Origin: Desulfobacterales bacterium
GTDB taxonomy: Bacteria > Desulfobacterota > Desulfobacteria > Desulfobacterales > SURF-7
DNA: 49,346 nucleotides
Assembly: GCA_018693105.1 (NCBI GenBank)
Contig: JABHLN010000015.1
Coordinates: 1-49,346, forward strand
Reading direction: 5' to 3'
Below the pieces are notes generated by a model, which searched no databases, was not told where the DNA came from, and saw only the letters and a list, made by a program, of their open reading frames with translations. The position numbers and the translations under genes are program-made. Positions 1 to 49,346 of this stretch are shown here, in pieces (positions within the stretch are counted from its first letter, which is position 1; every line of letters starts with the position of its first letter).

Positions 1-1041
1 GTCAAATGATACCATACCCTTCACTGTGGTGTAAGTTAAAAAACCCATGGGGGCGGCGGCATCTGCATATGTCACTACATCCTGGTAGGAAGCTTCCCAT
101 CTAAATATGCCTCTGGCCCAATCAGACCAATATTGCCCTGACGTACCGACCAGTGTTGATTTAGGATGGTGCATAACCATAGCACCCGTTGCAAAGAATG
201 CGCCCAGGTCTAGTCCAAATCCATTCTGATAGCCTTCAAAGAAATAAAAGTCCCCATGGACCGGGCCGACATCAAAGCCTAACCTTGCGCCAAATTCCAT
301 GTCTTCGGTACCCGAGTGGCCTATTTGATGTACGAAAGGGAAAGGCACTGGGAACCCGAATGGAGTACCAAACGCGGCCCAAAGGTCGGGTACAACTTCC
401 GGGATTAAAAGAAGCTGGAGACCAACCTGTTCAAAAGGTCCAACGTCGATGGTGCTCACTTCCAGGCGTAACTGCCAGGTCGGGTATCGATTGTCTTCGG
501 GAAGTGGAGATCCCGGTGAGTTTGTCATGTTAGTCGGATTGACAACATCTACGAGTGCCAGGAGATCAGCTTCACCCCAGATGGTAATCTGCCGGCCCAC
601 ACGCAGCTTCCAGTTGGTGTCACCGGATTCATATACAAAATCCGCTGTGATTTCACGAAGATCGTTTTCAAACCGCAATTCGGTTTTTCCGTACTGAAAA
701 TTAGCTGTGTCCACATTTGTAGGTGCCGCGTTATACCGGTCGGTAATATCGTAAATAGAATCATACCCGCCCCTGTAAGACAAAAAAGCCTTTTCAAAGC
801 GAAGCTTCGGTTTTATTGCATATTCCGGAATAATGTTAAGGTTGATTTTTATATAATTGTATTGACTCACAAATTCATTATAATCGCTTAAAAAACCTGA
901 TTGAAATCCGTCTACATCTTTCAGTACAGCTGATGTCGAAAGATTACCGGCGTGATTAACCCTTAAGGCCATAGCACTTACAGGCAAAAAAGCCATTATG
1001 CAGACCAGACAGATTAAAATTCCTTTTTTATATCTTTGCAT
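1..1041 (-). CDS. DUF1302 family outer-membrane-associated protein (partial, C terminus outside window)
   Basis: An open frame of 347 codons runs without a stop from the ATG at 1041 to the window edge, so the C terminus is missing. A GGAGG ribosome site lies just upstream (1046-1050). The protein starts with a signal peptide (MQRYKKGILICLVCIMAFLP..., cleavage probably after VSAMA). It contains the DUF1302 hallmark stretch VGRQITIWGEADLL followed by DVVNPTNMT, and is rich in alternating aromatic residues as expected for a beta-barrel. DUF1302 proteins are usually encoded beside DUF1329 proteins and often near RND-type exporters, and are thought to act in envelope lipid or hydrophobe traffic; the exact role is not known. 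It is the second gene of a minus-strand pair, 48 bp after the DUF1329 gene. Confidence 0.85.
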   Translation of the reverse strand, partial: MQRYKKGILICLVCIMAFLPVSAMALRVNHAGNLSTSAVLKDVDGFQSGFLSDYNEFVSQYNYIKINLNIIPEYAIKPKLRFEKAFLSYRGGYDSIYDITDRYNAAPTNVDTANFQYGKTELRFENDLREITADFVYESGDTNWKLRVGRQITIWGEADLLALVDVVNPTNMTNSPGSPLPEDNRYPTWQLRLEVSTIDVGPFEQVGLQLLLIPEVVPDLWAAFGTPFGFPVPFPFVHQIGHSGTEDMEFGARLGFDVGPVHGDFYFFEGYQNGFGLDLGAFFATGAMVMHHPKSTLVGTSGQYWSDWARGIFRWEASYQDVVTYADAAAPMGFLTYTTVKGMVSFD

Positions 1042-1089
1042 GGTTCCTCCTGTATTGTATTGATGTTTTCTTACATAGAATTTCATATG

Positions 1090-2469
1090 CTATCTGGACA
1101 TGGTTTGTATATTCTGTGGAGTAAATGCACTCGCCGGCAGTCTTGTTGAGTTAATCCATGTTCTTATGTCATAGCCTCTCCAGCTTCCCATAACTGCTGC
1201 ACAGTTTCCATGATAAGCTTTATCATCAACCATTAAATATGCTGAAGACTCAAGACCGACATATTTATCATCAGCATATTGAAGCGCTGTATACAGAACT
1301 ATAATGGTCTTCCAGTACTCACCTGACCTGTCGTCAATCTCTTTAAAATTGAAGAGCATTCCTTCCCTGTCCAGCCACAATACCTGTTTTCCGTAATTAT
1401 AGTACGGATCTCTCGGGAACAATTCAACCTGATATCCGGTTCTGGGGACAAACGCAACACCATCCAGAGCCCATGGAGCAACATTCGGATCCATCCCTTC
1501 CGCTCTAACATAATTAGCCTTTACTGCTTCATATCCAGATGGCATTTCAAATGTCCCGTCAGCAGCCTTTCTTCCTATTAGTTTTCTGTTAAGATCATTT
1601 TCCAGTACGGGCATAAGAAAGTCTTGTTGACTGATTACTTTTGCGTCCATTGTTTCAGGATCACCGTTAAATGCATTGGAATCATCAGTACACATATCGG
1701 AACCCTGTGTGGGATCGGACCTGTTTGCACCATTTGTTCTTTTAACCCTTCTGATAACCGGTACATAAATATAGCCTTTGGTAGGAACTTTACTATCCAG
1801 ATATTTCCATGAAAGAGCTACGGTACCTTCAATATCATAAGGTGCTGTAAAATAAAGCATATCGTTTATGTTAAATAAATTCGGATTCTTTCTCCATGTA
1901 CCGGCACCTTGATAATAAATGACGGTAAAATAAGCGGAAAAACTTCTTTCATATCCGGTGTCGCCGACCCATTCTGAGGTCAGATCCCTGAAAGTTGAGT
2001 GTTTGCTAGCTCCTATACTGAAAACATTGTGGAGAAGTTTATGAGCTGCTTTAGGATCGGTACTCATATCAAAAGTACTCATTGGAAAAACAATACCCTT
2101 CCTACCTACGGGGAATTTACCTGTAGATACTTCTATAACCCCATCTCTTTCGTCAAGGGCGTACTTACCGATATTCGCTTTCTCAGGATACCTAGTAAAA
2201 AATTTGTCATCAACTCCGTAGTAATACTTAAATTCACCTATGGGTATCTTCCAACCGTGTTGTGCTACCCATTTTTGGACTGAAACCGGAAGAAGGTGCT
2301 TTATTTTAGCAAGGTTTGAAGCATCATACACTTCGCCTGCTTTAAGGCCGTGTTTTTTCATCATCGCATCTTGCCTTTCTTTCCAGCCTTCACTACCTGC
2401 AAAACACGGCTGTATAAACAAGCCGGCAAGAAAAACAGCAAGAATTGTCGAAATAAATATTTTTTTCAT
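1090..2469 (-). CDS. DUF1329 family periplasmic/outer-membrane protein
   Basis: 459 residues with a clear signal peptide (MKKIFISTILAVFLAGLF, cleavage near CFAG). The ATG at 2469 has an AAGGAGA ribosome site about 8 bases upstream. DUF1329 has a LolA/LolB-like fold and is typically co-encoded with DUF1302, as here. The pair is inferred to handle hydrophobic cargo between the membranes; this is a family-level inference, not something the sequence proves. The mature part is rich in Trp and Tyr (for example GWKIPIGEFKYYYGVDD and YYNYGKQVLWLDREG). A perfect 25-bp palindrome at 2514-2538 overlaps the likely promoter and suggests control by a dimeric repressor. Confidence 0.85.
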   Translation of the reverse strand: MKKIFISTILAVFLAGLFIQPCFAGSEGWKERQDAMMKKHGLKAGEVYDASNLAKIKHLLPVSVQKWVAQHGWKIPIGEFKYYYGVDDKFFTRYPEKANIGKYALDERDGVIEVSTGKFPVGRKGIVFPMSTFDMSTDPKAAHKLLHNVFSIGASKHSTFRDLTSEWVGDTGYERSFSAYFTVIYYQGAGTWRKNPNLFNINDMLYFTAPYDIEGTVALSWKYLDSKVPTKGYIYVPVIRRVKRTNGANRSDPTQGSDMCTDDSNAFNGDPETMDAKVISQQDFLMPVLENDLNRKLIGRKAADGTFEMPSGYEAVKANYVRAEGMDPNVAPWALDGVAFVPRTGYQVELFPRDPYYNYGKQVLWLDREGMLFNFKEIDDRSGEYWKTIIVLYTALQYADDKYVGLESSAYLMVDDKAYHGNCAAVMGSWRGYDIRTWINSTRLPASAFTPQNIQTMSR

Positions 2470-2513
2470 TTATTTTTCTCCTTGAATATTAATTACGGTT
2501 TAATAGTGCTGAT

Positions 2514-2538
2514 ATATATCAATATAATATTGATATAT
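2514..2538. promoter_or_regulatory. 25-bp palindrome, candidate operator of the DUF1329-DUF1302 operon
   Basis: Two perfect 12-base arms, ATATATCAATAT and ATATTGATATAT, flank a single central A. The palindrome lies 45-69 bp upstream of the DUF1329 start codon. On the minus strand a plausible sigma-70 promoter (TTGGAA, 18 bases, TAATAT with its -10 at 2540-2535) overlaps its edge, so a bound dimer would cover the start point. The symmetry is seen directly; the operator role is inferred. Confidence 0.5.
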
Positions 2539-3262
2539 TAACTAATCAGGGCACTAATTTCCAAACTCACAAATTAGCAATTTTGCTCAAATACAGTAAT
2601 TTAAGTAAATAACTCCGATGTATTATAAATATACAGTAATACATATTTACCCGTTAACCGTATTATGGGTAATCACAAACAGCCATTTGTAATTGGAAAA
2701 AACGATTTAAATGTCAGTCCCAAGTAATCCTTTTTATCCACCCCCCTTCGATATGGGACTTTTAAGAAGTAAAATAAGGCACTTAGTATAAAACAGTGTA
2801 AGACCGCGAGGGAAAGAATCCAAAAGAAATACAAGTTTTGTGCCAGTACTTACCAAAAAATCTAACAGTACTTACTATAAACTTCATTGAAAAAAATCGA
2901 AATATTTAGACTTTTTTTAATATTATTCTTTGAACTTTTAAAATGAAAGCCTTGTATTTATAATGACTTATCGTCTAAAAATTATAATGACCGACTTTCT
3001 AATGGTTAGAAAATAAAATCACCTTTAATATCAAATGTCAAGTGTTGAATTAGAAAATATTATTTAGTCATCAGCTATAAAATATTTTTGAGTCCTAATT
3101 TATAGCGTTGTATATCCTGCTATACCATGACCACTCGCTATAACGGTTGTTCAGAAGTTTTACATAATATCTAAAAACCATCTACCCCTTAACAGCCACT
3201 CTGCACTATATATGAATATTTATACTTAACCATCGACTAAACATTTTATGGAAGCACAATAA
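2539..3262. other. AT-rich non-coding region with a decayed repeat copy
   Basis: No convincing gene is visible on either strand. About 3133-3235 is a degenerate, inverted relative of the repeat at 46266-46393: it shares a CGCTATA(A/G)CGGTTGTTCAG block and the TATATGAA...ACTTA(A/G)CCATCG block. The remainder is low-complexity AT-rich sequence. Confidence 0.5.
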
Positions 3263-3421
3263 TTGATGGCTTCGTAAAAAGCCCAATATCTGCGTTGCGC
3301 TGCATCTCTCGTCACTGCGGCGTACGATAGATAAGCACGCCTCATTCCTCGGGATTTGCAGCGCCTTGATCTTGAACTTTTTACTTTGCCATCCAAAGTT
3401 GACTTTTTACGAGTTCATAAA
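3263..3421 (-). repeat. Intergenic inverted-repeat element, family A copy 1
   Basis: About 159 bp, present again at 10136-10290 and 39106-39259 in the opposite orientation. The ends are imperfect inverted repeats (TTGATGGCTTCGTAAAAAG and its counterpart ACTTTTTACGAGTTCAT). The core has the shared blocks TTCAAGATCAAGGC, the CCGAGGAATGAGGCG block, a run around CGTACG, and GATATTGG. Such size and structure fit a non-autonomous MITE or REP-like element. This copy lies just after the amidohydrolase stop codon. Confidence 0.8.
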
Positions 3422-3440
3422 TATCTATGAAAAACATAAC

Positions 3441-5165
3441 CTATCGTTGATAAATAGTTATTCCGCCCACGATTGTTTCCATTACTTTTATTTTATCTAT
3501 AGTTTCAGGATGTTCCAGGGGGTTTTTGTCAATAATTACAAAATCTGCAAGCTTTCCTGATTCAATCGATCCCAGTTTATCGTCGATAAAATGCTGATAT
3601 GCAGAATTAATTGTAACAGCTCTTAGAGCCTCTATGGGAGATATTCTCTCATTTTTACCAATTATATTTCCGCCTGTAGATATCCTGTTGACAGCCGCCC
3701 ATACAAGGCGAAGAGGTTCCATTGGAACAACTGGAGCATCTGTATGAATTGTAAAAATAATATCTTTTTTGATTGCAGAAGCTGCCGGACTCATTCTTGA
3801 CGCCCTTTCAGGTCCCATAAAAATATTCATATGCCTGTCACCCCAATAATATGTGTGAAGGGAATAGAAAGAAGGAACAACTCCAAGCTTTTTCATTAAA
3901 TCCAGCTGATCATCCCTTGCCATCTGGGCATGAATAATAATATGGCGGGTATCTTTTCTGGGAAAATTTTTCTGGGCATTTCCTAAAGCAAACAAAATAT
4001 CATCTATTGCGGCATCTCCGTTTCCGTGAATGGCAATCTGCATGCCCGCCCCGTGGAGAAGCTGAACAAGTCCTGCAAGCTTTTCTCGCGGCATTGCAGG
4101 GTACCCCCTGTAGCTACTGTCTCCATTAAAAGGTTTATGATATGGCTCTTTCAGGTATCCGGTATAGCCCTGGATTGAACCGTCTGCTATAAACTTTATC
4201 GGTCCCTGAATATATCGATTTCGGAAATCCTGGTCCGTATCAGAATTAATTAGGCTCATTTTTTTTTGTTTAACAAGTTTTATACCCACAGGCACCGCCG
4301 GATAAAAAATCATTCGTGTGGTTATAATTTTATTTTTCACAGCCTGTTCAAGGAGCTTTATATCATGCTCCATTGTCATACCATCCTGGGCAGTTGTTAT
4401 GCCCTGGGATGCATATTCCATTGAAGCCTTTTCCAAAGCTTTTAGCTCTTCCTTAACAGGATTTGGAGGCAGGTTCATCAACACCCTGAAAAATGCTGAC
4501 TCTTCCATTACACCGTTCGGTTCACCTGTTTTTTTATTTTTTTGAATAACCCCGCCTGGCGGGTTGGGTGTTTTGTTATCGATTTTTGCTATCTTTAAGG
4601 CCATAGAATTTACCACAGCAAGATGAAAGGATGTATGCATCAATATAATAGGGTGTTTTTCACTCACACTATCAAGATCATAACGTGTGGGATGCCTTAG
4701 TTCTTTAAGCAAGGTATCATCATACCCCATTCCGACAATCCATTTTCCGGCTGGAGCTACCTTTGCTTTTTTCTTCAGTGCTGAAATTATATCCGGGATG
4801 GTTTTTATAGTTCCAATTGGGGGAGGATAAGCCTGAACCATAAAGCTCTTCATTCTTGCCACAAGCTGAAAATGGCTGTGTGCATCAATAAAACCCGGAA
4901 GCATAGTTTTGCCTTTAAGGTCAACTATTAATGAATCCCTGCCGGCAGACTTCCTAAGCCGGTCCTCTATTCCTACAGCTTTGATCAATCCTTCTTCAAC
5001 AAGAACAGCCTCTGCTGAACTATTTTTGTCATCCATTGTGAGAATATTGCCGTTTATATACAATTTGCTTTTGGAAAAACCGCTTGCAGGCAATAAAACA
5101 ACCATGAAAGCTATTAAAATAAAAACAAATAAAGGCAATTTTATGTTTAATGATAACTGTTTCAT
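3441..5165 (-). CDS. YtcJ-like amidohydrolase (amidohydrolase family 3), exported
   Basis: 574 residues. The ATG at 5165 has an AAGGAGA ribosome site. An N-terminal hydrophobic segment (LPLFVFILIAFMVVLLPASG) indicates export, either as a signal peptide or an anchor. Metal-dependent amidohydrolase features are present: the entry motif PGFIDAHSHF near residue 95, then HGNGDAAID, HAQMA and FTIHTDAPV toward the C terminus, and the closing SIESGKLADFVIIDKNP. YtcJ-type enzymes hydrolyse amide, formamide or carbamate bonds; the substrate here is unknown. The gene stands alone between repeat elements. Confidence 0.85.
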   Translation of the reverse strand: MKQLSLNIKLPLFVFILIAFMVVLLPASGFSKSKLYINGNILTMDDKNSSAEAVLVEEGLIKAVGIEDRLRKSAGRDSLIVDLKGKTMLPGFIDAHSHFQLVARMKSFMVQAYPPPIGTIKTIPDIISALKKKAKVAPAGKWIVGMGYDDTLLKELRHPTRYDLDSVSEKHPIILMHTSFHLAVVNSMALKIAKIDNKTPNPPGGVIQKNKKTGEPNGVMEESAFFRVLMNLPPNPVKEELKALEKASMEYASQGITTAQDGMTMEHDIKLLEQAVKNKIITTRMIFYPAVPVGIKLVKQKKMSLINSDTDQDFRNRYIQGPIKFIADGSIQGYTGYLKEPYHKPFNGDSSYRGYPAMPREKLAGLVQLLHGAGMQIAIHGNGDAAIDDILFALGNAQKNFPRKDTRHIIIHAQMARDDQLDLMKKLGVVPSFYSLHTYYWGDRHMNIFMGPERASRMSPAASAIKKDIIFTIHTDAPVVPMEPLRLVWAAVNRISTGGNIIGKNERISPIEALRAVTINSAYQHFIDDKLGSIESGKLADFVIIDKNPLEHPETIDKIKVMETIVGGITIYQR

Positions 5166-5319
5166 ACTTTCTCCTTAAATTTTAACTTAACTATTTATTA
5201 TATTACCGAATAACTCATGCTACAATGCTATGAATTTAACAAGTTGTTTTTTGTTATAGCAGTGCAAACATCATGAATTCATTTTTAGCTAATGGTGTTT
5301 GTTTTGTAAACAAGAATAT

Positions 5320-5479
5320 TTGATGGCTTCGTAACTGCCGCTATGGCGGGACTACTGCGTTATAGCGTTTGGCCAGACGTTCGACATACTACATGTATGC
5401 CTTCACATCTGCCAAACGCTATGCCTTGTATATGAAGATTTTTACTTAGCCATCGGTAATACTTTTTACAAGTTCATCA
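5320..5479 (-). repeat. Intergenic inverted-repeat element, family B copy 1
   Basis: About 160 bp with imperfect inverted ends (TTGATGGCTTCGTAA and ACTTTTTACAAGTTCATCA). The inner block reads, on the other strand, GATGGCTAAGTAAAAATC then TTCATATACAAGGCATA, which matches the copy at 46266-46393 and is recognisably related to family A. It also has its own hairpin (GCGTTTGGC...GCCAAACGC). It ends about 45 bp before the start of the GAF-ANTAR gene, so it forms part of that gene's upstream region. Confidence 0.75.
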
Positions 5480-5524
5480 TTTTAAATATTGAAAGAATAA
5501 TATTTTTTGTATACATTGGGCTTC

Positions 5525-6247
5525 ATGGATAAAATAGATACTTCAGATAAAAATAATAAATATATCAAAGCCCTTATGGATATCAGCGGGGCAATCACTT
5601 CAGACCTTTTTTTAGAAGACCTGTTGAAGTTAATTGTCATGGTAACAGCAAAAGTGACCGGTGTGGATATATGTTCGCTGTGGCTGATTGATGAAAGTGA
5701 AAAACCCCCGAAAATAAGACTAAAGGCAACTCAGGCCATAGCACCGGAATATGTTAAAGACCGTTCACTTAATCTGGATGAAGGGGTCGTTGGATATGTA
5801 GCCACCAATAAACGACCTCTGAAAATAAAAAACGTCATAAACAATAAAAAATTTAAAGAAAAAGATATGGCCAGGAAACTGAAACTGGTCTCCATGGTTG
5901 GTGTCCCACTTCAATTAAAAGATGAAAAAGTAATTGGCGTCCTTAATTGTTTTACATCAGAAATTCATGATTTTTCTGAAACGGAAATCAACCTTCTAAC
6001 AGCCGTTGCAAATCAGGCCGCCCTTGCAATACTCAATACCGAGCTGATGGTAAAAACTAAAGTTATCCAGGAAGAACTTGAAACACGTAAACTGGTTGAA
6101 CGCTCCAAAGAGGTTTTAATGCAGCGGAGAAAAATAAAAGGTGATGAAGCCTATCGCTGGATACAAAAACAAAGTATGAACTCCAGAAAATCAATTCGCC
6201 AGGTAGCTGAGGCTATCCTTCTTTCAGAAGAAATTTATCAGGATTAA
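5525..6247 (+). CDS. GAF-ANTAR RNA-binding antiterminator
   Basis: 240 residues from the ATG at 5525; a TTG at 5507 is in frame but no clear ribosome site separates the two. Residues about 15-170 form a GAF domain (for example VDICSLWLIDE, LDEGVVGYVATNKRPLKI, VGVPLQLKDEKVIGVLNC). Residues about 185-237 form an ANTAR domain (ETRKLVERSKEVLMQRRKIKG followed by EAYRWIQKQSMNSRKSIRQV), the helical RNA-binding domain that holds paired hexaloop hairpins and blocks terminators. No receiver domain is present, so the signal is probably a ligand or redox cue sensed by GAF. The leader of the next gene carries exactly the expected ANTAR target (6335-6422), making that gene the probable target. Confidence 0.9.
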   Translation: MDKIDTSDKNNKYIKALMDISGAITSDLFLEDLLKLIVMVTAKVTGVDICSLWLIDESEKPPKIRLKATQAIAPEYVKDRSLNLDEGVVGYVATNKRPLKIKNVINNKKFKEKDMARKLKLVSMVGVPLQLKDEKVIGVLNCFTSEIHDFSETEINLLTAVANQAALAILNTELMVKTKVIQEELETRKLVERSKEVLMQRRKIKGDEAYRWIQKQSMNSRKSIRQVAEAILLSEEIYQD

Positions 6248-6280
6248 ACAACAATTTTTGTTATAACATCAAAAATATAC

Positions 6281-6308
6281 TTGACAAATTAGTAAAATTA
6301 ACTAAAAT
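6281..6308 (+). promoter_or_regulatory. Sigma-70 promoter of the glutamate synthase gene
   Basis: TTGACA at 6281-6286, a 16-base spacer, and TAAAAT at 6303-6308. Transcription would start near 6315, giving a leader of about 170 nt that includes the two hexaloop hairpins and the attenuator. It lies 33 bp after the regulator's stop codon, so the synthase gene can be transcribed independently. Confidence 0.65.
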
Positions 6309-6334
6309 TCAGAAGATTTGGTCAATTACTAGGC

Positions 6335-6422
6335 ATTGTACAAAGGTGTGCGATACCATAATTAGTTAACATAATAGACAAGGGCGTCTGTTCAAATGTT
6401 TAATGGGCAGGTGTCCTTTTTT
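6335..6422 (+). promoter_or_regulatory. ANTAR antitermination leader: two hexaloop hairpins (P1, P2) overlapping a terminator
   Basis: P1 is a 7-bp stem at 6335-6341/6348-6354 with the six-base loop AAAGGT. P2 is a stem at 6374-6379/6386-6391 with the six-base loop AAGGGC. Both loops have A at position 1 and G at position 4, the defining residues of ANTAR-bound hairpins. A Rho-independent terminator follows: GGGCGTCTG (6382-6390) pairs with CAGGTGTCC (6408-6416), then six T. The terminator's 5' arm uses the loop and 3' arm of P2, so P2 and the terminator exclude each other. This is the architecture established for EutV-type antitermination. The GAF-ANTAR protein next door is the obvious partner. 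Confidence 0.8.
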
Positions 6423-6487
6423 GTTTTCTGAACTTTATAAAGGCGCCAGGCCGGATAAAAATCGTAAAAATTAGGAGAACAAGCAAC

Positions 6488-8143
6488 ATGAGATTTTCAA
6501 AAAGTAATGATGCTATTGGAACGACAAATCGTGGCAACCCCTGTGAATCAAGTCTTTGCACACTTTGCCGCGCAGATTGCCAGGGTAAATGTGAGACATG
6601 GCTTTCCAGTATGGTAGGACGTAAACTTCTTTACCCGCGAAGCTTCGGTAAAGTCACTGCAGGTGGTAACAACACAACCCACGTTGGTGTATCCTATAAT
6701 TCACTCAGAATTCAGGGCTATGCTTATGGGGCAAACGGCCTGGACCAAGGTCTCTCAAATGATCCTGATGATTGTATCTTCCCTAATGTAGGCCTTGAAA
6801 CCTCATTTGGGAAAGAAATGAAAACCAAATGCCGAATTCCTCTTATGACCGGTGCACTGGGATCAACATTTATTGCATCCAGATATTGGGATTCTTTTGC
6901 CATAGGTGGTGCCCTTTGCGGTATACCCGTTGTAATTGGTGAGAATGTTGTGGGTGTAGATAAGAAATCACAAATTGGAGAAGGAGCAGAAAAAAAAGGC
7001 AAAATCAAAAGCGCTCCTGAGTTGGAACGCCGCATTGACGGTTATTTGAAATATGCTGATGGCGAATACGGTGCCATAATTGTACAACTCAATGTAGAAG
7101 ATACACGTAACGGTGTTGCTGAATTTGTTGCGGAAAAATATGGAAACAAATGTATCATCGAGTTGAAATGGGGCCAGGGTGCCAAGGATATTGGTGGCGA
7201 AATCCAGGTAACAAGTATTGAATACGCACAATTCCTCAAAAGCAGGGGTTATGTTGTAGATCCAAACCCTGAACTGCCCGAAGTACAGAAAGCTTTTAAA
7301 GAAGGTGCAGTTAAATCATTTGCTCGTCACAGTCGCCTTGGCGGAACCAATCTGGATTCGGTTGAACAGGTTCGTGAAGATTTTATGAGTAGTGTAGAAT
7401 ACCTCCGGAGCCTCGGATTCAAACGCGTTAGCCTGAAAACCGGTTCCTATGGAATGGAAGAGCTTGCCATGTCAATTAAATTTGCAACTGACGCAGGTCT
7501 TGACCTTCTTACAATTGACGGATCAGGTGGTGGAACAGGTATGAGCCCGTGGAATATGATGCAGAGCTGGGGTGTACCATCAATCAACCTTCATTCAAAA
7601 GCTCACGAATATGCAAGCATCCTTGCTGCAAAAGGTGCGGATGTTGTTGACATGTCCTTTGCCGGTGGTTTTGCCCTTGAAGATCATATATTCAAGGCAG
7701 TTGCTTTGGGCGCACCGTTTACAAAGCTTGTTTGTATGGGAAGAGCAATAATGATACCTGGCTATCTTGGATCTAACATCGAGGGTGTAATACATCCTGA
7801 CAGAAGGGAAAAACTCTCCGGCAACTGGGAGAAGCTGCCTAAGACGGTTACTATGCATGGTGAAACAGCTGAAGAAATATTTACCTCTTATTTTGACGTT
7901 GAAAAGAAACTAGGCAAAGATGAAATGAAAAACATTCCTTACGGCGCAATTGCGTTTTGCACACTAGCTGATAAACTTTCCTGCGGTCTGCAACAACTTA
8001 TGGCAGGCGCCAGGAAATTTTCTCTTGATCAAATCAAACGAACTGATCTCTTTTCAGGAAACAGGGAAACCGCAAGAGAAACAGGTATTCCTCATGTTTC
8101 AGATGCAAATGACGAAGCTGCTATAAAAATAATAAATTCCTAA
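6488..8143 (+). CDS. FMN-binding glutamate synthase family protein (GltB domain 2-like)
   Basis: 551 residues; the ATG at 6488 follows the ribosome site TTAGGAGAAC. It matches the FMN-binding synthase domain of glutamate synthase and lacks the N-terminal glutaminase domain. Visible family segments include LDLLTIDGSGGGTGMSPWN, SINLHSKAHEYASILAAKG, ADVVDMSFAGGFALEDHI and LVCMGRAIMIPGYLGSN. A Cys-rich N terminus (CESSLCTLCRADCQGKC, residues about 19-35) may bind an iron-sulfur cluster or zinc. The expected role is glutamate formation from 2-oxoglutarate with nitrogen from a separate amidotransferase or ammonia, but stand-alone members are poorly characterised. Expression is probably gated by the ANTAR leader upstream, and a strong terminator ends the unit. 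Confidence 0.85.
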   Translation: MRFSKSNDAIGTTNRGNPCESSLCTLCRADCQGKCETWLSSMVGRKLLYPRSFGKVTAGGNNTTHVGVSYNSLRIQGYAYGANGLDQGLSNDPDDCIFPNVGLETSFGKEMKTKCRIPLMTGALGSTFIASRYWDSFAIGGALCGIPVVIGENVVGVDKKSQIGEGAEKKGKIKSAPELERRIDGYLKYADGEYGAIIVQLNVEDTRNGVAEFVAEKYGNKCIIELKWGQGAKDIGGEIQVTSIEYAQFLKSRGYVVDPNPELPEVQKAFKEGAVKSFARHSRLGGTNLDSVEQVREDFMSSVEYLRSLGFKRVSLKTGSYGMEELAMSIKFATDAGLDLLTIDGSGGGTGMSPWNMMQSWGVPSINLHSKAHEYASILAAKGADVVDMSFAGGFALEDHIFKAVALGAPFTKLVCMGRAIMIPGYLGSNIEGVIHPDRREKLSGNWEKLPKTVTMHGETAEEIFTSYFDVEKKLGKDEMKNIPYGAIAFCTLADKLSCGLQQLMAGARKFSLDQIKRTDLFSGNRETARETGIPHVSDANDEAAIKIINS

Positions 8144-8163
8144 GAAGCTTATATAAAGTAGTG

Positions 8164-8206
8164 AAAAAAGCCTTCCGGTTGTTATTCCGGAAGGCTTTTT
8201 GTTTTT
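8164..8206 (+). terminator. Rho-independent terminator after the glutamate synthase gene
   Basis: Arms AAAAAAGCCTTCCGG (8164-8178) and CCGGAAGGCTTTTT (8187-8200) form a long GC-containing stem with an 8-base loop, followed by more T-rich sequence. It lies 20 bp after the stop codon. Confidence 0.9.
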
Positions 8207-8366
8207 GATGACTTCATAAATAATCTCCACATACTATTTTTTAGTGGTTAATAAGAATTCTACATGCTACATGTATTATTTGAAGCTTAAACAACCTCTA
8301 TACTTTTTTGTTTAATCAATCTGTTGCATAGTTTAACATTAATATTTTTTTTGATTTTGTAAGTTA
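8207..8366. other. Non-coding stretch with a decayed family B-like repeat
   Basis: No gene is visible. It begins with GATGACTTCATAAATAATC, a degraded form of the family A/B terminal repeat. It also contains CTACATGCTACATGTA, resembling the middle of the 5320-5479 element. It adjoins the mobile-looking element at 8367-8507. Confidence 0.4.
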
Positions 8367-8507
8367 GTGTCCATCCAGAAATGAGGATTTTTGTTCAAGA
8401 TCAAGGCATGAGAAAAAAATAACCACAGGCATATGTTTGATATTCCGAGGATTATTTTTTGAGCATAACGAAGATATTGGACAAAAAGACCTTTTCTGGA
8501 TGGGCAC
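8367..8507. repeat. 141-bp MITE-like element (family C) with terminal inverted repeats and a 6-bp direct repeat
   Basis: The ends GTGTCCATCCAGAAA and TTTCTGGATGGGCAC are inverted repeats with one mismatch over 15 bases. The hexamer AAGTTA lies directly outside both ends (8361-8366 and 8508-8513), as a target-site duplication would. The interior shares blocks with family A (TTCAAGATCAAGGC, ATTCCGAGGA, GATATTGGAC) although the termini differ. No transposase is encoded. It sits about 58 bp before the acyl-CoA synthetase start. Confidence 0.8.
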
Positions 8508-8564
8508 AAGTTAGCCTGAAAGATATTTGGTTTTTCCCGGTTACATATATATAAGGAGAAAAAA

Positions 8565-10124
8565 ATGTGGCAATTTGATGACTATTTTCAGGAAGCAACC
8601 TGGACCTGTCCGGAAAGAACCGCACTTGTAGACAGCCGAAAACGTATTAATTATCGGGAATATGCCGAAAGTATTGATCAGGTTGCAAAGGGACTGATTG
8701 CTTTAGGTATAAAATCAGGGGATCGTGTCGCAATTCTTCTACCGAATATTATTGAATATCCGGTACTTTTTTTTGCAGCTTCAAAAATAGGCGCAATAAG
8801 TGTTCATTACAATACACGATGGCGGGCACCTGAAATAGAGTATGCTCTTAACGACACCACACCGAAAATCCTGTTCATGGCATCAAAAATATTAACTAAT
8901 GATTACCAGGAAATGCTTGGCCCTGTAATTTCAAAATGCTCATGGCTTGAAAATGTCATTTTAATAGACGGAAAACCTGAAATTTCAGCTATTACATATG
9001 AAGATTTTCTTGAAAAAGGCAATGAAGTAGACAGCAGTGCTTTCGATATATCAAAAGCAGAAAAGAATCAGGATGTGGCGACAATACTTTTTTCTTCGGG
9101 TACAACCGGCAGGCCGAAGGGGGTTATGCTGACTGAAGAAAACCTGATTTTAAATGCCGGGGCATGGTCAAGAAGAATCGGAATCCAAAAAGGATATATC
9201 CAGGGCTTTTTTCTTCCTCTCTTTCATGCGGGTGCATGGTCCGGGAACGTTTTTATGGCAATCTATAACCTCGGAACCCTTGTACTGGATGTATTCGAAC
9301 CGGAAAGAACCTTAGAGATTATCGAAAAAGAAAAAATAAGCATGATGGGATGTGTCGCCACAATGATCAGCATGATGCTGAATGTTCCTGATCTTGACAA
9401 ATACGATTGTTCCTCATTGAAACTTGGATTAATCGGCGGTGCACCGGTACCGGTTGAGGTGGTCAGGCAGGCAAAAGAGAAGCTTGATATGGATTTTATG
9501 ATTATTTACGGCCTTACTGAAAGTACTAATGGTAACATATTAACAACACTAATCGGTGATACCGAAGTCCACAAGACTGAAACAATCGGACTCCCGATAG
9601 AAGGATACCACGTAAAAATTGTGGATAAAGAAAGAAATGAATCACCAAGAGGTGAGGTTGGAGAAATAGCCATAAAAGGCCCCATATTCAAAGGTTACTG
9701 GAATAACCCGGAAGAAACCGGGAAAAAGAAAGATAAAGACGGGTGGCTTTATTCAGGGGACCTGGGGATGATTGATCAGGACGGATATTTCAGGATATCA
9801 GGTCGTAGGGATGAAATGTACATAAGGGGAGGGGAAAATGTCTATCCTGTTGAGGTGGAGGATGTTATTCAAAAACACCCCAAGGTTCTGTATTGTGCCG
9901 TTCTGGCTATCCCTGATCCTGTTTTCAACAGAGTCGGCCGGGCTTACATTGTTATAAAACAGGGTGTAACATGCACAGAAGAGGAAATAATTACTCACTG
10001 CCGTGAAAGGCTTGCAGTTTTTAAAACCCCCAAAGAGGTTATTATCAGAGATGAACTTCCTCTAACAGGCGTCAGAAAAGTAATGAAAAAGGTTTTGAAA
10101 GCGGAGATTGAAAAAGAATTCTGA
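8565..10124 (+). CDS. AMP-forming acyl-CoA synthetase (AMP-binding enzyme)
   Basis: 519 residues; the ATG at 8565 follows AAGGAG. The adenylate-forming motifs are in order: [13 protein letters not shown] (P-loop), [16 protein letters not shown], and [17 protein letters not shown] at the hinge to the C-terminal subdomain. The catalytic lysine region is [14 protein letters not shown]. Such enzymes convert a carboxylic acid, ATP and CoA to acyl-CoA, AMP and pyrophosphate. The length and motifs fit a medium- or long-chain fatty or aromatic acid ligase; the substrate cannot be told. The neighbours (FabH-like enzyme, NuoEFG-like module) are compatible with fatty or aromatic acid metabolism. Confidence 0.9.
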
Positions 10125-10135
10125 TGCCGTCAATT

Positions 10136-10290
10136 TTGATGAACTCGTAAAAAGTCAACTTTGGATGGCAAAGTAAAAAGTTCAAGATCAAGGCACCGCA
10201 AATCCCGAGGAATGAGGCGTACTTATCGTACGCCGCAGTGACGAGGGGTGCAGCGCAACGTAGATATTGGACTTTTTACGAAGCCATCAA
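10136..10290 (+). repeat. Intergenic inverted-repeat element, family A copy 2
   Basis: 155 bp, nearly identical to the copy at 39106-39259 and inverted relative to 3263-3421. The ends are imperfect inverted repeats (TTGATGAACTCGTAAAAAG and CTTTTTACGAAGCCATCAA). A short palindrome around CGTACGCC marks the middle. It lies between the convergent acyl-CoA synthetase and fabH genes and overlaps the last four bases of fabH. Confidence 0.85.
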
Positions 10291-11294
10291 AAATGCCTGT
10301 ATATAACTCCACCCCAGGTTAAACCTGCTCCCAGCCCCAGAAAAAGCACAGTACTTCCTTTATCGACCAGTTTTTCTTCAATAGCTTCATCAAGTGCCAC
10401 CGGAATGCTGGCTGCAGTCATATTACCGTATCTGTGAATATTATTATACATTTTCCCGTCAGGTATATTCATTGATTTCTGTACAGCCTGATTTATTCTA
10501 AGATTTGCCTGGTGGGGGATAATAATATCAATATCATCAATCGAGAGCCCGGCTTTTTCAAGAGCTTCGTTTGCAACCTCGGGAAGTTTTCTCACTGCTG
10601 TTTTAAATATGTTTCTACCATCCATATATGCATCATGCCGGCCTTCTCTGACATCTTCTTCAGTGATGCGGGATGCAGGGAGCGGCATCATAAGACTCCT
10701 GGCAAATTCTCCCTGTGAGTGAAGAACAGAGGATATAACACCAACAGGTTCATCAGTTTCAACACCCTCCAGGCAGGCAGCACCCGCACCATCACCAAAA
10801 ATAACCGTAACATCTCTTCCCCTGTCAGCCTTAACAAGGGCAGGGCTGTGAACCTCGGCCCCGACAAAAAGAATTCTGTTTGCGTGTCCGCTGCGAATAA
10901 ATGCATCGGCTGTCGTTAAACCATAAAGAAAAGCCGAACACTGCTGACGAATATCCAGAGCAGGAGTTGTATCAAGTCCGAGTTTATGCTGAAGAAGACA
11001 CCCTGATCCGGGAAAGTGCATATCGGGACTCAAGGTTCCAAATATTATTAAATCAATATCCTCAGGAGTCCAGCCAGCCCGCTCAAGTGCTATCTTGGAA
11101 GCTTCCAGGCCTAGATCAGATGCTCCGATATCTCCGTCTTCGGGCACCCAGTAGCGCTGTTCAATCCCTGTACGCTGCCTGATCCATTCATCGGAGGTGT
11201 CCATCCATTGTGCAAGATCATCATTTTTAACCAGCCATGGTGCTATATAACGACCTGTTGATTTCAAAAGCATTTTTCTATTATAGTAGTCCAT
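10287..11294 (-). CDS. fabH: 3-oxoacyl-ACP synthase III (KASIII, FabH)
   Basis: 335 residues, the usual FabH length. The catalytic triad is visible: Cys119 in RQQCSAFLYG, His261 in IPHQANLRI and Asn291 in HRYGNMTAASIPVAL. The enzyme condenses an acyl-CoA primer with malonyl-ACP to start fatty acid synthesis. It is not in a fab cluster here; it stands alone, convergent with an acyl-CoA synthetase. A specialised member of the thiolase superfamily (for example one making beta-keto acids or hydrocarbons) cannot be excluded from sequence alone, but all three active-site residues fit FabH. Confidence 0.88.
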   Translation of the reverse strand: MDYYNRKMLLKSTGRYIAPWLVKNDDLAQWMDTSDEWIRQRTGIEQRYWVPEDGDIGASDLGLEASKIALERAGWTPEDIDLIIFGTLSPDMHFPGSGCLLQHKLGLDTTPALDIRQQCSAFLYGLTTADAFIRSGHANRILFVGAEVHSPALVKADRGRDVTVIFGDGAGAACLEGVETDEPVGVISSVLHSQGEFARSLMMPLPASRITEEDVREGRHDAYMDGRNIFKTAVRKLPEVANEALEKAGLSIDDIDIIIPHQANLRINQAVQKSMNIPDGKMYNNIHRYGNMTAASIPVALDEAIEEKLVDKGSTVLFLGLGAGLTWGGVIYRHF

Positions 11295-11437
11295 GTTTTT
11301 TCCTTTTTCTTTATTCTTTGTGATCTATATTTCTAATATATTTTCTAATATCCTTTTTTACACCTGTCAACCATGCATGATATTAAACTATTATGATTTG
11401 AATATATATTCAGGAACTGTTTACTTAAAACAATAGG

Positions 11438-11530
11438 GTGTCTGAATCACCTGAAGCCAAAAAAGAAATTTTTATGGCAGTTCTTTTGTTAATTTTCTTA
11501 TACCTAATTTTGGAGGAAAAGGGATGTTAG
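11438..11530 (+). CDS. Possible 30-residue membrane miniprotein
   Basis: A short frame starting with GTG reads SESPEAKKEIFMAVLLLIF then LYLILEEKGC: a charged N terminus, one hydrophobic helix and a charged tail. No clear ribosome site precedes the GTG, and an internal ATG (11474) is an alternative start. Its stop overlaps the start of the next tiny frame. It is unrecognised and could be a remnant. Confidence 0.25.
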   Translation: MSESPEAKKEIFMAVLLLIFLYLILEEKGC

Positions 11531-11610
11531 ATGTAATACACCGGACACACATTTACGCAACAATATTAACGGGGTATCTATTTTCAATCTTTCTACTCAC
11601 TCATGTTTGA
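11524..11610 (+). CDS. Possible 28-residue membrane miniprotein
   Basis: The frame reads MLDVIHRTHIYATILTGYLF then SIFLLTHV. It has a very strong ribosome site (GGAGGAAAAGGG directly before the ATG) and one hydrophobic segment. The start overlaps the previous tiny frame by seven bases, which suggests coupling. Its end overlaps the last 18 bases of the convergent luxR-type gene. No family is recognised; it could be a genuine small membrane protein or the start of a decayed gene. Confidence 0.3.
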   Translation: MLDVIHRTHIYATILTGYLFSIFLLTHV

Positions 11611-12561
11611 TTGCAAATATGTTGCAAGGTTTATGTCGCTGTTGGTAATTTTTAACTTCCGTCGAATATGTTCCCGATGACGGTTAACTGTACCCATAGA
11701 CACACCACGAATCTGGGCGATTTCCTTGGTCTGTAATCCACTTCTAATCATATTGCAAATAGTGATCTCTGTTGATGTCAAGGAAAGAAAGTTTTTCGAC
11801 AAATGGCTGACAAAAGGAGATACAATGTCTTCCAGGTTGGTTCGTAACATCTCAGCATATTTCCGCTGTATTTTAGGAAGATGCAATGTTAATTCATGCA
11901 AAATCGGTATCAGAATTTTATCAATATTTGCCTTTATATCGGTATAAATTGATTGCTTTTCTTCCCCAATCCTTGCCAGGACTGTTCTAAGGGCTGTGTT
12001 TGCCTCCTGCAAAGCCTTTCTCTCCAGAAGAAGTTGATTGTTTATTTCCTTCAATTCAAGTTCAGCATAAATTCGTACAGCCGCAAACCCTATCCTCTGA
12101 GCCAGTGCATCCAGCAAAGCGCTTTCCTCTTTGAGAAACGGCCCCTCATCAGCCGGTGGTCGTTCTTCAAGATATACGATAGTAATTTCACCCACCGGCT
12201 CACCATACATATTGAGCCGTGAGGATTGTCGCCACTTTGTTATTTTAAAACCCTTACTTTTATAGGTTTTTTCTTTAAACACAATCCGGGCACATGTGAT
12301 TTCCGGATACTGCCATGAAAAAGGCAAAAAATTAGCAATTTCCTGTAACAAATTATCAATCGAGTCTGAATGACGTTCGGATAGCTGCTCTATCGCATAT
12401 AAGCAGTTAAGCTCCTTAATCCTCTCACGAAGAGCAATGATAAGTTTTGACGGTTCAATTTCATTATTGAAGGGAATTCGCCACAGACTCATAAGTTCTT
12501 TTGGCAGGTTTTGGAAACTTTCAGTGTCAATCTGCGATAATTGATTTTTTTTAATGGTCAT
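11593..12561 (-). CDS. LuxR-type transcriptional regulator with N-terminal GAF-like and coiled-coil regions
   Basis: 322 residues. The C-terminal ~60 residues form a LuxR/GerE helix-turn-helix (LTSTEITICNMIRSGLQTKE, then IAQIRGVSMGTVNRHREHIR). Residues about 50-170 look like a GAF-type sensory domain, followed by a coiled coil (LELKEINNQLLLERKALQEA). No receiver phosphorylation site is evident. It is divergent from the NuoEFG-like operon, and two 32-bp near-identical repeats lie in the shared 176-bp gap. It is therefore the likely regulator of that operon and of itself. Confidence 0.85.
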   Translation of the reverse strand: MTIKKNQLSQIDTESFQNLPKELMSLWRIPFNNEIEPSKLIIALRERIKELNCLYAIEQLSERHSDSIDNLLQEIANFLPFSWQYPEITCARIVFKEKTYKSKGFKITKWRQSSRLNMYGEPVGEITIVYLEERPPADEGPFLKEESALLDALAQRIGFAAVRIYAELELKEINNQLLLERKALQEANTALRTVLARIGEEKQSIYTDIKANIDKILIPILHELTLHLPKIQRKYAEMLRTNLEDIVSPFVSHLSKNFLSLTSTEITICNMIRSGLQTKEIAQIRGVSMGTVNRHREHIRRKLKITNSDINLATYLQSNMSE

Positions 12562-12573
12562 TTTTTTACTCTC

Positions 12574-12653
12574 TGCATATTTTATATATGCACTATATGT
12601 GTATTAAGGTGGCGTAAATTGTGCATATTGTTTATATGCAATATATGTGTATT
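12574..12653. promoter_or_regulatory. Tandem 32-bp operator-like repeats between the luxR-type gene and the NuoEFG-like operon
   Basis: Repeat 1 is 12574-12605 and repeat 2 is 12622-12653. They match at about 29 of 32 positions and are offset by 48 bp. Each contains an inverted repeat of the form TGCATAT...ATATGCA followed by TATATGTGTATT. Repetition of a dyad on one face of the DNA in a divergent intergenic region next to a DNA-binding protein gene is typical of regulator binding sites. Confidence 0.6.
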
Positions 12654-12737
12654 TTTATTGTATTTACTCTTCCCACCATGCATTTTAATATTCACCATGT
12701 CAATATAAAATATTTTAATATAACCGAGGAGGCCCAT

Positions 12738-13220
12738 ATGCAAAATACCAACCTTGACTCAATTCTGGAGAGTCGCCGGAGTCAACCGCACCAACTCATT
12801 GAGGTGTTGCAGGACATACAGGAACAACATGGATATATTTCTGAAGAAACCATGGCTACCGTATCAGAAGAACTGGGTGTACCTCTCATGGATGTGTACA
12901 GTGTTGCATCTTTCTACAAGTCTTTTTCATTGAAGCCACGCGGTAAGAATGTAATCACAATATGTACCGGTACAGCATGCCATGTACGCGGTGCAAAATT
13001 GATTGTCAACCAGGCTAATGCACAACTTGACGTTGCGCCTGGTGAAACGACAGATGATGGTCAATTCACAATTGAACATGTAAACTGTGTTGGCGCATGT
13101 GCACTTGCACCGGTCGTTACTGAAAACGGAAGTTATCATCACCACATGGACTCGGGAAAGCTGCGCAAACTCATCAAATCACTTGAAAGTAAAGACACGG
13201 AGGAAAACTCGAATGACTAA
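12738..13220 (+). CDS. NuoE-like [2Fe-2S] subunit (24-kDa type)
   Basis: 160 residues from the ATG at 12738, chosen because GAGGAGG precedes it; a longer in-frame extension upstream has no ribosome site. Thioredoxin-like [2Fe-2S] ligands are CTGTACHVRG and CVGACALAP, as in NuoE, HndA and HoxE. The N-terminal helical part (LIEVLQDIQEQHGYI) is typical. It passes electrons in an NAD(P)H-linked flavoprotein complex. It overlaps the next gene by eight bases (ATGACTAA), which implies translational coupling. Confidence 0.9.
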   Translation: MQNTNLDSILESRRSQPHQLIEVLQDIQEQHGYISEETMATVSEELGVPLMDVYSVASFYKSFSLKPRGKNVITICTGTACHVRGAKLIVNQANAQLDVAPGETTDDGQFTIEHVNCVGACALAPVVTENGSYHHHMDSGKLRKLIKSLESKDTEENSND

Positions 13221-15066
13221 AATTAATACAGTCAACGACCTAGAAAATCTACGCAACAAGATTCTAGAAGATCGGGAAAAATTTCGTGCAACCCTTGTTA
13301 TATGTGGAGGAACGGGGTGTCAGGCATCACGAGCCGGAGGCGTCATTGATGAGATAAAAAAAGAACTGGATAATCATGGGCTGAATGAAAGCGTCTGTTT
13401 AAGAACCACAGGATGCCATGGTTTTTGCGAGCAAGGCCCCTTAATTGTCATTGAGCCGGACAACCTGTTCTATTGCCATGTTACACCTGATGACGTCCAT
13501 GAAATCATTACCAAAACCATCCTCAACAACGAGATTGTCGAACGCTTACTTTACACAGATCCTGTTTCTGGTAATTTGATTAAAACCGAGTCAGAAATTC
13601 CATTTTATAAAGCACAGGATCGACAGATACTGACACAGAATCGCCAGGTAGACCCCTGTTCTATTGAAGACTATATCGCCATAGGAGGTTATACAGCACT
13701 TGGGAAGACCCTGTTTGAGATGTCTCCAGAGTCAGTTGTTCAGGAAATTATGGATTCAGAGTTAAGAGGACGTGGCGGAGGTGGTTTTCCTACCGGTCTA
13801 AAGTGGGCTGAGTGCCGGGAAGCACCTGGTGATGAAAAGTATGTAATTTGTAATGCTGATGAAGGTGACCCCGGGGCCTATATGGATCGATGCGTACTGG
13901 AAGGAAATCCACACCTGGTTCTTGAAGGAATGTTAATAGGAGCCTGGGCCATTGGTGCAAGCCAAGGCCATATTTATGTCCGTAACGAATACCCGCTGGC
14001 TGTTGACAATATAAGAGTGGCTGTACAGCAAGCCAGAGAATCAGGACTTTTGGGTGACGGTATATTGGGCTCAAAATTTTCTTTTGATGTTGAAATTAGC
14101 CGCGGGGGAGGTGCATTTGTTTGCGGTGAATCAACAGCACTTATGGCATCATTGGAAGGAAAGGTCGGTGAACCAAAGCCTAAGGATGTACATACCGTTA
14201 TTGACGGCCTGTGGCATAAACCAACCACATTGAACAATGTAGAAACATGGGCAAATGTTCCTGCTATCATGAAAAATGGTTCATCCGCTTTTGCTGCCAA
14301 AGGATCAAAAGGAAGCAAAGGGACTAAAATACTTGCACTCACCGGCTGCATCAAAAACACTGGGCTGGTAGAGGTGGAGATGGGCACACCTATTAAAAAC
14401 ATTGTTTTTGATATTGGTGGTGGTGCAAACAACGAGAAGCCGGTAAAGGCAGTACAAACCGGCGGCCCCTCGGGTGGATGTCTTCCGGTAGAAAAGTTTG
14501 ATCTTCCTGTGGATTTTGATGAGCTTTATGATGCAGGCTCCATGATTGGGTCAGGTGGAATGGTTGTAATGGATGAAGAAACCTGTATGGTTGATGTGGC
14601 AAAGTATTTTCTTACATTTTTGCAGGATGAATCGTGTGGCAAGTGCGTACCATGCCGTATAGGGGTCAGCAGAATGCTCGAGATTGTCACCGACATTACC
14701 GAGGGTCGTGGTAAGCTGGAGCAAATAAACTTATTGGAAGAGTTAGGCGATACTTTAAGCCATACAGCTTTATGCGGGTTAGGCAAAACAGCAGCTAATC
14801 CCGTACTCTCAACATTGCGTTACTTCAGAGAAGAATATGAGATACATATTGAAGAAAAAAAATGTCCTGCTGGTGTATGCCAGGAATTAATAACTTATGC
14901 CATTGACCCTGAAAGTTGTACGTTCTGCGGCCTTTGCAAGAAAGCATGTCCACATAATGCAATTACCGGGGAAAAGAAACAGGCCCATGAAATTGATTTG
15001 GGGCTATGCATTAAGTGCGGAATTTGCAGGAGTGAGTGCAAATTCGAATCAATTATAATTAACTAA
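13213..15066 (+). CDS. NuoF-like NADH-binding flavoprotein with extra Fe-S domains (HndC/HydB type)
   Basis: 617 residues from the ATG at 13213 (GGAGG 10 bases upstream). An N-terminal thioredoxin-like [2Fe-2S] domain has Cys31, 36, 68 and 72. Next comes the NuoF core with FMN and NADH motifs (GRGGGGFPTGLKW, NADEGDPGAYMDR) and the [4Fe-4S] motif ESCGKCVPCRIG. The C terminus has two ferredoxin-type [4Fe-4S] motifs (CTFCGLCKKACP, CIKCGICRSEC). This order is that of HndC, HydB and BamH-like subunits, some of which take part in electron bifurcation. The adjacent NuoE- and NuoG-N-like genes complete an NADH-oxidising diaphorase module. Confidence 0.9.
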   Translation: MTKINTVNDLENLRNKILEDREKFRATLVICGGTGCQASRAGGVIDEIKKELDNHGLNESVCLRTTGCHGFCEQGPLIVIEPDNLFYCHVTPDDVHEIITKTILNNEIVERLLYTDPVSGNLIKTESEIPFYKAQDRQILTQNRQVDPCSIEDYIAIGGYTALGKTLFEMSPESVVQEIMDSELRGRGGGGFPTGLKWAECREAPGDEKYVICNADEGDPGAYMDRCVLEGNPHLVLEGMLIGAWAIGASQGHIYVRNEYPLAVDNIRVAVQQARESGLLGDGILGSKFSFDVEISRGGGAFVCGESTALMASLEGKVGEPKPKDVHTVIDGLWHKPTTLNNVETWANVPAIMKNGSSAFAAKGSKGSKGTKILALTGCIKNTGLVEVEMGTPIKNIVFDIGGGANNEKPVKAVQTGGPSGGCLPVEKFDLPVDFDELYDAGSMIGSGGMVVMDEETCMVDVAKYFLTFLQDESCGKCVPCRIGVSRMLEIVTDITEGRGKLEQINLLEELGDTLSHTALCGLGKTAANPVLSTLRYFREEYEIHIEEKKCPAGVCQELITYAIDPESCTFCGLCKKACPHNAITGEKKQAHEIDLGLCIKCGICRSECKFESIIIN

Positions 15067-15077
15067 AGGGGTGACAT

Positions 15078-15773
15078 ATGACTCAACAAGTGACTTTAAA
15101 CATCGATGGTGCATTGATTCGTGCAGCCAAAGGAACAAGTGTTCTTGATGCTGCCCTGGACTTTGGTATCTGTATTCCACATTTATGTCATGTTTCTAAT
15201 ATTGAAGATATTGGTTCTTGTCGGTTGTGTATTGTAGAAAATATAGTAAATGGCCGTTCAAAAATAACCACATCATGCACGTTACTTGTACAGGACGACA
15301 TGATGATTTTGAGCAATACGGATAAAATAAGAAGACTACGCCACAATATAGCGGAATTACTGGTGTCGGAGGCACCTAATTCACGCGCCATGCAGGATAT
15401 TGCCCTGCGTTGCGGAGTAGAGGAGACACGCTATTCTTTCAGAAACAATGATTGTATTTTATGCGGACGTTGTGTCCGCGCTTGCACGGGAGAATTTGGT
15501 GTAAAACCATTGGGTTTTGTAGGACGAGGTAAAGATCGACGTGTAGAGGCTCCTTTTAACTTACGTTCCAAACTCTGCAATGAATGCGGTAGGTGCATAG
15601 ACCTATGCCCTATGGTAATGCCTGCTTGTGACGGTCCTATGGAAACTGGAAAAGAACGATTATGCGGCAATTGTGAGTCAAAATTATCAGACACTGACTT
15701 AACACTCGGTTATTGTGTGGGATGTTATTTTGGCGAAGGTATTCAATGCCAACGTAGTCCAATTAATGTGTAG
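15078..15773 (+). CDS. NuoG-N/HydA-N-like Fe-S subunit without a catalytic domain
   Basis: 231 residues; the ATG at 15078 follows AAGGGGTGAC. The N terminus is a plant-type [2Fe-2S] ferredoxin domain (GICIPHLCH, GSCRLCIV, TTSC). Two [4Fe-4S]-type motifs follow (CILCGRCVRACTGEFG and CNECGRCIDLCPM), and a C-terminal CGNC...CVGC cluster may hold another metal. It corresponds to the N-terminal quarter of NuoG or of Fe-hydrogenase HydA, but the molybdopterin or H-cluster domain is absent. It probably wires the NuoEF-like pair to a separate oxidoreductase encoded elsewhere. Confidence 0.85.
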   Translation: MTQQVTLNIDGALIRAAKGTSVLDAALDFGICIPHLCHVSNIEDIGSCRLCIVENIVNGRSKITTSCTLLVQDDMMILSNTDKIRRLRHNIAELLVSEAPNSRAMQDIALRCGVEETRYSFRNNDCILCGRCVRACTGEFGVKPLGFVGRGKDRRVEAPFNLRSKLCNECGRCIDLCPMVMPACDGPMETGKERLCGNCESKLSDTDLTLGYCVGCYFGEGIQCQRSPINV

Positions 15774-15846
15774 ACGAGAAATACAGGAGTTTATGTTTCC
15801 GTAAAAAGAATAACCTGTGGCTAAGTTATTAACCCGGATTTGCGTT

Positions 15847-15885
15847 TAGAGATCTTTGAAAATATACTTTTTTCAAAGATCTCTA
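15847..15885. terminator. Stem-loop terminator after the NuoEFG-like operon
   Basis: Perfect 16-base arms TAGAGATCTTTGAAAA (15847-15862) and TTTTCAAAGATCTCTA (15870-15885) with a 7-base loop, then TGTATTTTT. It lies between the operon and the convergent permease genes and may serve both directions. Confidence 0.65.
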
Positions 15886-15892
15886 TGTATTT

Positions 15893-17119
15893 TTAGCGTA
15901 AAGTATCTGCAATGCTGATGGTTGTAACTCTTTTCATAGGGATAAGGCTCAATAGGAGGGTTGCAACAAGTACAATACCTCCTGTCCCGAAAAGAATCGA
16001 CACTGTAACTCTTGCGTGAATTACTGAAGATACCGCAAGACCAGAAATGCTCATTTCATCAGAATATAAATTACTGATATCAAATCCATGAATTTGAAGT
16101 GCATATGAAGCCAGACCACCGAAAAGAACGCCAAAAAAGCAACCGATAATACCTATAAATGCGGATTCCAGGAGAAGCTGGGCTTTTAAAAGAATCGGCT
16201 TTGTACCAATAGCCATAAGAACTGCAAATTCCTTATTTCGCTCAAGAACAGACATTAATATTGTATTGAAAATTGTAAAAAGTATAAGAAACATAAGAAT
16301 TGCCTGCAGAACTATATTCGAACCCTTATCCAGTTTTATATATGATGCCAGTTCAGGTATTATTTCCTGCCAGGAATATACTGCAATTTTATCATCAGAT
16401 AATATTGCAGTAATTTTTTTTTGTATGGATTCCTGAATATCAGGCTTTGCAAGGACAACACCTAGCTGGGTTGCACCTTGAGGAGTCAACCCGTATAGCT
16501 TCCGCAAAAAACTGATAGGCGCCTGAACCAAATATCCATCGATTTCTTCTGCTCCTGTTTTAAAAATTCCCGAAACTCTGCATAGCTCCTCCGTCAAAGC
16601 TCCACTGGTGTCATTTGTCGTAATTACTATTTTCTTTCCTACTTTAAGATTCAACCGTTCGGCCAGTTTACTTCCCACAACAACTTTTGCATTGTCATTA
16701 TCATCCAGGTACCTGCCCGAAAAAATTTTTTTTGCAATAGGAGATGTTTTAATCTCCACCGATGGTTCAACACCAATAACAGCCACACCGACAGTGCCTG
16801 TACCTGACTTTGCAACACCCTGCCCGAGTATAAGAAGTTTTGTTTTTTCTATACCGGGAATTTTTTCTATCCTTTTTCTTAGATTTGTGGTTTTTTTAAG
16901 GAAAAGGTCAATTGCTGGTGCCTGGCGGTATTCAGGGTGCTCAAGTGTTATGTGGCCCGCCTGCATTCTAACACCGTCATCTATCAACTGATAATAAACG
17001 CCGTCTCCAAGGCATATGAAAAAAATTGCAAAACCAAGCCCCAATGCTATAGAGGTAACAGTTATTAAAGTTCTTCTCCTGTTCCGCCAGATATTCCTCC
17101 AGGCAAGACGTATAAGCAT
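15893..17119 (-). CDS. FtsX-like ABC transporter permease (MacB/LolC-E type), second copy
   Basis: 408 residues. An N-terminal membrane helix follows the motif LAWRNIWRNRRRT. A large periplasmic MacB-type core domain comes next, then three helices in the FtsX domain (VLQAILMFLILFTIFNTILM, FIGIIGCFFGVLFGGL, GTGGIVLVATLLLSLIP). Such permeases pair with an ATPase for lipoprotein release or efflux. It is homologous to the preceding gene (17223-18440) and follows it by 103 bp. No ATPase gene is adjacent. Confidence 0.85.
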   Translation of the reverse strand: MLIRLAWRNIWRNRRRTLITVTSIALGLGFAIFFICLGDGVYYQLIDDGVRMQAGHITLEHPEYRQAPAIDLFLKKTTNLRKRIEKIPGIEKTKLLILGQGVAKSGTGTVGVAVIGVEPSVEIKTSPIAKKIFSGRYLDDNDNAKVVVGSKLAERLNLKVGKKIVITTNDTSGALTEELCRVSGIFKTGAEEIDGYLVQAPISFLRKLYGLTPQGATQLGVVLAKPDIQESIQKKITAILSDDKIAVYSWQEIIPELASYIKLDKGSNIVLQAILMFLILFTIFNTILMSVLERNKEFAVLMAIGTKPILLKAQLLLESAFIGIIGCFFGVLFGGLASYALQIHGFDISNLYSDEMSISGLAVSSVIHARVTVSILFGTGGIVLVATLLLSLIPMKRVTTISIADTLR

Positions 17120-17222
17120 GAACTATCCTTTCCTGAACATTATTAACTTTTAAAAAGTAAAATGGTGGCGAACATCTGGCCAAAAACTATAACACAGTTG
17201 TTGGAGCCTTTACCCAGCGCCA

Positions 17223-18440
17223 TCAAACATGATGAATCGCCCTTACAGGATCAAGCCGGGCCGCAATAATTGCCGGATAGAGAGATGCAGCGGCACAGGT
17301 AATGCACATGGTAACAACCGGAAGTATTATTACCTTTAAGCTTATTACCGCGCGCCATACAGGATCAAAAGCGATACCTGAAAAAGAAAAACTCCCGGCG
17401 AAAATGCTTGTATCAATACCGACCTCCTGAAAAAAATATGATCCGGCAATCCCTATACACATTCCCAGTACCGACGCCGCAATAGTAAGTAAAAATGCCT
17501 CTGCCGTCATATTTCCTACAATTCTCAAAGGTGAAGTTCCAATCGCTTTTAAAATACCGAACTCTCTCATTCTCTCATAAGTTGCCATAAGCATTGTATT
17601 CATTACGCCAAGGCCTGCCGCCATAAAAAAAACAGCTCCAAACATCCATATTACCACATCAAAAACATTAACCATTTCTGAAATAGCAGGAAGCAATTCC
17701 TTCCAGTTCTTTATCTCAAGATTGCTAATCCCCGAATTAAAAACCGCAGTCATTTCTTCAAGGGCCATTTCCCCTTTTGAATTCATAGCAATTTCATGAA
17801 TTCTTCCACCGGACACAAAAAGTTCACTAAAGTCTTCCTGATGAAGTATTGCAGCGCTTCGGTCGATATTTTCTCCTACTGATTTTAAAATACCTCTCAC
17901 ATTATACAACTCATTTCCAAGAGATCCGTCAGCAGCTTGTACGACAACTATAATTTCTGATCCAACTGAGGCATGGAGAGAACGGGCAAGCTTTTTCCCC
18001 AGTACGATACCCCCGCTTGAAGAATTATTCAGAAAATACCCGTCCTGAATATTTACGGCAAGATCAAAAACATCTTTTTCAGCCGCCGGGTCAACGCCCC
18101 AGAATAAAGCTCCTGCAGACTTTGTCCCAACTGAAGCAAGCCCATATCCGTAACTTCGGGGTGAAGCTCCTATTTGATGTAATTCAGCAATTTTAAGAAT
18201 TTTTTCAGGATTTGAAATTGATTTATAAAAAGATCTGTCTCCACGATAGCTCTCGGCATGTATCTGGGCCTCACCGGTAACCATATTTGTCACACTATCT
18301 ATAGTGTGTTTTATAATGCCGTCCATGAGTGAATAGCTAATGATCAAAATTGCAGTATTAAGGGTTACTGCCGCAAGGGTTATGCCTGTTCGCCTTTTAT
18401 TTCTCCAGAGGTTACGCCATGCATATCGAAAAACAGCCAT
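17223..18440 (-). CDS. FtsX-like ABC transporter permease (MacB/LolC-E type), first copy
   Basis: 405 residues with the same layout as its downstream neighbour: RYAWRNLWRNKRRTGITL at the N terminus, a periplasmic core, and three C-terminal helices (for example VFDVVIWMFGAVFFMAAGLG and IIALP-like IILPVVTMCITCAAASLYPA). Two related permeases plus a LolA-like secreted protein upstream resemble a Lol-like or lipid-export system, probably a heterodimer. The matching ATPase must be elsewhere. Confidence 0.85.
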   Translation of the reverse strand: MAVFRYAWRNLWRNKRRTGITLAAVTLNTAILIISYSLMDGIIKHTIDSVTNMVTGEAQIHAESYRGDRSFYKSISNPEKILKIAELHQIGASPRSYGYGLASVGTKSAGALFWGVDPAAEKDVFDLAVNIQDGYFLNNSSSGGIVLGKKLARSLHASVGSEIIVVVQAADGSLGNELYNVRGILKSVGENIDRSAAILHQEDFSELFVSGGRIHEIAMNSKGEMALEEMTAVFNSGISNLEIKNWKELLPAISEMVNVFDVVIWMFGAVFFMAAGLGVMNTMLMATYERMREFGILKAIGTSPLRIVGNMTAEAFLLTIAASVLGMCIGIAGSYFFQEVGIDTSIFAGSFSFSGIAFDPVWRAVISLKVIILPVVTMCITCAAASLYPAIIAARLDPVRAIHHV

Positions 18441-18501
18441 ATTGTACCCTTTTATATTGAATTAAGCAGGCTAAAAGTTTTCGATAGGGAGCCTGCCCCT
18501 C

Positions 18502-19275
18502 CTATTTCTGTAATGTCCTGAGAGAAAACATATTATCTTTAAGATTAATATCAAAATCAACTTCATGATACAAAATCATAGTTGATTCATGAGGCTTATC
18601 AGTTGGGATTATGGTTGTTTTCCTTGGCCTGGACCGCCCACCCAGAGGACCCACATCATCAAATATCATTGTTCTTGCAAGGACCATATCCTCATCAAAA
18701 TACAAGACATCAACAGGAAGGTAGCCAGCTTTTTCCACGGTAACCACCACCTTGCCCCAGACTACTGCTGCATCAGGCATGGGGATACATGTAATCTCAA
18801 TAACCGTCCGACCCTTTCTTTCACCTTCAAATGTGATTTTAAAGGTATAGTCATCAACCATACGGCTTTCTTTTACCAGATCATCATTTGTAAAATGACT
18901 GCCCATCCAGGATGAAGCCATCATGGATGAGGGGAGCTTTATTACCCTTTTCACCTTAGGCAGATAGTTCCAGATATTATTTCCCGAACGCAAAGTTGCT
19001 GTTCCTTTTTCTTTTTTAGGATAAAGAATTCTCATCAGGGATTTGTCTTTGCCTTTGCTCCAAAATTCAATGGTTACAGATCTTTTCCAGTGACTTGTAG
19101 TAATCGTCATGCTCATTTTTCCATGACTCGAGTCACCCCGCCAGAGGTCATCCACCTTGTCGAGAATCTCTTTTGAGGTCAAGTCTTCGGAATTGGCAAC
19201 ATGAGGCTGGTCGGCAATAATTAAAACCATGAAGCATACACATAATACTTTAAAAAAATATTTTTTCTCTCCCAT
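18502..19275 (-). CDS. LolA-like outer membrane lipoprotein-sorting protein
   Basis: About 257 residues from the ATG at 19275; an in-frame GTG two codons upstream is an alternative. An N-terminal signal peptide (FKVLCVCFMVLIIADQPHVA) precedes a LolA-like domain with the family stretches SKEILDKVDDLWRGDSS, KEKGTATLRSGNNIWNYLPK and MMASSWMGSHFTNDDLV. This family is the periplasmic partner of two-permease ABC systems and is also often found with RND exporters. It is the first gene of the three-gene minus-strand cluster. Confidence 0.85.
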   Translation of the reverse strand: MGEKKYFFKVLCVCFMVLIIADQPHVANSEDLTSKEILDKVDDLWRGDSSHGKMSMTITTSHWKRSVTIEFWSKGKDKSLMRILYPKKEKGTATLRSGNNIWNYLPKVKRVIKLPSSMMASSWMGSHFTNDDLVKESRMVDDYTFKITFEGERKGRTVIEITCIPMPDAAVVWGKVVVTVEKAGYLPVDVLYFDEDMVLARTMIFDDVGPLGGRSRPRKTTIIPTDKPHESTMILYHEVDFDINLKDNMFSLRTLQK

Positions 19276-19383
19276 AGCCACGCCTTCATACTTTCTTACA
19301 AGTTCATCAAAATATGTTCTAAAAAAATTACTTTCTTTTGTAACAAATGAAAAAATTACTTAAATTAAATATCGCGAAACTTT

Positions 19384-20100
19384 TTACACCAAACCGGCAG
19401 CAATAAGGGCTTCGGCAAGCAAAAGATCCTCTTTTGTAGTTATCTTGATATTCATCCTGCTACCTTTAACCATTTTTACTTTTGCCCCGGTAAATTCAAC
19501 CAGGGAAGCATCATCTGTACCAAAAAATCCCGCATCTTTTGCATGTTCATGGGCATTTTTTATTACACTGTATCTAAAAGCCTGGGGAGTCTGGGCAAAC
19601 CATATTGAATCTCTTTCTACGGTTTCGAGAATGTCCCCTGAAGTATTAACATTCTTTACAGTATCATAAGAAGGTATTCCTGTAATACAAGCACCTGAAT
19701 TTCTTGCACAGATTATACATGATTCTATAACATCAGATTGTATAAACGGGCGTACCCCGTCATGAATAACAACAATCTCTTCTTCAACATTTGTTTTACC
19801 TGTTGAAGAAGATTTTTCAACAGCCTTGAGACCGTTATAAACAGAACCCTGCCTTTCAACACCTCCCGGAACCAGTTCAACCCTTTTATCAAGTTTGTAT
19901 GGAAGAAGAATTTCAGATTTACAAAACTCAAAATCATCCTCTGGAACAACAAGGTATATCCTGTTTATATTATTATTCTCATGGAAAGTAAGAAGTGTAT
20001 GTGTCAGAACCGGTCTTCCGGCAAGTGAAAGATACTGCTTGCGCAAGCCATGCCCCATTCTGAGTCCTTTACCACCGGCAACAATTATTGCTGAAACCAT
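19384..20100 (-). CDS. ispD: 2-C-methyl-D-erythritol 4-phosphate cytidylyltransferase
   Basis: 238 residues, standard for IspD. The nucleotide-binding signature AIIVAGGKGLRMG is at the N terminus, followed by KQYLSLAGRPVLTHTL. Further signatures are VIHDGVRPFI and ITTKEDLLLAEALI. The enzyme makes CDP-ME in the non-mevalonate isoprenoid pathway. It follows the HPr-fusion gene by 23 bp and is probably co-transcribed with it. Confidence 0.92.
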   Translation of the reverse strand: MVSAIIVAGGKGLRMGHGLRKQYLSLAGRPVLTHTLLTFHENNNINRIYLVVPEDDFEFCKSEILLPYKLDKRVELVPGGVERQGSVYNGLKAVEKSSSTGKTNVEEEIVVIHDGVRPFIQSDVIESCIICARNSGACITGIPSYDTVKNVNTSGDILETVERDSIWFAQTPQAFRYSVIKNAHEHAKDAGFFGTDDASLVEFTGAKVKMVKGSRMNIKITTKEDLLLAEALIAAGLV

Positions 20101-20123
20101 ATTATGTAAGTACTCTATAAATT

Positions 20124-21428
20124 TTATTTAAGGTATTTTAGCTCTTTTGGAAATGGAACCCCTTTACCCATTGTGTCTTCACCGTAGTTTACGCTTGCAA
20201 GTATTTCAATATCGCTTAGGGACCTGACATCACCTTCAAATACAACATGTTTTATGTTCTCTTTCTGAATCAATCCCCCGGCCCATTGTATGTCCAGAAC
20301 ACTGCTGGCATCAAACCTCTTTTCACCAACGCACATTTCCACCTGTCCTCCATAGTACTGCACAATCTTTGCAACAAGAAGGCTGGGCCTGCTGTGGAAA
20401 CCAAGTTTAACCGGAATCCTTACTTTTATAGATGAACGTTCGATGTTCTCGTTAAGGATATCAGATGCAAGCTCCCTTCCTTCTGAAAAGAAATGGCATG
20501 CATAGTAGAAACCATAGTTAATTGTGCGCTCTAGTAAAACATCAGTATTAATATGGGAATCAAGCCTGTCACCGGCTTTTTTGTAAACACTCTTATATCC
20601 CCTTTCAAGTAGATGCCGTTCATAAAAATGAAGGAGACGCCCGACTATTTCAAGAACATGAAATACAACAGAAAAATAGCTTCTAAGCTGTTTTAGTTTT
20701 CGATTTCCAAACCTGTAACCCCCATGAATAGCATATGTATCAAAAGACGATTGGAGATTATGTACAAGCATCTCAAACCCTCTTACTTCAACCTCATTTA
20801 TCTTGTCAGGCACTATTTCTTTTATTTCTTCAATGGTATACGGCTCATAAAACCCAAACTGTTCAAAGGTCTTTGCAACCCCGAGAAATTCACTGGCGAT
20901 CTTTACGATATTTTTTTTCTGCTGAATTTTGTCTTCGTCATCAATATCATACTCCAGCATTTCTCCGCTTATTACACCTGGGAAAAGATCCTGGTCATAA
21001 TTACCTTCAGGAATTGGAATTTTCAGCCGCCTTGCCTCTTCAAGGATTGTGGGCGCAAGAGACATTATAGCGTTAGTTAAAAACTCCTGCGTTACTTCCC
21101 CTTCTTTCCCAAACTCAGCTGAATCCGGTATATCATAAAACGAAAGCCTGTTAAGCAGATGCCTCTGGGAATACCCGGCAAGGCTCAAATGCCTTACTGC
21201 AGCTGACAACTCCCTGTATAAGTACCAGTTTTTATTATTTTTTGCTCCGTGAAAATCCAAAAAATCTTCAAGAAGCTGTGAAGAGGATATTAGTTTTGAA
21301 TACAATTTTTTGGTAAAAATATACTTGGGAGTATCAAATGATGAAATGTATATACAACTCTTAAGTAAATCGTGTGAATAAATTCTTACCTTTTCGGAAA
21401 AGGATATATCACATACACTAAACTCCAT
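20124..21428 (-). CDS. Large HPr-domain fusion protein with a novel helical N-terminal region
   Basis: 434 residues from the ATG at 21428, which has GAGAGG just upstream. Residues about 334-434 are an HPr phosphocarrier domain with the active His345 in KLGFHSRPSLLVA and a serine-site-like segment FDASSVLDIQWAGG (Ser376). The first 330 residues are mostly helical and charged and match no domain I recognise. Normal HPr is about 85 residues and acts in the PTS; no other PTS gene lies in this window. The fusion may work as a phosphorylation-controlled regulator. It lies between rnpB and ispD. Confidence 0.75.
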   Translation of the reverse strand: MEFSVCDISFSEKVRIYSHDLLKSCIYISSFDTPKYIFTKKLYSKLISSSQLLEDFLDFHGAKNNKNWYLYRELSAAVRHLSLAGYSQRHLLNRLSFYDIPDSAEFGKEGEVTQEFLTNAIMSLAPTILEEARRLKIPIPEGNYDQDLFPGVISGEMLEYDIDDEDKIQQKKNIVKIASEFLGVAKTFEQFGFYEPYTIEEIKEIVPDKINEVEVRGFEMLVHNLQSSFDTYAIHGGYRFGNRKLKQLRSYFSVVFHVLEIVGRLLHFYERHLLERGYKSVYKKAGDRLDSHINTDVLLERTINYGFYYACHFFSEGRELASDILNENIERSSIKVRIPVKLGFHSRPSLLVAKIVQYYGGQVEMCVGEKRFDASSVLDIQWAGGLIQKENIKHVVFEGDVRSLSDIEILASVNYGEDTMGKGVPFPKELKYLK

Positions 21429-21577
21429 GTTTCCTCTCAAAATTATCTTCAGATCTTTGCTTAGCAGCCTTTTTGTCTATTTTTTGCTAAATCACACCAT
21501 AACGTGATTTCCATATCTTGAATTTAAACATAAATTCATATTTTCAAGGCTTCCATGTAACAACATGCTAAAAAAAA

Positions 21578-21960
21578 GCGGCTAAAGTAGCCAGTAAGCC
21601 GAATTCTGTGTCCTGTACCGGTTACCCGAAACAGGATAACGATCATTCATCTAGGGTGCCGGTTGCCCGACACCTCACGCAACCTACCCGGGAACTCAGA
21701 CGAGCAGCCTTAAACGTTCCCCTATTTGGTCTTGCACCAGGTGGGGTTTACAAAGCTTCCCCGGTCACCCGGGAAACTGGTGCGCTCTTACCGCACCTTT
21801 TCACCCTTACCGGGCATTTCTGCCAGGCGGTATTCTTTCTGTTGCACTTTCCTTCACGTTGCCGTGACTCCACGTTATGGAGCACCCTGCCCTGTGGTGT
21901 TCGGACTTTCCTCCGAATCATTTAAAATGATTCCGCGATCGTTTTGTCTACTACAGCCGC
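21578..21960 (-). ncRNA. rnpB: RNase P RNA (bacterial type A)
   Basis: 383 nt. Read on the minus strand it has the universal core motifs: GGAGGAAAGTCCGAACACC near the 5' end, GGTAAGGGTGAAAAGGTGCG then GGTAAGAGCGCACC, the CCAAATAGGGGAAC segment, CCTAGATGAATGATCG, and ATTCGGCTTACTGGC at the 3' end. The terminal stem pairs GCGGCTGTAGTAG with the final CTACTTTAGCCGC. A candidate -10 (TAATAT, 21976-21971) lies at the end of the upstream zinc-ribbon gene. It is the catalytic RNA that removes tRNA 5' leaders. Confidence 0.97.
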
Positions 21961-21973
21961 ATTTTTTGAAATA

Positions 21974-22699
21974 TTAGCATTCTTCGACGGAATAATAAAT
22001 AATTCTATGGCAATGGGGACAATTTTTTAATGTACCGAACTTTTGAAGCTCATTATACATCTGAGGAGGAATATTCATAAAACATCCCTGACAGATCGAA
22101 TCCTTTACGCTGGATAAAGCTACCCCCATTCCCTTAACAAGCATAACATTGAATAAATTAATCAATTCCTTGTCAATTTTTGTTAACAGATCCATTCGTT
22201 CAGAATCGAATTGAACCAGTTTTTCCTTCTCAGCGTTCATTTCCTGCTCAATTAACTTTTTCTCACCATCAATCTGCAGTTTCCCCTGTGAATACTCTGA
22301 TTTTTCTTTCTCAACCTCCTGGGACTCTTCATCTATTTGATCCAGATAATTCAAAAGGTCATCTTCAAGTTTGGAGTTCTGCTTTTTTATCCCGTCAATC
22401 TCCTTTAGTATCGCCTGATATCCCTTATTATCTTTTACAAGCGCAAGTTTTTCGTTGCATTTAACTATTTTGGAATCATTCTCCTGGATATCTACTTCCC
22501 CATCCCTGTACGCTTTATTTAAACCAGCAACCGATTCTTCTCTTTCTTTTGCTGTCTGTTCAAGTTCATCAAGTCTGGTATTCAGTTCATCAAGCCTTTC
22601 CGGTGCCTGGTTTAAAACTGATTGAACATGCCTATATTCTATCTCTACTTCCTGAAGTTTTATCAGGGTGCCAAGTTGTTCCTTTGTAATATTTTCCAT
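21974..22699 (-). CDS. C4-type zinc ribbon, coiled-coil protein (CT398/DUF164 family)
   Basis: 241 residues. Residues 1-180 are long coiled-coil helices with heptad-like Glu/Lys/Leu pattern. The C-terminal zinc ribbon is CQGCFMNIPP...CPHCHRI. This family is conserved beside nif3 in many bacteria, as here, and is thought to bind nucleic acid or a secretion/flagellar partner; its function is unsettled. It follows nif3 by 54 bp and ends 13 bp before the rnpB 5' end. Confidence 0.88.
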   Translation of the reverse strand: MENITKEQLGTLIKLQEVEIEYRHVQSVLNQAPERLDELNTRLDELEQTAKEREESVAGLNKAYRDGEVDIQENDSKIVKCNEKLALVKDNKGYQAILKEIDGIKKQNSKLEDDLLNYLDQIDEESQEVEKEKSEYSQGKLQIDGEKKLIEQEMNAEKEKLVQFDSERMDLLTKIDKELINLFNVMLVKGMGVALSSVKDSICQGCFMNIPPQMYNELQKFGTLKNCPHCHRIIYYSVEEC

Positions 22700-22753
22700 A
22701 ATATTTCCATTATGCCAAGGTTTTGATATTAATAAATTTTATGCAAAAGGTTA

Positions 22754-23869
22754 TCAGATAATACAAAAAGGGTTTTGTTCAAAATCACATGCAATAATAT
22801 TGATATCAAAGCCTCTATCTAAAATTAACCTATTCAGTTTTTTTTCAATCTCTTCTACAGCAGGGTGTTCGGTTTCAAAATGTCCTATATCAATAAGACC
22901 AAGCCCTGAATCCTCCGCAATTTTTGCATCATGATATTTCAGATCACCACTAACATATGCATCAGCTCCTGATGCCAGGAAAGACTTCATCAACCCTGAC
23001 CCGCTACCGGTACATATGGCGACTTTCTTTACTTCAATATCACGGCCTACAATTTTTAAAGTTTTCAACCCAAGCTGATCTTTTATTTTCCGTGCGAATA
23101 CATGCAGAGGAGTAACATCCTCAAGATCACCAATACGCCCGGTACCCTGCATATTTTCCTGAACAATAACTGGGTAAATATCATATGCCATTGTTTCATA
23201 CGGATGACTCTTTCTTATATGATCAACAACTATGTGAATATCTTTCTTCCGCACAACAGTCTCCACTCTGACTTCATCTACAAAATTTTTTTCCTCTTTA
23301 CGGCCTTTATAAGGTTTTGAAGAAACTCCCGGTTTAAAAGTCCCCCTGCCTTTATTTATAAATGAGCAGCATGAATATTCACCAATTTTTCCTGCTTTAG
23401 TTTCAAATAAGGCATTTAAAACTTTCTGTTCACTTTCAACCGGTACAAACACAACAAGTTTATAAAGTTCTTCTTTTATTGGCTCTCCGAGAACCCTTAG
23501 GTTTTTTAAACCTATTTTCTCTGCAAGAACATCATTTAGTCCCCCTGCAACATTATCAAGGTTTGTATGTGCTGCAAAAACAGCCAGCTTGTGCTTCAAG
23601 GCTTTTTCAATTAAAGATCCGACATTAGTTGCCAAATCTATCGATTTTATGGGTGAAAAAATCAAAGGATGATGAGTTATTAACATGTCAATACTATTTT
23701 TACATGCGTAATCAATAACCTTCCGGTCAGGATCAAGGGCAATTGCAATTGTATTTACAGGCCGGTCCATGTGCCCGACCTGAAGACCGGAATTGTCCCA
23801 TTCCTCAGCAAGAGATATCGGGGCAATTTCTCCCATCATATTTACAATGTCTGCTACTTTTGCTTTCAT
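22754..23869 (-). CDS. Nif3-like dinuclear metal centre protein (DUF34), long form
   Basis: 371 residues, the long form with an inserted PII/CutA-like domain (about residues 130-230, YKLVVFVPVESEQKVLNALF). Metal ligands are visible in MLITHHPLIF, VFAAHTNLDN and IDIGHFETEHPAVE. The hexameric family has been linked to GTP cyclohydrolase-like chemistry, but its function is not established. It heads a unit with the zinc-ribbon gene, just after the terminator that ends the rpoD-tRNA transcript. Confidence 0.9.
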   Translation of the reverse strand: MKAKVADIVNMMGEIAPISLAEEWDNSGLQVGHMDRPVNTIAIALDPDRKVIDYACKNSIDMLITHHPLIFSPIKSIDLATNVGSLIEKALKHKLAVFAAHTNLDNVAGGLNDVLAEKIGLKNLRVLGEPIKEELYKLVVFVPVESEQKVLNALFETKAGKIGEYSCCSFINKGRGTFKPGVSSKPYKGRKEEKNFVDEVRVETVVRKKDIHIVVDHIRKSHPYETMAYDIYPVIVQENMQGTGRIGDLEDVTPLHVFARKIKDQLGLKTLKIVGRDIEVKKVAICTGSGSGLMKSFLASGADAYVSGDLKYHDAKIAEDSGLGLIDIGHFETEHPAVEEIEKKLNRLILDRGFDINIIACDFEQNPFCII

Positions 23870-23902
23870 AAGCCATTATACCCATTGACTATTTTAAGAT
23901 AT

Positions 23903-23935
23903 AAAAAAAGGCGTGGTTAAAAAACCACGCCTTTT
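23903..23935 (-). terminator. Rho-independent terminator after the tRNA gene
   Basis: On the minus strand AAGGCGTGGTT and AACCACGCCTT form an 11-bp stem with a 4-base loop, followed by a run of T. It lies about 95 bp after the CAU tRNA and before nif3. Confidence 0.85.
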
Positions 23936-24030
23936 GCGCTGTCATAAAAAACATTTTCCATTTTTCGGTTTCATAATATCCTCAATTTCATTGAGATAAA
24001 CCTTTTCCTGAAACAATCAATGCTTAACTG

Positions 24031-24107
24031 TGGTGGGCCCACCTGGATTCGAACCAGGGACCGACCGGTTATGAGCCGGTGGCTCTGCCAGACTGAGCTA
24101 TGGGCCC
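24031..24107 (-). tRNA. tRNA with CAU anticodon (elongator Met, or Ile-CAU)
   Basis: 77 nt including an encoded CCA. The 7-bp acceptor stem is GGGCCCA with TGGGCCC. The anticodon stem-loop ACCGG-CTCATAA-CCGGT carries CAT, and the T arm CCTGG-TTCGAAT-CCAGG is canonical. The acceptor stem starts with a paired G, so it is not an initiator tRNA by the usual mismatch rule. Sequence alone does not let me separate elongator Met from lysidine-modified Ile. Confidence 0.93.
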
Positions 24108-24289
24108 GAAATTAGTCTTGACAAACCTTCTTATTAACTTCTGAAATAAAATTTGTCAAGCAATCATATGAAATACAAACAATATTTATTAAATAAAAAA
24201 GCATGTAGTATTATTCAAGTTTTTTTGCTTTCTTAACTATGATGATCTCATAAAAACTATAACCGATGGCGTCGTAAAATCTCCATCTA

Positions 24290-26407
24290 CTATGTTTCTA
24301 TAAAACTCTTAAGCTTTTTACTTCTAGTAGGATGCCTGAGTTTTCTTAAAGCCTTTGCTTCTATCTGTCTGATACGCTCACGTGTTACAGCAAAATCCTT
24401 ACCAACCTCTTCTAGCGTATGATCTGCCTTTTCCCCGATCCCAAATCTCATACGCAACACTTTCTCTTCACGTGGGGTCAATGTTGCAAGAACTTTTCTT
24501 GTCTGCTCTGCAAGATTCATACTTATAGCAGCATCTGTCGGAAGTACAAATTTTTTGTCTTCAATAAAATCACCCAGATGGCTGTCCTCTTCCTCCCCAA
24601 TAGGAGTCTCAAGAGAAATCGGCTCTCTTGCAATTTTTAAAACCCTACGCACCTTGTCCAGAGGAATTTCCATTTTCTGAGCTATCTCTTCAGGTGAAGG
24701 CTCTCGCCCAAGCTCCTGGACAAGATACCTAGAAGTTCTAATAAGTTTATTTATAGTTTCTATCATATGAACAGGTATGCGGATTGTTCTTGCCTGATCC
24801 GCAATAGCCCTTGTGATTGCCTGTCTTATCCACCAGGTAGCATATGTGCTGAACTTATATCCCCTACGGTATTCAAACTTATCAACAGCTTTCATAAGGC
24901 CGATATTACCCTCCTGGATTAAATCCAGAAACTGCAGGCCACGGTTGGTATATTTTTTTGCTATACTGACAACAAGGCGTAAGTTTGCTTTTATTAACTC
25001 ACTCTTGGCACGTTTTGCATGATACCGACCTTCTCCAACATTTTTCATTATTCTTTTCAGGCTTCGGGAGTTGGCTTTTATTGCAATCTCCCTTTCAACT
25101 AACTGTCTTTGAATTTCCTTTGCATCAGAATAAATAATCGCCAGATCTTTCTTTGCCAGATCTGAACGTTCATGAGCCCATTTTATAAACTGATCTTTTT
25201 TTGTCATACATGATCGGAATTCAGACACTTGTGAATTAAACACAGCGGCACAGTCAGTTATCACATCATCCATGGCATCAAACCAGTATATCTGGTCTCT
25301 GATTTTTTTTTCAACCCTGTCGATAACTCCTATCTCAAAGCGCCACTCCTTGAGTAGTTCAAAGATCTTGGTGTTTCTACGATTTATAGATCTTCTTATC
25401 TTGCGCTGTTCTTCCAGACCAATTGCTGATAAAAATAGTTTTTCCCTGTAGTCCCAGTTTTCATCATCAAGGGTTTTTATCTCACGAATAGTTTTGATAA
25501 ATTTTTCTATTTGAAAAACTTCATCTACAAAAGCATCACCCTCATCAATATCTCTTAAAATATTTTTTGGGCGAATGTTGCCGACCTGAATATTATCTCC
25601 CAGGGCTATAATACTTTCAACCCCGATAGTTGTACCAAGCATTGCCTTAAGGACTTCCTGCTCTCCCACTTCAATTTTTTTTGCTATCTCAATTTCCCCT
25701 TCACGGCTAAGAAGTGTAACAAGCCCCATTTCCCTCAAATACATCTTGACAGGGTCAGTTACCGCTCCAAAATCAGCAGCAGAAATTTCAATACCGGAAC
25801 TCTTTTTATCCTCAGACTTATCGCCTTTCTTTTTCTGTCCTTCCTCAATCTTGATGTTCATTTCACTGAACATCATAAGGGTTTCTTCAACCTGATCAGG
25901 TATTAGCATATCATCAGGAAGCACCTTATTAATCTCGTCATAGGTTAAAAAACCCTCTTTTTTTCCTTTTTTTACAAGCTTTTCAAAATCTTTGTTAGTT
26001 TTTGCTTTTTTTGCCTCAGCACTTTGTTTATTCAGAGCTGCTTTTTTTTTGGCTTTTTCTCCCTTTGTTTTTTCAGCGGAAGCCGCAACTTTTTTTGTCT
26101 TAGAATCTTTTTTTACCTTAGATTCTTTTTTTACCTTAGATTCTTTTTTTGCCTTAGATTCTTTTTTTGCCTTAGACTCTTTTTTTGCCTTAGACTCTTT
26201 TTTTGCCTTAGACTCTTTTTTTGCCTTAGATTCTTTTTTTACCTTAGAATCTTTTTTTGTCTTAGATTCTTTTTTTACCTTAGAATCTTTTTTTGTCTTA
26301 GATTCTTTTTTTGTCTTAGATTCTTTTTTTGCCTTAGATTCTTTTTTTGTCTTAGAAACTTTTTTTGTCTTAGATTCTTTTTTTATCTTAGAAACTTTTT
26401 TTGCCAT
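24290..26407 (-). CDS. rpoD: Primary sigma factor RpoD (sigma-70) with lysine-rich hexapeptide-repeat N terminus
   Basis: 705 residues. The ATG at 26407 has an excellent ribosome site (AGGAGGT), so the repeat is translated. Residues about 3-107 are roughly 17 copies of a six-residue unit, consensus xKKESK with x = A, T or V. Region 1.1 follows ([15 protein letters not shown]), then region 1.2 ([20 protein letters not shown]), a non-conserved spacer, region 2 ([35 protein letters not shown]), region 3, and region 4 ([36 protein letters not shown]). It directs most transcription. It follows dnaG as in macromolecular synthesis operons, separated here by a MITE-like element. Confidence 0.97.
26089..26407 (-). 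repeat. 18-bp tandem repeat inside rpoD
   Basis: About 17 consecutive 18-bp units, each containing a run of seven A (coding strand). They encode the basic hexapeptide repeat at the sigma factor's N terminus. Codon-level variation occurs at the first position of the hexapeptide (Ala, Thr, Val, Ile) and at Glu/Asp. Such arrays change copy number easily. Confidence 0.95.
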
Positions 26408-26435
26408 AGAGATTGACCTCCTGCGAACTCCAGTA

Positions 26436-26578
26436 TAGAAGCTATCTCAAAATAAATCTAAGTGCCCCTGGCGGTGTTACAATGCGGCTCAAAATGCTCA
26501 CATACTAACTGTATGCTCTGCTTTCTCGCCCCTTTGTGCCTTACCAGGAACCCTAATCTTTTTTTGAGATAGCTTCTA
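26436..26578. repeat. 143-bp terminal-inverted-repeat element between dnaG and rpoD
   Basis: The ends TAGAAGCTATCTCAAAA (26436-26452) and TTTTGAGATAGCTTCTA (26562-26578) are perfect inverted repeats. The interior holds ACTAACTGTATG and several C-rich patches but no open reading frame of note. It is a MITE-like element unrelated to families A-C by its ends. A transcript from dnaG into rpoD would contain it as a long hairpin. Confidence 0.75.
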
Positions 26579-26586
26579 GTTATTTC

Positions 26587-28422
26587 CTATTTCCCAACCT
26601 GACTCTGCTTTTCTTTTAACATCTTTAAGTGCTGCTGTTTTTCTTCAAGCAGTCTGGAAACAAGTTCATCATCATTTTTTTTACATGCATCCCTGATTTT
26701 TCGGGTCAGATCTGCCCCCTGGTTATTATTGCTGCTCAAAAACTGATCTATGAGTTTAAGACATCCGTCCTTATCCCAGGCCCAGAGATCATTTTCAATC
26801 GACAGGGAGGCAATCAAGATCTCCTGTTCTTTGTTTTCAGCAAATATCACAGGATCAACAGAGTTAAAGTCATCAAATCGGTAACCTTTGCTCTCAATTG
26901 CCTGCCCAATTTTTTTAAGGTCATCATTTTGAAAAAAAGAAAGTACCGCCCTTCTTTTAATATCAGGTAATAACTCAGGAAATCTCAGCATCATTGCGAT
27001 TATCAGTTTTTCCATTTCATTCAGCTTTAAAAGGGAATTACCTTGCTGCTTATTTTCAGAATAATTCTTTTTTTCAGGCCCGCGAGCAAAAACCGGTCTT
27101 TGGCCCGGATTTTCAATATTACCTTGTAAAGCTCGCGATGCAGTTCTTACCTTTTCAAGAATTGCCGCCTCATCAATTCCTATTCTTTCTGCCAGTTGAT
27201 TAATATATAGTGACCTTGCTACGTTATCCTTTACAGCTGCAAGGTATCCCTCCATGTCTGACACAATCCGAATTTTACCTTCAACCGAAACTCCATGTTT
27301 ATTTATCGCCGACTCAATTAAAAAAGACACAATACCAAGCGCTCCTTCGGCGAGCTTATTAAAGGCTTCTGAGCCAAATTCAAAAAGATAAGAATCTGGA
27401 TCATATCCTTCAGGGAGCACAAGAATCCTTGCATCCATATATCCTTTTTCAAGCACATCAACACTTCGCTGAGCAGCCTTTATACCTGCTTCATCTGAGT
27501 CATAAACAAGTATAACCTTGGAGGCATAACCTTTAAGAAGCCTCATATGCTCAGGTGTTAACGCCGTACCCAAAGTTGCAACAGAATTTTTTATGCCGTG
27601 TTGAAAAAGTGATAAAAAATCGAAATATCCTTCTACAATAAATGCTATTCCTGATTCACGACAAGCCTGCTTTGCAATATGCAGACCGTAAAGGGATCGA
27701 CTTTTGTTATATAAAGGTGTTTCAGGTGAATTAAGATACTTCGGCAACGAATCATCCATTACCCGTCCACCAAAGCCAATAACTCTCCTGCCAATATCTG
27801 AAATCGGGAAAATTATTCTGTCTCTGAACCGGTCGTAATATCCACCCTTTTTCCGTTGGACTATAAGGCCTGATTTTTCCGATATTTCTTCAGGTATTCC
27901 TTTCTTAAACAAATATTTTACAAGGTTATCCCATCCATTTGGGGCATATCCCATATTTAAGGCATCAACAGACTCTCTTTTTATCCCACGCTTTTTTAGA
28001 TATTCAACAGGTCTTTTCCCAACAGGGTCTTTGAGCAGGTTAAAACGGAAAAAATTCATTGCAAGTTCATTCACTGCAACTATTTTTTCCTTTTCACTTG
28101 TTTGCTCCTTTTGTTTTTGAGACTGAACCGGGATATCTATTCCATACTTTCTTGCAAGTATACGAGAAGCTTCCGGAAATGAGATTCCTTCATGCTTCAT
28201 AAGAAAACTAAAAACATTTCCTCCGGTACCACACCCAAAGCAATAAAACATCTGTTTTGGAGAACTTACGGTAAACGAAGGAGTCTTTTCAGAATGGAAG
28301 GGACAAAGCCCTAAGTGGTTCTTACCAGCCTTTTTTAATAAAACAACTTCCGAAACAACATCGATAATATCGGCAGTATTTCTGATTTCGGCTATCTTAT
28401 CTTCCGGAATAAAATTCGTCAA
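26587..28422 (-). CDS. dnaG: DNA primase
   Basis: 611 residues from a TTG at 28422, giving MTNFIPEDKIAEIRNTADII; the frame stays open upstream to 28530 but that part includes a perfect hairpin and has no primase homology. The N-terminal CHC2 zinc finger is CPFHSEKTPSF...CFGCG. The Toprim core has FIVEGYFDFLSLF and VYDSDEAGIKAA. The C-terminal region would bind the DnaB helicase. It makes RNA primers for replication. A candidate promoter is at 28745-28773, leaving a leader of about 315 nt. Confidence 0.93.
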   Translation of the reverse strand: MTNFIPEDKIAEIRNTADIIDVVSEVVLLKKAGKNHLGLCPFHSEKTPSFTVSSPKQMFYCFGCGTGGNVFSFLMKHEGISFPEASRILARKYGIDIPVQSQKQKEQTSEKEKIVAVNELAMNFFRFNLLKDPVGKRPVEYLKKRGIKRESVDALNMGYAPNGWDNLVKYLFKKGIPEEISEKSGLIVQRKKGGYYDRFRDRIIFPISDIGRRVIGFGGRVMDDSLPKYLNSPETPLYNKSRSLYGLHIAKQACRESGIAFIVEGYFDFLSLFQHGIKNSVATLGTALTPEHMRLLKGYASKVILVYDSDEAGIKAAQRSVDVLEKGYMDARILVLPEGYDPDSYLFEFGSEAFNKLAEGALGIVSFLIESAINKHGVSVEGKIRIVSDMEGYLAAVKDNVARSLYINQLAERIGIDEAAILEKVRTASRALQGNIENPGQRPVFARGPEKKNYSENKQQGNSLLKLNEMEKLIIAMMLRFPELLPDIKRRAVLSFFQNDDLKKIGQAIESKGYRFDDFNSVDPVIFAENKEQEILIASLSIENDLWAWDKDGCLKLIDQFLSSNNNQGADLTRKIRDACKKNDDELVSRLLEEKQQHLKMLKEKQSQVGK

Positions 28423-28490
28423 TGAACACAGCCCCCACCGATAAAATTTAAATAAATAAAGGTATATAACTGTAAATACAATATATGCCC

Positions 28491-28529
28491 TGAGAACTTT
28501 GCATAAAGGTACTTTATGCAAAGTTCTCA
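28491..28529. repeat. Perfect 18-bp hairpin in the dnaG leader
   Basis: Arms TGAGAACTTTGCATAAAG (28491-28508) and CTTTATGCAAAGTTCTCA (28512-28529) pair perfectly around a GTA loop. It lies 69 bp upstream of the dnaG start. There is no T run at either end, so it is not a standard terminator. It may be an RNA structure controlling dnaG or a protein-binding palindrome. Confidence 0.8.
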
Positions 28530-28600
28530 AAACAGATATTTACCCCCCCTGAAGCGGATAATTCCGATAAATATTCAATGTATTCTCTAAGGTTAAATTT

Positions 28601-28636
28601 CAGCTTTCTTTGAACTTGAAAGAAAGCTGCTTTTTT
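28601..28636 (+). terminator. Terminator-like hairpin pointing rightward in the dnaG upstream region
   Basis: Arms CAGCTTTCTTT (28601-28611) and AAAGAAAGCTG (28619-28629) pair perfectly, followed by CTTTTTT on the plus strand. No plus-strand gene ends here, so any RNA it terminates would be a small non-coding or antisense transcript; in the minus direction it is merely a leader hairpin. Confidence 0.45.
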
Positions 28637-28744
28637 CAAAGGTCCCATCTTTTATTATAATGAGTTGACATACTTAAAAGTTATATATAATAAAAGGTAA
28701 ATTAATAGCGTTAAACCCCGAATCTCCATTTTACAAAATTTGAG

Positions 28745-28773
28745 ATATTAACTTTTTTTTTGCTATTTGTCAA
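28745..28773 (-). promoter_or_regulatory. Sigma-70 promoter for dnaG
   Basis: On the minus strand, TTGACA (28773-28768), a 17-base spacer rich in A, and TAATAT (28750-28745). The expected start point is near 28738. Confidence 0.6.
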
Positions 28774-29166
28774 GGTAAAACTCTCCCAGCCTTTTTTAAT
28801 AAAACCAAACGTTTATTCATAATATTTATATGCTTTCATTGTATAATCGATGTAAAATCATATAGAACAATTCTTTAGTAAATTATTTTATGTGTTTTAT
28901 GAAAAGTGATCCATTTCAGCAGCCCATCTGATTTTCTTTAAAATGCCAGAAACACACTAATAAGAGTGTTTATTAATAAATAGTTTTAATAAGCTGTGAT
29001 TGAAACGAATATATACTTAAGTTGAGATATAAAATTGAAGTTTTTTGTACTTTTTGGATAAATTCAAGAATTATCAGAAAAATTACTGCTGAATTACTAT
29101 AAAGAATAACCGATGGTTAAATTACCACCGAGACGGGTTACGATTTGAGGTCTTTGCATAGTGTAA
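28774..29166. other. AT-rich intergenic stretch
   Basis: Between the dnaG promoter and the lipoprotein stop codon I see no gene, RNA or clear repeat. A GATGGTTAAA string near 29112 may be a worn family B remnant. Confidence 0.4.
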
Positions 29167-29832
29167 CTATTTGTAGAAAACCTCTCCAACCATTTCTTTA
29201 ATCCCTGCAGCTGCCATTTCATCTGCAGTAACCCAACGCCCTTTTCGCTTAATAAAAGAATTCAGGTTAAAAAGGTTTTCAAATAAAGTTTTTTGAGTTT
29301 CATCAAAATGTCCTTCCCATTCAACAGACCCGTCAGCAACATTCAAGAGGTGAATATCGAATGCAACAGAAGCTGGTTTGCTTGCCGAATACCATGAACC
29401 CACCCTGTCACGGAAACTATAAACATATCCTACCAACACAGCATCAGCTTGTAAACTTTTGCCGACATTGACAATAATCTTTATGTTTGACAGGCGCTTT
29501 TCTTTTTCATTAGTCCTGCCGGGTATTACTCCAACTACTTGCTCAGGAGGTATCAACTCAAAGGTCTTTTTCTTTTTCATTATTGAAACCAGATGCTCTG
29601 AAAGAATCGCACCAGCATTTTTTTCTACTTTTCCTGTCACAAAAACATTTCCACAGATCGGGCACCTGATGCTGGCTTTTTCCCCATATATAGTTGTTAT
29701 ATCTTTAAAAGGATAGATCAGAATTTTTTTGTGCCCTGTAAGGCTAAGAGGTTTCTTAGGGGTGGTTATTTTTGAAGCACAGGAAAATAAAAGCAGACAT
29801 ACCGGAATCACTAAAAAAAGATTTCTATTCAT
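29167..29832 (-). CDS. Lipoprotein with a CxxC motif, CsgG/GNA1162-like
   Basis: 221 residues with a lipoprotein signal (LFLVIPVCLLLFSCASK, lipobox LFSC). After it, HKKILIYPFKDITTIYG and a CPICGN motif (one CxxC pair) are seen. The middle (SLQADAVLVGYVYSFRDRVG, VAFDIHLLNVADGSVEWEGH) resembles the conserved part of CsgG- and GNA1162-type lipoproteins that assemble in the outer membrane. The match is by eye and moderate. It lies 31 bp downstream of hisB and may share its transcript. Confidence 0.65.
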   Translation of the reverse strand: MNRNLFLVIPVCLLLFSCASKITTPKKPLSLTGHKKILIYPFKDITTIYGEKASIRCPICGNVFVTGKVEKNAGAILSEHLVSIMKKKKTFELIPPEQVVGVIPGRTNEKEKRLSNIKIIVNVGKSLQADAVLVGYVYSFRDRVGSWYSASKPASVAFDIHLLNVADGSVEWEGHFDETQKTLFENLFNLNSFIKRKGRWVTADEMAAAGIKEMVGEVFYK

Positions 29833-29863
29833 GTCAATTTATTCCTGAAAGTTACAGGTTAAA

Positions 29864-30451
29864 TTATAATACGCCTTTAGTAGAAGGGATTTCATTCATT
29901 TTATCAGTTTTTGAAACAGCCATATTAAGAGCCCTGCCCAGTGCTTTGAAAATAGATTCAATAATATGGTGTTCATTTTCGCCATAACTTACATTTATAT
30001 GCAGATTCATCCCTCCTCGTGTTGAAAAAGCCCTAACGAATTCTTTTGCAAGATAAACGTCAAATTCACCTGGAGAAAAAACAGTATCCGGAACATTGTA
30101 GACAAGAAAGGGTCTGTTGGATAAATCTATAGAAACCGCTGCAAGTGCTTCATCCATCGGTATAACCGCATGTCCATAACGTCTGATTCCTTTCCTTGTA
30201 CCAAGAGCCTCGTTTAAAGCGTTCCCCAAAACCAGACCCACATCCTCAACAGTGTGATGGAAATCTATTTCAATATCCCCCTTGGCAACTACAGAAAGGT
30301 CAAACAATCCATGTGCTGAAAATAGAGACAGCATATGATCAAAAAATGGAATGCCGGTAGAAATTTCATTTTTACCCACCCCATCCAGATCTATACTTAT
30401 GCTTATTCCTGTTTCATTTGTTTTTCTTTCAATACTTGATTGACGTGGCAT
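29864..30451 (-). CDS. hisB: Imidazoleglycerol-phosphate dehydratase
   Basis: 195 residues, the single-domain form. Manganese-binding histidine motifs are present: FFDHMLSLFSAHG, DFHHTVEDVGLVLG and YGENEHHIIESIFK. It catalyses the sixth step of histidine synthesis. No other his gene is in the window. Confidence 0.95.
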   Translation of the reverse strand: MPRQSSIERKTNETGISISIDLDGVGKNEISTGIPFFDHMLSLFSAHGLFDLSVVAKGDIEIDFHHTVEDVGLVLGNALNEALGTRKGIRRYGHAVIPMDEALAAVSIDLSNRPFLVYNVPDTVFSPGEFDVYLAKEFVRAFSTRGGMNLHINVSYGENEHHIIESIFKALGRALNMAVSKTDKMNEIPSTKGVL

Positions 30452-30710
30452 AGTGAAATATTTCCTTGTAGACTATTTTATGTTTTCGGACAAAATTTTT
30501 GAATTGAAGCTGATTTTGAAAAGCTCTGAATATATAACAAACAAAAACAAAACGGTCAATTTAAAACCTGTGCTGGTTTTTAAATCTATCGTTATAGCTC
30601 CGGTAAGTTTATGGATTCTAGTTTTTGATATTTAAAATTAAAACTATAATATTTTATGATTTATGACAAGTCTTTTAAATATGGAGCATGAAACCCTTAC
30701 AAACCAGTTG

Positions 30711-31493
30711 TTACCCTTTTATGATTTCCTTAGCAAGTTCAATGTAATCAATAGCCCCGTAACTGCTGCGCCTGTAAAAAACCACCGGTTTTCCAGCATC
30801 CACACTGGTTGAAATTGTCGTATTTACCCTAATTACTGCATTATAAAGGAGGCTTTTGTATCTTTTATCGTCAGACAACTTGTCAAGTATCCTATGGCTT
30901 ACACCTGTTCTACTATCAAAAAATGTAGCAACGATTCCGGAAATATCAAGCACGGGGTTTATCTCTTCCTTTATCAACCTTATAGTGTCAAATAAACCTT
31001 CCAGCGCAGCAAACGCATATGGTTGTGTCTGACAAGGTATAAGAACCTCAGAGGCAAAAGCAAATACATTAACTGTAAGCAATGAAAGGCTTGGCGGTGT
31101 ATCCATAAGTATGAAATCGTATTCTTCTACAATACAACCAAGAGCATCTTTTAACCTGTTCTCCCTGCCTTCAACATCAATAAGCTCAATCTCTGCTCCG
31201 GCAAGGTCAACATGGGATGGAATAAGCTCAAGCCCTTTCCATTCAGTACCGACAATCGTCTCCCGGACAGATACATTATTTCCAGTAGAAACAAGATCGT
31301 ATACTGTTTTCATTTCACCGCTTACATCAACACCAAGTCCTATAGTGGCGTTATGTTGAGGGTCCATATCAACTATTAGAACTTTTTCACCTTTCAGTGA
31401 AAGTGCTGCTCCAAGGTTTACAACGGTTGCGGTTTTTCCAACCCCGCCTTTTTCATTAGCAACAGCAATTATTCTTGCCTGTTTCGAACTCAT
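30711..31493 (-). CDS. ParA/Soj-family ATPase
   Basis: 260 residues; the ATG at 31493 follows AGGAG. The deviant Walker A motif is NEKGGVGKTATVVNLG, and DMDPQHNATIGLG and FILMDTPPSLSLLTVN are the later nucleotide-binding motifs. It resembles chromosomal Soj/ParA, which helps segregate origins, but no parB gene follows within this window. It could instead position another cargo. Confidence 0.88.
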   Translation of the reverse strand: MSSKQARIIAVANEKGGVGKTATVVNLGAALSLKGEKVLIVDMDPQHNATIGLGVDVSGEMKTVYDLVSTGNNVSVRETIVGTEWKGLELIPSHVDLAGAEIELIDVEGRENRLKDALGCIVEEYDFILMDTPPSLSLLTVNVFAFASEVLIPCQTQPYAFAALEGLFDTIRLIKEEINPVLDISGIVATFFDSRTGVSHRILDKLSDDKRYKSLLYNAVIRVNTTISTSVDAGKPVVFYRRSSYGAIDYIELAKEIIKG

Positions 31494-31885
31494 TTGTTTG
31501 TCTCCTGTAGCTTAAATTCTTCAATTCTTAAACGCTGACATTCATAAAAACATTTTCCTATGATCAATTAAGCTGGCTGTCAATAATATAATAAACAGGA
31601 AGCTTCAAAACCAAACAAAAAAGTTGTATTATTGAACTTTATACATGATATATTATCACTTGGACTTATAAAGTCAGTATATTATTCTCCTGTTAAAATT
31701 TTTTATTTAATGTAAAATATATTATTTTTTGATAAAAGAATGGGAAAAGGTTTATTATTTAGCTTTAACAATAATTTTGACATAAGCATAAACTGCTTTA
31801 GCACTGAATAATTCGATCATGAGTTCAACCGGTTGAGTCATTCCGTAAAAGACAAGGTCAAAAACTGATATTATAAAGGTTAACT
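31494..31885. other. Divergent AT-rich intergenic region
   Basis: About 390 bp between the parA-like gene and the divergent acyl-CoA synthetase. It must hold both promoters; a TTGACA at about 31778 on the plus strand lacks a good -10 partner. No gene or repeat was recognised. Confidence 0.4.
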
Positions 31886-33454
31886 ATGATTATAACAGAA
31901 ATACTTGCAAGAAACAGGCGCATGTATGAAAACGAATCTGCCCTGGTTGAAATAGAACCGGAAAGAAACCGACGTAAGAAATTCACATGGAAGCAGTTTG
32001 ACGATCAATCTAGTCAGATTGCACAGGCTCTTATATCGTACGGAGTAATAAAAAACGACCGTGTTGTTCAATTAATGATGAACTGCATTGAATGGCTGCC
32101 TGCATATTTCGGAATACTTCGTACAGGAGCACTATCGGTTCCCCTCAATTTTCGTTTTGATGCTAAAACAATAGAAAAATGTATAAGTACTGCCGAAGCG
32201 AAAGTATTGATTTTTGGTGAGGAATTTATCGACCGTATCAATACAATAAAAACACAACTGGACCGGTATGTCAAAACGTACATATTTGTTGGTCCTGAAG
32301 AAATGCGCCCTGAATATTCACTATCATACTATGACATCCTGAATTCATATAGTTCCGTTGATCCTAAAATAGATATTAAAATATCAGATGACGCCGCCTT
32401 GTATTTTACTTCAGGCACAACCGGAACCCCCAAAGCAACGCTTCTAACACACAGGAACCTTGAATTTGCCTGTTATGTGGAAAACTTACATCACAAGCAA
32501 ACGCATGAAGATAATTTTCTTTGCCTGCCACCTCTGTACCATACCGGGGCAAAGATGCACTGGTTCGGAAATTTCCTTGTCGGAGCAAAGTGCGTTATCC
32601 AAAAAGGCATTAACCCAAAGTATATTCTTCAAACAATTTCTGAGGAAAAGATAACAATTGTATGGCTTCTAGTACCGTGGGCACTTGATATACTTCTTGC
32701 AATAGAAAACAAAGATGTAAAACTTAGTGATTACAAACTTGATCAATGGCGCCTTATGCATATCGGCGCACAACCTGTGCCTCCAAGTCTTGTAAAGGAG
32801 TGGCAGAAATTTTTCCCGAGCCAGCAGTACGACACCAACTACGGACTGACCGAATCTACCGGCCCCGGCTGTGTTCATCTTGGAATTGAAAATATGAACA
32901 AGGTTGGTGCCATTGGTATTCCGGGTTTTGACTGGGAAGTAAAAATTGTAAATGACAATCTTGAAAAAGTTTCAAAAGGTGACACAGGAGAATTACTGGT
33001 CAAAGGTCCTGGAGTTATGAAAGAGTACTATAATAACCCTGAGGCTACGGCTGCAACTATCGTCGATGGCTGGCTTCTTACAGGAGATATGGCTCGTCAG
33101 GATGAAGATGACTTTATATGGCTTGTGGACAGAAAAAAGGATGTTATTATATCAGGCGGTGAAAACATATTTCCCGTGGAAATAGAAGATTTTCTCCAGA
33201 CCAATCCGAAAATCCAGGATGTTGCGGTCATAGGAGTTCCAAGCCTTAGACTGGGAGAGATTGTCGCGGCCGTAATTCAGATAAAACCCGGACAAAAGAT
33301 CACAGGGGAAGATCTTGATGAATTCTGTAACAGTCTGCCAAGATACAAAAGGCCACGGAAATATGTTTTCAACGAAGTTCCGAGAAACCCTACCGGTAAA
33401 ATAGAAAAACCCAAACTAAGAAAGCTTTACGGTGAAAAACAAAAAAACCTTTAA
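31886..33454 (+). CDS. AMP-forming acyl-CoA synthetase, second copy
   Basis: 522 residues; AAGG lies just before the ATG at 31886. The motifs are YFTSGTTGTPKATLL, YGLTESTG, GWLLTGDMA, DRKKDVIISGGENIFPVEIED and the lysine region PRNPTGKIEKPKLRK. It belongs to the same enzyme class as the protein at 8565-10124 but is only distantly similar in sequence, so it probably has a different acid substrate. It stands alone and ends at a strong terminator. Confidence 0.9.
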   Translation: MIITEILARNRRMYENESALVEIEPERNRRKKFTWKQFDDQSSQIAQALISYGVIKNDRVVQLMMNCIEWLPAYFGILRTGALSVPLNFRFDAKTIEKCISTAEAKVLIFGEEFIDRINTIKTQLDRYVKTYIFVGPEEMRPEYSLSYYDILNSYSSVDPKIDIKISDDAALYFTSGTTGTPKATLLTHRNLEFACYVENLHHKQTHEDNFLCLPPLYHTGAKMHWFGNFLVGAKCVIQKGINPKYILQTISEEKITIVWLLVPWALDILLAIENKDVKLSDYKLDQWRLMHIGAQPVPPSLVKEWQKFFPSQQYDTNYGLTESTGPGCVHLGIENMNKVGAIGIPGFDWEVKIVNDNLEKVSKGDTGELLVKGPGVMKEYYNNPEATAATIVDGWLLTGDMARQDEDDFIWLVDRKKDVIISGGENIFPVEIEDFLQTNPKIQDVAVIGVPSLRLGEIVAAVIQIKPGQKITGEDLDEFCNSLPRYKRPRKYVFNEVPRNPTGKIEKPKLRKLYGEKQKNL

Positions 33455-33462
33455 TAATATAC

Positions 33463-33496
33463 AAAAAGCCCCGCAATAAAAATTACGGGGCTTTTT
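33463..33496 (+). terminator. Rho-independent terminator after the acyl-CoA synthetase
   Basis: Arms AAAAAGCCCCG (33463-33473) and CGGGGCTTTTT (33486-33496) form a strong hairpin with a T tail. It lies 9 bp after the stop codon. Confidence 0.9.
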
Positions 33497-33520
33497 GGTT
33501 TAATAAAAATCACTGAATAA

Positions 33521-33591
33521 TGCCCACCCAGAAATAGGATAATTTGAGCCTGACGCCGAAATCGGCCAAATTAGTCATTTCTGGATGGACA
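33521..33591. repeat. Short family C inverted-repeat element next to dnaK
   Basis: The ends TGCCCACCCAGAAAT and ATTTCTGGATGGACA match the termini of the 141-bp element at 8367-8507. The pairing continues inward (GATAATTTGAGCC with GGCCAAATTAGTC), so the whole 71 bp folds as one long hairpin. It ends 8 bp from the dnaK stop codon and might act as the dnaK terminator. Confidence 0.7.
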
Positions 33592-33598
33592 CTAATAA

Positions 33599-35512
33599 TT
33601 ATTTTACTTCTTCAAAATCAGCATCTACAACATCATCATCCTGAGGAGGAGCATTTTCCTGTTCGGCCCCGGGAGCATCGCCAGGTGCTTCTTGCGCACC
33701 AGCTTCTGCAGACTGCTTATACATTTCTTCTGCTAATTTATGGGATGCCTGGGTAAGCTCTTCATTAAGCTGTTTGATCTGCTCTGCGTCTTCACCCTCC
33801 ATGGCCGTTTTCAAGTTGCTTATAGCATTTTCAACATTCGTTTTTGTTTCTTCATCTATCTTGTCTCCAAGCTCCTTGATTGACTTCTCAGTCTGGTAAA
33901 TCATTGAATCAGCCATGTTTCTTGCTTCAACCAGATCTTTTTTCTTTTTATCCTCATCGGCATGTAACTCAGCCTCTTTAATCAAATTATCAATTTCCTC
34001 CTGGTCAAGTCCTGATGATGCAGTAATCTGAATCGACTGTTCCTTCCCTGTTGCAAGGTCTTTTGCGGACACATTAACAATACCGTTTGCGTCAATATCA
34101 AAAGCAACTTCAACTTGAGGAACCCCCCTGGGCGCAGGCGGTATGCCCACAAGTTCAAACCTGCCAAGTGTTTTGTTACCTGTAGCTATTTCCCGCTCAC
34201 CCTGAAGTACATGAACGGAAACAGCAGGCTGATTGTCTGCAGCAGTCGAAAAAACCTGGCTCTTTTTTGTAGGAATGGTAGTATTCTTTTCAATCAATTT
34301 TGTCATAACACCACCCAGAGTCTCAATTCCAAGAGAAAGAGGCGTAACATCAAGAAGAAGAACATCTTTCACATCTCCCTTTAACACACCTCCCTGAATT
34401 GCAGCTCCCAAAGCAACGACTTCATCAGCATTTACTCCCTTGTGAGGGTCTCTTCCGAATATTTTCTTAACCATTTCCTGAACAGCAGGCATGCGGGTCA
34501 TACCACCAACTAAAATAACCTCATTTATGTCATTAGTTGACAGCCCCGCATCTTTTATAGCTGTTCTACAGGGTGCTTCAATATTTTTAAGAAGATCCGA
34601 AATAAGGTCCTCAAGCTTTGCCCTTGTAACTTTAATATTAAGATGCTTCGGACCGCTTGCATCAGCGGTAATAAAAGGCAGGTTGACATCGGTCTCCACA
34701 GCTGTGGAAAGCTCCATCTTTGCTTTTTCAGCGCCTTCTTTCAACCTTTGAAGGGCCATTTTATCTGATCTTATATCGATCCCCTGTTCTTTTTTGAATT
34801 CATCCGCCAGATAATCTATCAAACGAAGGTCAAAATCCTCACCACCAAGATGTGTATCTCCATTTGTAGACTTGACCTCAAAAACACCATCACCTATTTC
34901 AAGAATTGAAATATCAAATGTGCCGCCTCCAAGGTCAAAAACCGCTATCATTTCTTCTTTCTTCTTATCAAGACCGTATGCAAGAGATGCAGCGGTCGGC
35001 TCATTTATTATTCTCAACACATTAAGGCCGGCAACTTTTCCTGCATCTTTGGTTGCCTGTCTCTGGCTGTCGTTAAAATAGGCAGGTACTGTAATAACAG
35101 CATCTGTTACAGTCTCTCCAAGGTACTCCTCGGCAGTATTCTTAATATTGGCAAGAATAAATGAAGATATTTCAGCAGGGCTGTGTTTATTATCCCTGAG
35201 TATAATACGTGTGTCTCCGTTTGATGCCTCTTCCATTATGAACGGAAGTATCTTTAAATCTCTCTGGACTTCAGGCGATGAAAACTTCCGGCCTATAAGT
35301 CTTTTTACGCCAAAAACTGTGTTTTCGGGGTTTGTAATAGCCTGCCTCTTTGCAATTTGTCCTACAAGTCTTTCATCGCTATCAGAAACAGCAAAAATTG
35401 AAGGAGTAGTGCGCCCCCCCTCAGGGTTTGTAATTACCTTAGCGTCACCACCCTCCATAACTGCAACGCATGAATTTGTTGTACCTAGATCAATTCCAAT
35501 TACTTTGCCCAT
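33599..35512 (-). CDS. dnaK: Chaperone DnaK (Hsp70)
   Basis: 637 residues, full length. The N terminus [20 protein letters not shown], phosphate motif [16 protein letters not shown], and [13 protein letters not shown] are the ATPase signatures. The linker [19 protein letters not shown] leads to the substrate-binding domain, and the acidic tail ends [13 protein letters not shown]. It folds and protects proteins with GrpE and DnaJ. It follows grpE by 50 bp; no dnaJ gene follows here. Confidence 0.98.
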
Positions 35513-35562
35513 TTTGTTTTCCTCCCTCTGGAATAATATATACTTATCATATAAAATATCTG

Positions 35563-36189
35563 TTAATTTTCTTCAATTTTCAAATCATCATCACTGTTTT
35601 TCATTTTTGCTGTTGAAACAACAACCATAGCGGGTCTTAGCAATCGATCATGCAGCATATACCCCTTTTGAAGTTCCCTGATTACAGTGTTTTCAATATA
35701 TTCGTCAGTTTCTTCATTCATTACAGCCTGATGAAAATTCGGGTCAAAAGTCTCTCCAAAAGCTTTGATCGGTTTTGCATTAAACTTTTCTAGTACTTTT
35801 AAGATTTCCTTATGGGTCATATCGACCCCTTCAACAACACAGTTGTTTTCCGATTCGTTTTCAGCAGACTCAATAGCCCGTTCAAGGTTGTCCACTACAG
35901 AAAGTATTTCTTTTATTAAAGCTTCATTTGCAAACTTTCTAAATTCATCCCTTTCTCTGGAAAGGCGTTTTTTGTAATTTTCAAACTCAGCCGACAATCT
36001 TATGAAACGGTCATAAGATTCTTTCGCATCATTTTTCGCAGCCTCAAGTTCATCTTCTATATCCTTTTCAGGTTCTTCAGCATTTTCATCATCGCTGCTA
36101 ATACCATCTTCCTCTGATTCTTCATCCTGTAAATCAATAGTCTTTTTCTCAACATCTTCTTTAATTTCTTTTTTATTCCTTTTTGCCAC
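35563..36189 (-). CDS. grpE: Nucleotide exchange factor GrpE
   Basis: 208 residues from a GTG at 36189, with GGGGA about 10 bases upstream. A long acidic, low-complexity N terminus ([12 protein letters not shown]-like) precedes the coiled coil and the family core ([65 protein letters not shown]). It releases ADP from DnaK. No hrcA gene or CIRCE-type operator was seen upstream. Confidence 0.95.
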
Positions 36190-36336
36190 TTTTTAAAATC
36201 CCCATTATCCAGAATGAATCGAGTAAGGAGTTGTTAATCAACCCTAATATCCATAAAATTACGATTAAAATAAAATATATTCAAATTCCATATAAGCTTT
36301 AGAAAGTCTGAAGCAAAATTATAAGTTAAATCAAAA
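36190..36336. other. grpE upstream region
   Basis: Holds the presumed heat-shock promoter, but I could not identify a convincing sigma-32 or CIRCE element by eye. Confidence 0.3.
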
Positions 36337-36493
36337 TTGATAAACTCGTAAAAAAAAACAACCTGTGACAAAGTATAAATCTTAAAACACTATAAATAGT
36401 GGTTGATCAAAAATGAATACATGCATTTAGTATGTCTATCTTCAGATCAAGGGCTATAACTCTGTAGGTAGAGACTTTTTACGACGCCATCAA
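36337..36493. repeat. Degenerate family A/B inverted-repeat element
   Basis: About 157 bp beginning TTGATAAACTCGTAAAAA and ending ACTTTTTACGACGCCATCAA. The interior is diverged but keeps the CTTCAGATCAAGGGC block and a CACTATAAATAGTG hairpin. It lies between grpE and the SRP RNA gene. Confidence 0.65.
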
Positions 36494-36947
36494 AATTTAA
36501 TGAAAAAGTAAGACTATATAAAACGATGTCAAGAGGTAAAAACTATTGTATTTATCAATAAACCAAAAGGTGTCTTTACATTAGCCCGCTTTTTGTACTG
36601 CATATGCATTGAATTCAAACATTACTCGAGGTATATTACTAAATATCAAAAACCAATATAGTCAATATATCCTGCCTGTTAGCACATACGAGTCAGAATT
36701 GCCCACACGAATTTAAAACAAAGATAAAGGTTTTCAGAGGTCTCTATGAAATTTATTAATCCTTAAAAAGTATGACAGGTGACTAAGTAATCCCTCAATG
36801 ACAGGGCGTATACAAGAAATAGTGTTTTTCTAGTTGTAAAGGCATTTGTTTAGTATGCCTGTGACATCCGGCCAAACTTAAGACACAGTAATGCCAATGT
36901 AGCAGGATTGACGACGAAAAAAACAAACAGTGGATTTTCAATAAGGG
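36494..36947. other. AT-rich intergenic region downstream of the SRP RNA
   Basis: About 450 bp with no convincing gene. A T-rich stretch on the minus strand just past the SRP RNA 3' end (around 36915-36935) may end that transcript. Otherwise nothing was recognised. Confidence 0.4.
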
Positions 36948-37201
36948 GGCCTGATTGTGCACCCTCCATCGAACCTCTCCAAAAGACACATGTTGCAATC
37001 AATCGGGATCAACCACGACACAGACGGCTTCCCTTATCGCTGCTTCCTTCCGGACCTGACGAAGTTCAAGAGCATCTGTTGCGCGGCGGCCGATCATTAC
37101 AGCTCGCATCCCTGGTAAGGCCCTAAGGACGGAATTCAGTCTCGCATAAGCGGATTTCGAGTATAGGACACCGCTAACTCCCCACCTAGCACAATCAGGT
37201 T
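36948..37201 (-). ncRNA. ffs: Signal recognition particle RNA, large form with Alu domain
   Basis: About 254 nt. On the minus strand the S-domain hairpin GTCAGGTCCGGAAGGAAGCA is the universal SRP RNA signature. The 5' portion GTGCTAGGTGGGGAGTTAGC then CTCGAAATCCGCTTATGCGAG matches the Alu domain of Bacillus-type scRNA. The ends pair: CCTGATTGTGC with GCACAATCAGG. This RNA scaffolds Ffh for membrane targeting, and the Alu domain would contact the ribosome. A sigma-70 promoter sits directly upstream (37207-37235). Confidence 0.93.
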
Positions 37202-37206
37202 TAGTC

Positions 37207-37235
37207 TGTATAGTCCCAATATTTTTTTATTTCAA
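37207..37235 (-). promoter_or_regulatory. Sigma-70 promoter of the SRP RNA gene
   Basis: On the minus strand, TTGAAA (37235-37230), a 17-base spacer and TATACA (37212-37207). Transcription would begin within a few bases of the predicted RNA 5' end near 37200. Confidence 0.65.
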
Positions 37236-37333
37236 GAAAAATAAAATATTATAAATAAACCTTTTCAATATAATAGAATTAAACCCAAATCTATTATAGT
37301 ATATCCCATATTTTAATAGTAAATATTGGGACT
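37212..37333. repeat. 13-bp inverted repeat flanking an AT-rich stretch
   Basis: AGTCCCAATATTT at 37212-37224 and AAATATTGGGACT at 37321-37333 are perfect inverted repeats. A further AATATTGGGATT is at 37389-37400. The left arm lies within the spacer of the SRP RNA promoter. The purpose is unknown. Confidence 0.5.
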
Positions 37334-37420
37334 GTTCACCCGTAACATTCTTATTGACATTGTTATGCTCATATCATAATTGTCAGAAAATATTGGGATT
37401 AAAGATCGAATAAGCCAAAC

Positions 37421-37573
37421 TTGGCAGGAGGCAAAACAGGAATTTTAGATTTTTCCAGGGCCCTTGTGTCCCCAATAGTAGCAAATTTTGATGTAGAACA
37501 GTTATTCTATAAATATGGGATAAAAAAAGTTTCCGAGTTAATACATGCCGGCATCACAAAAAGGCTCACATAA
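37421..37573 (+). CDS. Possible small ORF overlapping the tilS start
   Basis: A 50-codon frame from a TTG reads MAGGKTGILDFSRALVSPIV then ANFDVEQLFYKYGIKKVSEL. It has protein-like composition, and it overlaps the tilS start by 29 bases. The start is uncertain: AGGAGG at 37426-37431 falls inside the frame rather than before an ordinary start codon. It may be coupled to tilS or be chance. Confidence 0.22.
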   Translation: MAGGKTGILDFSRALVSPIVANFDVEQLFYKYGIKKVSELIHAGITKRLT

Positions 37574-39014
37574 AAAATTTCTGCAGGCTGTTAAAGTTAT
37601 TGTAACAGAATACAGAATGCTTGAAAAAAACGACTCAATTCTTGTTGCTGTTTCCGGAGGTCCTGATTCAGCAGCTCTTCTACATGTGTTAAATACTCTT
37701 GCTCATTTTTATTATCTAAAGCTTGGCATCATACACCTAAATCACTCTCTCAGAGGATCTGATTCAGACAGAGACGCAACCTTTGTTCAATATCTTTCCA
37801 AAAAATATAATCTCCCATTATATTCACAAAAAAAGGATATCTACACTTATAAAAAAAAAAACAAATTGTCTCTGGAAGAGGCTGCAAGACAGGTTCGCTA
37901 TAATTATTTCATAAAAACTGCAAAAGAACATGGCTTTAATAAAATTGCAGTCGGACATAACCAGAATGATAATGCAGAGCTCATATTAATGAACCTTTTC
38001 CGTGGAAGCGGCACTCTTGGAATTTCCGGTATTCCACCGGTAAGAGACAATATTATCCGCCCTCTTATAAATATTCCCAGATCACAGATTCTCAAATATC
38101 TTGGGGAAAACAAACTTGATTATGTATCTGATGATTCCAACTATGATACCGTATTTCTTAGAAACAGAATCCGGCATGAACTTCTTCCACTTTTAGCCGA
38201 ATCATACAATCCTAATATAATTCAAGCTCTTAATCGACTTGGCTCAATCATTAAGGCTGATGAAAATTGGATAGATGAAATTATTAAATCTAATTTTGAA
38301 AAAACGGTTTCGGTTATAAATCCCGAAAAACTTTCTATTCCGGTTGGGGATGTGAAAACATTTCATATAGCAGTTGCAAGAAGAATCATCAGAAAATCGA
38401 TCAGTGAAATAAAAGGTAACTTAAGGGGAATTACACATTCTCACATTGATGCAATTATTAATCTTGTTGAAAATAAAGATGCTTTTTGCAGCCTTGACCT
38501 GCCGGATCGTATCAGGATAACAAAAAAAGAAGAAAACCTCTTTATAACAAAAGAAGAAAAACCACTGCGATCCCTAAGGAAAACACCGGATAAAAACCGC
38601 TTGATTAATTTTGAGTATTCTTTTTTTGTTTCCGGTTTTAAGCCGCAAACTGCTTTCATTAAGGAAGCGGGCATTAAACTGGAATTCTCTGAAACAGATA
38701 TTAATAATCATTTCACTATCAGTAATGCTGGACAAGAAACAGCCTTTCTTGATATGAACAGATTAAGCTTTCCTTTAACCATAAGGAATCATCAACATGG
38801 TGACCGCTTTAGGCCTTTGGGAATGAAAGGAACCCAGAAAATAAGCAGGTATTTTTCAAACAATAAAATTCCTGTTTCACAGCGTTTAAAAAGTCCGGTA
38901 TTACTAAGCGGAGACAGGATTATATGGGTTGTCGGCCATAGAATTGATGAAAAATATAAGGTAACAGCTTCAACTGAAAATATACTTAAAGTCGAGGTTA
39001 GGGTTGAGGATTAA
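37545..39014 (+). CDS. tilS: tRNA(Ile)-lysidine synthetase
   Basis: 489 residues. The PP-loop motif AVSGGPDSAALLH is at residues about 35-47. IIHLNHSLRG, EEAARQVRYNYF and AVGHNQNDNAE follow, and the C-terminal domain has RPLGMKGTQKISRYFSNNKI, PVSQR. It converts the CAU anticodon of one tRNA-Ile to lysidine-AU, an essential step. No good ribosome site precedes the ATG at 37545, consistent with coupling or a leader effect. It begins a plus-strand series of housekeeping genes. Confidence 0.93.
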   Translation: MPASQKGSHKKFLQAVKVIVTEYRMLEKNDSILVAVSGGPDSAALLHVLNTLAHFYYLKLGIIHLNHSLRGSDSDRDATFVQYLSKKYNLPLYSQKKDIYTYKKKNKLSLEEAARQVRYNYFIKTAKEHGFNKIAVGHNQNDNAELILMNLFRGSGTLGISGIPPVRDNIIRPLINIPRSQILKYLGENKLDYVSDDSNYDTVFLRNRIRHELLPLLAESYNPNIIQALNRLGSIIKADENWIDEIIKSNFEKTVSVINPEKLSIPVGDVKTFHIAVARRIIRKSISEIKGNLRGITHSHIDAIINLVENKDAFCSLDLPDRIRITKKEENLFITKEEKPLRSLRKTPDKNRLINFEYSFFVSGFKPQTAFIKEAGIKLEFSETDINNHFTISNAGQETAFLDMNRLSFPLTIRNHQHGDRFRPLGMKGTQKISRYFSNNKIPVSQRLKSPVLLSGDRIIWVVGHRIDEKYKVTASTENILKVEVRVED

Positions 39015-39029
39015 AATACCCGGGATCAT

Positions 39030-39103
39030 TCTTTAAAATTTTTCATCTTATGAAAGAGGGCATATCGAACGTCCGGCTGTTGAGGGATTTACGACGCCAT
39101 CAA
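39030..39103. repeat. Partial family A/B repeat
   Basis: A truncated copy ending GGATTTACGACGCCATCAA that abuts the next full element. The block CATATCGAACGTCCGGCTGTTG echoes the middle of family B (GTCGAACTTCTGAACAACCG). Confidence 0.45.
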
Positions 39104-39105
39104 AA

Positions 39106-39259
39106 TTGATAAACTCGTAAAAAGTCAACCCGGATGGCAAAGTAAAAAGTTCAAGATCAAGGCGCCGCAAATTCCGAGGAATGAGGCGTACTTATCGTAC
39201 GCCGCAGTGACGAGGGATGCAGCGCAACGCAGATATTGGACTTTTTACGAAGTCATCAA
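39106..39259 (+). repeat. Intergenic inverted-repeat element, family A copy 3
   Basis: 154 bp, the same orientation as 10136-10290 and nearly identical to it over most of the length. It has TTGATAAACTCGTAAAAAG at the left and CTTTTTACGAAGTCATCAA at the right. It lies between tilS and ftsH. Confidence 0.85.
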
Positions 39260-39347
39260 AATTCATTCCCTTGCCGAATAAGTATTAATGCTTAATGTTG
39301 ATATAACGAATCTTTTGAAATAAATATAATTCAGGAGGGAACATCTA

Positions 39348-41240
39348 TTGAATCAGTTTTATAAAAATCTCTCATTATGGATCATTATCATTCTGATGAT
39401 GGTCATGCTTTACAATATGTTCAACCCGCAACAATTGGCCAATAATAAAATCAGCTATTCTGACTTTATTGCAATGGTTGATCAGGAACAGGTATTTGAG
39501 GTCGTTATCCAGGGGCAGGACCTCGCTGTAACTGACTCAAACGGCAGAAAATTAAATGTATTCGCACCTGAAGATGCCGACCTTATAAGAATTCTTAGAG
39601 AAAAAGGTGTATCAATCAAGGCAAAACCACCTTCTGAATCTTTTTCACTTATATCTCTTATAATTTCATGGCTGCCAATGATTCTGCTAATTGGAGTTTG
39701 GATTTTTTTCATGCGCCAAATGCAGGGTGGAGGGGGAAAAGCTCTTTCCTTTGGAAAAAGCCGTGCACGGCTGCTGTCTGATACTGCTGAAAAGGTTACA
39801 TTTGCCGATGTTGCAGGAATTGATGAAGTAAAGGAAGAGCTTGTTGAGATTATTGACTTTTTAAAGGAACCTAAAAAATTCACCCGGCTTGGAGGCCGTA
39901 TACCTAAGGGCGTACTTTTGATGGGCTCACCGGGAACCGGAAAAACTCTTCTGGCCCGTGCCATTGCGGGTGAGGCAGAAGTGCCTTTTTTCAGTATAAG
40001 TGGATCGGATTTTGTTGAAATGTTTGTTGGCGTAGGAGCTTCAAGGGTTAGGGATCTTTTTATACAGGGCAAGAAAAATGCCCCGTGTATTATATTTATC
40101 GACGAAATTGACGCCGTGGGAAGGCATAGAGGGGCCGGCCTTGGCGGAGGTCATGATGAAAGGGAACAGACTCTAAACCAGCTTCTGGTTGAAATGGACG
40201 GTTTCGAATCAAATGAAGGCGTAATACTAATATCCGCCACCAACCGCCCGGATGTCCTCGATCCCGCACTTTTACGTCCCGGACGTTTTGATCGTCAGAT
40301 TGTGGTCTCACTTCCCGATATAAAAGGTCGTGAAGCAATCCTGACAGTCCACATGAAAAAAACACCTATTGATGAAGATGTTAATACACTTGTACTTGCA
40401 AGAGGAACCCCCGGTTTTTCCGGAGCTGACCTTGAAAACCTTGTTAATGAGGCGGCCCTTCTTGCGGCAAAAACAAACCGTGAAAAACTTAAGATGGAAG
40501 ATTTTGATGAGGCAAAAGACAAAGTGTTTATGGGACTTGCCCGTAAGTCAAAAGTGATTTCCGACTATGAAAAGAAGGTCACAGCTTACCATGAAGGTGG
40601 TCATGCTCTTGTTGCCCGTTTTCTGCCTTATACTGATGAGGTTAACAAGGTAACTATCATTCCAAGGGGTCGTGCGCTTGGCATTACCTGGTATTTGCCA
40701 AGTGAAAGCGACTTTGTATACAAAGATCAGCTTCAAAGCAGGCTGTCTGTAGCATTTGGAGGCAGGGTAGCCGAAGAGCTTATTTTCAGCAGAATAAGCA
40801 CCGGTGCTTCTAATGATATAAAACAGGCAACTGAAATCGCAAGTAACATGGTAAGAACCTGGGGCATGAATGAAGAGCTTGGACCCATTTCCTATGCAAA
40901 AGGCGATGATCAGGTTTTTCTTGGCCGTGAAATCGCCCAACACAGAGATTATTCTGAAGAAACAGCGAAAAAAATTGATGCGGAAATACATAAGCTGGTG
41001 ACTGACAGCTATAACGTAGCTAAAAAGGCTCTTGAAGAAAATATTGATGTGCTTCACAAGCTTATGGAGCTTCTGCTTGAAAAAGAGACAGTGCTTGGTG
41101 CAGAACTGGATGAACTTATTCTCTCAATGAGACCAGGTTTTGAGTTTCCCTCTAACTTTCCGGCAAACAAAGTGACAGTAGAACCGGATGAACCAGAAGA
41201 ACCGGATGAAACGAAAGAAGATAAAGAACAGGAGTCCTGA
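39348..41240 (+). CDS. ftsH: ATP-dependent zinc metalloprotease FtsH
   Basis: 630 residues. It begins at a TTG (39348) supported by AGGAGGG about 10 bases upstream. Membrane helices are at about 8-24 and 103-122. The AAA domain has Walker A GSPGTGKT (193-200), Walker B IIFIDE (248-253) and the second region of homology [20 protein letters not shown]. The zinc site is HEGGH (415-419), a variant of the usual HEAGH that keeps both His and Glu. It degrades membrane and regulatory proteins. folP follows within 22 bp. Confidence 0.96.
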
Positions 41241-41261
41241 TTCTTTGAAAGAATCAAAATT

Positions 41262-42131
41262 ATGAGTACAAAGACACTTTCATGGAAAAACCATACTCTT
41301 GAATTCGGAAAACGCACATGCATAATGGGAATCCTGAATATTACTCCTGATTCATTTTCAGACGGAGGATCTTTTATAAAGAAAGATACAGCTGTTCTCC
41401 ATGCCCGGAAAATGGTAGAAGCCGGTGCTGATATTATCGATATCGGTGGAGAGTCAACCCGCCCCTTTTCCGAACCTGTTTCTAGTGATAAAGAGATCAT
41501 GCGCGTATTACCTGTAATCGAAGAGATTGCAAATCATGTTTCCGTTCCAATTTCCATAGATACAACAAAAGCCGAAGTAGCAAAAAAGGCCTTAGAAGCT
41601 GGTGCTTCGATTATAAATGACGTGAGTGCATTCAGGCTGGATCCGGGAATGGCTGAAATTGCTGCAAAATATAAAGTACCGGTGATTATCATGCATATGA
41701 AAGGAACGCCAAAAACTATGCAGGTTTCACCTGAATACCGAGACCTGGTTGGTGAAATTAAAGAGTTCCTTGAAAATGCCATATCTGATGCTGAGACAAA
41801 AGGCGTTTTAAGGTCTAATATTATTATCGATCCGGGTATAGGATTCGGTAAGACTATTGAACACAATCTAAAACTTATAAAACAGATATACAAATTCAAA
41901 GATATGGGTTGTCCGGTTCTTATTGGCCCTTCAAGAAAGGCTTTCATAAGAACTATTCTTAAAAAGGATTCTGAAAAGGAATTGAGTCCGGACCAACAGG
42001 TTGTTGAAACCGGCACACAGGCAACAATATCTGCAGGTATTCTAAATGGTGCCGATATAGTTAGGGTTCATGATGTTGCAAACACTTTTGCAACTGTTAA
42101 AGTCATTGATGCCTTAAGGAACGTTGAATAA
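41262..42131 (+). CDS. folP: Dihydropteroate synthase
   Basis: 289 residues. Motifs are MGILNITPDSFSDGGSF, DIIDIGGESTRPFSEPV, ISIDTTKAEVAKKAL, IDPGIGFGKTIEHNL and GPSRKAFI. It joins p-aminobenzoate to the pterin precursor in folate synthesis. The ftsH-folP order is common. It lies 21 bp after ftsH and 45 bp before coaX, so the three are likely one operon. Confidence 0.95.
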   Translation: MSTKTLSWKNHTLEFGKRTCIMGILNITPDSFSDGGSFIKKDTAVLHARKMVEAGADIIDIGGESTRPFSEPVSSDKEIMRVLPVIEEIANHVSVPISIDTTKAEVAKKALEAGASIINDVSAFRLDPGMAEIAAKYKVPVIIMHMKGTPKTMQVSPEYRDLVGEIKEFLENAISDAETKGVLRSNIIIDPGIGFGKTIEHNLKLIKQIYKFKDMGCPVLIGPSRKAFIRTILKKDSEKELSPDQQVVETGTQATISAGILNGADIVRVHDVANTFATVKVIDALRNVE

Positions 42132-42176
42132 GGTTTCTCTCTCAAGGAACTTTTGTCAATAAAAGGATAAAATCAT

Positions 42177-42941
42177 ATGCTGCTTGTAATCGATGTCGGA
42201 AATACCAATATGGTAATAGGAGTTTTTGACGGTGACAATCTGATAAAAGACTGGCGGATTCGCACCGAAAGAAACAGGACTGCTGACGAATTCGGAGTTC
42301 TTGCGAGTAATCTTATTACAGGGAGCGGTATCAACATGATAGATATAAAAAAGACTGTTATATCTTCTGTAGTACCGCCTGTTGCCGCAGCTCTTGATTT
42401 ATTCTGCAAAAAATATTTTTCGCATGCACCTATTTGGGTTGATGCAAAATCATCTGCCAACATGCCGATACTATATACAAACCCCGACGAAGTTGGAGCC
42501 GATAGAATCGTAAATTCAATAGCTGCATATGAGAAATATAAAACCAGCCTTATAGTAATTGATTTCGGAACGGCAACAACCTTTGATGCTATTTCATCAA
42601 AAGGCGAATATATAGGTGGTGCAATTACACCTGGAATTATGATCTCAGCGGATGCACTCTTTATGAAGGCATCCAAGCTTCCCCGTGTCGATCTTATGAC
42701 ACCTCCCGAAAAGGTAATTGGGAGAGATACCTTAAGCAGTATAAAGTCTGGTATTATTTATGGATGTGCATCTCTTGTAGATGGTATGGTAAAGCGAATG
42801 TCCGAAGAAATGGGTTCAAACCCGAAAATTATCGCCACAGGGGGGCTTGCCGAAATTATAAAAAATATTTCAGGCACTATTGAATCTATTGAACCGGACT
42901 TGACCCTCGAAGGCCTTAAAATTATCAGCAATAATATTTAA
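42177..42941 (+). CDS. coaX: Type III pantothenate kinase
   Basis: 254 residues. The N-terminal ATP-binding motif is LLVIDVGNTNMVIGVFDGD. DEVGADRIVNSIAAYEKY and LIVIDFGTATTFDAIS, GGAITPGI are family signatures. It phosphorylates pantothenate in the first step of CoA synthesis. AAGGAT precedes the ATG. It is last in the ftsH-folP-coaX series and converges with the metallo-beta-lactamase gene. Confidence 0.95.
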   Translation: MLLVIDVGNTNMVIGVFDGDNLIKDWRIRTERNRTADEFGVLASNLITGSGINMIDIKKTVISSVVPPVAAALDLFCKKYFSHAPIWVDAKSSANMPILYTNPDEVGADRIVNSIAAYEKYKTSLIVIDFGTATTFDAISSKGEYIGGAITPGIMISADALFMKASKLPRVDLMTPPEKVIGRDTLSSIKSGIIYGCASLVDGMVKRMSEEMGSNPKIIATGGLAEIIKNISGTIESIEPDLTLEGLKIISNNI

Positions 42942-42954
42942 TCGGGGTTAATAC

Positions 42955-43878
42955 CTATTTACGTTGAATATGTCCTGCAAAACCTTTGATACTGTTTTTT
43001 ATAAAATCAAGTTCTCTGTTCTGCATATTCTTATTTAAACTGTCAAATCCGGCCATATTAATGTCTTCAGCAATAAGTCGTTTTATACAATTTTCGATAA
43101 AATCCTCCTTATCATAATTCACCATTTCTTCTATTATGACTTTTTCCCAGAAAAAAATCTGTTTCCGGTGCCTTAATAGCAATTCAACAGCATTTTCTTT
43201 AATACCAAAATGTCCGTAACATATAAAATATGGTTTAACATCAATGAGAGTATCCAGGCTTTTTATGGCAATATCCAGATAAAACTTTGGCGGAGTTGCA
43301 GGACGCAGGTAATCTCCAGAGGGAAAAGAAAAAAGAACACCACCGGTTTCTCCTGCAAATAAATATTTTCCCGTTAGATAGCTTACATGGTGAGGTGAAT
43401 GCCCCGGAGTAATAATCGGTGTTATATGGTCCGAACTAAAATTTTCCGCATCAACAAGAAGTTCTGAATGAACCGGTTTCATCTTCTCATAGGCAACAGC
43501 AATATCACCAAGTGTCTTTACCGATCCTTCCCATAAACGTTCCGGATCTGCAAGATGCGAAATTCCTGATTTATGACATACTACCTGTGTTTCAGGAAAA
43601 TGATTTATAAAATCACCAATACCACCTGCATGATCAATATGTATATGTGTAATGAATATATAGTCAAGATGATACACTCCAAGCTCTTTTAGAGCCTCCG
43701 CCAGACCACCTGAAGTAACCGCCGGCCCCACATCAACAAGATATGTAATCTCACCTTTATACAACCACGAGCCGATAAAATCGTTAAAGCCGGGTATTGG
43801 CGGCAGAAGCATTATTAGATACAGGTCGTCTGATATTTTAATTGTCCTTGTTCCCATAATAGAACCAGTTTTTTTCAT
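42955..43878 (-). CDS. Metallo-beta-lactamase-fold hydrolase
   Basis: 307 residues. Metal-binding motifs are THIHIDHAGGIGDF, a His in PGHSPHHVSYL, an Asp-like AGETGG segment and CYGHFG near the end. The fold is glyoxalase-II-like, so it probably cleaves a thioester, lactone or phosphoester. The substrate is not evident. An internal ATG (codon 8) is an alternative start; neither has a clear ribosome site. Confidence 0.85.
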   Translation of the reverse strand: MKKTGSIMGTRTIKISDDLYLIMLLPPIPGFNDFIGSWLYKGEITYLVDVGPAVTSGGLAEALKELGVYHLDYIFITHIHIDHAGGIGDFINHFPETQVVCHKSGISHLADPERLWEGSVKTLGDIAVAYEKMKPVHSELLVDAENFSSDHITPIITPGHSPHHVSYLTGKYLFAGETGGVLFSFPSGDYLRPATPPKFYLDIAIKSLDTLIDVKPYFICYGHFGIKENAVELLLRHRKQIFFWEKVIIEEMVNYDKEDFIENCIKRLIAEDINMAGFDSLNKNMQNRELDFIKNSIKGFAGHIQRK

Positions 43879-44032
43879 GTTACATATGCCAGATTATTGA
43901 GCCAGTCCATTGAGAATTAACAACCCATCATAAGATCAATCTTTCAGGGAATTGGAAAAATAATATATCTCTTGGAATGCATGGATTATAGCTGTGTTTT
44001 CCAGAGATCCGAAAGTCTTACCTATAGTAATG

Positions 44033-44194
44033 TCAATCCATACCCAGCTTGGACTCAAGCTTTTTGATCTCTTCTATAATAACCTTTCTTTCCACTTCGG
44101 AAAGACCTTCCTCGTTTAACCGCCTGTTAAGACCCAGAAGTATCATCTCTGTTCGATAATCAATACATGTATATTTATAATCAGTATTATCCAT
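44033..44194 (-). CDS. Small hypothetical protein, 53 residues
   Basis: The frame reads MDNTDYKYTCIDYRTEMILL, then GLNRRLNEEGLSEVERKVII and EEIKKLESKLGMD. It is amphipathic and helical, with coding-like composition and no hydrophobic segment. No strong ribosome site was seen. It lies alone between the metallo-hydrolase and the zinc-ribbon/receiver gene. I recognise no family. Confidence 0.6.
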   Translation of the reverse strand: MDNTDYKYTCIDYRTEMILLGLNRRLNEEGLSEVERKVIIEEIKKLESKLGMD

Positions 44195-44322
44195 ATTTAA
44201 CGATTGTTTAAAAGCAATAAAGCTGCTTCAAATTATAACGGTAAATTCGAAGCAGCCTTATTTAAGAATAAAATTTGAAAAAATCTGATCTGCCAATCAA
44301 ATACCACAGGCTATAAACTATA

Positions 44323-45009
44323 TTATGCTTTTCCAGCGCTTTTAAGCGTTTCCTTGTAAACCCTGTAAAACATAACATGTTCAGAAATGCCCTGGGACAG
44401 TATTCGATCAAACTTATCCATATCTTTCATGTTTATTATTATATTAACGCTCTTGTTAAACGCCACCATATTATCATTTGTCCTAAACCTTTCACTCAAC
44501 ATAGCCACAAATATATTACGGCGAAGAGCCATGTTAAGACGCTCAAGATAAACAAGTATACCGTTTGAATCCAGGTTTCTTGTATTAAAATTCTCATTTA
44601 CGATTACCAAGTCATAGGAATGGTATCGCATAGTCTTTAATGCTTCACGGATGTTCTCAGGAACAGTAACATGATATTCCATTCTTTCCAGAACAGAAAC
44701 AGCATTCTTTACTATTCCCCCGTCTGATTCACAAAGAAGTGCTGTTTTACCTTCCTCTTCAATAAAATCAAAAGGTTTTTCATCAGCATCATATGAATCT
44801 TCACCATCATCCGATGAATCTACATCAAACCCAAAAGCGCTGTTATCCTCTTCTAAAGCTTCAGGTTCATTATTTTCGTTTTTCTGGGGAGGGGTTATTG
44901 ATATCTTACCTTTACATTTTGGACATTTTAATGTTGTCGTTTTACCCTCGGGTATTTTTTCGTCAGGAATCTTGAATTTGCTTTTGCATTCATCACATAT
45001 AATTTCCAT
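44323..45009 (-). CDS. MJ0042-type zinc ribbon plus receiver-like domain protein
   Basis: 228 residues. Residues 1-40 are an MJ0042-like zinc finger (CDECKSKFKIPDEKIPEGKT, then CPKCKG). An acidic linker follows (residues about 45-85). Residues about 90-210 look like a CheY-type receiver (TALLCESDGGIVKNAVSVLE, YDLVIVNENFN), but the usual phosphoacceptor Asp is replaced by Asn, so it may be a pseudo-receiver. It is downstream of the two pilT genes and may belong to the motility system. Confidence 0.75.
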   Translation of the reverse strand: MEIICDECKSKFKIPDEKIPEGKTTTLKCPKCKGKISITPPQKNENNEPEALEEDNSAFGFDVDSSDDGEDSYDADEKPFDFIEEEGKTALLCESDGGIVKNAVSVLERMEYHVTVPENIREALKTMRYHSYDLVIVNENFNTRNLDSNGILVYLERLNMALRRNIFVAMLSERFRTNDNMVAFNKSVNIIINMKDMDKFDRILSQGISEHVMFYRVYKETLKSAGKA

Positions 45010-45077
45010 TTTATTTAAATAACTCCTCTTTCCGAAATATTATAAACGAATTGATAAACCCGCAAATTTTCAGGCAC

Positions 45078-46247
45078 TTATTTTTTATGTTTCCCGTAGC
45101 CCATATCAATTTCAAGTTCTTCGATATCTGTAGTGGCTTCTCCTCTGGAACTTTTCACCTTATCCATACCTCTGCCGACCTCTCCTTTTCTCGAAGCGTA
45201 GGCCATAGCTGTTTCCTCAGTTATACTGCCATTTTCATATAGATGGATAATATAGTCATCAAACGGAGTCATTCCAAAAGCCTTGCTCTGCTGCATTATT
45301 TCATAAAAGGTCTTTCCCTCTGATTCACCCTGAAGTATAGCATCTTTTACCCTTAGATTACTGCCCATGATTTCGAATGCGGCAGCTCTGCCTCCACCGA
45401 CCCTGGGAAGAAGTCTCTGACAAACGATCCACCTCACAGTATCTGCAAGACGAATCCTGATCTGATTTTCCTCTTCTGTGTTAAACATACCAAGTATACG
45501 GTTGATAGTCTGTCCTGCATCAACAGTATGAAGGGTTGAGACAACCAGGTGGCCTGTTTCAGCAGCACTTAAGCCAATTTCAACTGTTTCTCTGTCACGC
45601 ATCTCACCAACAAGTATGACTTTCGGAGCCTGCCTTAAAGCTGCCCTGAGTCCGCTGGCAAAAGAATCAAAATCTCCCCCAAGCTCTCTCTGGTTAAAGG
45701 TGGCTTTTTTATGAGGGTGCTGGAATTCGATGGGATCCTCAAGGGTTATTATATGCACAGACTTGTTTTCATTCATTTGATTTAATACTGCGGCAAGAGA
45801 TGTGGATTTACCCGATCCGGTTGCACCTGTTACAAAAATTATTCCGTTTTTTTCCTCAGCAATGTTGAAGAACACTTCAGGGAGGGCCAGGTCTTCAATA
45901 GTCGGTATTGTTGTCTCAAGTTTTCTTAATATAATTGAATAATTGCCAAGCTGGGAAAATACGTTTACCCTGAAACGGGCTTTGCCGGCCAGGCTATACG
46001 ACATGTCGCATGAACCTTCTTCTATAAGGATTTGAGAAAGGCGACGGTCCTGATTAACGAGATTCAATGCAAACATTTCAGTTTGGTACGGTGTAAGGTT
46101 CTTGAACTCAGGCTCAAGATCCACGCTGACGAGCTGTCCCGAACTTTCAACCTGAAAAGATTTCCCCACAGTTATGTTAAGGTCGGATACATTATTATGG
46201 GAATCCAGCATCCTTGATAATATATGATCGACTTCCTGTTTTTTCAT
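45078..46247 (-). CDS. Type IV pilus retraction ATPase, PilT/PilU family (second copy)
   Basis: 389 residues. Walker A is VTGATGSGKSTSLAAVLNQM, the Asp box is ITLEDPIEF, Walker B is KVILVGEMRD, and the His box is GHLVVSTLHT. The N-terminal domain (DLNITVGKSFQVESSGQLVS) diverges from PilT, and the C terminus has an extra acidic tail, so a PilU-like role is possible. It powers pilus retraction at the inner membrane. It lies downstream of the other copy, separated by a family B repeat. Confidence 0.88.
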   Translation of the reverse strand: MKKQEVDHILSRMLDSHNNVSDLNITVGKSFQVESSGQLVSVDLEPEFKNLTPYQTEMFALNLVNQDRRLSQILIEEGSCDMSYSLAGKARFRVNVFSQLGNYSIILRKLETTIPTIEDLALPEVFFNIAEEKNGIIFVTGATGSGKSTSLAAVLNQMNENKSVHIITLEDPIEFQHPHKKATFNQRELGGDFDSFASGLRAALRQAPKVILVGEMRDRETVEIGLSAAETGHLVVSTLHTVDAGQTINRILGMFNTEEENQIRIRLADTVRWIVCQRLLPRVGGGRAAAFEIMGSNLRVKDAILQGESEGKTFYEIMQQSKAFGMTPFDDYIIHLYENGSITEETAMAYASRKGEVGRGMDKVKSSRGEATTDIEELEIDMGYGKHKK

Positions 46248-46265
46248 GATTCTACCTCATTAATC

Positions 46266-46393
46266 TTGATAAACTCGCAAAAAGTTTAACCGATGGCTAA
46301 GTAAAAATCTTCATATACAAGGCATACAGAGTATGTCGAACTTCTGAACAACCGCTATAGCGCAGTAGATGGAGCTTTTTACAACGCCATCAT
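46266..46393 (+). repeat. Intergenic inverted-repeat element, family B copy 2
   Basis: 128 bp between the two pilT-family genes. It begins TTGATAAACTCGCAAAAAG and ends CTTTTTACAACGCCATCA. Internal blocks are GATGGCTAAGTAAAAATC, TTCATATACAAGGCATA and CGCTATAGCG. It stops one or two bases from the upstream pilT stop codon. Confidence 0.8.
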
Positions 46394-46394
46394 C

Positions 46395-47477
46395 TTATGC
46401 CTCTGTAAAATCTGTAGGCGGTGCCTTAAGAAATGCCCTGAATTTTGCCTTCTCATTCGACTTGGCATATGCTTCTTCAGCACTTATCCACCCTTTGTTG
46501 AAAAGTTCCATAATGGCATCATCAAGGAGTTGCATCCCGTATTTTTTACCTGTCTGTATCATTGAGGGTATCTGATAGCTTTTACCTTCTCTTATAAGGT
46601 TTCTAACTGCAGAGTTTGCAATCAGAATCTCAAGCGCTGGTGCACGGCCTTTTTTGTCAATTCTTTTAAACAGAACCTGCGCAATAACAGCTCTGAGTCC
46701 ATCGGAAAGAGTAGATCGTATCTGGGATTGTTCGCTTGCGGGGAAAACTTCTATAACCCTGTCAACAGTTTTTGCTGCGCTCGATGTATGCAGAGTACCA
46801 AAAACCAGATGACCGGTAGATGCCGCTTCAATAGCAAGAGAAATTGTTTCAAGGTCCCTCATCTCACCAACAAGAATAATATCAGGATCCTCACGAAGTG
46901 CACCTTTCAGTGCTGCAGTAAAAGACTTTGTGTGAAGCCCGACTTCACGATGGTTAACAATACAGGCCTGACTCACATGAACAAATTCAACAGGATCCTC
47001 AACAGTAATAATATGATCTTTTCTTGTGCGGTTTGCCTGATCAATAATTGCAGCCAGTGTTGTTGACTTTCCGCTACCGGTAGGACCGGTTACAAGCACC
47101 AGACCTCTGGGCAGTGTTGCCAGTTTTGAAATTACCTGTGGAAGTCCCAGTTGTTCAGCTGTCAAAATAGTACTTGGAATTTCCCTGAACACAGCTGCCA
47201 CACCGTATTTCTGCATAAAATAGTTTGCACGGTACCTTGCAAGCCCCGGTATCTCATACCCGAAATCAGAATCACCTGTTTCTTCGAACTCCTTTACTTT
47301 ATGCTCTGGAGTAATTTCATACAGCATGGCTTTCAGATCATCATTTTCAAGCACTTTATACTTGATCCTTTCCATTTCACCCCTGATTCTTAACGCAGGC
47401 GGCTGGCCGGAAACAAGATGAAGGTCAGAGGCACCTTGTTCATGCATCAATTTAAAAAAAGCATCAATTTTTGCCAT
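46395..47477 (-). CDS. pilT: Type IV pilus retraction ATPase PilT
   Basis: 360 residues, close to canonical PilT. The N-terminal ASDLHLVSGQPPALRIRGEM is typical. Walker A is VTGPTGSGKSTTLAAIIDQA, the Asp box is ITVEDPVEFVH, Walker B is DIILVGEMRDLETI, and the His box is GHLVFGTLHT. The C terminus keeps the AIRNLIRE-like helix (AVRNLIREGKSYQIPSMIQT). It drives twitching motility. A second family member follows on the same strand. Confidence 0.93.
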   Translation of the reverse strand: MAKIDAFFKLMHEQGASDLHLVSGQPPALRIRGEMERIKYKVLENDDLKAMLYEITPEHKVKEFEETGDSDFGYEIPGLARYRANYFMQKYGVAAVFREIPSTILTAEQLGLPQVISKLATLPRGLVLVTGPTGSGKSTTLAAIIDQANRTRKDHIITVEDPVEFVHVSQACIVNHREVGLHTKSFTAALKGALREDPDIILVGEMRDLETISLAIEAASTGHLVFGTLHTSSAAKTVDRVIEVFPASEQSQIRSTLSDGLRAVIAQVLFKRIDKKGRAPALEILIANSAVRNLIREGKSYQIPSMIQTGKKYGMQLLDDAIMELFNKGWISAEEAYAKSNEKAKFRAFLKAPPTDFTEA

Positions 47478-47632
47478 ATGTTACTCCTATTTTTTTAATA
47501 ATAAAAAACGATGAAATTGTATTACATTGAGTTGACTGGAAACCGGTGAAGCATTAGAAACTAAAACTTTTTATTTCTAATCTTTATCATTCCCTTTTTA
47601 CGATAATTATTCAGATTGAACAATCAATTTTT

Positions 47633-48130
47633 TTAAATTTTTAAATATTTTACCTTTGAATCTTCTTCACATGATTTTATTACACTTTCTTCATCCAAAT
47701 CAAGGAGCTTTGAATGTGTTTCAAGTATCGCGCGAATCCCCATATTAAGCTTTATGCGCTGACGTTTAAGTTCCATAATTTCATCCTGGAGTTCAGCCAG
47801 CTTTGTATGGGCATTGATTAAGATTTTTTCAGCTTTAACCTCAGCTTCAGCATTAATCATCTCAGCAGATTTTCGTGCATTATTTTTCATTTCCTCTATC
47901 ACTTTCTGGGAATTGAGCATAACACGCTTAAAATTTTCTTCTCGGCTTTTATAACCTTTGTTTTCTTTCTCAAGTATGCTTATTTCTTTCTCAAGTATGT
48001 CTTGTTCACCACGCAATACTCCAAACTCATCAGCAATTTTTTCAAGAAATTCATCAACTTCACTGATATCAAACCCTCTAAACCTTGTTGTAAAACGTTT
48101 TTGTTGAATATCAAGAGATGTTATTTTCAT
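47633..48130 (-). CDS. DivIVA domain protein
   Basis: 165 residues from the ATG at 48130 (AGGAAA upstream); a longer start is less likely. The N terminus MKITSLDIQQKRFTTRFRGF then DISEVDEFLEKIADE is the DivIVA signature that binds curved membrane. The rest is coiled coil. DivIVA-like proteins mark poles or division sites. It is encoded right after yggT, an arrangement shared with many cell-division clusters. Confidence 0.88.
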   Translation of the reverse strand: MKITSLDIQQKRFTTRFRGFDISEVDEFLEKIADEFGVLRGEQDILEKEISILEKENKGYKSREENFKRVMLNSQKVIEEMKNNARKSAEMINAEAEVKAEKILINAHTKLAELQDEIMELKRQRIKLNMGIRAILETHSKLLDLDEESVIKSCEEDSKVKYLKI

Positions 48131-48154
48131 TGTTTTCCTGCCTTTCAAAATATT

Positions 48155-48454
48155 TTACACAAGCCTTTGAGCCAATGTGCTTAGACTCCCGACAATAAAA
48201 ATTTGCAAAAATTTAATCCCCAAAACTACAATGATTGGCGCAAAATCAATACCGCTTAATGTAACAGGGAGTTTTGAACGAATCTGGTAAAGAACAGGCT
48301 CCGTAGCATCATGAATAAATCGTACTATTGGATTATAAGGATCAGGACTTACCCAGGATAAGATTGCCCTGGCAATAATTATCCAGAAATAAAACTCAAG
48401 AACATAATTTAAAAGAACTGCAACAGCAGTTATAAAATGGCTGATAACAAACAT
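48155..48454 (-). CDS. YggT family membrane protein
   Basis: 99 residues with two pairs of hydrophobic helices. The family core is IIIARAILSWVSPDPYNPIV then RFIHDATEPVL. YggT (CcmX/YlmG-like) is found with divIVA and is linked to division or membrane organisation. It is 24 bp upstream of the DivIVA gene and probably co-transcribed. Confidence 0.9.
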   Translation of the reverse strand: MFVISHFITAVAVLLNYVLEFYFWIIIARAILSWVSPDPYNPIVRFIHDATEPVLYQIRSKLPVTLSGIDFAPIIVVLGIKFLQIFIVGSLSTLAQRLV

Positions 48455-48849
48455 ATTTAAAAAGCCTTGCTATATATCATACTTGATAGATCGTAAAATT
48501 GAACTTGATGAGTCAGTAAAAAATATTATCTTATTATAATACACTATCATAATTGAATATTTCCTATAAAATAAAGTACATCTTATGGATTAAGTCAAGA
48601 TTTTTTACTTAAAACGATTAATATCATACAGAAATCACGAAAGATTTTACATATAAAACCCAAAATACTATGTCCTTCTGAAAATCAACGAATTGTATTT
48701 CATCATTTTTTTTGATACTTAAAAATATTAGTACTTCTGTATGAACTATTTATTTGCTTATTATATGAAAAATAAAAATAAAGAATAATCAGAAAAAAAG
48801 TTAAAATGAACAAATGATAAATTTTTGCATTAAGAGTCGATAATTTTTT
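48455..48849. other. Very AT-rich intergenic region leading to a compositional break
   Basis: No gene is supported. A short GATGAGTCAGTAAAAAAT near 48508 may be a family A/B remnant, so host sequence probably extends at least that far. Beyond about 48700 the composition shifts to extreme AT richness that continues to the window end. Confidence 0.4.
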
Positions 48850-49155
48850 TTGTTTAAACATATCGTAAAATATAAACATATAAAAAAAATAGACATATGT
48901 CAAGAAAATGAAATAAAAATTAAAAAATTAATTCTAGTTGCTCCAGCAATAGTACATAATGAAGAATATTCCTATTTAGAGAAAATGTTAAAATTTAAAA
49001 TTAATAAAAATATTAAAAATAATAATCAAAAAGTTAAAATCCCAGTTTGTTGTGATGATGAGTATGGACTAGATTTTTCAAGGTTAATTGAAAAATTGAA
49101 TATAGATAAAGATAAAATATTAGAACTATATTTCAAAAAAGTGGTGGAAGTCTAG
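48850..49155 (+). pseudogene. AT-rich fragment with KipI/PxpB-like motif (probable foreign or chimeric DNA)
   Basis: The frame (first codon TTG, no ribosome site) encodes a segment KVKIPVCCDDEYGLDFSRLI near its end that resembles the conserved IPVCYGGEFGPDL motif of KipI/PxpB (5-oxoprolinase or allophanate hydrolase subunit 1). The catalytic downstream part is missing, because the DNA changes to a YebC-like sequence in another frame at about 49116-49140. Codon use is extremely AT-biased, unlike all genes before 48.5 kb. Confidence 0.35.
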
Positions 49156-49346
49156 GAACTCAAGGCTCAGCATCACATAATTTTAATCAATTAGGTATAA
49201 TTAAAATTGATAAAAATGAAATCTCTGACGAAAATATTTTTGAACTTGCGATTGACTCGGGAGCTGATGAATGTATTTCTCATAATGAATTTCATGAAAT
49301 TCAATGTTCAATGAGCGATATTTATAATGTAAAGAAAAAGTTAGAA
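49116..49346 (+). pseudogene. YebC/PmpR-like fragment (no start, runs off the window)
   Basis: From 49116 one frame reads NIRTIFQKSGGSLGTQGSAS then HNFNQLGIIKI, followed by ISDENIFELAIDSGADECIS and a tail MSDIYNVKKKLE. This matches the middle domain of YebC-family translation or transcription factors, including the conserved GG(N/S)LG...GS and ELAI(D/E)(S/A)GA blocks. An in-frame stop lies just upstream (49113-49115), so the N-terminal half is absent. It continues past the window end. Confidence 0.7.

Follow-up and report, generated by a model that had tools for sequence, protein, structure and literature searches.

What does an HPr phosphocarrier domain do at the end of a much larger protein, behind some 330 helical residues that belong to no recognised family? 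The question is raised by a gene on a contig of a Desulfobacterales bacterium that was analysed over its whole length of 49,346 nucleotides (hereafter, the window). The gene lies on the minus strand at 20124..21428, with its ATG at 21428, its stop codon at 20124-20126 and a Shine-Dalgarno-like GAGAGG (21433..21438, minus strand, read off the sequence) just upstream of the start, and it encodes 434 amino acids, as against the ~85-90 residues of a single-domain HPr phosphocarrier. The first-pass annotation had called an open reading frame at exactly this place, within an interval bounded by rnpB and ispD, and both calls stand: the class A RNase P RNA gene rnpB (21580..21954, minus strand) lies upstream, and an ispD-like gene (19384..20100, minus strand, named by reading the sequence) follows directly downstream.

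By profile matches and comparison of a predicted model with solved structures, the C-terminal domain (residues 331-416; 20181..20438, minus strand) is an HPr fold, as initially annotated. The window protein matches Pfam PF00381, its sole Pfam match, at E 0.0036 and 17.8 bits (20.8 bits for the isolated domain; Pfam cut-off 23), and NCBIfam TIGR01003 at 21.2 bits, below the curated cut-off of 47.9. Because it scores under the Pfam cut-off, a genome-wide HPr profile search reports only the other HPr of this genome. At the level of the family the assignment is firmer, with PF00381 (best E 9.6e-9) and TIGR01003 (best E 8.4e-10) each matched by all 25 aligned members, whose Pfam matches include neither an EIIA nor an EI family. 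A profile built from the family reaches solved HPr chains at E 1.7e-6, and superposing the AlphaFold model on the HPr chain 3lfg_B gives Z 10.9 and an rmsd of 2.4 over 85 aligned residues.

Residue conservation was counted over 84 distinct homologues (out of 94 loci), all 400 amino acids or longer, which were picked by BLAST and reach down to 28% identity to the window protein; nine further sequences, picked by a pattern demanding His, Arg, Pro and YGE, were not used for those residues. Within the motif FHSRPS, to which the early annotation had pointed, His345 (20394..20396, minus strand) aligns with the active-site His15 of HPr chains and is invariant (84/84), as are Arg347 and Pro348. The serine-site-like segment read at that stage likewise holds up, with Ser376 (20301..20303, minus strand) at the position of HPr Ser46 (Ser in 81/84, Asn in 3/84), and K354, at the position of HPr Lys24, is Lys in 79 sequences and Arg in five. 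Residue 379 is acidic (Asp or Glu) in 79 of the 84 homologues, being Asp379 in the window protein; E. coli HPr carries Lys49 at the matching position, and the acidic residue in its place might weaken docking to EI. Beyond the HPr domain, a short tail (residues 417-434; 20127..20180, minus strand) keeps E417, G421, P427 and L433 in every sequence. Could the domain then be a repurposed HPr module, not phosphorylated by EI and acting as a fixed protein-binding or structural unit? The missed cut-offs of both databases and the existence of carriers without detectable EI (see below) would suit such a module, but His345 and Arg347 are retained throughout the 84 homologues, down to 28% identity, which would be unexpected of a purely structural domain, and we consider this explanation unlikely.

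The ~330 N-terminal residues had been described at the outset as helical and resembling nothing known, a description that both structural models and profile searches support. AlphaFold returned confident models for the whole fusion protein (pLDDT 85.8, pTM 0.83) and for residues 1-330 alone (pLDDT 86.7, pTM 0.88), in which this region is all-helical and folds as two bundles, at about residues 10-134 (21027..21401, minus strand) and 167-328 (20445..20930, minus strand). No family was matched by the helical region among the Pfam, NCBIfam, PHROG and PADLOC profiles, and in fold searches against the PDB and viral models nothing reached an E value of 0.001. VIA-align recovered designed or generic bundles only, the highest Z being 11.4 (rmsd 3.7, 137 aligned) for the helical part of the whole-protein model and 10.0 (rmsd 4.3, 135 aligned) for the region alone, both values lying within the tool's stated background for helical proteins. 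Fold prediction and fold search, which had been proposed as a check, hence assigned the N-terminus to no characterised family, a result that does not by itself establish a new fold. Weak, unrelated matches of single members among the 25 (e.g., hydroxypyruvate isomerase, E 0.0035) were taken as chance, while PhoU and HPt, both considered on the basis of their motifs, had no Pfam match in the 25 members.

One named domain did surface in these comparisons. Chlorobium CHAD proteins (6qva, 6qv7, and 3e0s) ranked high in the Foldseek results (6qva at probability 0.89), where few other cytosolic bacterial proteins did, and tandem bundles with conserved His and Arg are CHAD-like in outline, which raised the idea of a polyphosphate-binding domain under HPr control. 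Against it, the same 6qva match had an E value of 0.08 and an rmsd of 17.9; its superpositions on the whole model (Z 8.0, rmsd 4.5, 142 aligned) and on the helical region alone (Z 7.3, rmsd 4.4, 141 aligned) fell in the range of unrelated bundles, no better than generic ones; profile-profile comparison with a four-sequence CHAD alignment gave a probability of 3%; and the CHAD family PF05235 was absent from the matches of the 25 members. With the profile comparison failed and the Z scores within the helical background, the CHAD/polyphosphate assignment was dropped, and we hold it to be very improbable.

What marks out the helical region is its conservation. Ten of its residues (E54, D58, W68, E73, P207, H223, S227, D230, R249, and H267) are each identical in 84/84 sequences, and all but P207 fall into a motif E54-xxx-D58 ... 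W68 ... E73 at a turn of bundle 1 (21210..21269, minus strand), a segment H223-N-L-Q-S227-x-x-D230 in helix 2 of bundle 2 (20739..20762, minus strand), and a pattern R249-x7-H257-x9-H267-x3-R271 in helix 3 of bundle 2 (20616..20684, minus strand), of which H257 is kept in 82/84 and R271 in 83/84. The spacing of the last pattern recurs in helix 3 of bundle 1 as R72-x7-H80-x9-H90-x3-R94 (21147..21215, minus strand), at an offset of 177 residues that also pairs S50 with S227; this offset gives five matches versus three for the next best among 160 offsets compared. Such a recurrence suggests that the two bundles may have arisen by tandem duplication, while a profile-profile alignment of bundle 1 with bundle 2 was not significant (P 0.02-0.04, with a reversed-sequence control reaching 0.007). 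Judged from their spacing, the conserved residues would share one face of helix 3, with an acidic or polar face on helix 2.

Two invariant histidines in bundle 2 invite a further explanation, namely that phosphate passes internally from His345 to H223 or H267 in the manner of an HPt domain. Besides the invariance of both residues, the up-and-down four-helix arrangement of bundle 2, best matched by designed bundles, would be in keeping with such a relay, and the H-N-L-Q-S segment bears a faint resemblance to H-boxes. Yet no HPt or histidine-kinase family was matched in Pfam, and the placement of the invariant residues with Asp and Arg on one helix face, as deduced from spacing, points to a buried site more than to an exposed acceptor, so that we rate an internal relay as quite improbable.

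The fusion is widespread among close relatives. In the near-relative set (Desulfobacterales), 55 of 59 genomes have a match and 54 carry the family, the remaining genome (G058) not being counted, as its match is confined to HPr. A sample of 297 genomes from the phylum yielded 33 with a match and 29 carriers, with G132, G212, G243, and G302 not counted for short or HPr-only matches. When only the helical region was used as a profile, it was found in 38 of 395 genomes, once in each; the open frames span 429-539 residues, apart from one fragment of 290, and we infer that in this sample the region is always joined to HPr. The gene is single-copy, and in homologues the order of domains is fixed, with the helical region preceding HPr. 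Carriers on named contigs are metagenome-assembled genomes labelled Desulfobacterales, Desulfobacteraceae, or less precisely. Outside Desulfobacterales the distribution is patchy, seven listed f100-family genomes having a full-length gene and many lacking it, and the viral contigs and plasmids searched contained no relative.

The surroundings of the gene are conserved within the order. Among 67 order-level loci, 62 have an ispD gene no more than 350 nt downstream, and rnpB sits no farther than 2.5 kb upstream at 35 of 36 such loci. At 16 distant loci, neither gene adjoins the fusion gene (0/16 for each), and outside Desulfobacterales it has no fixed neighbours. Because the ispD linkage holds in 62/67 order-level loci but in 0/16 distant ones, it probably represents order-level synteny rather than function. 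At about 15 order-level loci (e.g., L036 3992-5910 and L053 4074-5992), a pair of SufC/SufD-like genes, identified by reading the sequence, sits between rnpB and the fusion gene; others are without it. In a distant genome, G189 (L076 3445-6487), a homologue of 30% identity lies 30 bp upstream of rapZ, which is followed by a GlmU-like open reading frame. As a general association, rapZ linkage was rejected, having been seen only in L076 and L126 (one gene) among 117 loci, some of them duplicated, and being absent from G448 of the same genus. Elsewhere in the window, the 5' end of an rpoD-like gene (24290-26407, minus strand) contains ~18 copies of an 18-bp repeat (26089-26410) that encode a Lys-rich N-terminal extension.

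The fusion protein was also compared with other products of its loci. Its mean identity to the window protein was 66.6% (29 named-contig loci), where IspD reached 51.1% (26 loci) and RpoD 69.6% (15 loci), and in 26/26 loci the fusion protein was better conserved than the adjacent IspD. Comparisons A1 and A3 covered 26 of the 29 named-contig loci, leaving out L042, L050, and L051 (the last two truncated), and comparison A2 covered 24 of the 94 loci.

If His345 is to be phosphorylated, the cell needs the upstream enzymes. The first-pass annotation had noted that the window holds no gene for EI, EII, or HPr kinase, and reading the list of open reading frames agrees; EI is missing from the window because its gene sits on another contig. 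The genome, rated 91.8% complete, does encode EI, the point that the annotation had wanted checked, along with HPr and EIIA genes, all on other contigs. Contig C2 has one complete EI open reading frame of 589 amino acids with a stand-alone HPr gene upstream on the same strand (L096, ~4591-4830, minus strand), whose product reads GIHARSAA, with Ser in place of the Pro that normally follows the active-site Arg. Since a stand-alone HPr coexists with it, the fusion protein is not simply the HPr of this cell. A second PEP-utiliser open reading frame, of 884 amino acids, probably encodes PPDK, to judge from its sequence. On contig C115 the gene order is kdsA, kdsC, lptC, lptA, lptB, rpoN, hpf, ptsN, rapZ, an EIIA-Man-like gene, GNAT, gapA, tpiA, and secG (names by reading the sequence; ptsN confirmed by PF00359), and contig C94 encodes a second EIIA-Ntr/Fru-type protein (PTS_EIIA_2; L105 5504-5974), bringing the EIIA complement to two EIIA-Ntr/Fru-type proteins and one EIIA-Man-like protein. 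The C94 gene adjoins two antiporter-like membrane open reading frames and a small PII-like one (all named by reading), a neighbourhood that is possibly a PTS-controlled transporter. From the gene neighbourhoods read, the PTS of the host appears to be transport-poor. A search of the host genome for HPr kinase gave no match, though the control missed B. subtilis (which has hprK), leaving its sensitivity in doubt; across the 59 relatives, under the same doubt about sensitivity, matches spanned only ~50 residues of the model's 171 positions, and one of the 59 exceeded the cut-off.

How closely does the fusion protein follow EI? In the phylum sample, EI occurs in 29/29 carriers of the family, but this co-occurrence is uninformative because EI is common in the phylum (277/297 genomes); by a hand estimate, there was a ~13% chance of all 29 carriers having it. 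Among the near relatives, EI was detectable in 49 of the 54 carriers, and two of the five without it are assemblies 96% and 97% complete.

These PTS genes also bear on a simpler role, in which the fusion protein is a large phosphocarrier, an alternative HPr or NPr that accepts phosphate from EI and delivers it to PtsN (EIIA-Ntr) or to the EIIA-Man-like protein, its helical part serving only to gate or localise the transfer. An intact His/Arg site and, as candidate acceptors, two EIIA-Ntr/Fru-type proteins along with an EIIA-Man-like one would allow this, but a stand-alone HPr already adjoins ptsI, and helical residues kept invariant across the order suggest a role beyond that of a linker; we therefore regard a mere carrier role as rather unlikely.

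Known systems resemble the protein in part. With HPr and NPr (PtsH and PtsO; PF00381, TIGR01003) it shares the fold, the active-site His and Arg and, in 81/84 homologues, the Ser46 equivalent, and it differs in that HPr stands behind ~330 helical residues and is followed by a conserved tail of ~18 residues, in its sub-cut-off scores, and in having a separate HPr in the genome. Multiphosphoryl transfer proteins of the FPr/DhaM type (EIIA-HPr and EIIA-HPr-EI), described in PMC2405797, also embed HPr in a larger protein, but there its partners are PTS domains such as EIIA and EI, whereas the partner here is none by profile search. The nitrogen PTS (PtsP-PtsO-PtsN; PMC13104625) is, like that of the host, a regulatory PTS with a gene set near rpoN, whereas its PtsO/NPr is small and single-domain, and the portion of that paper available mentions no fused helical domain. 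Among open-licence PMC papers, we found no description of HPr fused to a non-PTS orphan helical region, and PTS terms are absent from the main text of PMC11887813 and PMC5109826. HPr fusion as such is known, and its fusion to an order-wide orphan helical region appears undescribed in the open-licence PMC papers searched.

The early annotation had offered two possibilities, a regulator that reads PTS phosphorylation or a domain repurposed for another phosphate relay; the first fits better and is partly supported by the invariant His345, Arg347, and Pro348 and by the regulatory-type PTS in the genome, the relay less so. We give about an even chance to the fusion protein being a soluble regulator that acts in a regulatory, transport-poor PTS and that probably senses the energy and carbon state of the cell. 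EI, either directly or via the separate HPr, would transfer phosphate from PEP to His345; whether this histidine is phosphorylated would alter how HPr packs against the helical region or the C-terminal tail; and the altered packing would switch binding of the helical region to a ligand or partner protein. Least certain among these steps, the invariant Asp, Glu, His, and Arg stripes of both bundles may form the lining of a site that binds a metal or an anionic, phosphate-bearing ligand. The net effect would be to pass the PEP/pyruvate state to a target. We favour this PTS-regulator reading because His345 and Arg347 are intact, the domain has an HPr fold, regulatory PTS genes are present, and helical residues are invariant, and it is weakened because five near-relative carriers are without detectable EI and residue 379 is acidic. 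More tentatively, the helical region might be a new sensor or effector domain, perhaps born of bundle duplication and fused only to HPr, making the protein a single-copy PTS output, more strongly constrained than the adjacent ispD, that couples the PEP/pyruvate state via His345 to a core process of the Desulfobacterales and of some phylum members beyond that order.

Sulfate reducers of the Desulfobacterales live mainly on organic acids. One species, Desulfotignum phosphitoxidans, is reported to take up hexoses by a PTS (PMC4046663). Desulfobacterales commonly keep genes for EI, HPr, and EIIA, and an order-wide, single-copy fusion of HPr to an orphan region makes an obvious candidate output for that PTS. 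Two of the carriers match the cultured Desulfococcus multivorans and Desulfobacca acetoxidans, which opens the fusion protein to direct testing.
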